Origin: a virus
Direction: 5' to 3' (one strand)
Virus record (IMG/VR): IMGVR_UViG_3300046491_000454
Span: 1 to 44,076 of that record
Length of the DNA: 44,076 nt
The position numbers and the translations under genes were made by a program. The notes beneath the pieces are model-generated. The model was not told where the DNA came from and did no database searches. It was given only the letters and a program-made list of their open reading frames with translations. The first letter of the stretch is position 1, and every line of letters starts with the position of its first letter. Below, in pieces: positions 1-44,076 of this stretch.

Positions 1-600
1 TTGCCAAAGCTTACTCTCACCGACTTCATTGACGTGGTGTCGAAGGCTGGATCGCCGAAGACTACCAAGGTCAAACAAATCAAGAATCGGCCGGCCTACC
101 AACCGGCGACCGATTTCTACAAGCCCTTTCGTGAGGGTTTGATTAAGTTACATTCGACCGGGAAAGACCGGACCGCGCTTGATTCAATCGTTCCCGGCCT
201 GCTCGACGTAAAGAAGATTACGAACTACCCGGACCTGGTCGACGGGTACAAAAAATGGTGGGGCAAGAAGAATATCGACTGGTTCGTCCCGCCACGTGGC
301 TCTTACTCGCACAACGGTGTTGACATTGCTGTGAACCCGGAACTTGGCCTGGTGGTCGACGGAAAGCGAGTGGTAGTCAAACTTTACAACAAGGCAGAAC
401 CAGTCAATAAGTACCGCATCGACATGGTGCCACTGCTGATGGAGATCACCCTCCGGGGCGACTCCCAACCAGACGACGCGATGGCACTTCTTGACGTACG
501 GAAGGGCAAGCTGCACTACCTGAGTGTCAACCCAGGCAGCGCCAAGCCTGGTGTCGACGCCGAACTCGCGTATATCGCAAGCCTCTGGCCGCATGTGTAA
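1..600 (+). CDS. Hypothetical protein, TTG start
   Basis: Encodes 199 residues from a TTG at the first base of the window; an earlier start outside the window cannot be excluded. I do not recognise the family. The protein is soluble, with no membrane segment or signal peptide, and has a Lys/Tyr/Trp-rich middle (GYKKWWGKKNIDW near residue 85) followed by a beta-rich C-terminal half. Its base composition looks less GC-rich than the phage genes to the right. It ends 20 bases before a tRNA-His 3' fragment that has no matching 5' half on this side. This gene may therefore belong to a separate integrated element or to the edge of this prophage. Confidence 0.55.
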   Translation: MPKLTLTDFIDVVSKAGSPKTTKVKQIKNRPAYQPATDFYKPFREGLIKLHSTGKDRTALDSIVPGLLDVKKITNYPDLVDGYKKWWGKKNIDWFVPPRGSYSHNGVDIAVNPELGLVVDGKRVVVKLYNKAEPVNKYRIDMVPLLMEITLRGDSQPDDAMALLDVRKGKLHYLSVNPGSAKPGVDAELAYIASLWPHV

Positions 601-620
601 AAAGGGTCTGATGGAGCGTT

Positions 621-675
621 GAGTCCCGGATTGTGATTCCTGTTGTCGTGGGTTCGAGTCCCATCAGCCACCCCA
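621..675 (+). other. tRNA-His 3' fragment, putative attachment-site core
   Basis: The sequence holds the anticodon loop with anticodon GTG (633-635), the complete T arm (GTGGG TTCGAGT CCCAT), the 3' acceptor strand CAGCCAC, the discriminator C and an encoded CCA ending at 675. The matching 5' acceptor strand (GTGGCTG) and D arm are absent upstream, so this is not a complete tRNA gene. Phages with tyrosine integrases commonly integrate into tRNA 3' ends and leave such a duplicated fragment. The exact left boundary is uncertain: similarity to a tRNA is solid from about 628 and weaker between 621 and 627. The intact tRNA-His lies outside the window. Confidence 0.8.
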
Positions 676-694
676 AGAATTCAGCAGTAAAAAC

Positions 695-736
695 AAAGGG
701 TTACGCGCTTCCGGCACGTAGCCCTTTAGTTTTTTT
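695..736 (+). terminator. Rho-independent terminator behind the tRNA-His fragment
   Basis: The arm AAAGGGTTACG pairs with CGTAGCCCTTT, allowing one G-U pair, around a short GC-rich loop, and a run of seven T follows at 730-736. This is a canonical intrinsic terminator. It would stop transcription of a tRNA-His gene, and also of the gene ending at 600. Confidence 0.8.
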
Positions 737-802
737 GGAAGATGGATTCCAAATTTTGGAAGATCATTCATAGCGCGCTCAATCGGACGCGCCCTATCAC
801 AA

Positions 803-1108
803 TCAACCGCCGCCCTTCCCGTTCAGCATAACCGCTCTCCACTCCTGCACGTACCCTGCTCCGTCCGAACCGCGCTCATACCCCCTGAACAACATTCCGT
901 TGCCATGCATAGAGACCAGACGCGCATCGTAGAGGCTGGGGATGATTGGCTTCTGCTGCTGCGAGTCGTCGATGTCGGCCAGCTTCAGCTCGTAGACCCC
1001 GCCCACCATCGCCAGGATTAGGTCGCCGGCCGTGCCCGGGTCGGAGTCGATCTGGTGATCATTCCTGCGCTTGCCGCGCTCGCGTAAACAGGTGATGGTG
1101 GCGTACAT
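803..1108 (-). CDS. Hypothetical protein
   Basis: A 101-residue protein with an ATG start at 1108. It is beta-rich, with GVYELKLADID and GYVQEWRAVML segments and a glycine-rich C terminus. The pattern is that of a small one-domain protein, but I cannot assign a function. It has no signal peptide or membrane segment. It stands alone on the minus strand between the att-like site and the type VI module, divergent from the small gene at 1175. It may be a cargo gene at the prophage margin or a chromosomal gene. Confidence 0.55.
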   Translation of the reverse strand: MYATITCLRERGKRRNDHQIDSDPGTAGDLILAMVGGVYELKLADIDDSQQQKPIIPSLYDARLVSMHGNGMLFRGYERGSDGAGYVQEWRAVMLNGKGGG

Positions 1109-1174
1109 GGGGCGGAGTGTAGCACTGTTGACCCAGCTCAGCCGGGCAAAGGCAGGGGCCGCTATCCTGCGAGG

Positions 1175-1399
1175 ATGACCTCTACCACCGATCCCAGCGA
1201 CCGCCCGAATGTGCAGATGGCAGCGACCGTCGACATCGCGATCGAACTGTTTGCCGCGCGCGGCCGGCGCAACGCCTCCACCTTTCTCGACGCCTCCGGG
1301 GCCAGCTTTGCCACCATCGTCCGGGTACTGGCAGAGCCCGGGAGGCGCCGTGCTCCACTGCCGCCGAACGTACTGCCGCTACCGGTCACGAAACGTTGA
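1175..1399 (+). CDS. Small hypothetical protein
   Basis: Encodes 74 residues. A GCGAGG sequence lies immediately upstream of the ATG, closer than an ideal ribosome binding site. The middle (ATVDIAIELFAARG, then ASFATIVRVLAEPGRRR) looks like two amphipathic helices. I do not recognise a named family. It precedes the hcp-like gene by 84 bases in the same direction. The antisense frame at 1162-1431 is open as well, but has less protein-like composition. Confidence 0.4.
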   Translation: MTSTTDPSDRPNVQMAATVDIAIELFAARGRRNASTFLDASGASFATIVRVLAEPGRRRAPLPPNVLPLPVTKR

Positions 1400-1483
1400 C
1401 GTTGCGCCGCCATGTAGTTGACCGTAAACAACTGGCTGTAAACTCAAGCCTGCGACGATGCCTCATAACCACAAGGAGGCATC

Positions 1484-1975
1484 ATGGCAGCAGACTATTA
1501 CCTGCAGATCGACGGCATCAAGGGAGAATCGGCCGACTCGAAGCACGCCAACTGGATCGAGTGCACCTCGGTCAACTGGTCGATCCACCAGCCGAAAAGC
1601 GCGACGGCATCCACCGGTGGTGGCCACACCGCGGAGCGCGCCGAACTCAGCGAGATCAGCATCAGCAAGCTGGTCGACCTGGCGTCGCCGATCCTCGCGC
1701 AGACCTGCGCCTGCGGCAAGACGATCCCGAAGGCGAAGCTCGAGATGCAGCGCGCCGACGGCCAGGGTGAGCCGATCAAGTATTTCGAGGTCGAGCTCGA
1801 GAACGTCCTGATCGCGCACATCGCGCCGGCCTTTAACGGAGGCGGCCAGCCGACCGAGCTGCTCGGCCTGAAGTTTTCAAAGATCCGCTGGAAGTACACG
1901 CAGCAGAAAATCGGCGGTGGCAGCAGCGGCAACACGGCCGGCGGGTGGGACTTGGCCAGCAACAGGATTGCATGA
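1484..1975 (+). CDS. hcp: Hcp-family type VI secretion tube protein
   Basis: Encodes 163 residues, the usual Hcp length. The N-terminal pattern ADYYLQIDGIKGES, the central block AELSEISISKLVDLASP and the segment YFEVELENVLIAHI are typical of the Hcp1 family. Hcp forms the hexameric inner tube of the type VI secretion system and chaperones small effectors inside its lumen. A strong AAGGAGG site lies 6 bases before the ATG. The next gene starts inside its stop codon, so Hcp, immunity protein and effector are translated as a unit. No other type VI component is in the window; the secretion machine would have to come from the host chromosome. Confidence 0.93.
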   Translation: MAADYYLQIDGIKGESADSKHANWIECTSVNWSIHQPKSATASTGGGHTAERAELSEISISKLVDLASPILAQTCACGKTIPKAKLEMQRADGQGEPIKYFEVELENVLIAHIAPAFNGGGQPTELLGLKFSKIRWKYTQQKIGGGSSGNTAGGWDLASNRIA

Positions 1976-2358
1976 TGCGAGCGCTAATTCTCCTGGCGCT
2001 TGCCCTCGCGCTGCCGGCGCACGCCGACGACGAGCACAGGCCGCTGCCGCCGATTCCGAAGGCGGCGCCGTGGATGACAGGCGCGCGCCTGGTGCAAATG
2101 CTGGCTAGCCCGACCGAGGCCCGCGACGCGGAGCTCTACATCAAAGGCGCGCACGACGCGACCGAGCGCCGGGAGTGGTGCTTTATCGATCGCAACGGGA
2201 AAGTGCCGACGAAGCCGCGCGCGGTCGACCTCCAGGCGTTCATCCTAGGCGGTCTGCGCGCGCTGCCGCCGGCAGAGCTCAAGCGCAATGCCGCTGACCT
2301 GCTCATCGAGCTCTGGCAGGATAAGTGGCCTTGCCCGCCAGACGGGTGCTGCCAATGA
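1972..2358 (+). CDS. tai4: Tai4/Rap1a-like periplasmic immunity protein
   Basis: Encodes 128 residues. The start ATG at 1972 overlaps the Hcp stop codon; a second ATG follows directly at 1975. The N terminus is a clear signal peptide (RALILLALALALPAHA) with cleavage expected after AHA, placing the protein in the periplasm. The remainder resembles the Rap1a/Tai family of small helical immunity proteins, including C-terminal cysteines. In known pairs this protein binds the cognate Tae4 amidase and protects the producer from self-intoxication. Its placement between Hcp and a Tae4-like gene supports the call. Sequence divergence in this family is high, so the exact Tai class is inferred from context. 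Confidence 0.8.
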   Translation: MMRALILLALALALPAHADDEHRPLPPIPKAAPWMTGARLVQMLASPTEARDAELYIKGAHDATERREWCFIDRNGKVPTKPRAVDLQAFILGGLRALPPAELKRNAADLLIELWQDKWPCPPDGCCQ

Positions 2359-2846
2359 GCCGCCCTCTCTATGCCGTCCTCGCGGCGGCCTACCCGCGCA
2401 AGCCGATCAATGGACAACCCGGCCTTGACACTGCCGCGCTGTACGAGAGCATCGGGCATCCAGAGTACGCGCACAGCATGTACATGGAGAATACGTGCGC
2501 CGTGCGGCTCAGCCTGTCACTACTGGGAGCAGGCATCGAGCCGGCGCCGGGGCACATGACCGTGCAGACAGGTAAGTTTAAGGGGCGGCGGATCGAACAA
2601 AGCCAAAAAAGACTGTCTGACTTCTTGCTCAGGCGTCTCGGGAAACCGGAGGTGTTTCCGAGTGGCTACAAGGCCAGCGTCGGCATCGGGGATCGTCGCG
2701 GGATCGCTTCTTTCTTCCACCTGAACAGCGAGACTGACCCGCAGGGACATATCGACCTAGTGGAACCAGCCACGCACGGCGACTTGAGGTGCGCGGGGTC
2801 GTGCTACTGGTCGGCTCAGGAGGTGTGGTTCTGGCCGCTGAAGTAG
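2355..2846 (+). CDS. tae4: Type VI secretion amidase effector, Tae4 family
   Basis: Encodes 163 residues from an ATG that overlaps the immunity stop (ATGA). The catalytic cysteine sits in ENTCAVRLSLSLL near residue 42 and the catalytic histidine in GHIDLVEP near residue 132, the papain-like Cys-His pair of Tae4 peptidoglycan amidases. Known family members cut the gamma-D-glutamyl-mDAP bond in the periplasm of target cells. Length matches the family. There is no signal peptide, as expected for an Hcp-delivered effector. It converges on the phage lysis genes, ending 18 bases before the end of Rz. Confidence 0.9.
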   Translation: MSRPLYAVLAAAYPRKPINGQPGLDTAALYESIGHPEYAHSMYMENTCAVRLSLSLLGAGIEPAPGHMTVQTGKFKGRRIEQSQKRLSDFLLRRLGKPEVFPSGYKASVGIGDRRGIASFFHLNSETDPQGHIDLVEPATHGDLRCAGSCYWSAQEVWFWPLK

Positions 2847-2864
2847 CCGGCCAGAATAGGGCAG

Positions 2865-3350
2865 TCAGGGCACCAGCCCGTTCTCTTGCAGGAAGCGCTG
2901 GCACGCGCGGCCGGTCGCCAGGTCGTCCTCGATGGCGAGCTTCAGCGCTCTAATATCTCGGTCAACGTCCGGTCGAACCAGCCGGCCGGGTGGATCGGCG
3001 CCGTCACTGCCGGCGGCGCTTTCGGTTTGGGCGGGGGCGGCAGGTCCACCGGGGCAGATGGCGGCGCCGACGCGCACGCCTGGAGCAGCAGCGATGCGGC
3101 TGCGAACAGGATCCAGTTCTTCATTCTTGGCTTTCGTGATGATGGAATTGATCGCGTCCTGCTTGATCGACAGGACCGCGTTGTTTTTGGTGCGGGTGAC
3201 GACTGCCACGAGGTCACGCGCGGCGCGCTCGCTGACCGCGGCGTCGTGGCCCGACTCATACTGGTGCGCGCCGTAGAACAGCACGCCAGCAGCAACTGCG
3301 ACGGCCAGCAGCACCGCGGCGCCGGCCCGCCCGATCAGGTCGCCGATCAC
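2865..3350 (-). CDS. Rz-like inner-membrane spanin (i-spanin)
   Basis: Encodes 161 residues from a GTG at 3350 that overlaps the stop codon of the endolysin gene. One N-terminal transmembrane segment (AGAAVLLAVAVAAGVLFYG) is followed by a periplasmic, alanine- and charge-rich helix with coiled-coil character and a C-terminal QENGLVP end. It contains the complete rz1-like gene in another frame, the classical nested spanin arrangement. I-spanins pair with the outer-membrane lipoprotein Rz1 to fuse inner and outer membranes in the last step of lysis. Identification rests on topology, nesting and position rather than on sequence identity. Confidence 0.85.
   Translation of the reverse strand: MIGDLIGRAGAAVLLAVAVAAGVLFYGAHQYESGHDAAVSERAARDLVAVVTRTKNNAVLSIKQDAINSIITKAKNEELDPVRSRIAAAPGVRVGAAICPGGPAAPAQTESAAGSDGADPPGRLVRPDVDRDIRALKLAIEDDLATGRACQRFLQENGLVP
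2942..3124 (-). CDS. Rz1-like outer-membrane spanin lipoprotein, nested in Rz
   Basis: Encodes 60 residues entirely within the rz-like gene in a shifted frame. It starts MKNWILFAAASLLLQACASA: a short signal peptide with lipobox LQAC, cysteine at residue 16. A proline-rich stretch follows (PVDLPPPPKPKAPP), typical of Rz1 proteins. After processing the mature lipoprotein of about 45 residues would sit in the outer membrane and bind the i-spanin. Its presence strongly supports the spanin assignment of both frames. Confidence 0.88.
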   Translation of the reverse strand: MKNWILFAAASLLLQACASAPPSAPVDLPPPPKPKAPPAVTAPIHPAGWFDRTLTEILER

Positions 3351-4306
3351 GCCGCCCCCACCATAGCGGATACGTATTTCGCACGACGAACCTGCAGCAC
3401 GTTGCGCACGTGTTCGCGATTGATGTCGCACGCCGAGCGGCCGCCGTATAGCGCCGCGCGCGATTTCAGGCAGTGGCGCTCGACGTGCCCGAACCAGCGG
3501 CCAGGATCGCAGCCGGCCGACAACGCGCATGCGCGCCGCTCGCGCTGGACGCCGGCGACGCCGCCGTTGTACCCGGAGTCACCGAACGCCAGCATCTCCG
3601 GCGCCGCGCGGAACGGCGCCGCCGCGTCGCGGCTCATCAGCACAAGGGCGCGCAGCTGCAGCTCGGGCCGCTTGTAGACGTTCGCCCACGACCACTCGCC
3701 CAGTTCGGCCTGATAGCGTCCGCGCACGTCGCCCAGCGCATCGAAGCGCAGGGAACCATCGGCGCGATAGGCGCGCGTGATCTGGCCCATGCCGGCGCCC
3801 TCCTCGCGGCTGGTCTTCAGCTGCGCGCCCGGGTTCCAGCAGCTGCGCGATGTCAGGCTCACACACGACTCCTGCTCCACCAGCGCCGCGAGCGCGGCCG
3901 GGTCGGGATCGCCCGGCCAGTAGTGCCGCTGTTCGGCCTTCAGCACAGGGCCGTAGGTCGCAAAGCCTGCCGGCAGCACACTGGCGTGAGCGCGCGGCGC
4001 GAAAACCATCAGCAGCGCCGCCAGCACGAGCGCCATTGCGATCAGCGCCAGGCCAGCGCCGGTGGCACTCTCGCCGGCGCGCCGGAACAGCATGCGCATG
4101 TCGGCCTCGGGGTAGTCCATTAATGCCTTGCGCGCCCAGTGCGCTGCGGCGACGGCCCACACGCCCTGGATGAGCGCCAGTCCGCCGAGCAGTGTCGACA
4201 GCCCCCCGTCGGGGTCCGAGTGGAGTGAGCCAAACAGCGCCGCCAGCGCGCCACCGAACAGGAACAACGACCGATGCCGCAGTATTGCCGAGATGATGCT
4301 TTTCAT
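3347..4306 (-). CDS. Holin-like / lytic transglycosylase fusion (membrane-bound endolysin)
   Basis: Encodes 319 residues from the ATG at 4306, which overlaps the upstream TAA by one base (TAATG). The first 115 or so residues carry three hydrophobic segments (SLFLFGGALAALFGSL; LLGGLALIQGVWAVAAA; AGLALIAMALVLAALLMVF), resembling stand-alone holins of betaproteobacterial prophages. The rest is an SLT-like lysozyme fold: catalytic Glu in LVEQESCVSL, then WNPGAQL, EEGAGMGQI and FGDSGYNGG. The protein would cut glycan strands while anchored in the inner membrane. It precedes Rz/Rz1 in a lysis cassette. A longer start at 4384 is possible but would overlap the upstream gene extensively. Confidence 0.82.
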   Translation of the reverse strand: MKSIISAILRHRSLFLFGGALAALFGSLHSDPDGGLSTLLGGLALIQGVWAVAAAHWARKALMDYPEADMRMLFRRAGESATGAGLALIAMALVLAALLMVFAPRAHASVLPAGFATYGPVLKAEQRHYWPGDPDPAALAALVEQESCVSLTSRSCWNPGAQLKTSREEGAGMGQITRAYRADGSLRFDALGDVRGRYQAELGEWSWANVYKRPELQLRALVLMSRDAAAPFRAAPEMLAFGDSGYNGGVAGVQRERRACALSAGCDPGRWFGHVERHCLKSRAALYGGRSACDINREHVRNVLQVRRAKYVSAMVGAA

Positions 4307-4494
4307 TATTTGAACCCTTTCAGAGATCCGTAAGCGACGATGCCGAGTATTGCGGTAATGATGGCCTTCCACGCCAGCGCCCACATGCCGCGCCCGAGGT
4401 TGCCGTAAAAGCGGTTTGTTAAGCGGTCCTCGAGCTCGTCGGCCAGTGCTTTTACGTCGTCGTCGGACAGGTATCTTTCGTGGTTTTCAGACAT
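4306..4494 (-). CDS. Small membrane protein of the lysis cassette
   Basis: Encodes 62 residues. The N-terminal half is acidic and helical (YLSDDDVKALADELEDR) and the C-terminal half is one transmembrane helix (WALAWKAIITAILGIVAYG). It sits directly upstream of and overlaps the holin-endolysin fusion by one base. Position and size fit a holin, antiholin or anchoring partner, but a single transmembrane helix does not settle which. Function is inferred from context only. Confidence 0.7.
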   Translation of the reverse strand: MSENHERYLSDDDVKALADELEDRLTNRFYGNLGRGMWALAWKAIITAILGIVAYGSLKGFK

Positions 4495-4561
4495 GTACGA
4501 TCGCTCCTGTAGTTGGATTTGTGCGGTGAGGGATGGGAGAGGCAAGCGTGGTGAAAAAAAA

Positions 4562-5092
4562 TCATGGGTTGATGGCCAGCAGCGCGGTCTCGCCGACGTG
4601 TGCCAGGTCGGCGAATACGTCGCGCCCGCAGGCGCGCAGGAATGCCGCGGCAAACTCGTAGCAGAACCAGTTGCCGTCTTCGGCCCAGTCGCGGTCGGGC
4701 GCCAAGCCAAGGCCGAGCGCACCGCGCCAGTCGTAGTTGCTGTTTGCGATGTGCAGCGCGGTGGCGGCGACGCGCTGCGCCCACGCCGGCAACCAGCGCG
4801 GCAGGGACGGCTGGTAGGTGCACAGCTGGGTGCGGGCCCAGCGCAGGCCGGCGGCGCCGTTGGGCACCTGGTAGGCGCGCTCGCGCACCAGCGTCTGGCC
4901 GGCCAGCGCGGTGGCGCGGTCGACCTCCCGTACACCGTGCAGCATGGTGGCCTCGAAGCAGCGTCCGTAGGCGCACACGATCGCATGCGACGACAGCGCG
5001 AAGGCAAACCGCGAGCGCGGCATGGCCCAGCGGATCAGCCACGAGACCGGGTTGCGGCGGCGCCGCGTGAACAGGATGGTGACGGCGTCCAT
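4562..5092 (-). CDS. Permuted papain-like (NlpC/P60, YiiX-type) protein
   Basis: Encodes 176 residues from the ATG at 5092, overlapping the stop of the preceding gene (TAATG). The pattern fits permuted NlpC/P60 proteins: a histidine in LSSHAIVCAYG near residue 32, a GV turn after EATMLHGV, and a cysteine in NWFCYEFAAAFL near residue 142. Such proteins act on peptidoglycan, peptides or acyl groups. In tailed phages, similar genes next to the tail or lysis genes may aid local cell-wall opening. Substrate unknown. The family call rests on motif spacing that I read by eye. Confidence 0.65.
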   Translation of the reverse strand: MDAVTILFTRRRRNPVSWLIRWAMPRSRFAFALSSHAIVCAYGRCFEATMLHGVREVDRATALAGQTLVRERAYQVPNGAAGLRWARTQLCTYQPSLPRWLPAWAQRVAATALHIANSNYDWRGALGLGLAPDRDWAEDGNWFCYEFAAAFLRACGRDVFADLAHVGETALLAINP

Positions 5093-5706
5093 TACAGGCC
5101 CAGGGCGGCGCGCTGGCCGGCGATGAAGGCGTCCCAGGCGCTGCGGGCGGCGTCCAGATCGTCGTGGGTGGCGGCGGCGCGCATGTCCCACTGGCTGTCG
5201 AAGCGCTGGTCGCGCATCGCCTTTTTGGCAGCGGCCAGCGCGTCGGCGCGGGCGAGGACCTGCTGCGCCGCCCAGGCGTTGGTTTGCACTTGCATGGTCG
5301 GGTTCTTTTGTGCGAATTTCGCGACCGACTCCGGCGCCGGCTCGGCGGAGCCGGATGCGGTAAAGGCGCGTGCATCCGCTTCCGCGTCCTTGTACTCCTC
5401 AGTGCGCCGGCCCACCGCATCCCACACCAGCGCGTCGATGTCGGCATAGGTGGCCGCGATGGCGGCAGCCCTGAGCGCGGACAGGTCGACCAGCGGCGCC
5501 ACGGCCGGCGCCAGCTCCACGGCGTCGCGGGCGGCGTTGGCGCGGTAGGCGGTCCAGTGCTCGGCCAGCGGCTCGGCCAGCACGATCAGGTGGCCCACGT
5601 GCGCCTCGGGCGGCACCTGGTTATCGAAAAACCCACCCAGCGCGCCATCGGGCTCGGTGAAAATCACGTAGGTAAGTGCCTGCGGTTTGATCAGTTCGTC
5701 GCTCAT
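5092..5706 (-). CDS. Phage protein, possible tail fibre assembly factor
   Basis: Encodes 204 residues, starting MSDELIKPQALTYVIF. It has an N-terminal beta-rich portion followed by long alanine-rich helices (ALAAAKKAMRDQRFDSQWD), and no membrane segment. Its stop overlaps the downstream start and its own start abuts the stop of the fibre-like gene upstream. This position, directly after the distal tail gene, is where fibre assembly chaperones sit in many phages. I see no decisive motif, so the role is a positional inference. Confidence 0.6.
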   Translation of the reverse strand: MSDELIKPQALTYVIFTEPDGALGGFFDNQVPPEAHVGHLIVLAEPLAEHWTAYRANAARDAVELAPAVAPLVDLSALRAAAIAATYADIDALVWDAVGRRTEEYKDAEADARAFTASGSAEPAPESVAKFAQKNPTMQVQTNAWAAQQVLARADALAAAKKAMRDQRFDSQWDMRAAATHDDLDAARSAWDAFIAGQRAALGL

Positions 5707-6701
5707 TACGCTACCTTTTCAAAAATGATTTCGGCGTAGACTTCGACCTGGCCGGTGGCGGCCGGCGATCCCAAGCTGTTGCCGGAGTTGGTGTTGTATT
5801 GACGCAGCTCGAACACCTTGGATGCGGCGATGGTGATCTCGCCAATCAGGTGCGACAGGGTCTGGATGCCGCTTGTGGTCGTGGCCGCCATCGACGTGCC
5901 GAGCGAGGCATACGCCGCATCGGTCACGTTGTAGAGCGCGGCTTGGTGCGCGCCGTTGCCGTTCGACGGGGCGTGGCCGCGGTAGCGGTAGGTGCCAGCC
6001 GGCAGCGTGACCTGGTTGCTGGCCAGCGACGCGCCGCTGATCGTGTTCTTCTTCGACGCGCCGAGCGCGCGGGTCTGCCAGCCGCTGGCGGCCACGCCGG
6101 CGCCCGTGCCGCTGGTTTTCTCGTCGCGCGCCCAAATGATCGGGTAGGTGTTGATCGGCCCGGTCAAACCGATGTCGCCCTTGTCGCCGGTGCGGGTAAA
6201 CCCGAGTAGCAAGGCTTCGCCAGCCGTCCAGGTCGGGTTGGTGGAGCTGATGAACTGCACCGTGAAGCTACGGTAAAACGTCTGGCTGGTATCCTCGCCT
6301 GTAATGCCGAGGACCAGATACTTGTTCTGATCCGTCTGGGAAGTCAGCTTGATCTGGCCCTTCACCGCGCTGGTCGACGTATTCATGCTGTCGAGGTATG
6401 CGGCGACCACCTTGCCCAGCTGGCTGGTGGTGCTGATGTAGACCGCAGTGACCAGGGCATGGGAAGAATTGTTCAGGCGGATTTCGCCGGCACCGGGGTC
6501 GCCGGCGGCCGTGCCGGTATCGAACGCGAACGGGATCGCGTAGGCGCCGCCCATCGCCAACGAGTTCAGGCCGGCCACCAGCGCGAGCAGCTCGTTGTAG
6601 AAGGTGTCGACCAGCCAGGCGATGAAGCCGTCCAGCAGGAGGTTGAAGGTAGCGCGCACGCCGCGCTGCGGCTTGCTAGGCGGTGGTGTCAATAGTGGCA
6701 T
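5706..6701 (-). CDS. Tail fibre-like protein
   Basis: Encodes 331 residues. The N terminus (FIAWLVDTFYNELLALVAGL) is a helical region suited to attachment. The middle includes a short collagen-like turn (TGDKGDIGLTGP, about residue 170). The C-terminal 130 residues are rich in Asn, Thr, Ser and Gly (TYRYRGHAPSNGNGAHQAAL; RQYNTNSGNSLGS) and look like a trimeric beta-sandwich receptor-binding head. It overlaps the end of the preceding gene by 26 bases. Likely role is host-surface contact. Confidence 0.75.
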   Translation of the reverse strand: MPLLTPPPSKPQRGVRATFNLLLDGFIAWLVDTFYNELLALVAGLNSLAMGGAYAIPFAFDTGTAAGDPGAGEIRLNNSSHALVTAVYISTTSQLGKVVAAYLDSMNTSTSAVKGQIKLTSQTDQNKYLVLGITGEDTSQTFYRSFTVQFISSTNPTWTAGEALLLGFTRTGDKGDIGLTGPINTYPIIWARDEKTSGTGAGVAASGWQTRALGASKKNTISGASLASNQVTLPAGTYRYRGHAPSNGNGAHQAALYNVTDAAYASLGTSMAATTTSGIQTLSHLIGEITIAASKVFELRQYNTNSGNSLGSPAATGQVEVYAEIIFEKVA

Positions 6702-8361
6702 TGATGAGTCCCAGTACGGAAAGTGTTAGCAGGCAGTCCTGCGGGTAGTCCCACGACAGCTCGCCGCTGACCAGGCCGTAGCAGCGCAGGCCGTAGTCGC
6801 TGGCGTCGGCGCTGACGACGACCACGACCGGCACGTCGAGCAGCCGTTCGATGACGCCCTCGACCCAGCTGGCGTCGGCGCGCGTGACCCAGGCCGTGAC
6901 GCTCAGGTCCTTGCCCTTGCGGCGGCGCCGGATGCTGGTGTTGCCGAAGTCGTCGGTCTTGAGCGTGCTGTAGCTCTTGGGCTTGGCCTTGGCGCCGCGC
7001 TGGCTGGCGCCGATCGGGATCTGCTCGCCGGCGATCAGCACGCCGCACTTGACGGTGCCGGCGGCCTTGGTCAGGGTGACGGTGACGATGCCCTGGTGGT
7101 AGGGGTCGAGATCGGTGAGCAGGAAGTCGGGCTGCGGCATGAAGCGGCCCCAGAAGTACTCGTCGTAGTCGCCCGGCTGAGAAGCCTCGAGCGCGATGGT
7201 GGTGCGGTAGATGATGTTGCCGCCGGGGGCGTCCTGGATGCACACCTGCGCCTGGTCGGCGTCGATGCCGGCGCCGTACAGGGCGCTGAAGGCGCCCGGG
7301 CGCAGCACCACCGTGAGCACGTTGGCGGCGCTGGACGGGGTGCTGACGTCGCCGTCGAACATGGCCCCGCGGTTGGTGGGGGCGGCGTCGATCCACTTGG
7401 CGGCGATGCCTGCGCTGTTCAGTTCCGGTGTGTTGCCGAGGTTGCCGGCGATGGCGCTTTCGTAGACGCGGTGGGTCTCGGCACGGCGCACCTTGGCGCC
7501 CAGGGGGTAGCTGGTGGCCGGGTTGTAGAGCGGGGCGTCGTCGGTGTCGTTCTCGGTCAGGGACGAGTAGATCAGGCCGAGGTTTGGGCCGAGCGCGTCG
7601 GCGGGGCGGGTGACGGGCGCCCCGGTCGTACGGATCGGGCTGGAAGCGGCGTTCCGTTCGAGTTGCGGCAGGCCGACGCGGAGGACCAAATCGGCAGTTT
7701 CCCCCGCTGCGAATGCGACGGTAAAGAACTGGAGCACGCCAGCCACGAGGGGGCTCGTCAAATTAACGGTCGACGTGATGCGGCTCGCCGAGAGCGCCCC
7801 GGGTGCGCCAGTGGCAATCTCCGTAGGGGTCGGTTCGTCGATAGGCGCCCCGCCGGCGGTTCGGCCGCTGGCGATCATTTGGAACGCGAACGACGGCGCG
7901 GCCCCCGACACTTTTTTGACAAAGGCGCTTGCGACCCACGTTTGCCCCGCTGCGGCTCCCGTCGCGGCATCGGTGTTTATGAAAAAGTATGCAACGCCGG
8001 TAGCCGTGCCGCTAAAACCGAAGTCAATGTACTCGATCCCGTTCTCGACGCCGACACCGACGACCGAACGCGTTACCCCATTCACTCCCGTAATCAGCGC
8101 CCAAGTTCCCGGCAGCGTCCCGGGAGTGCCCGCCGCCGCGCCGGTCATGGCGTTGACGTGCAAAGCGTTCGTGGCCGCCAGCTCGATCAGCGCGTACGGC
8201 GCCGCCGAGAGGTCGGCCGGGTCGGAGGTGATGCGCTGCACGTCGGCGGCGGCGGTCTGCAGCACGCCGTTTTTGTCGTAGTACGTGCCGGGCCCGGCGC
8301 GAAATACCGGGCTGCCGTCGCCGAGCGCGATCGGCTCGACCAGGCTCAGGTTGTATTTCAT
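6676..8361 (-). CDS. Distal tail structural protein with inserted carbohydrate-binding-like domain
   Basis: Encodes 561 residues. Its ATG at 8361 overlaps the tape measure stop codon (ATGA). The first 240 or so residues resemble a jelly-roll adhesion or carbohydrate-binding module (FDFG-type strands; WVASAFVKKVSG). The middle has YNPATSYPLGAKVRRAETHRVYES, and the C-terminal 150 residues are a conserved-looking structural domain ending LLTLSVLGLINATI. Position just after the tape measure suggests the distal tail or baseplate. I cannot match it to the phage lambda L, K, I and J set. Confidence 0.65.
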   Translation of the reverse strand: MKYNLSLVEPIALGDGSPVFRAGPGTYYDKNGVLQTAAADVQRITSDPADLSAAPYALIELAATNALHVNAMTGAAAGTPGTLPGTWALITGVNGVTRSVVGVGVENGIEYIDFGFSGTATGVAYFFINTDAATGAAAGQTWVASAFVKKVSGAAPSFAFQMIASGRTAGGAPIDEPTPTEIATGAPGALSASRITSTVNLTSPLVAGVLQFFTVAFAAGETADLVLRVGLPQLERNAASSPIRTTGAPVTRPADALGPNLGLIYSSLTENDTDDAPLYNPATSYPLGAKVRRAETHRVYESAIAGNLGNTPELNSAGIAAKWIDAAPTNRGAMFDGDVSTPSSAANVLTVVLRPGAFSALYGAGIDADQAQVCIQDAPGGNIIYRTTIALEASQPGDYDEYFWGRFMPQPDFLLTDLDPYHQGIVTVTLTKAAGTVKCGVLIAGEQIPIGASQRGAKAKPKSYSTLKTDDFGNTSIRRRRKGKDLSVTAWVTRADASWVEGVIERLLDVPVVVVVSADASDYGLRCYGLVSGELSWDYPQDCLLTLSVLGLINATIDTTA

Positions 8362-11300
8362 GCTGCCTCCGTCAAGATGGCAGTGCCGCCAGCCGTTACC
8401 TGGTCAAACATCTTCAGGTGATCCTCCGTGTTGTCAGCGATTTTCTTGAGGGCGGGTGCGTAGCGTTCCAGCAGCTGGCGCACCTTGCTCATGTCCGCCG
8501 CCAGCGCGTCGTTGTTGGGCGCCGGGCTGGCCAGGCGTCTGATCAGTTCGCGGTTGTCGCCGGCCTGGATGATGCGCTCGCCCTTGTGCACCAGCGCGGG
8601 CATGTCCTCCGGCACGTAGTTGGTGCCGACCGCGAACGGGTGCAGCCGCTTCGCTTCGGCGCTGCCGGCAATCGCCGCACTGATGTCGGCCCACGACACG
8701 CCGCGCGACGCCTGGCCGAGCCAGAAGTCCAGTCCCGCCGCGTCGGCCGGGTGCCCGAGCATGGTCTTGTACATGCCCTGGATGGTCGCTTCCGGCGAGC
8801 CGGCGATCGCGCCCAGGATGGCGTCGCTGGACATGCCCGCCGCCGCCTGCTGCTGCCAGTACGCCAGTCCGGCCGCATCCGGCGCGCGCCCCAGCGTCTT
8901 CTGGTACACGTCGTTCACCGACTGGGTCGCCGCCACCAGCGGGTTCTTCTGCGCCGCCAGGATCGCCGTGGCCAGACCGCGCACGGCGTCGTTGATCGAC
9001 AGCAGCGAGGTGGACTGGCCCTTGAGGACATCGATTTGCTCTTGCGCCGACGCCAGCACGCCATCGAGCGACTTGATTTGCGCGTTGAGCGCATCGAGCG
9101 ACTGCTGCTCGACCGACAGGCTGCTGTCGGTGATGCCGGCCAGGTCGGCGATGTCGTTGCGCGTGTGGTAGAAGTCGCGCAGGTAGTCGGTGCGGGTGGA
9201 GAACTGCGCGCTGGCGTCCTTCGCCACCACACCGAGCGCATTCTTCAGGCTGTCGGCGGCAGGCAAGGGGCCGCCGGCCTTGGCGATCGCCAGGGCGGCG
9301 CCGATCTGCGCCTGCGCCGCCAGCCGGTCTTCCTTGGCCGCGAGCAGGTCCTTCATGCTGTCGAGCGTGCCGTGCAGCGAGTCGGTCAAGGCCTTGTGCG
9401 CGGCAATCGACGCGGTGGCGGCGTCGATGCCCTGTTGCGCGACCGCCTTCTGGCGATTGACCACCGATTGCAGGGCGGTGAACGCACCATCGACATTACC
9501 CAGCAGCGTGGAGGCGTCGGCCTTGACCTGGCTGATGGCGTCGGCGGCCTTCTGCACCGCCCACAGCTGCAAGGTGGCGCCGCGCAAGGCCGGGTCGAGC
9601 GCCGCCAGCGCCGCCGCATGTTGCTTCTCGAGCACAGCCGCCGCGCCGGCCTTGTCGCCGCTGATCTCGTACATCTGCGCTTGAATCGCGAGCAGGCTGT
9701 TCGCGGTTTCCAGTGCCTTCGCGGTGTCGTCGGGATGGGCCAGGGCGAACGCCGCTTCCAGCCCCAGCATCGATGCCAGTTGCTTGGCCTGGGCGTCGGT
9801 CATCGATGCGCCGGAGGCGAGGATCTGGTCGATGCAGTCCTTGAAGGCGGCGCGGGTGGTGATGCTGGCCAGCCCGAGGTCGGCCATCGCCGCATTGACG
9901 CCCGCCGTGACCGGGGCCAGGCGCTGGGCGTCCGTCAGGAAGTTCTGCGCGTAGTCGGCGGCCTGCTGGCCCAGCACCGAGACGCCGCCGGCCAGGTCGA
10001 TCAGGCGTTCGCGCGCGGCCGCCGAGTCCATGCCCAGCGAGCCGTACACGTCGGCCGCGTTCTTGCCCAGCAGTTGCGCGACCTGGTTGGTGGCGCTGAA
10101 GTCGCCCGCCAGCCGCTGCAGCGTCGCCGATGCCGTTTCACCCGTGTGCGCGAAATTGGCAAGGTTCGGGATCAGCTTGTTCGACAGTTCATCGCCGATG
10201 TCGCCGAACAGCTTGGCAATGGCCTCATTATCCTTGGCCGCGTCGCCGGTCAGTTGCAGCTTCACGTCCTTGGTGTAGCTGTCGATCTGGTCCGCCTGCG
10301 CGCCCAGCACCGAGCCGAAGCCCTTGACCGCGATGATCATCGACTGGATCGTGGCGTCCAGGCCCGCGTCCTGCGCCGTATCCAGCGGGGCCGTGGTGGG
10401 GTAGCGCTTGTCGCTGCGGAACCAGCCGCCTTTTTCCACGATATTGGCATACCTGTCGCCGCTGAAACCGGCGGCGCTGACCGTGCCCTCGATGCCCTGC
10501 GATTCCACCTCGGGGTTCTTGCGCCCGAACAGCTTGGAGATCGGCCCCATGCCGGCCAGGATGTTGGCCGCCGAGTTGCTCAGGCCGATCCCCTTGAGGA
10601 TGTCGTTGGCGATGAACATGCCGCCGTTGACGGTCTTGCCGAGCGTGTTCACGCTGCCGTTGTTGGCGTCCCAACCCTGCTTGTACAGCGAGTTGGACAA
10701 CATCATGCCGGCGGCGATCCAGCCCGCGATCGGGATCGCGTAGGTGGCAGCCGACGCACCGGCTGCCATGCTGCCGCTACCGGCTGCGGCGGCAACATCG
10801 GATGCGGCAATACTGCCAGCAGCGGTCCCTTGAGACAGCTCGGTCATCACGGCGACGGCACCAGGTGAGCTCATCCCTGCGCCAAACGAGGAGATTGCTT
10901 GCGCGCCGAATAGATTGCCCATCGTCGTCACGGCGCTGCCCATGCTGCCGACGATGCCGCTTTGGAAGCCGGCGTACATCGTTTTCCCGGCCGAGAACAG
11001 GCTCGACGCGGTTTGCGCCGCGCCGATCAGGCTGGATTGGCCGCCGGCGGACGCTGGCGCGGCGCCCGGCATGCCCAGCATGCTCGTCAGTCCGTTGCCG
11101 AGCGCCGTGCCGACCGGTGCCAGCATCGGCCGCAGCACCACGGTGCGGAACAGGTCTTGCAGGTACTCGGCCGCGCTCTTGCCGCCGCGCATGAGCTCGT
11201 CGGTCAGCGACTGGCCGATCTGCTCGCTCGCGCGCTTGTACTCGGCCGCCATGTCGTCGGCCGCCTTCTTGGTCGCCTCCGACTGCTCGAGCGAGCCGAG

Positions 11301-13745
11301 CGCGACGGCGTTGCGTTTCTTGGCGGCGATCAGCTGTTCCAGCGTGGCGATTTCGTCCAGGGTCAGGCCGAGCGAGGCGCGCTGGGCCAGCTGCTCCTGC
11401 AGGCGCGCCAGTTCCTGCGCCTCGATGGCGGCCTTGGTCATGCCGAAGGTGCGCGCCAGTTCCTCGTTCTTGGCCGCTTCCTGCTCGGCGTTCTCGATGG
11501 TCCTGGCGGCGGTGTCCTGGTAGTCCTGCCAGATCTTGGCCATCGCCTCGGCGCCGGCGGCAGCGCGCTTGTTCGACGCGATGATGGCCTCGTTGCCGGC
11601 CAGCTGGCGGATCAGCCCTTCATAGGCGGCGCGGTCGACCGCCGACAGCTTGAGCTTGCCGGCGCGCTGCTGCTCGTCGAGCGCGATCTGCAGCTTTTGC
11701 GAGTCGGCCAGCTTGCCGCGCCCGGCCGCTTCCTGGGCGGTGGCGTCGATCTTCTCGCGCACTGCGCTGGCCAGTTGGGCGTAGGCGGTCTGTTCCTTCT
11801 CGGCGGCGGCGGTGGCGGCCTTCCCGGCTTCGGAGTTCTTCCAGATCTGCGCAGACAGCTGCGCGAACATCTCGGTGTATTCACGATCACTGATGGCGCC
11901 CTTGTCATGCGCGGTCTGCAGCTTGGCCAGGTCCTCCAGGTCTTGCTTGTTGACGCCAGAGAGGCGTTGTCGCACGGCGATCAGGTCGGTGAGCGCGCTG
12001 CCGCCGGCCTCGGCCGCCTTGGCGCTGGCCTCGGCCTTCTGCATCTTTTCGGTCAGCGCGACGATGTCCTTCATCACCGCCAAGCGGTCCAGATCGACCT
12101 GGGTGTTGCTCTTGCCGGCGCCCGCGGCGTACTCGCCGCTGCGGGTGTTGATGTCGTTGAGCCGCTGCGAGGCGGCGGCCAGCTGCTCGAGCACCGGCAG
12201 CTGACGGTTGATCTCGGGCTTGCTCATGCCCAGGTTCTGCAGCTGGATCAGCTTTTCGTTCCTCGCGATCTGCTCGTCCAGGCCCTTGTTGATGCGCTTG
12301 CTCGCCTCCTCGTAGGTTTCGGCGGCCTTTTCGCTGTTTTCCTTGGCCGAGCTGGCCCAGGCAGCCCAGGCGGTGGCGGCGATGCCGAGCACGGTGACGA
12401 TGGCGCCCAGCGGGCCGCCCAGCAGGCCGACTGCACGGCCGACCATGCCGGCACCGAGCGCAGCGCCGCCCTGGGCGGCCGCGAGCGAGCGCGTTGCCGC
12501 CGCCTCGGCTTCGCGCGCAACGGCGATCTCGGCGCTGATGCGCACCTGCTGCTGATCCAGCAGCGCGAGTTCGGCCAGCGCGGCGCCACGGGCCGTCTCG
12601 GCCGCGGCCAGCTCGCCGGTGGCCAGGCGCAGCGTGCGCAGCGCAAAGCTCTGGGCGCCGGCGGCGGTGGCGGCGGCGATGGCGGCATCGGCCGCGACGA
12701 TGTTGGCGTTGGCCTGCCCCAGCCGCGCCACCATTTCCGCGCGCGCGATGACGACGGCGCCCTGGGTGGCGGCAGCCTGGGCGCCGGTGGCCTGGACCCG
12801 CGCCAGGTCGGCCTGCGCGGCCGCCAGGGTGGCGGTGCGGGCGGCCTGGTCGGCGGCGACCTTGCGGTATGTCTCGGCGATGGTGCCCTGCAGCCAGTTG
12901 ACCGTCTTGACGGCCGTGATGGTGGTCAGGGCACCGGCCACCTCCGCCAAGTGGCTGGACAGCAGGTTGATGCCGCCGGTGAGCAGCGCGACGCTGCCGT
13001 TGGCCTGGGCGGTGACGCCGGTGAACTCGAGTACTTTGCCCTGCAGAACCGTGAAGGCGCCGCCGATGGTCTGCACCTGGGCGGCCTCGATGCGCAGCTT
13101 CGCCAGCGCCTGCGGCAGCACGTCGGCCATGACCTGCGAGGTGATCTTGCCGTCGGATGCCATTTGCTTGAGGGCGCCGCGCGCCACGCCCATGCCCTCG
13201 GCCAGCGCGTCCATCAGGCGCGGCGCGGCCTCGCTGACGGCGTTGAATTCCTCGCCGCGCAGGGCACCTGCGGCGAACGCCTGCGACAGCTGCAGCTGGG
13301 CCGAGGCCGACTCCTGGGCGGTGGCGCCGCTGGTCTTGAGCGAGAGGTTGACGACCTCGGTGATGTCGGCCACGCGCTGCTGGCTGATGCCCAGCTCGCG
13401 AGTGCCGTTGGCGATGCGCGCGTACAGCACGCCGGTGCCGGCCAGGTCGGACTGTGCCTCGGCCGCGATGCGCTTGACGTCGGCGTAGGCGGCGGCGTAG
13501 CCGCGGGTGGAATCGGTGGCCAGGCGCAGCTGCGCGGTGAGCTTGGTGTACTGGTCGGACAGCGCCACCACTTCCACCAGACCGCCGCCGAGGCCGGCGG
13601 TGGCGGCCAGGTTGCGCATGGCGTTCTGGACGGTGGAGGACAGGTTGCTCATCGAGCGCGCCATGTTGTCGATCTGGCGCTGCGACGCCGCCACGCCTTC
13701 GACGCTGAAGCTGATTACCGCACCGGGGCTTGCGCTGTAGGCCAT
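8358..13745 (-). CDS. Tail tape measure protein
   Basis: Encodes 1795 residues, the largest gene in the window. The N-terminal 60-230 region matches the tape measure N-terminal domain style (ITEVVNLSLKTSGATAQESA; LRGEEFNAVSEAAPRLMDAL; SQVMADVLPQALAKL). Long alanine- and glutamate-rich coiled coils follow, with a hydrophobic segment (GLLGGPLGAIVTVLGIAATA) near residue 450. Near residues 1650-1740 there are two DUF4214-type repeats (YQKTLGRAPDAAGLAYWQQ; YKTMLGHPADAAGLDFWLG). Tape measure length sets tail length; by the usual rule of about 1.5 angstroms per residue this predicts a long tail near 270 nm. The family is well recognised. Confidence 0.92.
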   Translation of the reverse strand: MAYSASPGAVISFSVEGVAASQRQIDNMARSMSNLSSTVQNAMRNLAATAGLGGGLVEVVALSDQYTKLTAQLRLATDSTRGYAAAYADVKRIAAEAQSDLAGTGVLYARIANGTRELGISQQRVADITEVVNLSLKTSGATAQESASAQLQLSQAFAAGALRGEEFNAVSEAAPRLMDALAEGMGVARGALKQMASDGKITSQVMADVLPQALAKLRIEAAQVQTIGGAFTVLQGKVLEFTGVTAQANGSVALLTGGINLLSSHLAEVAGALTTITAVKTVNWLQGTIAETYRKVAADQAARTATLAAAQADLARVQATGAQAAATQGAVVIARAEMVARLGQANANIVAADAAIAAATAAGAQSFALRTLRLATGELAAAETARGAALAELALLDQQQVRISAEIAVAREAEAAATRSLAAAQGGAALGAGMVGRAVGLLGGPLGAIVTVLGIAATAWAAWASSAKENSEKAAETYEEASKRINKGLDEQIARNEKLIQLQNLGMSKPEINRQLPVLEQLAAASQRLNDINTRSGEYAAGAGKSNTQVDLDRLAVMKDIVALTEKMQKAEASAKAAEAGGSALTDLIAVRQRLSGVNKQDLEDLAKLQTAHDKGAISDREYTEMFAQLSAQIWKNSEAGKAATAAAEKEQTAYAQLASAVREKIDATAQEAAGRGKLADSQKLQIALDEQQRAGKLKLSAVDRAAYEGLIRQLAGNEAIIASNKRAAAGAEAMAKIWQDYQDTAARTIENAEQEAAKNEELARTFGMTKAAIEAQELARLQEQLAQRASLGLTLDEIATLEQLIAAKKRNAVALGSLEQSEATKKAADDMAAEYKRASEQIGQSLTDELMRGGKSAAEYLQDLFRTVVLRPMLAPVGTALGNGLTSMLGMPGAAPASAGGQSSLIGAAQTASSLFSAGKTMYAGFQSGIVGSMGSAVTTMGNLFGAQAISSFGAGMSSPGAVAVMTELSQGTAAGSIAASDVAAAAGSGSMAAGASAATYAIPIAGWIAAGMMLSNSLYKQGWDANNGSVNTLGKTVNGGMFIANDILKGIGLSNSAANILAGMGPISKLFGRKNPEVESQGIEGTVSAAGFSGDRYANIVEKGGWFRSDKRYPTTAPLDTAQDAGLDATIQSMIIAVKGFGSVLGAQADQIDSYTKDVKLQLTGDAAKDNEAIAKLFGDIGDELSNKLIPNLANFAHTGETASATLQRLAGDFSATNQVAQLLGKNAADVYGSLGMDSAAARERLIDLAGGVSVLGQQAADYAQNFLTDAQRLAPVTAGVNAAMADLGLASITTRAAFKDCIDQILASGASMTDAQAKQLASMLGLEAAFALAHPDDTAKALETANSLLAIQAQMYEISGDKAGAAAVLEKQHAAALAALDPALRGATLQLWAVQKAADAISQVKADASTLLGNVDGAFTALQSVVNRQKAVAQQGIDAATASIAAHKALTDSLHGTLDSMKDLLAAKEDRLAAQAQIGAALAIAKAGGPLPAADSLKNALGVVAKDASAQFSTRTDYLRDFYHTRNDIADLAGITDSSLSVEQQSLDALNAQIKSLDGVLASAQEQIDVLKGQSTSLLSINDAVRGLATAILAAQKNPLVAATQSVNDVYQKTLGRAPDAAGLAYWQQQAAAGMSSDAILGAIAGSPEATIQGMYKTMLGHPADAAGLDFWLGQASRGVSWADISAAIAGSAEAKRLHPFAVGTNYVPEDMPALVHKGERIIQAGDNRELIRRLASPAPNNDALAADMSKVRQLLERYAPALKKIADNTEDHLKMFDQVTAGGTAILTEAA

Positions 13746-13761
13746 CGCTGTTTCGTTCCCT

Positions 13762-14127
13762 TTATCGTTCCCTGGACCACTCGTCGAGCGCCGCGCGTTC
13801 CATCGCCTGGATGGCGTGGAAGTGCCACTGCTTTTCTTGCTTGGGGGCCGCCATGTGCCGCAGGCAGATGTCGACGCCCGGATAGTTCAGGCCGGTCCTG
13901 CGCCCGCTGTCGGTGTGCCACTGGGTCTGGACCGACAGCCACAGGTTGAAGGCGGCCACGTTTTCCGGCCACAGGAAGAAATCGTCTTCCAGTTCGAGCT
14001 GCGCTTCCGGCACCAGGCCGAAGGCCTTGAAGGCCTGGTCCAGGTGCTGCTCCGGCGCCGGTTGCCCGGGGCCGGGGATGCGCAGCTCACCGCGCGCCCA
14101 CTGGCGCGCTGCGGCCGTCAGGTTTTT
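13762..14127 (-). CDS. Tail assembly chaperone, frameshift-extended (T) part, DUF1799-like
   Basis: This frame continues from the upstream chaperone by a -1 shift at 14118-14129 and ends at 13762. It encodes about 120 residues, with NLTAAARQWARGEL, LWPENVAAFNLWL, GLNYPGVDICLRHM and the end MERAALDEWSR. The GLNYPGVD block is typical of DUF1799 phage proteins, the T part of lambda G/GT-like chaperones. No convincing independent start codon with a ribosome binding site is visible, so it is best read as the C-terminal part of a fusion with the gene at 14118-14477. The fusion would bridge tape measure and tube protein during tail assembly. Confidence 0.78.
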   Translation of the reverse strand, partial: KNLTAAARQWARGELRIPGPGQPAPEQHLDQAFKAFGLVPEAQLELEDDFFLWPENVAAFNLWLSVQTQWHTDSGRRTGLNYPGVDICLRHMAAPKQEKQWHFHAIQAMERAALDEWSRER

Positions 14128-14129
14128 AC
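14118..14129 (-). promoter_or_regulatory. Candidate -1 ribosomal frameshift site
   Basis: The zero frame reads GTA AAA ACC TGA. Slippage of the lysine tRNA by one base within the five-A run gives AAA AAC CTG, which enters the downstream DUF1799 frame exactly at the stop codon of the G-type chaperone. Programmed -1 shifts between these two genes are well known in lambda-like phages. The heptamer here is not the perfect X-XXY-YYZ form, so efficiency is uncertain. Confidence 0.65.
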
Positions 14130-14477
14130 GCGGGCGCTGACCCCATTGATGTAGGCCGCCAGCGCGATGTCGGAGAACCCCGGCACGCTCTCGTACATGA
14201 CAGCGCGCGCCTCCGGCGAGAACGGCGCCGGCTGGCCGGTGTCGTCGTCCAGCACCAGGGTCTGGCCGTCCCAGCCGCGGGTGATCTCGATCAGGGTCTG
14301 CTTGAGCAGGGCGTTGTCGACGTTGCCTTTGTCGTCCTTGATGCGGCGGTCCCATTCGTCGGGCGGCAGGCGGTCGAAGTGGAGCTTGAACTTGAATTCC
14401 TTGCTCTTGCCCTCGTCGTTCATGGTGAAGGCGACGGCGACGACGAGGACGGCGGCGATTGCGAGTTTGAAGGCCAT
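14118..14477 (-). CDS. Tail assembly chaperone (G-like)
   Basis: Encodes 119 residues, located between the tail tube gene and the tape measure gene, as expected for the G chaperone. It begins MAFKLAIAAVLVVAVAF, followed by KEFKFKLHFDRLPPDEWDRR, a phage tail chaperone pattern, and ends VSARVKT. The hydrophobic start is unusual for a cytoplasmic chaperone and might mean that translation begins further in; MNDEGKSKEF near residue 19 is an alternative. A -1 frameshift before the stop would make the longer fusion protein. Confidence 0.75.
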   Translation of the reverse strand: MAFKLAIAAVLVVAVAFTMNDEGKSKEFKFKLHFDRLPPDEWDRRIKDDKGNVDNALLKQTLIEITRGWDGQTLVLDDDTGQPAPFSPEARAVMYESVPGFSDIALAAYINGVSARVKT

Positions 14478-14518
14478 ATTGTTTTCGTTTTGTGGTTAAG
14501 GGTGGGAGCCGGCGCCCG

Positions 14519-15484
14519 TTACAGGGTGACGATCTTCCATTCGTCGTTGCCGGCGACCGGCACGAAGCGCAGGTCGTAGCCGATCATGCGCCGGCCATTG
14601 CGGTCGATCTTCTTCGGGTTGAGTACCTGCACGGCCGGTGCGAACAGGATGATCTTGTTGCCGGCAGCGGTGCCGATGGTCATGCCGAGCGACTGCGTGA
14701 TGTTGCCCTTGACGTTGGCCATCATCGCCACCTCGGCCGCAGCAGTGAGCTTGAGTTCGGTGGATCCGGTCGAGTTGCGGTCGGTCGCGTCGACCGTCTC
14801 CTCGCCCAGCAGGGCGTCGAAATCAACCGCGTTGCCGAAGTTGAGCTCGATGCCGCTGCTCGAGTACGGGGTGCCGCCAGTCAGCGCGCCGGTGGCGTAG
14901 CTGACCCCCAGCGCGATGTCGATCACGTTGGCCTTGGTCATGGCGACCGGCTTCTTCCAGGCGGCGTAGGTGCCGGTATCGCTGCCGGTCGCGATGCCAC
15001 CGTCGACGCCGATGAAGTCGAACTTGAGCATCGGACGGTCGCCGACCTTGGCCGACAGGGTGCAGTTGCCCATCACGTTGAGCAGCTTGTGCAGCACGCC
15101 GTCGTCGTAGTAGTAGATGGACAGGGTCTTGAGACCGGTCGAGACCGGCGAGTACTCGACCCGCGCCGGCGTGGCCAGCAGCCCTTCGGCGACCGCGCAG
15201 GCCTGCAGCAGCGCGCCCCAGGCCGGGGCGGTGGCGGCGGTGCCGGAGCCGGCCAGCTCGGTGCTGAAGCTGAGCTTGATGCTGGCCGGGCCGACCAGCT
15301 GCTCGCTGCCGCCGAAATAGCTGCGCAGCAGGTTGCGGTCGATGTTCTTGGCGTCGAGCGGGGTGATGCTCGCCTCCGTGACCAGGATGGCGTTGGCGGC
15401 GCCGGTCGGGGTGGCGTCGGTGCCGGGCGCGGTCTCGATCTTGGCGGTGATCAGCGTGTTCCTGATGTAGCGGGTTTGGGTCAC
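14519..15484 (-). CDS. Major tail tube protein
   Basis: Encodes 321 residues from a GTG at 15484 with GGAG upstream. Features include IRNTLITAKIETAPGTD at the N terminus, a central YYYDDGVLHKLL block and the C-terminal KKIDRNGRRMIGYDLRFVP. Gene order (tail terminator, small gene, this gene, G/GT chaperones, tape measure) is the standard position of the tube protein in siphophages. Beta-rich, soluble, no membrane segment. The protein would polymerise around the tape measure. Confidence 0.85.
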   Translation of the reverse strand: MTQTRYIRNTLITAKIETAPGTDATPTGAANAILVTEASITPLDAKNIDRNLLRSYFGGSEQLVGPASIKLSFSTELAGSGTAATAPAWGALLQACAVAEGLLATPARVEYSPVSTGLKTLSIYYYDDGVLHKLLNVMGNCTLSAKVGDRPMLKFDFIGVDGGIATGSDTGTYAAWKKPVAMTKANVIDIALGVSYATGALTGGTPYSSSGIELNFGNAVDFDALLGEETVDATDRNSTGSTELKLTAAAEVAMMANVKGNITQSLGMTIGTAAGNKIILFAPAVQVLNPKKIDRNGRRMIGYDLRFVPVAGNDEWKIVTL

Positions 15485-15487
15485 GGG

Positions 15488-15685
15488 TTACTCCTGGGTG
15501 TCCGGTTGCTCGGCAACCGGTGCTGCGGTCGGATCAGCCAGTTGCGGCTCGGCCACTGCCTGTTCGGTCGGCGCGGGGTCGTTCGACACCCACTGCCATT
15601 GCACGTCGTCGAAAGTCCACGAGCCACCGCCGGGCGGGTTCGGGATCGCGCGCTGCGGCTGGGCCGCGTTGGTTGCTTGGTTCAT
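15488..15685 (-). CDS. Small hypothetical phage protein
   Basis: Encodes 65 residues, low in complexity and rich in Pro, Ala, Gln and Glu, with a conserved-looking WTFDDVQWQWV core. It ends 3 bases before the tail tube start and begins 3 bases after the preceding gene, so it is part of the late operon. The function is unknown. It could be a small tail-assembly accessory. Confidence 0.6.
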   Translation of the reverse strand: MNQATNAAQPQRAIPNPPGGGSWTFDDVQWQWVSNDPAPTEQAVAEPQLADPTAAPVAEQPDTQE

Positions 15686-15688
15686 GCG

Positions 15689-16117
15689 TTACTCCAGGGT
15701 GAGATTGCTGGTTCCATGTTCGATCTGGTAAGTCATGCGCACCCAGCCGGTTTTCATTCCTTGCGCGTCGTATTCGAACTCGAGACGCGGCGATCCGATG
15801 TAACCGACCAGCCCGCCCAGCGTGGTATCCGCCGCGAGCCGCGCGTAGACACCGTCCAGCAGCGGATCGACTGCCAGGTCGCCACTGGCGGCGGCGCTGC
15901 GCGCATAGCACTCGATGCTGAAAGTCGACGCCCAATCGACCGGCGCGCCGGCGATGGCACCATCACTTGGCGTGGCACCATCGCATTGGACGTTGATCGC
16001 GGTCGCGTACTCCTCCGCCATCGCGCGATCGCGGGCGCGGAAAATATTCGCCGACAGTGCCGGCTCGGCGGACAGCACCGCGATCAGGGCGGTGGTGATA
16101 CTCGAGAACGCGCTCAT
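15689..16117 (-). CDS. Tail terminator / minor tail protein U-like
   Basis: Encodes 142 residues. The N-terminal helix SSITTALIAVLSAEPALS, the central strand region STFSIECYAR and the C-terminal pattern RLEFEYDAQGMKTGWVRMTYQIEH fit small tail completion proteins related to lambda gpU. The ATG overlaps the stop of the gene upstream. It lies between head-tail joining and tube genes, which fits a terminator capping the tube. Confidence 0.68.
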   Translation of the reverse strand: MSAFSSITTALIAVLSAEPALSANIFRARDRAMAEEYATAINVQCDGATPSDGAIAGAPVDWASTFSIECYARSAAASGDLAVDPLLDGVYARLAADTTLGGLVGYIGSPRLEFEYDAQGMKTGWVRMTYQIEHGTSNLTLE

Positions 16118-16398
16118 ACGGAGTGCTCCAGGATCAGTACCGTGACGCCGGTGCCGTCCGGTTCAACCTGGGCGATCCGGTAGGTGATGTTGCCGACCAC
16201 CAGCGGCTTGCCCACCGGCGCGGACGGCACGGCGGCCGCGGGCAGCGTGAAGGCAGGCGCGGTCATCGACATGCCCATGCCACCGCCGGCCGCCACGTAG
16301 GCCAGGTCCAGGATGCCGCGCACGGCAACGCCGTCCAGCGTGCCATCTCTGGCAAACTCGGCGGTGTTGAAGAACGGGGCCAGGTCGTCACCGATCAT
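16114..16398 (-). CDS. Head-tail joining protein (FII-like)
   Basis: Encodes 94 residues. It starts MIGDDLAPFFNTAEFA and carries a small beta barrel region with GNITYRIAQVEPDGTGVT, the pattern of FII-like stopper or connector proteins of lambdoid phages (sometimes labelled ATP-binding sugar transporter-like). Its position just after the capsid genes and before the tail terminator supports a head-tail connector role. Confidence 0.7.
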   Translation of the reverse strand: MIGDDLAPFFNTAEFARDGTLDGVAVRGILDLAYVAAGGGMGMSMTAPAFTLPAAAVPSAPVGKPLVVGNITYRIAQVEPDGTGVTVLILEHSV

Positions 16399-16402
16399 AG
16401 GT

Positions 16403-16633
16403 TCATGCGTCCGGCTGGTCGGCGCTGTCCTGCTCGTTCTCGGCGCTGTCCTGCTCGTTCTCGGCGCTGTCCTGCTCGTTCTCGGCGCTGTCCTGCTCGT
16501 TCTCGGCGTCGACCGCCTCGGCCGCGCCGGCTTCGATCAGCTGCTGCGCGGCGCGCTCCGACACATCGCCGATGCTGCCCGGCTCGATCAGCTCGCCGTC
16601 ATGCTGGATCGGCTCGATAGTGCGAATTTTCAT
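16403..16633 (-). CDS. Small acidic phage protein with heptapeptide repeats
   Basis: Encodes 76 residues. The N-terminal 45 residues form a small domain (MKIRTIEPIQHDGELIEPGS, then VSERAAQQLIEAGAA) that looks like a short conserved phage domain often found beside capsid genes. The C terminus is four tandem copies of AENEQDS, a strongly acidic disordered tail. The repeat is exact at DNA level. It sits between major capsid and connector genes. Role unknown; an accessory of head completion is possible. Confidence 0.65.
   Translation of the reverse strand: MKIRTIEPIQHDGELIEPGSIGDVSERAAQQLIEAGAAEAVDAENEQDSAENEQDSAENEQDSAENEQDSADQPDA
16421..16504. repeat. Four tandem copies of a 21-bp unit
   Basis: The unit GGCGCTGTCCTGCTCGTTCT plus a final C is repeated four times without change, inside the gene at 16403-16633. 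It encodes the AENEQDS heptapeptide on the minus strand. Exact in-frame repeats suggest recent expansion by slippage, so copy number may vary between related prophages without breaking the frame. Confidence 0.95.
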
Positions 16634-16667
16634 GGGTTTCCTTTGCTGGGGAACAGGGCCGCGCCGC

Positions 16668-17609
16668 TTACGCGACCGCGTTGACGATCAGGTAGCCGGC
16701 ATCGACGCCGGCGATCACCGGGGCTACCTCGTCGGTCACCGGGAAGACCCAGCTCTTCTCGTTGCGCGCGTAGTAAGGTTCTTCGACGATCGGGTAGCCG
16801 CCCAGCTGGTAGGTGTAGCCGTACGACGGCTTGCCCTGTTCGGCCATGGTGCCGACCTCGGTGTAGGCGAGCACCACGTCCTTGCCCCACACGTCGGTGA
16901 AGTTGCCGGCGTCGTCGGCGTAGACGGCGTCGCCGACCAGGACCTTTTCGAGTCCGAACAGGGCCGCCAGCAGTTCCGGCGTGGCCACGTCGCGCCCGGT
17001 GTACTTGATGCGGTCGACGATCTTCGGGTGCTGCTTGAGGGCGGAGAACACCTTGGCGCCGATGATGGCGGTGTTCGGGCGCTTGCCGATCTTGGCGCGG
17101 ACCGCTTCCTTGCCCGCCTCAATCACGGCCACCGGGTCGCTGGTGCCGGAAAAGTCGCTCCACTGGGAGGTGCCGGACAAGGTGATCTTGTTGGCGGCGC
17201 CGTAGGAGGCGGCCAGGCGCGCCGTGTCGGCCATGGCCTTTTCCAGGCGCAGCGCGATGATGTTCTGCGTCTTGTTAATCGTCGTCATGCTCATGTCGAT
17301 GCCGGGAACCGCTGCAGCTTCCTGCATGGTTTCGATCGGCAGCAGGCCTTCCAGGCTGTGGCTTTCGAGGGCATACGGGTTGCCGAAGTGGCCGAAGGTC
17401 ACGCGCTTGGTGTTCTGCCCTGGCGAACGGCCGGTGGCGTACAGCATGAAGTCTTCCTTGCCGAAGGTGACGATTTTGCCGCCACGCGCGACCACCGGCA
17501 CTTTCGGGAACAGTGCGGCGCCGACGAATTCGGCGTTCTGGAAGCCTTGTGCGGCGGCGGTCAGCACCGGATCGATGATCCGTGCCTGGGAGTTGCTCAT
17601 CTGTGCCAT
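16668..17609 (-). CDS. Major capsid protein
   Basis: Encodes 313 residues. N-terminal MAQMSNSQARIIDPVLTAAA is followed by FVGAALFPKVPVVARGGK, and the C terminus has GKPSYGYTYQLGGYPIVEE and EKSWVFPVTDEVAPVI. This is the style of HK97-fold coat proteins that lack a long scaffolding arm. It follows a protease/scaffold gene and a DUF2190-type cement gene, the standard order of a head module, and is the only candidate coat protein in the window. Confidence 0.88.
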   Translation of the reverse strand: MAQMSNSQARIIDPVLTAAAQGFQNAEFVGAALFPKVPVVARGGKIVTFGKEDFMLYATGRSPGQNTKRVTFGHFGNPYALESHSLEGLLPIETMQEAAAVPGIDMSMTTINKTQNIIALRLEKAMADTARLAASYGAANKITLSGTSQWSDFSGTSDPVAVIEAGKEAVRAKIGKRPNTAIIGAKVFSALKQHPKIVDRIKYTGRDVATPELLAALFGLEKVLVGDAVYADDAGNFTDVWGKDVVLAYTEVGTMAEQGKPSYGYTYQLGGYPIVEEPYYARNEKSWVFPVTDEVAPVIAGVDAGYLIVNAVA

Positions 17610-17643
17610 GGTGGTTCCTTGAGGTGATGTTGTTAGGGGTCGA

Positions 17644-17982
17644 TCAGTTGGGGATCAGCAGGATCTCGACCATCTGACCGGCCGCCGCGGCGACGACCAG
17701 GGCGCGCGCCACGGCCACCCCTGCCGCCTTGGCGATCACGCGGCCCGAGGCGTCCAGCTCGAGCGCGGTATCGGCGGCGAAGGCAGCGCCGGCTTCCGCG
17801 ATGGTGGTGCCCAGGGCGCCGACCGATACCCGCTCACCGATCGCGGCCGAGGTGTCGGCAAAGCCCATGCAGCGGGCGCCGGCGGCCGGAATGGCGCCCA
17901 AGCCGGTGACTGCGCGGTTCTGAGTCAGGGCAGCAGTCGCCACCACGGACAGGGTCAAGAGTTTGATTGCGGCTGCTGCCAT
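17644..17982 (-). CDS. Capsid cement (DUF2190-like) protein
   Basis: Encodes 112 residues, rich in Ala, Gly and Val, with the segments GERVSVGALGTTIAEAGAAF and ALELDASGRVIAKAAGVAVA typical of DUF2190 decoration proteins. These bind at the three-fold positions of the capsid and stabilise it. The position between scaffold/protease and major capsid genes agrees. The N terminus is hydrophobic but does not look like a true signal peptide with a cleavage context for export. Confidence 0.8.
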   Translation of the reverse strand: MAAAAIKLLTLSVVATAALTQNRAVTGLGAIPAAGARCMGFADTSAAIGERVSVGALGTTIAEAGAAFAADTALELDASGRVIAKAAGVAVARALVVAAAAGQMVEILLIPN

Positions 17983-18018
17983 GACGTTTTCCTTGGAAAT
18001 GGGTGAGGGTTTGGGGGC

Positions 18019-18453
18019 TTATTTGCCGCCGACGGCCTTGTAGGCGGCCACGTAGGTGACGCCGGGGTTGGCCGCCATGTGCGCGGCCGCAGCCGCATGC
18101 AGCTCGGCGCGTGATTTCTCGCCGCCCGCCGCGGCGCCCTGCTCGACGGCCGGCGGCGCGGCCAGCTGCAGCGTGGCCGGCGCGTCGGCCGCCAACGCGG
18201 CGGCATGGCCGGCGCGCTTTTGCTTTTCGGCGGCCAGCACGGCCACCGCCGCATCGCCGGGCGAGGTTTTGCCGTCGAACTTGAGCGACAGGACCAGCGC
18301 TTCGTGGCCTGGGATCGACTGCGCCTCGACGCCCTGGATGCGTTCGCGTTCGGCCTTGACGGCCAGGTCGACGGCGGATTGGGTGGCACCGTTGGCGGCG
18401 GCCAGCTGGGCGGTCAGTTCGGCGACGCGCGCCGTCAATTGTTCAATGGTCAT
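18019..18453 (-). CDS. Internal-start scaffold protein (Nu3-like)
   Basis: Within the protease gene, an in-frame ATG at 18453 is preceded by AAGG at 18461-18464, seven bases away, a good ribosome binding site. Translation from it would give a 144-residue protein comprising just the helical scaffold domain. Lambda and relatives produce scaffold this way. This is an inference from the site and the domain boundary; no separate promoter is seen. Confidence 0.5.
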   Translation of the reverse strand: MTIEQLTARVAELTAQLAAANGATQSAVDLAVKAERERIQGVEAQSIPGHEALVLSLKFDGKTSPGDAAVAVLAAEKQKRAGHAAALAADAPATLQLAAPPAVEQGAAAGGEKSRAELHAAAAAHMAANPGVTYVAAYKAVGGK

Positions 18454-18993
18454 TGCGGAACCTTGTGTGGTGGGAGAGGAGTCGGATGGGGCGCTGAAGA
18501 ACTGGGCGTCGGTGTTGGCATCGGCGCCCAGCGCGACGATCGATACTTCGCGCACGTAACCGTTCTGCAGGACGGCGACCGGGCCGGTGACGACCTTGCC
18601 GTTCACCGTCAACGACGAACCGGAGGAGACCCACAGTTCGTTGTATTCGTACAGGCCGACGGACATCTGGTAGGGCGCGCCGCGCTGGGCGCGCTGGGCG
18701 ATCTGCTCGCCGCCCGATCCCGCGATGTCTGAAAACAGTTTGCCGCCCACCGTCAGGCTGGCCCCATCGTTGCCGATCTGGTCGACCACGCCGATGATTT
18801 CGGCGCGGTTATGGTTCGCCAGCAGCGGCATGGTGGCGTCGAAGCGGGTGGTGGCCAGGTCGATGATCACGCCGTGACTGGCGGCCAGGCCACCCGAATA
18901 CGCGACGCCGGAGAACTGGGCCGGCAGCGCCGCATCGGCCGCCGCGGCCAGCTGCAGCGGGGCGGTGAGCGTGATGTGCGATGGATTTTTCAT
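18019..18993 (-). CDS. Prohead protease fused to scaffold domain
   Basis: Encodes 324 residues. The N-terminal 170 residues look like an HK97-type (S78) prohead protease: histidine in MPLLANHNRAEIIGVVDQIG, a serine candidate in GAPYQMSVGLYEYNE, and VREVSIVALGADANTDAQFF. The C-terminal 145 residues are a helical, Ala/Glu-rich scaffold (MTIEQLTARVAELTAQLAA onward). The arrangement recalls the lambda C/Nu3 gene, where scaffold is also made from an internal start. The gene begins after the appendage-like module that separates it from the portal. Confidence 0.82.
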   Translation of the reverse strand: MKNPSHITLTAPLQLAAAADAALPAQFSGVAYSGGLAASHGVIIDLATTRFDATMPLLANHNRAEIIGVVDQIGNDGASLTVGGKLFSDIAGSGGEQIAQRAQRGAPYQMSVGLYEYNELWVSSGSSLTVNGKVVTGPVAVLQNGYVREVSIVALGADANTDAQFFSAPSDSSPTTQGSAMTIEQLTARVAELTAQLAAANGATQSAVDLAVKAERERIQGVEAQSIPGHEALVLSLKFDGKTSPGDAAVAVLAAEKQKRAGHAAALAADAPATLQLAAPPAVEQGAAAGGEKSRAELHAAAAAHMAANPGVTYVAAYKAVGGK

Positions 18994-19127
18994 GCCCCAA
19001 GTCTAGCGAGCTCATCCATATCAAAATAGGGCAAATCGAGACGACTTTTTCCGCGCAGCACGTTGCACCTGCGCGTAAAAAAAGCCCGCGCGCGGCGGGC
19101 CAGTGCAAGGGTGCGCAGCCGCAGCGG

Positions 19128-19457
19128 CTACTTGATCTTCAGGTACACCGTGCGCACGATGGTGCGCCCGCCTGCCGTGACGATCGTGCAGGTGAGCGGC
19201 ACGGTCGTCCCGGCGACGCCGCCCGCAACCCATGCCACCACAATCGTGGGCGAGCCTGACTCTCCCGGCGATGGATCGACCACCGCACCTGGTGCCGTGA
19301 ACGAGACCGGCACCGGCACCGATGCAGACACGGGCGCGATGGCGTCGCCCAGGGCGGCGAGGTGGGCCGTGAAGTCGAACGGGTAGTCGAGGCGTTCGCC
19401 GGCCAGCTTGTCGATGTTGTGGTGGCCGTAGATGTCGGTGGTGTAGGTTTCAGTCAT
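19128..19457 (-). CDS. Phage structural protein, Ig-like fold suspected
   Basis: Encodes 109 residues from the ATG at 19457. The segment LDYPFDFTAHLAALGDAIAP leads into alternating strands (TIVVAWVAGGVAGTTVPLTC; GGRTIVRTVYLKI), a compact beta-sandwich pattern. It is the last gene of a module inserted between portal and protease genes. Small Ig-like proteins of this kind often decorate virions or support fibres. I cannot assign a specific role. Confidence 0.6.
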   Translation of the reverse strand: MTETYTTDIYGHHNIDKLAGERLDYPFDFTAHLAALGDAIAPVSASVPVPVSFTAPGAVVDPSPGESGSPTIVVAWVAGGVAGTTVPLTCTIVTAGGRTIVRTVYLKIK

Positions 19458-19464
19458 GCTGGGC

Positions 19465-20055
19465 TCAAGGGGTGAAACATCGGTTTTGCGGTGGCACCGC
19501 GAGCAGGCGCGATTGCGGCGCGACGACGAAGGTGCGCTGCGCCGACAAGCGCACCGCAACCGAAGTCGAGAGCGCAGCGCTGCCGGCGGTTGGCGTCGTT
19601 CCCGACACGGTCCACGGCGAGCCGGTGCTGAGCGTTGCCGCGCCGCTGGACGTGGTTGCGCCGCTGGCGGCGAGCGGCACGCCGGTGGACAGAGTCACAC
19701 CACCGGCGGTCGATGTGGCGCCGGATGCGCTCAGCGGCACTCCCGTGTTGAGCGATGCAGCACCGGACATGGGGGCACTAGCCGACGCGGCGAGCGCGAC
19801 GCCGGTAATGAGCGCGGCCGCCGCCTCACTGCCGGTCGATGCGCCGCCGGACAATGCAACGCCGGTCGTCAGGCTGGCAGCAGCGACCGCCAGTGAGGCG
19901 GCGGCACCCCCCAACGTAATGCTGGTCGACAGTGATCCGGTCGCAACGCTGTTCGTTTGCGCACCGCCCGACAGAGACGCCCCGGTCGCCGGGGCGATCG
20001 CCGTCGTCGCGGTGCCAAACGAGGTCCGCCCGAACGACGATAAGCCGTAGCTCAC
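19465..20055 (-). CDS. Low-complexity repeat structural protein
   Basis: Encodes 196 residues made mostly of Ala, Ser, Thr and Gly. It contains degenerate repeats of about 15 residues with the core L-x-T-G-V-x-L-x-A-S-A (ASLTTGVALSGGAS; ALITGVALAASASA; ASLNTGVPLSASGAT; TLSTGVPLAASGAT). The C terminus (QRTFVVAPQSRLLAVPPQNR) has the R-x-V-x-P-x-x-R motif pairs found in phage structural proteins near the capsid. It starts MSYGLSSFGRTSFGTA. The repeats may form a beta-stacked fibrous stalk. Function inferred from position in the appendage-like module. Confidence 0.6.
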   Translation of the reverse strand: MSYGLSSFGRTSFGTATTAIAPATGASLSGGAQTNSVATGSLSTSITLGGAAASLAVAAASLTTGVALSGGASTGSEAAAALITGVALAASASAPMSGAASLNTGVPLSASGATSTAGGVTLSTGVPLAASGATTSSGAATLSTGSPWTVSGTTPTAGSAALSTSVAVRLSAQRTFVVAPQSRLLAVPPQNRCFTP

Positions 20056-20544
20056 TTAACCCGCCGGCCAGCCGTGGCTGTAGTCGTATTGCGCCGGATT
20101 GGCCGATGCCAGCATGGCCTGGCGGTGCCCTTCGGCCGCGGCGAAGATCGCCTGGTCGCTGGCTGCCGTCGCGCTGAAAATCTGCTGCGCCAAAACCGGC
20201 GTCATCGTCACGAAATCGCCATCCAGCGTTTTCCACTGGAGCCCGGACGGAATGTTCGCGCCCATCATCACCAGCCCGATCTGCTGGATCCGCGACTTGT
20301 CGTCCGAATGGAAATGGTGGCTGCCCACCAAGATGCCCAGCACTTGGCGGCGATCACGCTCGGTCTTGATGTCTTCCCACCTGGCTGCCTGCGCTTCCGG
20401 CAACGGATCGTAGGCGTCGATGATCGCCTGCACCACTGCATCATCGGACGACGTCCAGACGCCGTTTTCATCGCGCAGCCAGTGGCCCGCCGCCCGGACC
20501 GCCGCATGCAGGCCGACGCCCTTTTCGATGTAATTGATCGTCAT
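20056..20544 (-). CDS. DUF4376-like phage protein
   Basis: Encodes 162 residues from the ATG at 20544, overlapping the upstream stop (ATGA). The C-terminal 110 residues match the DUF4376 style: ARWEDIKTERDRRQVLGILV, HHFHSDDKSRIQQIGLVMMG, WKTLDGDFVTMTPVLAQQIF. Proteins with this domain occur next to tail fibre genes and are often labelled fibre assembly or tail proteins. The N terminus (YIEKGVGLHAAVRAAGHWLR) is short. It supports the reading that 19128-22488 is an appendage module. Confidence 0.72.
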   Translation of the reverse strand: MTINYIEKGVGLHAAVRAAGHWLRDENGVWTSSDDAVVQAIIDAYDPLPEAQAARWEDIKTERDRRQVLGILVGSHHFHSDDKSRIQQIGLVMMGANIPSGLQWKTLDGDFVTMTPVLAQQIFSATAASDQAIFAAAEGHRQAMLASANPAQYDYSHGWPAG

Positions 20545-21482
20545 GCAACCACCTTCAAACCCAGCCATGCGCAGCCGTTGGTGCCGGTCGGCGTGCCCAT
20601 CGAGCCACCGGTCAGGTTCGGCACGGCAGGCAGGCCAGCGGCGTAGCTGCCTGCCTTCCACAGCGTGTCGGTGAAGCCGTACCCATTGACGCGGTTATAC
20701 AGCGTGTGGGCCTGCCCCATCGGGGCGCCGCGCATGGTGAATGCCGCATCCGAAATGAAGCCGAGCACCAGCCATCCCGCCGGGATCCAGATGCCACCGG
20801 CTGGGATCCAGGTGCCGCTGGCGGTGTCGGTCTTGGCCCCGGTGCCGGACAAGGTCACATTGTTCAGCGTGAGGATCTTGTTGCCCGGCAGGCCGCTGCT
20901 GTTGACGTCGTACACGGCGCGCTTCAGGTTGCCGGTGCCCGACATCAGGTCGATCTGCGACCCCACCAGCAGGCCCGGGACTTCGTTGTAGTAGCAGGCG
21001 TAGTACTCGCGGTCGGCGGAAAAGCTGACTGCCTGACCGTTGTTATTGGGGATGAGATGGCGCGAGAACGGGTAGTTGTCCCATACGCCATCACCGGCGA
21101 TAAGCGTCTGCCGCCCAGGCTGCGCCATCGGCGCACTCTCCGCCAGCGGCGCGATGCGAATGACGACATCGCCCGCAGTCGGTGACGATCCGAATTGCAA
21201 CGGCGCGACCGCCCCGGTCGATGCGTCCTTGAACGTCGTGCCGTCCCAGGTGATCTGTGGTCGCGAGCGGGTCAGCACGTTGGCCGAAATGACGCCGATG
21301 CCCGATTCCGCCTTGCCGGTCGATGCCTGCTGGATCACGTAGCGCACCGTCGTCGCTTGCGTCCCCAGCGCGTTCGACAAGCGCGGCGAAAGGCTGATGG
21401 CGGTAGTCGTGACTGCACCGTCGCCCGAGGTGCCGGCGATGCTGGTCGTCGTTTCCTGGACGAAGTTGGCGGCGCGCGTCAT
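20541..21482 (-). CDS. Putative appendage / fibre protein
   Basis: Encodes 313 residues from the ATG at 21482, with AAGGAA upstream, overlapping the cupin gene stop. The sequence is rich in Gly, Ser, Thr and Asn with long beta-type stretches (TWIPAGGIWIPAGWLVLGFI; NRVNGYGFTDTLWKAGSYAA) and ends NGCAWLGLKVVA. No catalytic motif is seen. Composition and neighbours (DUF4376 protein, another fibre-like gene upstream) suggest a virion surface protein. Confidence 0.6.
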   Translation of the reverse strand: MTRAANFVQETTTSIAGTSGDGAVTTTAISLSPRLSNALGTQATTVRYVIQQASTGKAESGIGVISANVLTRSRPQITWDGTTFKDASTGAVAPLQFGSSPTAGDVVIRIAPLAESAPMAQPGRQTLIAGDGVWDNYPFSRHLIPNNNGQAVSFSADREYYACYYNEVPGLLVGSQIDLMSGTGNLKRAVYDVNSSGLPGNKILTLNNVTLSGTGAKTDTASGTWIPAGGIWIPAGWLVLGFISDAAFTMRGAPMGQAHTLYNRVNGYGFTDTLWKAGSYAAGLPAVPNLTGGSMGTPTGTNGCAWLGLKVVA

Positions 21483-21847
21483 GCTGCAGGTTCCTTGTCG
21501 GTCAATCGCTCCAACCATTCAATCGGAATGCCGTCGCCCGCCTGGTCGGGATGGATGTCGGCGTGTTCGTGCACGCAGCGCAGCACCGTATCGAGCGCAA
21601 GCGGCCACACGCCGTGCTGCTTGTGCGCTTCGACCAGATAGCTGTCGCCGGGGCCCACGATGCTTCCCACGCCGTCGATCTCGACCCGTGCGCGGCCGGC
21701 GTCGCAGTGCATGGTGTGATCGAACGCGTGTGCGTGCAGGCGCGTATGGCAGCCGGGCTGGTCGAAGGTCATGGTCACGACGACCGCCCCCGGTGCGACG
21801 TGGATCCGGGTCAGCGGCCCGTCAGACTGCGCGCGATACTCCATCAT
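21479..21847 (-). CDS. Cupin-domain protein
   Basis: Encodes 122 residues from the ATG at 21847 (a second ATG follows at 21844). It has a clear cupin core: GCHTRLHAHAFDHTMHC provides the histidine cluster, GRARVEIDGVGSIVGPGDSY the glycine-rich turn, and VEAHKQHGVWPLA the second histidine motif. Cupins bind a metal ion and act as enzymes or binding proteins; several phages carry one among tail genes, where the role is mostly unclear. It sits inside the late operon between two fibre-like genes, so a structural or sugar-modifying role is an inference. Confidence 0.75.
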   Translation of the reverse strand: MMEYRAQSDGPLTRIHVAPGAVVVTMTFDQPGCHTRLHAHAFDHTMHCDAGRARVEIDGVGSIVGPGDSYLVEAHKQHGVWPLALDTVLRCVHEHADIHPDQAGDGIPIEWLERLTDKEPAA

Positions 21848-21849
21848 CG

Positions 21850-22488
21850 CTAAGCCCCGACGGTGTCGACCCAGGCGCCGGCCGCGATGCTCGGTGCCGG
21901 GTCGCCGTTGTTGACGCTCTTGGGCGTGCCGACCGACCACTGCCATGCGTTGCCGGCTGCTGCTGCGTCGTACACTGCGATGCCGACGATGGCGCCGCCG
22001 GCCGGATGCCACTGGCCGGTCGGGACCGGGAAGGTGATCACGCCGTTGTTCGAAGTGGCGCCGCTGGTGCCGGTGGAGGCGGTGGTGCTGCCCGCGCCCT
22101 GGGTACCCGAGAAGTTCGCCAGCGAGGCGGCGACGCCGACGCGCGCATAGGCGACTCCGGCTACTTCGGTGAACGAGCCGGCGTCGAGCGCGGCGCTCTG
22201 CTCGGTGAAGACGGCCGTGCCATCGGTGATGGCTTCGCCGCGCGCGCCGAGGTAGGTGCCGGGCAGCGCGGCCGCGCTGTTGCCGGCCGTCGTGCACTTG
22301 TAGAACAGGTAGGTGCTGCCGATCTTGACGACGGCGGTATCGTTCAGCGCATAGGTGGTCGAGTTGACACGCTCGCCCTTGCTGGCAGTGAACAGCGCGT
22401 AATACAGCGTCGCCGGGGCGCCGAGCGCCTGACCGCGCCACAGCGCATCTTTGATTTTGTTCTGTGCGTAATCGGTTAAGCCTGACAT
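21850..22488 (-). CDS. Fibre-like phage structural protein
   Basis: Encodes 212 residues starting MSGLTDYAQNKIKDALWRGQ, a pattern of small phage fibre or baseplate-tip proteins (LYYALFTASKGE, then GSFTEVAGVAYARVGVAASL and GQWHPAGGAIVGIAVYDAAA). The sequence is beta-rich with many Ser and Thr. It directly follows the portal gene and opens the inserted appendage-like module. Start chosen because longer forms have a low-quality basic extension. Confidence 0.68.
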   Translation of the reverse strand: MSGLTDYAQNKIKDALWRGQALGAPATLYYALFTASKGERVNSTTYALNDTAVVKIGSTYLFYKCTTAGNSAAALPGTYLGARGEAITDGTAVFTEQSAALDAGSFTEVAGVAYARVGVAASLANFSGTQGAGSTTASTGTSGATSNNGVITFPVPTGQWHPAGGAIVGIAVYDAAAAGNAWQWSVGTPKSVNNGDPAPSIAAGAWVDTVGA

Positions 22489-22550
22489 GGGTTTCTTCTT
22501 CCGTTGTTTAATATTCCGCTGCACTTGGGCGCTCGCGCGCACCGTGATGC

Positions 22551-24140
22551 CTACTCAGCGGGCGTTGGCGCCGGCTGCGGCGTAACCGGCGTCCCGGCTG
22601 GCGGGAAGTAAATGCCGGCCGCCTTTTCGGCATTGATCTCGCGTACCCGCTGTTCGTGCTTCGCTTGCCAGTCGATGCCGTCGTGCAGAATGCTCTCCGC
22701 CTGCTTGGTGCTGATACCCAGGTCGACCCGTTTCTGCGCCGCGTCGACTTCTTTCGATGGATCGATGCTGCCGGGTCCGTCGCCAGTCCAGATCGCACCA
22801 CACCATGCGGCGCGCACCAGCTCATCGGCGAAGAATCCTGGCGCGTCGATGCGGCCTTCGGCCACTTCGTCGGTCAACCACAGCTCGAATACGGGCTGGC
22901 ACAGGTAGGTGGCGAGCATGTCACGGCGGCTGCGAAAGCCCTTCCAGGCCATCAGCAGTGCTGCCCTGGCCGCGGAATACGACGATTGGAAGTGCATGGT
23001 GAGCACCTCGAACGGCATTTCCAGCGCCATCCCGATCGAGCGCACCATGGCGCTCCAGAACGGATCGAATTCGGGGTTGGGTCGGCCTGGCGTCGGACTG
23101 GTGATGCTTTCGCCTGGCAGGAGATTGATCGATTGGCCCGATTCGATTTCGCCAGACCAGCTGGCCGCCTTCTCCACCATCGCACCCTTGGCGTCGTCGT
23201 CGTACAAGGTGTCGAATGCGTCCGGGTCCATCGTGACGAACGTGGCATTCAGTCCGGAGACGACGGCCGCATGCAGCTCGGCGTCGGTCCAGCGGCCCAG
23301 CTGCTTGAGCGGTTCGATGATGGGGGCGATCCACGGCACGCCACGCACCTGGCCGGGGCGCAGCGGCTTGAACAGGTGCAGGACGTTGCGCCGGCCGGTC
23401 TTTTCACCGCGCACAGGGACCCGGTCCCATTCGTTGGCTCCCGCCAGATAGTCGCCGGGGTGCCGGCGCGCGACATGGACGGCCAGCGCCTCACCAGTGG
23501 CCCGGTCGACCTCGATGCCGGCCGTGATGTCGAGCGTGTCCATGCCGTTTCGCGGGTTGCAGACGCGGTCGGCCTCGACCAATTGAAGCGCGAGTTTCGG
23601 CATCGCGCCAGGTCGCTTGACGCGCGGCGTGAGGGCGAACGTATCGCCACTCTCGAGCATCGAGCGGAACGCCAAGTCCTGAATTCCGTAGAAATTGAGC
23701 CGGCGCCCAACGTCGCAATCGACCGATTCGGCCCAGATCTTGAAGCGCCGCTGGGTGTTGTCCTGCCATTGCTCGGCCTGGTCATCCGCCAGGCCGAGAA
23801 ATTCCGCGTCAATCGCGGGGGTATAGGTGAGTCCGGTGCCGACCACGTGCGACACGGACGTGTTGACGGCACCCAGGGCGACCGGTGTGTTGCGCAGCTG
23901 GTCGCGCGAGCGCGCGCGCAGGGTGGGAAGATCCGGGATCTGGTCGGCGTTGGCGCTGCCAGAGCGTGGCAGGTAGCGCCCCAGGGCGGCGCGGTCGATG
24001 CGCGCCCCGGCATAACCAGAACCCCCGCCGACAGCCGATAGTGCCAACGCAGCGCGCGCCTCTTGGCGCGCGACAGCATGGATCGGCGCGGCCCAGGCAA
24101 TGGCGCGGTCGATCAGCGTGGGGATCGCGATTTTCTTCAT
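22551..24140 (-). CDS. Portal protein, lambda family
   Basis: Encodes 529 residues from the ATG at 24140. Recognisable lambda-portal features include RDQLRNTPVALGAVNTSVSH near the N terminus, GVPWIAPIIEPLKQLGRWTD in the middle, and SSYSAARAALLMAWKGFRSR with the following FELWLTDEVAEGRI. Portals form the dodecameric DNA gate at one capsid vertex. It follows the gpW-like connector and terminase genes as usual. The upstream in-frame extension lacks protein-like composition and overlaps the gpW-like gene. Confidence 0.92.
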   Translation of the reverse strand: MKKIAIPTLIDRAIAWAAPIHAVARQEARAALALSAVGGGSGYAGARIDRAALGRYLPRSGSANADQIPDLPTLRARSRDQLRNTPVALGAVNTSVSHVVGTGLTYTPAIDAEFLGLADDQAEQWQDNTQRRFKIWAESVDCDVGRRLNFYGIQDLAFRSMLESGDTFALTPRVKRPGAMPKLALQLVEADRVCNPRNGMDTLDITAGIEVDRATGEALAVHVARRHPGDYLAGANEWDRVPVRGEKTGRRNVLHLFKPLRPGQVRGVPWIAPIIEPLKQLGRWTDAELHAAVVSGLNATFVTMDPDAFDTLYDDDAKGAMVEKAASWSGEIESGQSINLLPGESITSPTPGRPNPEFDPFWSAMVRSIGMALEMPFEVLTMHFQSSYSAARAALLMAWKGFRSRRDMLATYLCQPVFELWLTDEVAEGRIDAPGFFADELVRAAWCGAIWTGDGPGSIDPSKEVDAAQKRVDLGISTKQAESILHDGIDWQAKHEQRVREINAEKAAGIYFPPAGTPVTPQPAPTPAE

Positions 24141-24151
24141 GGTGGTTCCGT

Positions 24152-24379
24152 TCAGCCGCCGGGAACGACGGTGCGCGCGCGTGAGCGGCCGCGCTGCACG
24201 CCCGACAGGCGGCGCACGTGGCCATTCCATTGCTCGCGCCCGACCACCACCCAGCGCAGGTCGGCGCGCGTGAGCTTGCGGCCAGCGATTTCGTAGCTCT
24301 GGCCACCCAGCACCGCCGCTTCGGCGGCGATGTAAGTGTCGAGCATGAGTTGGGCTTGCTCCAGGGTGATGCCGGACAT
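24152..24379 (-). CDS. gpW-like / DUF6148 head-tail connector
   Basis: Encodes 75 residues from the ATG at 24379 with GGAACCCC upstream. The sequence ITLEQAQLMLDTYIAAEAAV then QSYEIAGRKLTRADL is the typical helix-strand-helix of gpW-like (DUF6148) proteins, which sit between terminase and portal genes and plug the head after packaging. The C terminus is basic, which suits DNA contact. Confidence 0.82.
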   Translation of the reverse strand: MSGITLEQAQLMLDTYIAAEAAVLGGQSYEIAGRKLTRADLRWVVVGREQWNGHVRRLSGVQRGRSRARTVVPGG

Positions 24380-24467
24380 GGGGTTCCTTCCTATTTGTGC
24401 CAGTGTAGGGGCGTGCCGACGCCAAAAATAGGGCAAATCGAGACGAGGTTGGCGTGCCCGGCGGCGA

Positions 24468-24758
24468 TCAGGGCGGGCGCTTCATCAGGCGGTAGAGCGC
24501 GGCGCGGCCAATCTTGAATTTCTTGGTGATTTCCTCGGTACTCATGTCCGTGAGTCCTGCCTGATAGATCTTTTCGCGCAGCGCTGCCGAAGGGTGGCGC
24601 TTGGTTTTCGGGATGAACAGGCGCTGCCCCCCGAACTGGGCCCGCACAGCGCGTTCGATCTCCTCGGCGCTCTCGTCGGGCAGGCCGGCGGCACGGCATT
24701 CCTGCAGGATTACACCGATGAGGTCGAGCGAGAGTTCCTCGGCGTCGAGCGGCTTCAT
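24468..24758 (-). CDS. Mor-family transcription regulator-like protein
   Basis: Encodes 96 residues. The N-terminal LDLIGVILQECRAAGLPDES helix bundle, the AEEIERAVRAQFGGQRLFIP linker and the C-terminal helix-turn-helix MSTEEITKKFKIGRAALYRL fit the Mor/C activator family of phage Mu. The ATG overlaps the terminase stop codon. Mor proteins bind middle or late promoters as dimers. Here the gene sits in the head operon rather than before it, so it may instead act as a packaging or DNA-binding accessory. Family confidence is good, target unknown. Confidence 0.78.
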   Translation of the reverse strand: MKPLDAEELSLDLIGVILQECRAAGLPDESAEEIERAVRAQFGGQRLFIPKTKRHPSAALREKIYQAGLTDMSTEEITKKFKIGRAALYRLMKRPP

Positions 24759-26797
24759 CGCGCACCCCGGCGCAGGCCGGACAGCGAGATGCGGCCGCCG
24801 ACGACCACGGGCGGTGTCGCTGCGGGGGCTGGGGCCGCGGCTGGCGGCGCTTCCGCCACCTGGTGGGCATGCTGTACCGGCGCCGGGGACACTGGCGCTT
24901 GCGGCGCTGGGACGGCTGCTGTCGCCGATGCCGCTGGTGCTGCCACATGCGCGGGTTGCGCCACCGCTTCCTTGAACAAGTCGCGGTTTGGCGGGCAGAG
25001 TTTGTCGCGCCGCGCTTGCCAGTAACTCTCGGGTTTCCTGTTCAGCCCAAGATGGTAGGCGGCGGCCAGGTTGTACACCATCAGGTCAAGCGCCTCGTTG
25101 CGATCGCTGGCCTTCTTTTCCCAGACGCTGGTTTTGCGCCCGCGCTTGTAGAGGGTGATCCGGTATTCGGCCGTCAGCTGCTTGTAGTAGTCTTCCTGCA
25201 GGTCGGTCGAGAAGTGGACAGCGCCCTTGCCGGCCACCCGTTGCCAGCGGCTGGTCAGGTAATCCTTCGCGGTGTCGGTGCCGATGAACCACAGCTGGCC
25301 GCCGCGCTTTTCGACCTTGCCTCGGTGATTGATGTCGACGATGGTCGGCTTGGTGCAGATGATCGGCCGGGCCGGGCGCGACTCGCCCTTGATGGCAAAC
25401 ACGCCGCGGCGCCGGCGTGTGTAGGTGAAATTGTAGACGTCCTGGGTATGGTTGCCGCCGCTGTCGACGAAGGTCGCCTGGATGTCCATCATTTCACCGT
25501 AGGCGTGCCGGTAGCGCGTACCGATCAGTTCATCGGCGCGGCGCCAGGTCACATCCTCGGATGGCGAGCCGTGGATGATCTGGTAGTCGACGATCCAGCA
25601 CTCCATGCCCTCGCCCCAGGCCACCACCTTGAACTCGAGGCGGTCGTTCTGGGTGTCGATCGCCGCGGTCAGCACCAGGCCGTCGGCCGGCACCGTGCCG
25701 AGGCGGTAGTCTTCGGCGCGGTCCTTCAGGGCGTCGTGCTTGGTCTGTTCTTTGGCACGCTCCCAGGAACGCGCCAGGCGCGTGTTGTAGAACACGATCA
25801 TCAACTCCTCGCTGCCCTCGTCGAGCGCCTTTTTTGCCGCCTGGTATTCGCGCCACAGGCCAATCCAGGAGAACCACCCGTACGGCAGGAACATGGCGTT
25901 GATCGTGAAGCTGACCGTTTCGCCGTCGCCCTCGACGCCTTCCGACCAGGCGCCGCGCTCGAACATGCGGCCCTTGTCGCTTTCGACCATCACGGCGCCG
26001 CACTCGCTGCAGGGGTACAGCGCGGTCTCGCCGTCGTCCGTCACCGTCAGGCGTTCGAAGACCAGCGGCTGGGCATGGCCGCAGTGCACGCAATCGGCGA
26101 GCGCTTCCTCGCGCGTGCCCTTTTCGAACAGCGCCTCGATGATCGACTCGCCCTTGATCGTGGGCGAGCTGGGGAAGTAGGACTTCCGGTTGCGCTCGAA
26201 CGTGGTCTGGCGCGCCTCGGCCAGCGCGACCGGGTCACCCTCGCCGTTGACGTTGGCTTCGGCGCGGTCGACCTCGTCGAACAGCACGCGCCGCGCCGGG
26301 ATCTCGGACAGGTTGGCAGCGGCGCCGGCGGTGACAATGTGCAGCGCGCCGCCGATGTATTCCTTGGTGTCGAGCGTGTTGACGCTGTCCCGGGCGCGCG
26401 GCGCAGCCACGCGCTCGAGCAGCTCGGGCACCGCGGCGATGGTCTTCGAGATCCGCGCGCTGGTCCGCTTGGCAAGCTTGCCGGTCGGCAGGATCCACAG
26501 GAAGTTCGCTGGCGACTGGTGCACGCTGGCGCCGAACCAGTTCAGGCCCACCTGGGTCTTGAGCATCTGCGAGGCGCCCATCAGCGCCACCCGCTTGCAG
26601 GGGTGGCTGTCCGACAGGACCTGCATCACCCGCCGCGCATGCGGCGTGCGGCTGGTGCGGTACTTGCCGTATTCGTTGGCGCCCGAGTCCTTTGGAATCA
26701 CCATGAACTGGTCGGCCCACTCATCCACCGTCAGGTTCGGGTCGGGCTGCAGGCCACGCGCGAAAGCGTGATCGACGACGTCGACAGCTGGGGTCAT
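24755..26797 (-). CDS. Terminase large subunit, lambda gpA family
   Basis: Encodes 680 residues. Seen features: a variant Walker A (ALMGASQMLKTQ), a Walker B-type segment RRVLFDEVDRAE, a zinc-ribbon-like pair of cysteine knuckles (DCVHCGHAQ and YPCSECGAVM), and the nuclease region starting AAIDTQNDRLEFKVVAWGEG. It is the DNA packaging motor and cos-cutting nuclease. A Pro/Ala-rich tail follows near residue 620. The start overlaps the terminase small subunit stop. A cos-type mechanism is inferred from family membership. Confidence 0.94.
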   Translation of the reverse strand: MTPAVDVVDHAFARGLQPDPNLTVDEWADQFMVIPKDSGANEYGKYRTSRTPHARRVMQVLSDSHPCKRVALMGASQMLKTQVGLNWFGASVHQSPANFLWILPTGKLAKRTSARISKTIAAVPELLERVAAPRARDSVNTLDTKEYIGGALHIVTAGAAANLSEIPARRVLFDEVDRAEANVNGEGDPVALAEARQTTFERNRKSYFPSSPTIKGESIIEALFEKGTREEALADCVHCGHAQPLVFERLTVTDDGETALYPCSECGAVMVESDKGRMFERGAWSEGVEGDGETVSFTINAMFLPYGWFSWIGLWREYQAAKKALDEGSEELMIVFYNTRLARSWERAKEQTKHDALKDRAEDYRLGTVPADGLVLTAAIDTQNDRLEFKVVAWGEGMECWIVDYQIIHGSPSEDVTWRRADELIGTRYRHAYGEMMDIQATFVDSGGNHTQDVYNFTYTRRRRGVFAIKGESRPARPIICTKPTIVDINHRGKVEKRGGQLWFIGTDTAKDYLTSRWQRVAGKGAVHFSTDLQEDYYKQLTAEYRITLYKRGRKTSVWEKKASDRNEALDLMVYNLAAAYHLGLNRKPESYWQARRDKLCPPNRDLFKEAVAQPAHVAAPAASATAAVPAPQAPVSPAPVQHAHQVAEAPPAAAPAPAATPPVVVGGRISLSGLRRGAR

Positions 26798-27366
26798 TCA
26801 ACCTCGCCTTCCGTGCCGCCGCGCACGCTCAGCTTGGTCTCCAGCGCCCGGGCCATGTTGACCAGCAGGGCCCGATGCTCGCGGTCGATCACCTCTTCGC
26901 ATTCCGCGGCCCCCGCCAGGCCAGCGACATCCGCCGCGATCCGCCGGGCGCAGTTGGTCAGGCCGTCGCGCAGCGCACGCCCGATTTCAAACACGGCCGC
27001 ATCGACTTCCGTCTTGACCAGGTACCGCCCGCGCATCTCGGCTTCCTTCATCTCGGCCAGCGCCGCCTCCGCCGCCTCCCTGCGCGCGCGGCTCGTTTCG
27101 TACCCCGGCACCGTCGCCTTCGGTTCCGTACCTCCCGTCCCTCCCGCACCCGCCGGCGCAGCGGGAACCGCCCCATCAGCCAGGGGGGAGGTGCCCTCCC
27201 CCTTCGTCCGCGTCCTGGTGTTGGTTTTGTACAGGTGCGTCGCGTACGTGGAGTCCACCTTCCCATCCGTCACTGGAATCCCGCACCGCTTGATGGCCGC
27301 GTACCCCTGCTGGCGGGAAATCCCGACCGTCTTGGCCCAGTCAGCGATGGTTGTCAGGTTTGGCAT
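26794..27366 (-). CDS. Terminase small subunit (Nu1-like)
   Basis: Encodes 190 residues. An N-terminal helix-turn-helix (LTTIADWAKTVGISRQQGYA) would bind the packaging start site. A Pro/Gly/Thr-rich linker (about residues 55-85) leads to a helical C-terminal part (AALAEMKEAEMRGRYLVKTE and a long Arg/Ala helix) that would contact the large subunit. The gene order terminase small then large is standard. Three TTGTCAGG repeats lie at and just upstream of its start. Confidence 0.86.
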   Translation of the reverse strand: MPNLTTIADWAKTVGISRQQGYAAIKRCGIPVTDGKVDSTYATHLYKTNTRTRTKGEGTSPLADGAVPAAPAGAGGTGGTEPKATVPGYETSRARREAAEAALAEMKEAEMRGRYLVKTEVDAAVFEIGRALRDGLTNCARRIAADVAGLAGAAECEEVIDREHRALLVNMARALETKLSVRGGTEGEVE

Positions 27367-27398
27367 CAGTTTTGGTACTTGTCAGGTTATTTGTCAGG
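27351..27398. repeat. Three TTGTCAGG direct repeats at the terminase start
   Basis: Copies at 27351-27358, 27379-27386 and 27391-27398, the first inside the terminase small gene, the others directly upstream. They could be binding sites for the terminase small subunit (R-site-like) or for a late-gene regulator. Followed within 100 bases by a GC-rich region with seven consecutive G near 27480, which may contain cos or a terminator. Confidence 0.5.
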
Positions 27399-27511
27399 AA
27401 ATGTTTTGGGCACCGGCTAGTGTTTTGACGGGGCCTGAATTACCCTTGGGTACGCTCTCTCTGGAAGAACCTAACCCCGGGGGGGTAGCCGGGCGGGGCC
27501 CGGCCGCCCTC

Positions 27512-28336
27512 TCAGGCCGCCGTCCTCTCCCCGGTCAGTCGGGACAGGAACGCGGCGAGCGATTCGCCGGCGGCCTGCTCCATCGCGGCTACGGTCGCGC
27601 CGTCCTTCTGGACCTCGAGCACGCCGTCGGACCACAGCGCGCAGCGATACACGGGCACGCCTGGTTCGTTGGCCTTGGGTGCGCCTGGTTGGTCTGTCAT
27701 GGGCGCGGCTACGCCGCCACGGCTTGCGCTCGCCGAACGACGAGGCGTTCCCGTTTTCGCGGGAACGGACTGCGGCACTCCCGCCAGTGGCGCTGACTGC
27801 TGCAGCGGGGCAGCATTGGTGGCGATACCGGCGGCAGGTTGCGGTTGATCGTTGCCCGCCGCAGCGCTGGCAACCGGCGCCTGGGTCGCACTGCCAAGCG
27901 TCCAGTTCTTGCCGTCCCGGGCGAGGCGGCCATCCGTTACCGCGTGGGTCAGATAGTTCGACGCTTGGTCACTCGGCTTCAGGCCCAGCACCACGTGCAG
28001 CTCGTACGAGCTGGCTGTGCCGTGCTTCCGCACGAAGGCGATGGCGCGCTCGGTCTTGTTCAGGTCCGCGTGGGCAGCGGCGAACCGGGCGGCGTGCGCC
28101 TTGACTGCGATTGGGTTGTAGGCGGCGGATGCCTTGAACCGTTCGGACAGGTCGTACAGCTGGCATGCCATGCCAGCCGGCGAGGTGCCTGGTTCGGACA
28201 CGACGTCGCCCACCGCGATCAACCCGGCCAACGAGGCCTGCACATCCTCCAGGGCGATGTCGAGGCGGTCAGCGAGCTGCACCGCGCGGCACTTCGGGGT
28301 TTGAGCAATCTGCTCAATGATGCCTTGGTCGTTCAT
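27512..28336 (-). CDS. Winged-helix phage protein, DUF1627-like
   Basis: Encodes 274 residues. Two winged-helix-like regions are visible: residues 1-70 (IIEQIAQTPKCRAVQLADRL, then SLAGLIAVGDVVSE) and residues 95-145 (RAIAFVRKHGTASSYELHVV, then LTHAVTDGRLARDGKNW). An unordered Pro/Ala/Gln linker follows, then a compact C-terminal domain (YRCALWSDGVLEVQKDGATV). This arrangement resembles DUF1627 phage proteins, thought to bind DNA. It lies at the border of the late and early regions, suggesting a regulatory or replication role. Confidence 0.6.
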   Translation of the reverse strand: MNDQGIIEQIAQTPKCRAVQLADRLDIALEDVQASLAGLIAVGDVVSEPGTSPAGMACQLYDLSERFKASAAYNPIAVKAHAARFAAAHADLNKTERAIAFVRKHGTASSYELHVVLGLKPSDQASNYLTHAVTDGRLARDGKNWTLGSATQAPVASAAAGNDQPQPAAGIATNAAPLQQSAPLAGVPQSVPAKTGTPRRSASASRGGVAAPMTDQPGAPKANEPGVPVYRCALWSDGVLEVQKDGATVAAMEQAAGESLAAFLSRLTGERTAA

Positions 28337-28393
28337 CTTTTTTTCTCCCTTGTTGTTGCCGCCCGGTGACCCGGGCGGGTGGTGCTAGATCGT

Positions 28394-28687
28394 TTATTCG
28401 CGGTTCACGTGGCCAGCAGAGCTGGCGACCGATACGCCCCCGATGGGTGCGGTCTCGGGCGTGAATTCACCGGAGCCGTTCCACGACAGGTAGCCGTTGC
28501 AGGACACCGTGATGTCCTTGGTGTCGTCGTCGGCCAGCAGGTCGATCACAGTGCCCGCGTTCGCCAGAGCGGCAGCGCGGTCACGTGCATGGATGGGTTG
28601 CTGGCCGACGATCTCGTCGAATTTAGCGGCCATTGCCTCCTTGGCTGCCGCTTTGTTTGCTGCTTTGACATTGAACGAATAGCTCAT
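28394..28687 (-). CDS. Small phage protein of unknown function
   Basis: Encodes 97 residues. The N-terminal helix (SFNVKAANKAAAKEAMAAKF) is followed by DEIVGQQPIHARDRAAALAN and a beta-hairpin region (DITVSCNGYLSWNG). The pattern of a basic helix followed by a small fold resembles small phage proteins of uncertain role. It has no membrane segment. It lies between the winged-helix protein and the gene at 28746. Confidence 0.6.
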   Translation of the reverse strand: MSYSFNVKAANKAAAKEAMAAKFDEIVGQQPIHARDRAAALANAGTVIDLLADDDTKDITVSCNGYLSWNGSGEFTPETAPIGGVSVASSAGHVNRE

Positions 28688-28745
28688 TTACTGCTCCCTT
28701 GTTGGTACTGCGGTTATGCGCATGCGCGCGGAATGGTTGTTGCTG

Positions 28746-29504
28746 TTATCGGAGCCGGACGGTCTGCATGGCCTTGGCCATCTCGGCGTTGAAGTGGACC
28801 GGGAAGCGCGCGTTGGCGGTGGCCTGGCCGATCTCGAAGAACTTCCAGCGCTGGCGGTACTGGACCGCCGGCACGAAGATGAACACCGGCTTGATGGCGC
28901 TGCCGTGGGCGAACTGGCGCTTCAGGTAGATCCCGGGCTTGAGGCCGCGGCGGGCGACCGGCAGCGCGAAGTAGGTGACGCCCTGGCGCGCGATGGTCCG
29001 GTTCGACCTGGCGCTGCCGGTGGCGCGCGACTCGTGGCCGGCGCCGCGCTGCACCTTCAGCTGCGACAGGATCTGGGTGATCTGGCTGCGCTTGACGTTG
29101 CCGTTGGCGTCGAGCTCGGCGCCGGCGGCGGGAACGGCATACCAGTGGGCGGGCATCAAGCCGTTAAGTTGGAGCAGGCGCTCCATGCCCTTCTGGCCAC
29201 GACTGCCGCCGTAGATGTGGGGCAGCAGGAAGCGGTCGGCCGGCGTGCCCTTGCCGAACGGGTTGTCCTTGACCCAGACGCGCGCCTCGAGGTTGGTCCT
29301 GGTGGCCGGCTTGACGAACAGGCCGTTCAGCGCGTACGGGGTCGGGCGGTCGAACACGCGCTGCATCTCGGCGACCTCGGCGGTCTTGACGTCCTGGATG
29401 GTGCGGGTCAGCGACACGGCGGCCACGAACGGCGCCTGGCGGCCCAGTGCCTGCAGGCGGGCCGCGATGTCGGGGAAGTTGTCTTTGACGCTGAGCTTGA
29501 ACAT
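28746..29504 (-). CDS. Phage protein, possible minor tail Z-like
   Basis: Encodes 252 residues. The N-terminal 50 residues (FPDIAARLQALGRQAPFVAA, then SLTRTIQDVKTAEVAEM) are helical and recall the start of minor tail Z-like proteins. The rest is basic and aromatic (FKLSVKDN, GLKPGIYLKRQFAHG, FIFVPAVQYRQRWKFFEIG). The gene is separated from the tail module and sits next to the primase and repeat region, which makes the tail assignment doubtful. A DNA-associated role is possible. Confidence 0.5.
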   Translation of the reverse strand: MFKLSVKDNFPDIAARLQALGRQAPFVAAVSLTRTIQDVKTAEVAEMQRVFDRPTPYALNGLFVKPATRTNLEARVWVKDNPFGKGTPADRFLLPHIYGGSRGQKGMERLLQLNGLMPAHWYAVPAAGAELDANGNVKRSQITQILSQLKVQRGAGHESRATGSARSNRTIARQGVTYFALPVARRGLKPGIYLKRQFAHGSAIKPVFIFVPAVQYRQRWKFFEIGQATANARFPVHFNAEMAKAMQTVRLR

Positions 29505-29559
29505 CAGGGCGCTCCGTTACAGGGTTGATCAGGCTGGAAGCGATACCCTGTTACGGCGA

Positions 29560-29732
29560 AACCCGCATGGATACTGGCTTTGAACAGGGTTAACAGGGTT
29601 AACACGGTAGTTACTACACGCATGAGGATTTTTACGGGGACCGGTTGTTTCGATTCGGCATTGCGCATGTGTGCGCGCGGACACCCTGTTAACCCTGTTA
29701 ACCCTGTAGAACCCGCATGGATGCTGGCTTTG
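29560..29732. repeat. Direct repeats flanking an iteron-like inverted-repeat region
   Basis: A 23-base sequence at 29560-29582 recurs at 29710-29732 with one mismatch (both begin AACCCGCATGGAT). Between them lie AACAGGGTT units: two in forward orientation at 29583-29600 and three inverted copies at 29682-29708. The arms 29584-29604 and 29687-29707 are complementary over 21 bases. Further ACCCTGTT copies occur near 29545 and 29765. No convincing gene covers 29505-29787. The region could be a replication origin or a large hairpin acting in transcription control. Confidence 0.8.
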
Positions 29733-29787
29733 CGGCTTACAGGCTTGCGGCTGAGGCTGTTAGACCCTGTTAACTTGAGCGCGAGCA

Positions 29788-32241
29788 TCACAGTTCCCCC
29801 TTGATTTCGCCGAGCGTGCGGAATTCCTCGCACTGCCTGCTCAGCGACTTCGGCTGGTCGCCCTCGGGCTGGGGCACGTGGAACACGGTGAGCAGCTTTT
29901 TGGAAGAAGCGCCGATGGCGACCCACTGCCGGTCCTTCTTCAGGCGCTGGGCGATCAGCTCGGGGAATTTGGCCAGCGACAGCGGCCGGAAGTTGTAGCG
30001 CGCGCAGAACCGCGAATACATCACGTACAGGTCGTTGGACAGGCACGAGCAGTACGGCACGCTCAACTCGCCGGCGGCCCAGGACAGGTAGAACGCCTCC
30101 CAGTCCGGGCGGCCGAAGTTGATCATGCGTTCCTTGGAGGCGGTCATCAGCGGCTTGGTGTGGGGGTCGAACTCGCCCAGCGGGTACTCGAGCAGGAACG
30201 CGTAGAAGGCTTCGCTCAGGCCGTGGCCGAGCGCGTCTTTGATGGCCAGGCGCAGGCCCTCGTCGAGCGGGGTGCTGGCCTCACCCACCAGGAAGCGGCG
30301 GTCGTTGGGCTCGATCGGCGCGGCCTGGAATTCGTTGGACAGCATCACCACGTTCATGTGGTTGGCTTCGGTGCGGTCGTCCTTGAATTTCTGGGTGACC
30401 GGCATGTCGCGGCCGGTGATCATGTGCTTGACCAGGCCGAAGTAGTTGTACTTGTCCTGGCGCGACAGCACCTCCTCGAACAAGACGAACAGCTTCTGGC
30501 TGCGCCAGTGGGTGTACTGGGTCTCGAGCTGGTGCTGGCCGCCGGTGGCGCCGTGGGCGCCGTAGATCGGCTTGACGATGCCCTCGAAGAACAGGCTCTT
30601 GCCGGTGCCCTGCTTTTCGCCGAAGAACAGCAGCGCGGTCTGCATCTTGGCGCCCGGGTGCTGCAGCGGGTAGGCCAGCCAGCACAGCACCCAGTGGAAG
30701 ACTTCGTCGCAGTTGGCTTCGCCGCTGCACAGGCTGTAGAGCAGCGCGAGCGCGAGCTGGGCCTTGGCCTCGTCCTTCTTCGGGGTCAGCGGGAAGCCTT
30801 CGAACATGTTGATGTGGGTGTCGAGGTCGACCTGCTGGGTGGGGTCGAACACCAGCTTGTCGAGGTCGATCTCGCGGTGCATCGGGTGGCCGATCCAGCG
30901 CGAGGCCAGGTCGTTGCCGCGCGCCAGGGCCATCGCATCGTAGGCGATCACGGTGCGCTTGTCGGCGTCCCACACGGTCTTGGTCCCGTACAGCAGGGTG
31001 TAGCGGTCGAGCATCATCACGATGTTGTCGGCCCCCGCCCCCCCTTCGTCGACGGCGACGCCGCGCACCATGCGCGGCAGGTTGCGCGGGCTGATGGTGC
31101 GGCGCTCGGCATGCTCGGACCAGGCGCGCGCCGCTTCCTTGCCGACCATGTCGACGAAGGCGGCGCGCTTCATCTTGAGTTTGTTGAGCGCATCCCAGAC
31201 GTCGGTCGAGCCCTGCACCAGGGCGCAGTGCGCGAGCGCACATTCGAGGGAGAAAATGCCGGTCATGACTGGCGGCTCCGTGTCGCTGGAGGGGGCCGGG
31301 GAACGGCTGCCCGCGTCGCCCGCCGCCGGTGTCGAAAGGGGCGCGGGGGAAACGGCGCCATCGCCCGCCGCTGCGGGCAGGCGCGGCGAGTGCGTGCGCG
31401 GTGGGCGCCAGCCGGCATCGACCGCCATCTTGTAGACCGTGGCCGCCGTGGTGCCGCTGCCGCCGAACGACTTCCAGTGCCCTTCGAGGTCCTTCACCCC
31501 GGCATACTTGGACGACTTGGACGACCACCAGTCCCAGACCGCCAACGCGCCTTCGCCGAGCGTTGCGTGGATCGCCATGCCGACCCGGATCCAGTTGTCG
31601 TACCCGCAATCGGCACTGATGCAGGCCAGGGCCGATTCCAGCTTGGAGCGCTCGTCGGTCGATTGGGGCATTGTAGGCGCAGGCCGCGCCACGTGCGCAC
31701 CCTTGGCCTGGTCGACCGTGGCGCGCAGGCGATTCAGGACCGTGGGTTCGATCGGCGCGATCGCGCGAGGGGCGCCGGGGAACGGCGCCGCCGTGAACGT
31801 GAAGAACTGGGCGCCGCAGAACACTTCGAGGCCGATGTCGTTCGACTTGAAGGTCTTGGTTTCGCCCGCGACGATGGTGTGCACGCCCTTGCGGGACGGC
31901 GAGTACTCGGTATAGGACGCGCAGGCCTCGATGATGGCCGCCGCGCGCGGCGCGACCACGCCATCGTCATCGATGCAGCCATCGATATCGATGCCGATCA
32001 ATCCATCGCCAGGCAGGAATGCGAAGCCGATGCCCGAATAACCCTGGCCGCAGCGCGCATGCGCCTCGGCCAGCGAGACGAGCTCGCCGCGGTCCTCGTC
32101 GCTGCCCTGCCTGCCGGTGCGGCGCTTGCCGGATACGTAGTACGGCATCTTGCGCGGCTTCTTCTCGCCCGGCTCGAAGCGCCACACCAGCCACTGGCGG
32201 CGCGCGGCCAGATCGTCGGGAATAACGCCGATGTCGATCAT
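29788..32241 (-). CDS. Primase-polymerase / D5-like helicase
   Basis: Encodes 817 residues from the ATG at 32241, overlapping the previous stop. N-terminal prim-pol features: RQWLVWRFEPGEKKPRKMPY, a DGLIGIDIDGCID catalytic acidic patch near residue 85, and SRKGVHTIVAGE. A PriCT-2-like linker (ACISADCGYDNWIRVGMAIH) occupies residues 205-290. The C-terminal half is a DUF5906/D5-type helicase with Walker A FFGEKQGTGKSLFFEG and the following HWRSQKLFVLFEEV acidic box. The protein would prime and unwind phage DNA at the origin. An iteron region directly follows its stop codon. Confidence 0.88.
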   Translation of the reverse strand: MIDIGVIPDDLAARRQWLVWRFEPGEKKPRKMPYYVSGKRRTGRQGSDEDRGELVSLAEAHARCGQGYSGIGFAFLPGDGLIGIDIDGCIDDDGVVAPRAAAIIEACASYTEYSPSRKGVHTIVAGETKTFKSNDIGLEVFCGAQFFTFTAAPFPGAPRAIAPIEPTVLNRLRATVDQAKGAHVARPAPTMPQSTDERSKLESALACISADCGYDNWIRVGMAIHATLGEGALAVWDWWSSKSSKYAGVKDLEGHWKSFGGSGTTAATVYKMAVDAGWRPPRTHSPRLPAAAGDGAVSPAPLSTPAAGDAGSRSPAPSSDTEPPVMTGIFSLECALAHCALVQGSTDVWDALNKLKMKRAAFVDMVGKEAARAWSEHAERRTISPRNLPRMVRGVAVDEGGAGADNIVMMLDRYTLLYGTKTVWDADKRTVIAYDAMALARGNDLASRWIGHPMHREIDLDKLVFDPTQQVDLDTHINMFEGFPLTPKKDEAKAQLALALLYSLCSGEANCDEVFHWVLCWLAYPLQHPGAKMQTALLFFGEKQGTGKSLFFEGIVKPIYGAHGATGGQHQLETQYTHWRSQKLFVLFEEVLSRQDKYNYFGLVKHMITGRDMPVTQKFKDDRTEANHMNVVMLSNEFQAAPIEPNDRRFLVGEASTPLDEGLRLAIKDALGHGLSEAFYAFLLEYPLGEFDPHTKPLMTASKERMINFGRPDWEAFYLSWAAGELSVPYCSCLSNDLYVMYSRFCARYNFRPLSLAKFPELIAQRLKKDRQWVAIGASSKKLLTVFHVPQPEGDQPKSLSRQCEEFRTLGEIKGEL

Positions 32242-32417
32242 TGGTCGACCTCGGACTGCAGCAGCTGCGCGAGCTGGCGCTCGTAGTGCGTCCGGATGTG
32301 GCGCTTTTCGGTGGCCGGGCGGATCCGTTCGACCGGGTCCGTGCACAAAGCATGACCTTGCTCAGTCCTGAACACTGGACCGGGTGCTACCTTTTGATCG
32401 ATGCTGGGGAAGTTCAT
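32238..32417 (-). CDS. Small hypothetical early protein
   Basis: Encodes 59 residues from the ATG at 32417. It ends with a TGA overlapping the primase ATG (ATGA), which implies translational coupling. The sequence has a conserved-looking RIRPATEKRHIRTHYERQLA block and ends LLQSEVDQ. No family recognised. The ribosome binding site upstream of this ATG is weak. Larger frames upstream on the same strand overlap the next gene and are less protein-like. Confidence 0.5.
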   Translation of the reverse strand: MNFPSIDQKVAPGPVFRTEQGHALCTDPVERIRPATEKRHIRTHYERQLAQLLQSEVDQ

Positions 32418-32442
32418 CTGTTGTTTTTCGCTGGGCAAAAAT

Positions 32443-32706
32443 TTAAACGACGCGGCGCGCGGCGCCGCACAGCGCGCGGATCTCGGCGACCGGCATGTCG
32501 AAGGTCTCGTGCACGCGCAGGATGTAGCTGGAACCGAACTTGAGGCGGCCGGCGCGCAGCGCGCAGATCGTCTCGCGAATGGTGCCCAGCCGGCGCGCCA
32601 GGGCGGCGTCGGTGTCCAGGCCGGCGCGTCGCTTGAGTTCGTCGAACAGGCGCGCCGGGCTGCCCTTGGCGCGCACCGCCAGCACATCCGCCGGCAGTGC
32701 CTTCAT
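32443..32706 (-). CDS. Small helix-turn-helix protein
   Basis: Encodes 87 residues. A lambda repressor-like helix-turn-helix is visible: LDTDAALARRLGTIRETICA followed by LRAGRLKFGSSYILRVHETF. The first ATG at 32706 overlaps the CII-type stop. It likely binds DNA in the early region, but the target is unknown. Similar small proteins accompany CII-family regulators in betaproteobacterial prophages. Confidence 0.65.
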   Translation of the reverse strand: MKALPADVLAVRAKGSPARLFDELKRRAGLDTDAALARRLGTIRETICALRAGRLKFGSSYILRVHETFDMPVAEIRALCGAARRVV

Positions 32707-33143
32707 TTCTCGGCCATCCCCGCCAGGCGCGCGAACACGCCTTCGAGCGCGGCTTCGGTGCGTTTGATGGCGTCATGGATGCGCGCCAGCTCGGCCTTAG
32801 TGATGCGGCCGTCCTCGAGCGCCTTCATGATCTCGGTACCGACGTCGCCGTTGGTCGACCACACCTTGGTGACCAGTTCCAGCACGGCGGTGTCGGAGGC
32901 GCCGGCCTTCTCGATCGCCACGCAGACGAAGCCGTGGTTCTCGGCCAGCGCGTGCAGCACGCTGTAGTCGCGGGTCAGGCCCATGACGCGGTCGGCGTCG
33001 TCGAGCATCGGCTTGTTGGTGACGCTGTTCGGGTTGGCCTTGTTGCGCAGCACCGCCGCGCTCATACCCAGGCGCACGGCCAGCGCCTCGCAACCGCCTG
33101 GCGCAGCGTGCACGGTCTGGTGGAAAGCATCGAGGACGTTCAT
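32703..33143 (-). CDS. Phage regulatory protein, CII family
   Basis: Encodes 146 residues. The N-terminal pattern LDAFHQTVHAAPGGCEALAV, then RLGMSAAVLRNKANPNSVTN and DDADRVMGLTRDYSVLHALA, fits the phage_CII (PF06892-type) regulator family, which combines a helix-turn-helix with a helical oligomerisation tail. The start has AGAAGG eight bases upstream. In related phages CII proteins control early promoters and the lysis-lysogeny choice. It is the first gene of the minus-strand replication group. Confidence 0.85.
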   Translation of the reverse strand: MNVLDAFHQTVHAAPGGCEALAVRLGMSAAVLRNKANPNSVTNKPMLDDADRVMGLTRDYSVLHALAENHGFVCVAIEKAGASDTAVLELVTKVWSTNGDVGTEIMKALEDGRITKAELARIHDAIKRTEAALEGVFARLAGMAEK

Positions 33144-33180
33144 GCGGGGCCGCCTTCTAAAAATGATTCAAAAAATAACT

Positions 33181-33227
33181 ATTGGAAATAAACTTCAAGC
33201 AACAAAAAACAGGGTGAGGTTTCCAAT
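33181..33227. promoter_or_regulatory. Perfect 8-bp inverted repeat upstream of the CII gene
   Basis: ATTGGAAA at 33181-33188 and TTTCCAAT at 33220-33227 form a perfect inverted repeat separated by 31 bases, in an AT-rich intergenic stretch between divergent genes. It may be an operator pair for the CII-type or Cro-type regulator. No clear promoter elements of high quality are visible here. Confidence 0.4.
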
Positions 33228-33235
33228 GCGCTACA

Positions 33236-33505
33236 GTGTCAGTTCCACAACATCAACCTTCACGAAAGGGAAACCTCATAAACTTCCAGGAACTGCAATT
33301 TGCCGCCACCGTGCGCGCCGAGGCCAAGGCGCTGCGCACCAATGCGCACCACGCGTACTACAACCGGGTGAAAACGCAGTACGACGAGCCCAGCCGGCAG
33401 CAGCAGATGCAGCAATGGGAAGCCGAGCATCCGGTGAGCCATTACGTGCCGCAGGCGTTGGCCGAGATTCGCAACGTGGCGGCGCAGATCAAATCGCTGC
33501 CGTAA
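33236..33505 (+). CDS. Small hypothetical protein, start codon uncertain
   Basis: An 89-residue frame from a GTG at 33236, lying opposite to its neighbours. The part with convincing protein character begins at NFQELQFAATVRAEAKALRT. Directly before that, an AAAGGG site is followed after 7-8 bases by ATA (33278-33280), where an ATG would be expected. The ending AEIRNVAAQIKSLP is helical and basic. The gene overlaps the neighbouring minus-strand gene at its 3' end by 17 bases. Function unknown. Confidence 0.5.
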   Translation: MSVPQHQPSRKGNLINFQELQFAATVRAEAKALRTNAHHAYYNRVKTQYDEPSRQQQMQQWEAEHPVSHYVPQALAEIRNVAAQIKSLP

Positions 33506-33788
33506 GCACGCCGTCAGCGCTCATCAGACGCAGCATCTCGTCCAGCTGTTCGGTGTGGCGGCGCAGCTCGACCAGCACGGCAGGCAACCCATCGTCCTGG
33601 ACCCCGTCCGGTGCGGCGACGGGCGCCGGAGCTACCTCAGCCTTGAGCAACCTGGCGAACTCGGTCAGGACGCCGGCGAGCGCGCTGGCGACCTGCGCCC
33701 GGCCGGCGGGCTCGTTCATGTCCAGCTCCGCGCGTTCCAGCTCGAGGACGGCCAGCACGGCGGCGGCAAGTTTGTTTTCGGTGGTCAT
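33489..33788 (-). CDS. Small hypothetical early protein
   Basis: Encodes 99 residues, starting MTTENKLAAAVLAVLELERA with GAGAAGA seven to eight bases upstream. The whole protein appears helical and acidic (DMNEPAGRAQVASALAGVLT, LVELRRHTEQLDEMLRLMS). No family recognised. It lies in the Cro transcription unit, about 150 bases downstream of cro. Confidence 0.6.
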   Translation of the reverse strand: MTTENKLAAAVLAVLELERAELDMNEPAGRAQVASALAGVLTEFARLLKAEVAPAPVAAPDGVQDDGLPAVLVELRRHTEQLDEMLRLMSADGVLTAAI

Positions 33789-33940
33789 TGATCTTCTCGG
33801 TTAAGGGTGGGCAGATGAATGTTCAATCAAACTTACGGCTAAAAAATTTCCTACGGGAAATACTTAAATCGCACGCCAAGACGACCGTCTTACGGGCCGC
33901 CATCATTCGTCAGCAAGGCGTCGTCGTCTTGCTGGTGACG

Positions 33941-34261
33941 CTAAGGCGCGCCGGCCGCAAGGTCGTCCTTGCGGCGGTGCGGCACGGCGGGCGGCGCTGG
34001 CGGATCGTCTTTGCGGCGCGCGGGGGGCTGGTCGCCCGATTGCCCAGGCTGCGCTCGCAGCTCGACAGGCCCGTAGATGTCGTCAAACGAAATCGGGACG
34101 CCACGCCGGTGCGCGTAAACGATCAGCCTCTTAGCTACGTCAGGAGGCATGCTCTGCCCCCGTTCATAGTTCGAAACATTCGCTTGGCTCACACCAAGTG
34201 CCTCGCCAAGCGCCGCTTGTGTCACCTGTAACCGTGCTCGGATGTCGGAAATAGCGTTCAT
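33941..34261 (-). CDS. Cro-like XRE transcription regulator
   Basis: Encodes 106 residues with a clear XRE helix-turn-helix: RARLQVTQAALGEALGVSQA followed by NVSNYERGQSMPPDVAKRL. A Cro-type tail with RRGVPISFDDIYGP precedes a basic, disordered C terminus. It is divergent from the CI-type gene with 82 bases between them, the classical immunity-region layout. Its promoter (34268-34296) places the expected transcription start within one or two bases of the ATG, so the mRNA is probably leaderless. It would repress the lysogenic promoter during lytic growth. Confidence 0.87.
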   Translation of the reverse strand: MNAISDIRARLQVTQAALGEALGVSQANVSNYERGQSMPPDVAKRLIVYAHRRGVPISFDDIYGPVELRAQPGQSGDQPPARRKDDPPAPPAVPHRRKDDLAAGAP

Positions 34262-34267
34262 TCCTCA

Positions 34268-34296
34268 ATATTAGTCCGACTAATTTATTTAGTCAA
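34268..34296 (-). promoter_or_regulatory. Sigma70 promoter of the cro operon with two overlapping operators
   Basis: On the minus strand TTGACT (34296-34291), 17 bases, TAATAT (34273-34268). The -10 box is covered by the perfect palindrome TTAGTCCGACTAA (34271-34283) and the -35 box by a second copy (34296-34308, TTAGTCCGACTGT on the minus strand). Centre distance is 25 bases. Binding of a repressor dimer at either site would block polymerase. Confidence 0.82.
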
Positions 34297-34343
34297 CAGT
34301 CGGACTAATTGCAAATTATTAGCGTCGCTTATATTGTCCTGCC

Positions 34344-35135
34344 ATGCCCGCCAACCCTTTGACCCCCGAGCAGTTAGCCGACGCCGAGCGCCTGAAGGTG
34401 CTATTCGGCCATTGGAAGCAGCGCCGCAAAGACGATGGCCTCCCGGCGTCGCAAGAGGCTGCCAGTGAGATGCTTGGGTTCAATCAGAGCGCGATGAGTC
34501 AGTACCTCAACGGTAGAATCCCGCTCAACGTCGAGGCCGCAACCAAGTTCGCGACACTGATCGGCACACCGATTAGCGAATTCAGTCCGTCGCTGGCAAG
34601 CCAGGCGGCCCGTTACATCGCGGCCTCATCCGCTCCCAACCATGTCGGCGACAGTACGATCCCCTATCTCGCTCGGGTCAGCCGGGTGCAGGTCGGCGGG
34701 GAAGAGGACACCCTGCCAATCAAAATGGTGAACCTTCATCTACAGGCCGGATTCCCCAACTTCGACATCGACCAGGAGTTTGACGACGGCGGCGCAATCA
34801 ACATCCCGCGCAAGGTGGTCGAACAAAACGACTGGGTTCCACAGTGCCTGCTCGCGATCAAGGTGAAGGGCGAAAGCATGAAGCCGGTGCTGTCGGCCGG
34901 CGACACCGTCGTAATCAACATTGCTGACACGCGACCTGTCTCCGGTGAGATGTATGCGATTAACTGCGAAGGGACAGCGGTCATCAAACAGCTCGTTTAC
35001 GAGGCGAAGGCGTGGTGGATGTACTCGTTCAATCGATCGCCGGAATTTGGAAGGCGAATTTTCCGCAGCCCCGAATCGATAGTCGTCGGCCGAGTGGTGT
35101 ATCAGCCGGGGCGCATACTCCAAGGCCGGCTGTAG
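34344..35135 (+). CDS. CI-type phage repressor, S24/LexA-like
   Basis: Encodes 263 residues. N-terminal helix-turn-helix: SQEAASEMLGFNQSAMSQYL followed by NGRIPLNVEAATKFATLIG. The C-terminal S24 peptidase domain has the catalytic serine in KVKGESMKPVLSAGD and the lysine in GTAVIKQLVYE. An Ala-Gly bond in LHLQAGFP is a possible self-cleavage site after DNA damage. TATATT at 34330-34335 is a plausible -10, which would start transcription just before the ATG; no ribosome binding site is seen, so this mRNA may be leaderless too, like lambda cI. It should bind the operators on both sides of its transcription unit. Confidence 0.93.
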   Translation: MPANPLTPEQLADAERLKVLFGHWKQRRKDDGLPASQEAASEMLGFNQSAMSQYLNGRIPLNVEAATKFATLIGTPISEFSPSLASQAARYIAASSAPNHVGDSTIPYLARVSRVQVGGEEDTLPIKMVNLHLQAGFPNFDIDQEFDDGGAINIPRKVVEQNDWVPQCLLAIKVKGESMKPVLSAGDTVVINIADTRPVSGEMYAINCEGTAVIKQLVYEAKAWWMYSFNRSPEFGRRIFRSPESIVVGRVVYQPGRILQGRL

Positions 35136-35164
35136 CCCGGCGTCGCTACAATGAAGGGAAGCTT

Positions 35165-35572
35165 ATGAAGGTGATCGGGATACTGATTTTGGCTGCAGGC
35201 CTACTGCTGTGTGGGTACGCGCTGAACATGGACGTCGGCGTTGATGTTCCAGCGCATGACTACGGTGATGGCATTAGCACGACCGCCACACGGGTTGCCA
35301 ATGTGGACAGAATGGCGCAACGCCAGAACCTGGTTATCCTTGGCGGCTTTCTCTCGCTCGCTGGCGCTGTCTTGGCTGGGTTTGCGAGCATGCGACCGAA
35401 CCGGCCTGCGCAGGCAGTCGCTGACCAAGCCGAAACAGCCGCCCCACTCTCATCATCCGTGCCATCTTCCAGCGACGGGCCGATCTCCATCTCGATTTGC
35501 CCGAGCTGCCGCCACCATGGTGATGGCGCCGCTGTCGAATGCGCACGCTGTGGCGTTTCATTGACGACCTAA
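35165..35572 (+). CDS. Membrane protein with zinc ribbon, lysogeny-expressed candidate
   Basis: Encodes 135 residues from the ATG at 35165. Two transmembrane helices (KVIGILILAAGLLLCGYAL; LVILGGFLSLAGAVLAGFA) are separated by an exported or cytoplasmic loop of about 40 residues. A Ser/Pro linker leads to a C-terminal zinc ribbon (CPSCRHHGDGAAVECARCG). It lies 29 bases after the repressor gene in the same direction, and so is probably transcribed in the lysogen. That pattern fits a lysogenic conversion or superinfection exclusion gene, but no such function is proven by the sequence. Confidence 0.7.
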   Translation: MKVIGILILAAGLLLCGYALNMDVGVDVPAHDYGDGISTTATRVANVDRMAQRQNLVILGGFLSLAGAVLAGFASMRPNRPAQAVADQAETAAPLSSSVPSSSDGPISISICPSCRHHGDGAAVECARCGVSLTT

Positions 35573-35667
35573 AGCGTTCGCAACCACGCAGAACTCGACC
35601 TCGACAAACAACTGTCGGCTGTTTGCCTTCCGCAAAAAACATCGGTGCTAAAAATTTAATTAAAAAT

Positions 35668-35709
35668 ATTAGTCCGACTGTTGACTATTAAAATCAGTCG
35701 CACTAATAT
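35668..35709 (+). promoter_or_regulatory. Sigma70 promoter of the DGR-bearing early operon with two operators
   Basis: TTGACT at 35681-35686, a 17-base spacer and TAATAT at 35704-35709. Operator copies lie at 35669-35681 (TTAGTCCGACTGT) and 35694-35706 (TCAGTCGCACTAA), centre distance 25 bases. The segment ATTAGTCCGACTGTTGACTA (35668-35687) is an exact inverted match to 34290-34309 at the cro promoter. The arrangement is a mirror of the cro promoter, as lambda OL and OR are related. Confidence 0.85.
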
Positions 35710-35746
35710 TATCTCCATCGGAATCGAACTCGTCGATGGAGACAAT

Positions 35747-36016
35747 ATGCGCAAGCAACAAAATCAAGGAATCGTGGTCTACGGCCCGCAAGGCAGCGGC
35801 AAGAGCACGCACGCCAGCGCCCTGGCCCGCCACTACGGCAAGACCCGCATCGTCGACGAGTGGGAGCCGGGCGCACCGGTCCGCGACGACACCCTGGCGC
35901 TCACCAGCGTGCCGCACAAGGGCGCGATCTACCTGCTCGACGCCGTCACTGAGGCTGGGATCGCACTGCCGGCTGCCCGCCGCAAAGCCCTCGCCGCCGC
36001 CCGGAGGGCCGCATGA
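35747..36016 (+). CDS. Small P-loop protein
   Basis: Encodes 89 residues from the ATG at 35747, preceded by GGAG. The Walker A motif VVYGPQGSGKSTHASAL (about residues 10-26) is complete; no Walker B with a usual hhhhDE form is obvious, although GAIYLLDAV is close. At 89 residues it is much shorter than typical P-loop kinases. It is the first gene behind the repressor-controlled promoter. Possibly a nucleotide or nucleoside handling accessory. Confidence 0.65.
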   Translation: MRKQQNQGIVVYGPQGSGKSTHASALARHYGKTRIVDEWEPGAPVRDDTLALTSVPHKGAIYLLDAVTEAGIALPAARRKALAAARRAA

Positions 36017-36159
36017 AACCCTTCCTGGTCACCGCGCGCACTGCGACCCAGTGCATCCGCTACCGCGCGCTGGCCGCGTCGAGCAGCCAGGCCGCAGCCG
36101 ACGCTTCCGACCTGTTCGGCGACGAGCCGTGCGGCGTCACTGTGCGTTGCCAGGGGTAG
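36013..36159 (+). CDS. Small hypothetical protein
   Basis: Encodes 48 residues, starting MKPFLVTARTATQCIRYRAL and ending DLFGDEPCGVTVRCQG, with three cysteines. The ATG overlaps the previous stop (ATGA), which favours translational coupling. Similar short proteins occur in early operons of betaproteobacterial prophages. Function unknown. Confidence 0.6.
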   Translation: MKPFLVTARTATQCIRYRALAASSSQAAADASDLFGDEPCGVTVRCQG

Positions 36160-36164
36160 CTGCC

Positions 36165-36737
36165 ATGCTCTTTCCAACCGTTAGCCGCGACTGGAACGGC
36201 GTCTACCTTACTGGGCAACGCATCGCCCTGATGCTGCACCCGCATGCAGCAGGAACGATCAGCGTGGCGGTGATCGGGCTGACGGCAATCACCGATTTCG
36301 ATCGTCCCTGCCGGCTGTCAGGCGACGAGCTGCCCCAGTTTGCCCCGACCGGGATCCAGGTGCATGACACGCGTCTCGAGTGCTTTGCAGCCGACCCATA
36401 CGCGCCGATCCTGCGCACCGGGTTCACGCTCGAGCTTGAGCCTGGAATGGCGCCGCTGTTGCGCGCGTGGCTGGCGAAGCTGACGGCGGTCGCCGCGGCA
36501 TCGAACGCGATCGCTGACAAGTTCAGCGAGCAGCTGCCGCACCCGATTTACCACATGCTCGACGCGATCACATCGGTGGTCGCTCGCATCGTGCTAGACG
36601 GCTGGGAAGTCGAACATTCGGTCGCGTACGAGCGCGATCACGGCATCTGGCGCATGCAACATGAGTTTATGGCCCAGTTCGACGCGGAAGCCGTGACGCA
36701 GGACCTGCGCGCCCTGGCTGGCAATACCTCGACCTGA
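36165..36737 (+). CDS. Hypothetical early phage protein
   Basis: Encodes 190 residues from the ATG at 36165, five bases after the previous stop. A beta-rich N-terminal part (VSRDWNGVYLTGQRIALMLH, then AGTISVAVIGLTAITDFDR) precedes a helical half (LLRAWLAKLTAVAAASNAIA; YHMLDAITSVVARIVLDGWE). The protein is soluble with no membrane segment. I cannot name a family. Confidence 0.6.
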   Translation: MLFPTVSRDWNGVYLTGQRIALMLHPHAAGTISVAVIGLTAITDFDRPCRLSGDELPQFAPTGIQVHDTRLECFAADPYAPILRTGFTLELEPGMAPLLRAWLAKLTAVAAASNAIADKFSEQLPHPIYHMLDAITSVVARIVLDGWEVEHSVAYERDHGIWRMQHEFMAQFDAEAVTQDLRALAGNTST

Positions 36738-36742
36738 CCACC

Positions 36743-36931
36743 ATGCACCGCATCGCGCCCGACCGCGCCGCCCTCGAAGTCGCCCACCGGCGGCTGCTGA
36801 CGGCGACGCCGCTGGACGAGATGCTGAAGGATCCCAGCCTCAAGATCATTCTCGAGGTCGTCGCCCGCCAGCATATGCAGCGGCGGGACCGGGTCGATGT
36901 GAAGAAGCTGCAGGCCAACGATTTCGATTAA
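36743..36931 (+). CDS. Small hypothetical early protein
   Basis: Encodes 62 residues, helical and charged (RAALEVAHRRLLTATPLDEM; IILEVVARQHMQRRDRVD). Gaps to the neighbours are 5 and 25 bases, so it is in the same operon. Family unknown. Confidence 0.55.
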   Translation: MHRIAPDRAALEVAHRRLLTATPLDEMLKDPSLKIILEVVARQHMQRRDRVDVKKLQANDFD

Positions 36932-36956
36932 CCCATCCAACGAAAGGAAGAACCGA

Positions 36957-37484
36957 ATGAGCACCCACGAACAGACTACGCCCGTCGCGCTGCACGGCCT
37001 GATCCGGCGCCTGCTCGACGATCACCAGCGGATCTTCCCGCATCAGGCGGAGCTGTGCCCGCTGTGCCAGGACACCGAGCGCACCCTCGACCTGCTGGCC
37101 GACGAACTGCCGGACGAGGAGTGCGGAATCTGCTGCGCGCCGGCCGGGCAGCCGCACGCCGATGCCTGCCCGGGCAAGGACGGCGACTGCCCCGGCTGCG
37201 CGGCCAAGCCTGGCGAGTCGCATGGCGCCTACTGCCCGGTCGCGGCCGCAGGTGGCGCGGCGACGGTGCAGCCTGCCCTGATGACGCGCACCGGCTATCG
37301 CTGCGCCGAATGCTGCGCGAAAGCCGGCCAGCCGCACGCCGATACCTGCCCCGAAGCCAGCACGCCTACGGAGCCGGACAAGGCACCGATCCCGCCCGGA
37401 ATCTCCGGATGCTACCTGCTCGCGGACGGCACCTACGGATCTTTCTACCCCGGGCCGCCCGGCGCGGACGGCAAGCACGATTAA
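36957..37484 (+). CDS. Cysteine-rich protein with three zinc-knuckle-like repeats
   Basis: Encodes 175 residues. Three units of the form C-x2-C-A-x2-G-x2-H-x4-C are visible: CGICCAPAGQPHADACP (about residue 55), CPGCAAKPGESHGAYCP (about 80) and CAECCAKAGQPHADTCP (about 115). A fourth cysteine pair (LCPLCQDTE) lies upstream, and a Gly/Tyr-rich tail (GCYLLADGTYGSFYPG) ends the protein. The Cys-Cys-His-Cys pattern suggests metal binding. It is directly upstream of the first DGR target gene. Not a known phage family to me. Confidence 0.7.
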   Translation: MSTHEQTTPVALHGLIRRLLDDHQRIFPHQAELCPLCQDTERTLDLLADELPDEECGICCAPAGQPHADACPGKDGDCPGCAAKPGESHGAYCPVAAAGGAATVQPALMTRTGYRCAECCAKAGQPHADTCPEASTPTEPDKAPIPPGISGCYLLADGTYGSFYPGPPGADGKHD

Positions 37485-37527
37485 CCCCAGCAGTACCTCT
37501 ATCTATCAACCACAACAAGGAAGAACC

Positions 37528-38142
37528 ATGGATCTCCAAGAGAATACCTCAGTCGTTCCCGCCATACCGGGAACGCCCTTCGGCGGCGGCTTTTACGCCG
37601 GCCGCATCCTGATCGCCGGTGTGCTGCATGCACTGATCGTCGCACCGAAGGCCGAGGGCGAGCGCGAGGACATCGCCTGGCTCGCCTCCGAGCAGCGCGT
37701 TCCCGGCGCCGACAGCTATTGCGACGGCATGCAGAACACGGTCGCGATGGCCGAAGCCGGCAGCGAGCTGGCGCAGTGGGCGCGCGGCCTGCAGATCAAC
37801 GGCCACACCGACTGGCACATCCCGAGCCAGGACGAGCTCGAAATCCTGTACCGCAACCTGAAGCCGACTACTCGGAAGAACTACCTCTACGCCCGCAGCG
37901 GCGTGAACGCCTCGGCCGTGCCGCCGACCCTCGCCTATAGTGCCGACGCGCCGGCGCAGACAGGCGCGCATGACTTCGCCCAGGGCGGCGAACAGGCCTT
38001 CGTGGACGAGTGGTACTGGTCGAGCACGCAGCACGCTGCCTACGACGACTGTGCCTGGGGTCAGAATTTCCTCAACGGCACCCAGACCAGCACCAAGTCG
38101 GCCAGCTTCCGCGCTCGCGCGGTCCGCAGATTCGCAATTTAA
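37528..38142 (+). CDS. DGR target protein 1 (C-type-lectin-like, DUF1566 style)
   Basis: Encodes 204 residues. The N-terminal region (GGGFYAGRILIAGVLHALIV) is followed by a DUF1566/Lcl-like body (HTDWHIPSQDELEILYRNLK; FVDEWYWSSTQHAA) and ends with the variable region VR1, residues 167-201, closing SASFRARAVRRFAI. The C-type lectin fold displays such variable residues on a binding face. VR1 differs from the template at 10 sites, all template adenines. No signal peptide is seen, so display in the virion, or use inside the host, remains to be shown. Followed by target 2 after 28 bases. Confidence 0.92.
   Translation: MDLQENTSVVPAIPGTPFGGGFYAGRILIAGVLHALIVAPKAEGEREDIAWLASEQRVPGADSYCDGMQNTVAMAEAGSELAQWARGLQINGHTDWHIPSQDELEILYRNLKPTTRKNYLYARSGVNASAVPPTLAYSADAPAQTGAHDFAQGGEQAFVDEWYWSSTQHAAYDDCAWGQNFLNGTQTSTKSASFRARAVRRFAI
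38025..38132 (+). repeat. DGR variable repeat 1 (VR1)
   Basis: A 108-base copy of the template repeat at the end of target gene 1. Ten differences from the template, all at template adenines: three A to G, five A to C... by codon these are AAC to TAC, TAT to TGT, AAT to GGT, AAC to CTC, AAC to ACC (three times) and AAC to AGC, giving 4 A to G, 4 A to C and 2 A to T. The last 35 bases (from AAGTCGGCC to GCAGATT) are identical to TR and contain the GC-rich stretch expected of the initiation of mutagenic homology (IMH). Confidence 0.95.
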
Positions 38143-38170
38143 CCCTTCATCCATTTCAGGGTAAAAGACC

Positions 38171-38596
38171 ATGAAGAAAGCACAAGAACTGCAACAGGCC
38201 GGCGGCGCCGTCGCGACAACTGCAGCGGCGAGCAAGGCCCAACGGATCGCAGAGAACCTCAAGCCGGGCGAGCTGTACGCCGGCCTGATCCTCGGCCTGG
38301 ACGGGAAGCCCGACCACCACCTCATCCTTCTTCCCGGCGAAGCCGAGAAGGTCACGTGGGACCAGGCGAAGAAATTCGCGATCGACGCCGGTGGCGAGCT
38401 GCCCACGCGCCGGGAACAGTCCCTGTTGTTCGCGAACTTGCAGCGCGAGTTCAAACAGAACTGGTATTGGTCGAGCGAGCAGCACGCTGCCAACGACGAC
38501 TATGCCTGGTTTCAGGTTTTCAACTACGGCTACCAGCTCAACAGCAAGTCGGCCAGCTTCCGCGCTCGCGCGGTCCGCAGATTAACCATTCAGTAA
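38171..38596 (+). CDS. DGR target protein 2 (C-type-lectin-like)
   Basis: Encodes 141 residues. It is a shorter paralogue of target 1: an N-terminal segment with ELYAGLILGLDGKPDHHLIL, a helix VTWDQAKKFAIDAGGELPTR, then NWYWSSEQHAA and VR2 (residues 104-138), closing SASFRARAVRRLTIQ. The variable residues include F, V, Y, Y, L and S in place of template asparagines. Nine base differences from TR, all at adenines. It shares the VR-coding part with target 1, which makes it a second receiver of the same template. Confidence 0.92.
   Translation: MKKAQELQQAGGAVATTAAASKAQRIAENLKPGELYAGLILGLDGKPDHHLILLPGEAEKVTWDQAKKFAIDAGGELPTRREQSLLFANLQREFKQNWYWSSEQHAANDDYAWFQVFNYGYQLNSKSASFRARAVRRLTIQ
38479..38584 (+). 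repeat. DGR variable repeat 2 (VR2)
   Basis: A 106-base copy of the template at the end of target gene 2. Nine differences from TR, every one at a template adenine: AAT to TTT, AAT to GTT, AAC to TAC (twice), AAC to CTC and AAC to AGC. The GC-rich 3' end is identical to TR through 38584. Just left of 38479 the match ends with a non-adenine mismatch, which marks the 5' limit of this repeat. Confidence 0.95.
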
Positions 38597-38615
38597 TTTA
38601 GCCCTTTTCATCAGC

Positions 38616-38969
38616 ATGGCACTCCACACCCAACTGCCGATTTACAAGGCCGCCTACGACCTCCTCGACGTCGTCACGGACCTCGCCAAGAACATGCCTC
38701 GGGACTTCAAGGCATCGATTGGCGGGAAGCTCCGCGACGAGGTGGTCGCCGTGACGATCTTGATCTTCCGCGCCAACACGGCGCGGGAGAAGGCGCCGCA
38801 CCTGCAGGGGCTCACCGAGCGCCTGCAGGTGGCCGAACTGCTGCTGCGACTCTCGCGCGACAAGCGTCTGATCGCGGTCAAGCAGTACGCGCGCGCCGTC
38901 GAGCTGACCACCAGCATCGGCAAGCAGGCCAGTGGATGGCGCCGTTCCGCAATGTCGCCCGCTTCGTGA
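38616..38969 (+). CDS. avd: DGR accessory variability determinant (Avd)
   Basis: Encodes 117 residues, all helical: LPIYKAAYDLLDVVTDLAKN, then FKASIGGKLRDEVVAVTILI, then LTERLQVAELLLRLSRDKRL and VKQYARAVELTTSIGKQ. This is the four-helix bundle of Avd proteins (also annotated as S23 ribosomal-intervening-sequence-like proteins). Avd is a basic pentamer that binds the reverse transcriptase and the template RNA and is needed for mutagenic retrohoming in the Bordetella phage system. Placement between targets and TR is standard. Lys/Arg richness agrees with RNA binding. Confidence 0.93.
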   Translation: MALHTQLPIYKAAYDLLDVVTDLAKNMPRDFKASIGGKLRDEVVAVTILIFRANTAREKAPHLQGLTERLQVAELLLRLSRDKRLIAVKQYARAVELTTSIGKQASGWRRSAMSPAS

Positions 38970-39089
38970 TGGTCAAGGCCACCATGACTGTGCGAACTTT
39001 TAATCTGGTCGTGCCGCTGGCTCACGAGGCCACCGCCATGCGCACCGCAGATACCGCCCGACATAGTTCAGGCAGGTCTGGCGCAGTTT

Positions 39090-39123
39090 CCCCGCTGATC
39101 GGCCGCTGCGGCCTTCGGCGGGG
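39090..39123 (+). other. Strong hairpin immediately 5' of the template repeat
   Basis: Nested stem: CCCCGC (39090-39095) pairs with GCGGGG (39118-39123), and GGCCGC (39101-39106) pairs with GCGGCC (39108-39113) around a single T. It lies 20 bases upstream of TR in the non-coding gap after avd. The structure could be part of the template RNA and a binding or priming element. A terminator is unlikely because no T run follows. Confidence 0.6.
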
Positions 39124-39143
39124 CGATGTAGATAGCACGAATT

Positions 39144-39251
39144 CACGCAGCACGCTGCCAACGACGACTATGCCTGGAATCAGAATTTCAACAACGGCAA
39201 CCAGAACAACAACAAGTCGGCCAGCTTCCGCGCTCGCGCGGTCCGCAGATT
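39144..39251 (+). repeat. DGR template repeat (TR)
   Basis: A 108-base non-coding template, 16 bases before the reverse transcriptase ATG. Read in the target frame it carries nine asparagine codons (AAC or AAT), the typical adenine-rich design that gives wide amino-acid choice and avoids stop codons. VR1 and VR2 are copies in which only adenines of this sequence have changed. The GC-rich end (TTCCGCGCTCGCGCGGTC) is shared unchanged with both VRs. Confidence 0.95.
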
Positions 39252-39266
39252 ATCCCGGTCGCCACC

Positions 39267-40387
39267 ATGCTGATTTTTCGTTCGAGGAGCTGGTGCAAGC
39301 CTACCTCGACTGCCGCAAGACCAAGCGCAACTCGGCCAGCGCCGCCGCGTTCGAGCAGGACCAGGAGCGCAACCTGGCGCGCCTGCGCGACGAGCTGCTC
39401 GACGGCAGCTACCGGCCGGGCCGGTCGATCTGCTTCATCGTCACGCGCCCAAGGCCGCGCGAGGTGTGGGCGGCCGACTTCCGCGACCGGATCGTGCACC
39501 ACCTGCTGTACAACCGCATCGCGCCGCGCTTTTACCGTTCGTTCATCAGCGACACCTGCGCCTGCATCCCGGGCCGCGGCACGCTGTACGCGGCACAGCG
39601 CCTCGAGGCGAAGATCCGCAGCGCGTCCCAGAACTGGAGCCGGCCGCTGTGGTACCTGAAGTGCGACCTGGCCAACTTCTTCGTCGCGATCGACAAACAC
39701 GTGCTGTGGCGCCAGATCGCCGCGCGCGTCAACGAGCCGTGGTGGCTGGCCCTGGCCGAGACGATCCTGTTCCACGACCCGCGCCAGGACTATGAGCTGC
39801 GCGGCGACCCGCGACTGATTGACCTGGTGCCGCCGCACAAACGCCTGCTTGGCCAGCCCGACCACCTCGGCCTGCCGATCGGGAACCTGTCGAGCCAGTT
39901 CTTCGCCAACATCTACCTCGACGCGCTCGACCAGCACGCGAAGCACCAGGTGCGCGCCCGCCATTACGTGCGCTACGTCGACGACTTCATCCTCCTCCAC
40001 GAATCGCCCCAGTGGCTGAACGGTGCGCTGGCCAGCATCGATGCATTCCTGCCGGCGACGCTCGGCGCCCGCCTGAACCCGACCAAGACCATCCTGCAGC
40101 CGGTGGCGCGCGGCGTCGACTTCGTCGGCCACGTGATCAAGCCGTGGCACACGCGCGCCCGTCGGCGCACCGTTGATCAGGCGATTAGCCGGCTGCGCAC
40201 GATGGACGCGGACGATGTCTTCGCCGCGGCAAACAGCTACTTCGGGCTGCTGCGCCAGTCGGACAGCAGCCATACCGATCGGGCCCGGGTAGCGCGGGCG
40301 GTGCTCAGGCGCGGTCATGCGGTGAACCGTACTTTCACGAAGACCTATAGAAAACAGCACGAACGCGAGATGGCGCGCGCGGCATAA
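39267..40387 (+). CDS. DGR reverse transcriptase (start region frameshifted)
   Basis: About 372 residues in the main frame. DGR-class features: SFEELVQAYLDCRKTKRN at the N terminus, VWAADFRDRIVHHLLYNRI, WYLKCDLANFFVAIDKHVLW, the DGR-specific IGNLSSQ motif (39878-39898, in place of QGxxxSP), the catalytic YVDD box (39974-39985) and PVARGVDFVGHVIKPWHTRA. The enzyme copies TR RNA with adenine errors. The natural ATG at 39267 is in another frame; a -1 shift in the five-T run (39274-39278) joins it to the main frame as MLIFSFEELV. Without this, GTG at 39293 or a read-through from upstream must serve. Confidence 0.92.
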
Positions 40388-40427
40388 GCGAATCCATCGC
40401 CACCAACCACCACCCCAGGAGAACCCG

Positions 40428-41150
40428 ATGAAGAAGATTGTTCTGAACCTCCGGCTGCTGCTCGCCTTCGTCCTTAGCCCGTTCACCGACCGTGCCGGCC
40501 ACCAGCCGCCAAACTTCGCCAACATCAAGGCGCTGCTGCTGCACCTGTGCGACTACGACGACGTCAAGTGCACGTGGGTGATGCGCTGGCTGGCCTACCC
40601 GCTGCGCAACCCGGGCGCGAAGATGGACATCGGCCTGGTGGTCAACGGCGAGGAAGGTACCGGCAAGAACATGTTTTTCGAGCAGGTGGTGGCGCGCCTG
40701 TACAACGACGACAGCGTGCGCCACCTGGATGCGGCGCGGTTGCACGCGACGCTACAGCGGTGGGCCGTGGGCGCGCGTTTGGCGATGGTCGATGGCACGT
40801 TCTCGAAGAAGAACGCGGCGCGCCTGAAGGAGCTGATCACGGCGGCTGCGCTACACGTGGCAGGCCGCTTCGAGCAGGGTCAGACGCGCAAGAACCGGAT
40901 CAACTTCGTGTTCCTGTCGACCTCGTCCGAGTTCCTGCCGGTGCTCGAATCGGACCGCCGTCTGTTCGTGCTCGAGGTGGGCCCACGCCAGACGCGCACG
41001 TTCTACCGCGCGGTGTCGCACGAGATCGCGAACGGCGGCGTCGAAGCCTTCCGCGAGTACCTGATGCGCGGCTTGGACATGAGTGGCTTTAACGAGCACA
41101 CCAGGCCGCCAGCCGATGCCGCACAGCGTGCGCTGCGCGAGGTCGCGTAG
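40428..41150 (+). CDS. DUF5906-like helicase domain protein, truncated primase paralogue
   Basis: Encodes 240 residues. Clearly related to the helicase part of the primase at 29788-32241: both share WLAYPL-x-x-PGAKM and a P-loop region, here NGEEGTGKNMFFEQVVARLY. The Walker A motif ends GKN instead of GKS or GKT. The prim-pol domain is absent. A ring ATPase without the usual hydroxyl residue may be inactive or regulatory. It begins 40 bases after the reverse transcriptase and belongs to the same operon. Confidence 0.8.
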   Translation: MKKIVLNLRLLLAFVLSPFTDRAGHQPPNFANIKALLLHLCDYDDVKCTWVMRWLAYPLRNPGAKMDIGLVVNGEEGTGKNMFFEQVVARLYNDDSVRHLDAARLHATLQRWAVGARLAMVDGTFSKKNAARLKELITAAALHVAGRFEQGQTRKNRINFVFLSTSSEFLPVLESDRRLFVLEVGPRQTRTFYRAVSHEIANGGVEAFREYLMRGLDMSGFNEHTRPPADAAQRALREVA

Positions 41151-41425
41151 TGGTCGACGCAATAACGGCCCTAGCGTTGGTCCGCAGCCTGGTGGCGCAC
41201 GACGGCCACGCGGCGACGTTCCTGACGCTGGGCCAGTACCGCAGTGCGTTGCTGGCGCGCATAGACCAGCTTGCAGTTGACGCCCCACCAGGAGGCAGCA
41301 ATGACGCAGGTGACGCAACCGTCGCGGCAGCAGGTCCGCGAGTATCTCGAACGGCGCATCCAGGATCGGACGCCACCACCGCCGCTGGAAGAGATCCGGC
41401 GCCAGCTGGGGTGGAAGCTGATTGA
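41150..41425 (+). CDS. Small hypothetical protein
   Basis: Encodes 91 residues from a GTG at 41150 that overlaps the preceding stop (TAGTG), suggesting coupling. The N-terminal half is helical (VDAITALALVRSLVAHDGHA, then LGQYRSALLARIDQL); the C-terminal half is low in complexity and overlaps the next gene in another frame. Unknown function. Confidence 0.5.
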   Translation: MVDAITALALVRSLVAHDGHAATFLTLGQYRSALLARIDQLAVDAPPGGSNDAGDATVAAAGPRVSRTAHPGSDATTAAGRDPAPAGVEAD

Positions 41426-41462
41426 AGCTGCGCGGCTGGAACAGGCAACCACGTACCCCTGA
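41301..41462 (+). CDS. Small phage protein
   Basis: Encodes 53 residues from the ATG at 41301 with a strong AGGAGG site upstream. The sequence PSRQQVREYLERRIQDR, then PPPLEEIRRQLGWKLIEA, is a pattern I have seen in small phage proteins, with an unknown role. It overlaps the C-terminal part of the preceding frame by 125 bases; the better ribosome binding site favours this gene. Confidence 0.6.
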   Translation: MTQVTQPSRQQVREYLERRIQDRTPPPPLEEIRRQLGWKLIEAARLEQATTYP

Positions 41463-41478
41463 CGGGAAGGGATAACCC

Positions 41479-41736
41479 ATGAACGAACTGAACAATATCG
41501 CTTGCGGCGACCGACCGGGCGACGAGGTGTGCGCGATCTGCGACGACACCGGCAGCCTGGTGCACCCGGCATCGGCCATGCCGTCGACGCCGACTGGCGC
41601 CCCATTGCCGGGCGCGCCAGCGGCGAAATGCGCCGACCACGACTGGCCGGAAGGCCCGCACGGCACGGACATGGACGGCAGCTGCACCAGGTGCGGCTTG
41701 TCCTTCCTGCGCTACATTCACACGGAGTGCCCATGA
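41479..41736 (+). CDS. Small zinc-ribbon-like protein
   Basis: Encodes 85 residues with two cysteine pairs (CAICDDTGS; CTRCGLSF) and a Pro-rich middle. The pattern suggests a metal-binding minimal fold. Start ATG with GGGAAGGG upstream. Its stop overlaps the start of the next gene (ATGA). Confidence 0.55.
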   Translation: MNELNNIACGDRPGDEVCAICDDTGSLVHPASAMPSTPTGAPLPGAPAAKCADHDWPEGPHGTDMDGSCTRCGLSFLRYIHTECP

Positions 41737-42344
41737 AAGAGCGCCCAATCCTGTTCAGCGCGCCGATGGTACGCGCGCTGCTCGACGGCAGCAAGACGCA
41801 GACGCGGCGCGCTGTGAAGGGCGAGATGCTCTCGAATCTCGGCGACCTTCCGCACGTTCCGGATTGGATCACTGCGGACGTGCCGCGGCTCTGCCCCTAC
41901 GGCCAGCCCGGCGACCGCCTGTGGGTCCGCGAGACGTGGCGGCACACGGCAGGTAGTCTGGACGAAGCGCGTGCGCTCACCGAAGACATCGCCAGCGGAA
42001 CTGCGGTTGACTGGCGGGCAACATATATCGAGCGCTGCATAAAAGAGCTTGGCTTCAGCCGTGAAGAGGCCGAGCAGGCGGACAGCTTCGAGACGTGGCG
42101 CCCCAGCATCCACATGCCCCGCTGGGCCAGCCGCATCCTGCTCGAAGTCGTATCGGTGCGCGTCGAGCGGCTGCAGTCCTGCAGCGATTCGGACGCGCGA
42201 GCCGAGGGCATTGTCGCCTCCGAATTTGACCCGTCGTCGCCGGTCTTCCGGTACGCCTGTCTGTGGGACGACATCAACGGGCGGGGCAGCTGGAACGCCA
42301 ACCCGTGGGTGTGGGTAGTCGAGTTCAGGCGAGTGCAACCATGA
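41733..42344 (+). CDS. ASCH-like phage protein
   Basis: Encodes 203 residues from the ATG at 41733. It starts MKERPILFSAPMVRALLDGS, with KTQTRRAV, then GDRLWVRETWRH and MPRWASRILLEVVSVRVERL, ending NPWVWVVEFRRV. This is the well-known phage protein style related to ASCH/PUA-like domains, which bind RNA or modified nucleotides. The exact role in phage is uncertain. It ends the block of well-supported genes in the early operon. Confidence 0.8.
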   Translation: MKERPILFSAPMVRALLDGSKTQTRRAVKGEMLSNLGDLPHVPDWITADVPRLCPYGQPGDRLWVRETWRHTAGSLDEARALTEDIASGTAVDWRATYIERCIKELGFSREEAEQADSFETWRPSIHMPRWASRILLEVVSVRVERLQSCSDSDARAEGIVASEFDPSSPVFRYACLWDDINGRGSWNANPWVWVVEFRRVQP

Positions 42345-42376
42345 ACCCCGCCATCATTATCTGGCTGCTGTGCTGA
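42341..42376 (+). CDS. Micro-ORF, 11 residues
   Basis: MNPAIIIWLLC, beginning at the stop of the ASCH-like gene (ATGA) and ending with a TGA that overlaps the next ATG. The peptide is fully hydrophobic. Too short to be judged; listed because the chain of overlapping starts and stops is regular. Confidence 0.25.
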   Translation: MNPAIIIWLLC

Positions 42377-42425
42377 TGTGGCAGCCGGCGCCGCCTCAGC
42401 ACAACGATTCCAAAAAAGTCGACCG

Positions 42426-42542
42426 ATGAATTATTCAATCACTTCCCGCGAACTGCGCTGCGTCGCCTGCCATCAGCCGCTCGGCCAGCGGCATGGGGCC
42501 GGCTGCCGCTTCGCGCGCTTCACCATCAGCACGCCGGAGTAA
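42426..42542 (+). CDS. Small cysteine-containing protein
   Basis: Encodes 38 residues, MNYSITSRELRCVACHQPLG and then RHGAGCRFARFTISTPE. The C-x2-C and a later cysteine with histidines suggest a one-site zinc fold. It lies between the ASCH-like and AlpA-like genes in the same direction. Function unknown. Confidence 0.5.
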   Translation: MNYSITSRELRCVACHQPLGQRHGAGCRFARFTISTPE

Positions 42543-42546
42543 CCCT

Positions 42547-42777
42547 GTGACACCGTTTTACCTCGACCTCGAAGCCGCTGCGGCATCCGTCGCCCTGAGC
42601 CCGGAGACTTTGCAGCGCCTGGTGCGCGCCGGCGAGTTCCCGGCGCCGCGCCAGCTGTCCGGGCGCCGCGTCGGGTGGCTGACGCGCGAGCTGGAAGCGT
42701 GGGCCGTCGCACGCCCAGTCTCCGAGCAGCTCCCACCGCCGAATACGTCCAGGCGTAAAACCAAGCCGACGAACTAA
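42547..42777 (+). CDS. AlpA-family regulator, excisionase candidate
   Basis: Encodes 76 residues from a GTG at 42547, five bases after the previous stop. The body LSPETLQRLVRAGEFPAP followed by SGRRVGWLTRELEAWAVAR is the AlpA winged-helix pattern. AlpA-like proteins act as excisionases or regulators of integrase genes. It converges on the integrase, whose stop is 15 bases away; this neighbourhood supports an excisionase role. The basic tail SRRKTKPTN would contact DNA. Confidence 0.8.
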   Translation: MTPFYLDLEAAAASVALSPETLQRLVRAGEFPAPRQLSGRRVGWLTRELEAWAVARPVSEQLPPPNTSRRKTKPTN

Positions 42778-42792
42778 CCGGCACCGGCACAC

Positions 42793-44076
42793 CTACCCTT
42801 TCGCCAGCGCCTCGTAATGCTCGCTCAACCTGGTCAACCATTCGCGCCGCTCGCGATCGTAGCGGTGCAGGTTATACACCCCGACGATCCCGCCCGGCAT
42901 GTGCCCCAGCACCGCCTCGGCAATCTCATCGATACAACCCAGCGCCGCCAGTTGCGTGCGGCCGGTGCGCCGCAGGTCGTGCACCGACCAATGCGTGACC
43001 GGCAGTCGTGAACGCTCGTACTGCGTCCGCGTCGTCGCATACGGTTGGCGCATCCATACCATTGCACTGACCGTCTTCTGCTCGGTGTGCCCGGTGCGCC
43101 CATCCGACGGAAACAGGAACCCCGACTTGACCTGGTCGATCCGCCGCAGCACGATCGACTCGGCCCGTCCGACCAGTGGCACGCGCAAGTCGGTTGCCTC
43201 CTCGCGCCAGGCATTCTTCGTTTTCGACTTGGGCACGGTCCACCACAGCCCGTCCTCTTCGCGCGCGACGTCACATACTTCCATCGTCAGGATCTCGCTG
43301 CCCCGCGTGCAGGTCCACATGTAGAGCGTGACCACGTCCTCGACGAGGCGAGAGAAATTCGGCAGCCAACGGATCAGCACCCCGATCTCGTCGGCGTTGA
43401 GCACACGTTTGGCGGTGCCGAGCGCGATGCCATCGCGGATGTGGCCCTTACTGCGCAGCTTGCCGCGCATGACCTGGCGCCACCAGTTGGGCACATCCTG
43501 GTCGAGACGGCCGGCGTCGTGCCCGTAGTCCCAAGCAGCGCCCAGCTCGGCGCGCAGCTTGCCGGCCTGGACGGGGGTGTCGACGTGTGACTGCAACAGG
43601 TTGAACGCCTCGGCGCGCGTCACCTTGGCCGGATCAAGGTCGGCAACGGCGCCCAGCATCTTGTCGAGCATCCGCCGCGCCTCGGCCGCGCCCTTGGGCT
43701 TGCGGTGCCGGTCGACGTGGCCGTCGAGGTACAGGTTGCACAGGCCGCGCACCGTCAAGCGGTTGGCGACCGCGGCGCGGACCTGGTCCTGCGCCGCCTT
43801 CTCCTGGACGCGCGCGGCGCGCCGCTCCTCGGCCGGGTCGCGCCCAGCTGCGCGCACGTCGCGCAGCCTCTCCCACTCGACGATCGCGGCGGCCGCCGAC
43901 ATCGCTGGCCACGCACCGATTTTCACCTGGCGCATGCGCTGGTCGAGCGGGCTTTTGAAGCGGTAGATCCACGACCGCGAGGACGCCGTCGCTTCCAAAC
44001 GGAGGCCTTGGCAATCGGAAATGGTAAAGTGTTGGCCTGGCTGAAGTAGCTTGGCCTCGCGCGCGTCAAATTGCAT
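42793..44076 (-). CDS. int: Tyrosine recombinase integrase
   Basis: Encodes 427 residues; the ATG is the last base triplet of the window. The N-terminal 95 residues are a DUF4102-type arm-binding domain (LLQPGQHFTISDCQGLRLEA, RQVKIGAWPAMSAAAAI), and residues 105-195 form the core-binding domain. Catalytic residues: first Arg in TCTRGSEILTME, His-x-x-Arg in VHDLRRTGRTQL, a second His in LGHMPGGIVG, and Tyr in VYNLHRYDRERREW. The enzyme inserts the prophage at a tRNA gene, presumably tRNA-His given the fragment at 621-675. Its upstream region and the other att site lie outside the window. Confidence 0.94.
   Translation of the reverse strand: MQFDAREAKLLQPGQHFTISDCQGLRLEATASSRSWIYRFKSPLDQRMRQVKIGAWPAMSAAAAIVEWERLRDVRAAGRDPAEERRAARVQEKAAQDQVRAAVANRLTVRGLCNLYLDGHVDRHRKPKGAAEARRMLDKMLGAVADLDPAKVTRAEAFNLLQSHVDTPVQAGKLRAELGAAWDYGHDAGRLDQDVPNWWRQVMRGKLRSKGHIRDGIALGTAKRVLNADEIGVLIRWLPNFSRLVEDVVTLYMWTCTRGSEILTMEVCDVAREEDGLWWTVPKSKTKNAWREEATDLRVPLVGRAESIVLRRIDQVKSGFLFPSDGRTGHTEQKTVSAMVWMRQPYATTRTQYERSRLPVTHWSVHDLRRTGRTQLAALGCIDEIAEAVLGHMPGGIVGVYNLHRYDRERREWLTRLSEHYEALAKG

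Follow-up and report, generated by a model that had tools for sequence, protein, structure and literature searches.

An intact diversity-generating retroelement with two lectin-fold targets among the early genes of a temperate lambda-headed phage

The segment 37528–40387 of the virus DNA analyzed here is an intact diversity-generating retroelement (DGR), in which every DGR feature that could be tested is present. The window, a whole virus record of 44,076 bases, carries the cassette on the plus strand in the order target 1 (37528–38142, 204 aa), target 2 (38171–38596, 141 aa), avd, the accessory variability determinant (38616–38969, 117 aa), the template repeat (TR, 39144–39252), and the reverse transcriptase (RT), whose shortest version beginning at a conventional start codon spans 39170–40387 (405 aa). 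A first-pass annotation had proposed a complete DGR with its genes in this order on one strand, a DGR-class RT, an Avd protein, and C-type-lectin-like targets, and each of these assignments is upheld by the evidence given below: RT, Avd, TR, two variable repeats (VRs), and targets of the C-type-lectin fold are all present. Cassettes of this type are widespread and have been described before. We regard it as very likely that the element is an Avd/RT-15-RNA-type DGR, complete, of a temperate lambda-headed siphophage, with early stand-alone targets and an RT that starts within or upstream of TR. The sequence suggests that the complete cassette is probably working and that it would rewrite two small lectin-like proteins at their tips.

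Composition of the cassette and the TR/VR pattern

In terms of its enzymes, the cassette encodes an RT that matches phrog_1423 (E = 5.5e-121) and Pfam RVT_1 (E = 1.7e-14) and in which the motifs IGNLSSQ and YVDD are intact. The nearest solved structure is 8ub7 (E = 2.8e-37), which we take to be the DGR RT of phage BPP-1 (bRT), and the next structure matches are group II intron RTs at 1e-8 or weaker. The Avd protein matches Pfam bAvd with E = 6.6e-12, exceeding the curated cut-off, and phrog_3206 (“Avd protein of DGR”) with E = 4.7e-33; a comparison of its sequence with solved structures gave no useful match.

The repeats were located by an exhaustive diagonal scan of both strands of the whole window, with mismatches tolerated at TR adenines. 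VR1 (38025–38132, plus strand) lies at the C-terminus of target 1 and differs from TR at 10 positions, and VR2 (38479–38584, plus strand) lies at the C-terminus of target 2 and differs at nine; the scan found no further VR or TR within the window on either strand. All 19 of the 19 differences face TR adenines, and the number of non-adenine mismatches is zero (chance P = 1.1e-6 for VR1 and 6.1e-6 for VR2, if mismatches are assumed to be randomly placed over the repeat). The TR adenines sit mostly in AAY codons, and the TR-encoded string NDDYAWNQNFNNGNQNNNK is altered to YDDCAWGQNFLNGTQTSTK in target 1 and to NDDYAWFQVFNYGYQLNSK in target 2. The 3′ part of TR is poor in adenine and invariant, its last ~35 bases being the same in TR, VR1, and VR2, and this block constitutes a putative, IMH-like element.

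Target proteins and their early-gene setting

Target 1 is a single-domain protein of the Lcl_C/C-type-lectin fold. Its match to Pfam Lcl_C is significant (E = 9.5e-12), and target 2 matches the same family with E = 4.5e-5, under the Pfam curated cut-off. AlphaFold models built from alignments of relatives reached pLDDT values of 93.9 for target 1 and 91.2 for target 2, and for both the top Foldseek match is the C-terminal domain of Legionella Lcl, 8q4e (E = 5.4e-4 and 4.5e-4, respectively). Target 2 also matches intimin 1f00 (E = 2.7e-3) and many C-type lectins. Inspection of target 1 by eye revealed no obvious signal peptide, and its sequence gave no useful match to solved structures. Targets of the Lcl_C/DUF1566 type and DGRs with multiple targets have been described previously (PMC10743442, PMC6642488). 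Directly upstream of target 1, an open reading frame at 36957–37484 (plus strand) encodes a 175-aa protein with repeated Cys-rich CCxxxGQPHAxxC-like motifs, for which no family match was found.

The phage has a long tape measure and encodes a lambda-family portal, a gpA terminase, and capsid E, in agreement with the lambda-type head initially proposed. The description of the DNA as a temperate prophage is half sustained: an integrase, a CI-like repressor, and operators support the temperate lifestyle, but the window makes up an entire virus record with no host flank identified. A search for terminal direct repeats, as expected of att sites or circular ends, found no common word of at least 12 bases between the terminal 2.5 kb, and the structural region has no near DNA match among phage records.

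The CI-like repressor (34344–35135, plus strand; HTH plus S24 peptidase) has a promoter match on either side; the two are divergent, share their hexamers (TTGACT-17-TAATAT), and are sigma-70 promoters predicted as consensus matches. The PL-like member of this pair, at 35681–35709 on the plus strand, faces the cassette operon and is flanked by two operator-like palindromes (35668–35707), and two mirror palindromes (34270–34309) surround the divergent promoter. The four operator-like sites have the palindrome sequence ATTAGTCNGACTAAT, which matches the window four times, always around the repressor, against zero matches expected in the window. The cassette thus lies downstream of an operator-flanked promoter, which bears out its proposed position in an early operon. 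Directly downstream of the RT, the reading frame 40428–41150 (plus strand) encodes a 240-aa protein that matches only the helicase part of phage primase-helicases (VapE-like/DUF5906). The minus strand carries, at 29788–32346, the gene of a full-length primase-helicase (852 aa) from the same family group, and the shorter protein is possibly a paralogue or a replication-interference factor.

Contrary to what had been supposed, neither the two targets nor the early position is unusual. We surveyed 160 related loci, 80 from bacterial genomes and 80 from viral contigs, in which gene order and spacing are conserved. Two VRs were detected in 97 loci, three or more in 41, one in 15, and none in seven, counts that include some truncated loci and a few VRs scored as two pieces. 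With at least two VRs in 138 of the 160 loci, two-target cassettes are ordinary in this RT clade. As for position, Burkholderia phage Magia (MT701587) is annotated with its cassette among the early genes, between repressor and integrase as in the window, and the setting in the Pseudomonas phage Cruim01 (PP179333) is similar. Magia shares the order of lectin-fold target, Avd, and RT (RT 66.6% identical) and has a second small gene, annotated as hypothetical, at the position of target 2; upstream of its cassette, and in the same orientation, lie RecT and an ATPase gene. Magia also carries an additional lectin-fold target near the repressor. The window differs in having two VRs only, and Magia is of a different phage type, as it encodes baseplate proteins. 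Cruim01 has an RT 69% identical to that of the window, an RT-15 RNA annotated just upstream of the RT, and an upstream target-1 homologue, although this homologue is only about 44% identical and the host genus is different.

The genomic setting bears on where the two targets act. They might be virion receptor-binding or tail-tip proteins, like Mtd of BPP-1, that tune host range from an unusual genome position. The targets of phage DGRs in other clades are mostly tail proteins (PMC8144416), lectin folds suit receptor binding, the targets of Magia are annotated merely as lectin-fold, and a virion protein might in principle also be made from an early gene. We nevertheless consider this interpretation rather unlikely. 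The operon that holds the targets follows the repressor region and is encoded on the other strand from the tail genes, and the tail-fibre gene (5706–6701), about 31 kb away on the tail-gene strand, carries no VR. Across the clade the targets are small, mostly 100–270 aa, and mostly single-domain. The products of the large open reading frames flanking the cassettes of relatives include an exonuclease, RecT, a repressor, and a polymerase processivity factor, as well as ParB-like proteins, methyltransferases, and PAPS reductases; a search of 20 such frames gave no match to a tail or structural family, several of which had no match or belong to unknown families. The better supported reading, to which we give reasonable though not high confidence, is that the targets are early, stand-alone binding proteins. 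They would thus be early-gene products that are not tail fibres and that presumably reside inside the cell.

The RNA upstream of TR and the start of the RT

The interval separating avd from TR is occupied by the structured RT-15 RNA (Rfam RF03018; 38953–39147, plus strand), which overlaps the 3′ end of avd and the first bases of TR. The match covers the full covariance model and scores 179.2 bits, the gathering score being 82, and nothing sets the window RNA apart from the Rfam family. The RNA was found in 15 of the 15 relatives scanned, its 3′ end lying no more than a few bases from the start of TR; this coincidence across relatives is added by the present analysis. Single-sequence folding of the region was no more stable than that of shuffled sequences (z = −0.26), and the case for the RT-15 structure therefore rests on the Rfam covariance model. 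Among the papers searched, none dealt with the RT-15 RNA or phage Magia.

The cassette resembles the Mtd/Avd/Brt system of BPP-1 in its Avd–TR–RT order, in mutagenesis at adenines, in the C-type-lectin variable domain, and in the homology of the RTs, and differs from it in having two targets where BPP-1 has one of tail-fibre type. In BPP-1, a structured RNA located 3′ of TR, between TR and brt, recruits the RT–Avd complex (PMC12875486). In contrast, the structured RNA of the window lies 5′ of TR, and the RT frame extends into TR. The long structured spacer of the BPP-1 type is absent, as only about 14 nt separate the end of TR from the start of RT homology. A BPP-1-like RNA 3′ of TR was considered and is unsupported: no excess fold stability was detected there (z = 0.87), and codon conservation beyond TR showed no clear excess. 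The RT-15 RNA may instead take over the scaffold role.

The RT was expected to follow TR. Although the order is as proposed, the coding sequence is not simply downstream of the repeat. The open frame starts at ATG 38936 and homology begins at about 39266, but the RT frame contains no ATG, GTG, or TTG from the end of TR up to the point where homology starts, and the closest in-frame start codon is ATG 39170, within TR. The ATG at 39267 is ruled out as a start, being in the wrong frame. For the 152 relatives whose TR is clear, the nearest canonical RT start lies within TR in 118, downstream in 19, and upstream in 15. The distance from a 3′ motif of TR to a fixed RT codon takes nine spacer lengths, and these keep the same phase in 151 of the 152 loci. 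Such phase-respecting indels indicate that the TR/RT junction is translated in the RT frame, and hence that RT translation most likely begins within TR (at ATG 39170 in the window) or at a site preceding it. The start codon is not fixed across the clade, as the nearest canonical start is found only upstream of TR in 15 of the 152 loci and between TR and RT in 19. In Magia the RT is annotated from a start upstream of the homology region. With such a start, the 3′ end of TR would double as RT coding sequence.

These features can be combined into the tentative, and on balance doubtful, proposal that RT-15-type phage DGRs form a mechanistic variant, with a 5′ scaffold RNA in a retron-like topology, an RT start in TR, and early intracellular binders. 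If this were true, the binders might be aimed at host defence or at competing phages, for instance, and would not be receptor-binding tail proteins.

Activity, mechanism, and significance

Natural evidence of mutagenic retrohoming in this clade is provided by two phage contigs from different metagenomes, L094 (1–10214) and L095 (1–8717), whose RTs are 85% identical to that of the window. The RT, TR, and flanks of the pair are identical, and the only differences across the roughly 7.4 kb that precede the divergence of one contig end are 14 substitutions, every one of which falls in a single VR out of three and at a TR adenine. In a second pair, L153 and L155, a single VR position differs, and it is again a TR adenine; pairs of relatives that represent one isolate in two collections are uninformative on activity. 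No near-identical copies of the phage itself were found for a comparison of VRs, the closest RT being 92% identical. The window's own copy is probably active.

The lack of a canonical RT start codon downstream of TR could be taken as a sign that the DGR has decayed and that its VRs record past diversification. We consider this improbable, as the absent downstream start is a feature of the clade, all frames are open, the RT motifs are intact, neither VR has a non-adenine mismatch to TR, and relatives are active in nature. That the element is a retroelement of another class (a retron, group II intron, or Abi/UG RT) lying by coincidence beside duplicated genes can be dismissed, since the RT domain alone matches group II intron RTs weakly, with E-values about 29 orders of magnitude poorer than that of its match to the BPP-1 DGR RT, an Avd gene is also present, and the adenine-only TR/VR pattern refutes it.

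For a working DGR, the following sequence of events can be envisaged. The RT–Avd complex would copy the TR portion of an RNA whose 5′ end is the RT-15 structure, misincorporating opposite TR adenines, and the mutated cDNA, directed by the invariant 3′ block, would then take the place of the VR with which one or the other target gene ends. A single event could change as many as about ten residues on the surface of a small protein with a C-type-lectin fold. Because the operon lies under repressor-type operators, mutation and target expression would be expected during early lytic growth.

The clade to which the cassette belongs, found in phages of Burkholderiales and Pseudomonas, is large, apparently active, and little studied. 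It is of interest for its presumed 5′ scaffold RNA, for the overlap of TR with the RT reading frame, and for hypervariable early proteins. The overlap of TR and RT, together with the 5′ RNA, offers a simple test of the generality of the BPP-1 priming model. In these phages, hypermutation is placed among early genes and on proteins unlike tail fibres; if the targets act inside the cell, the phages would be evolving binders against something other than receptors.
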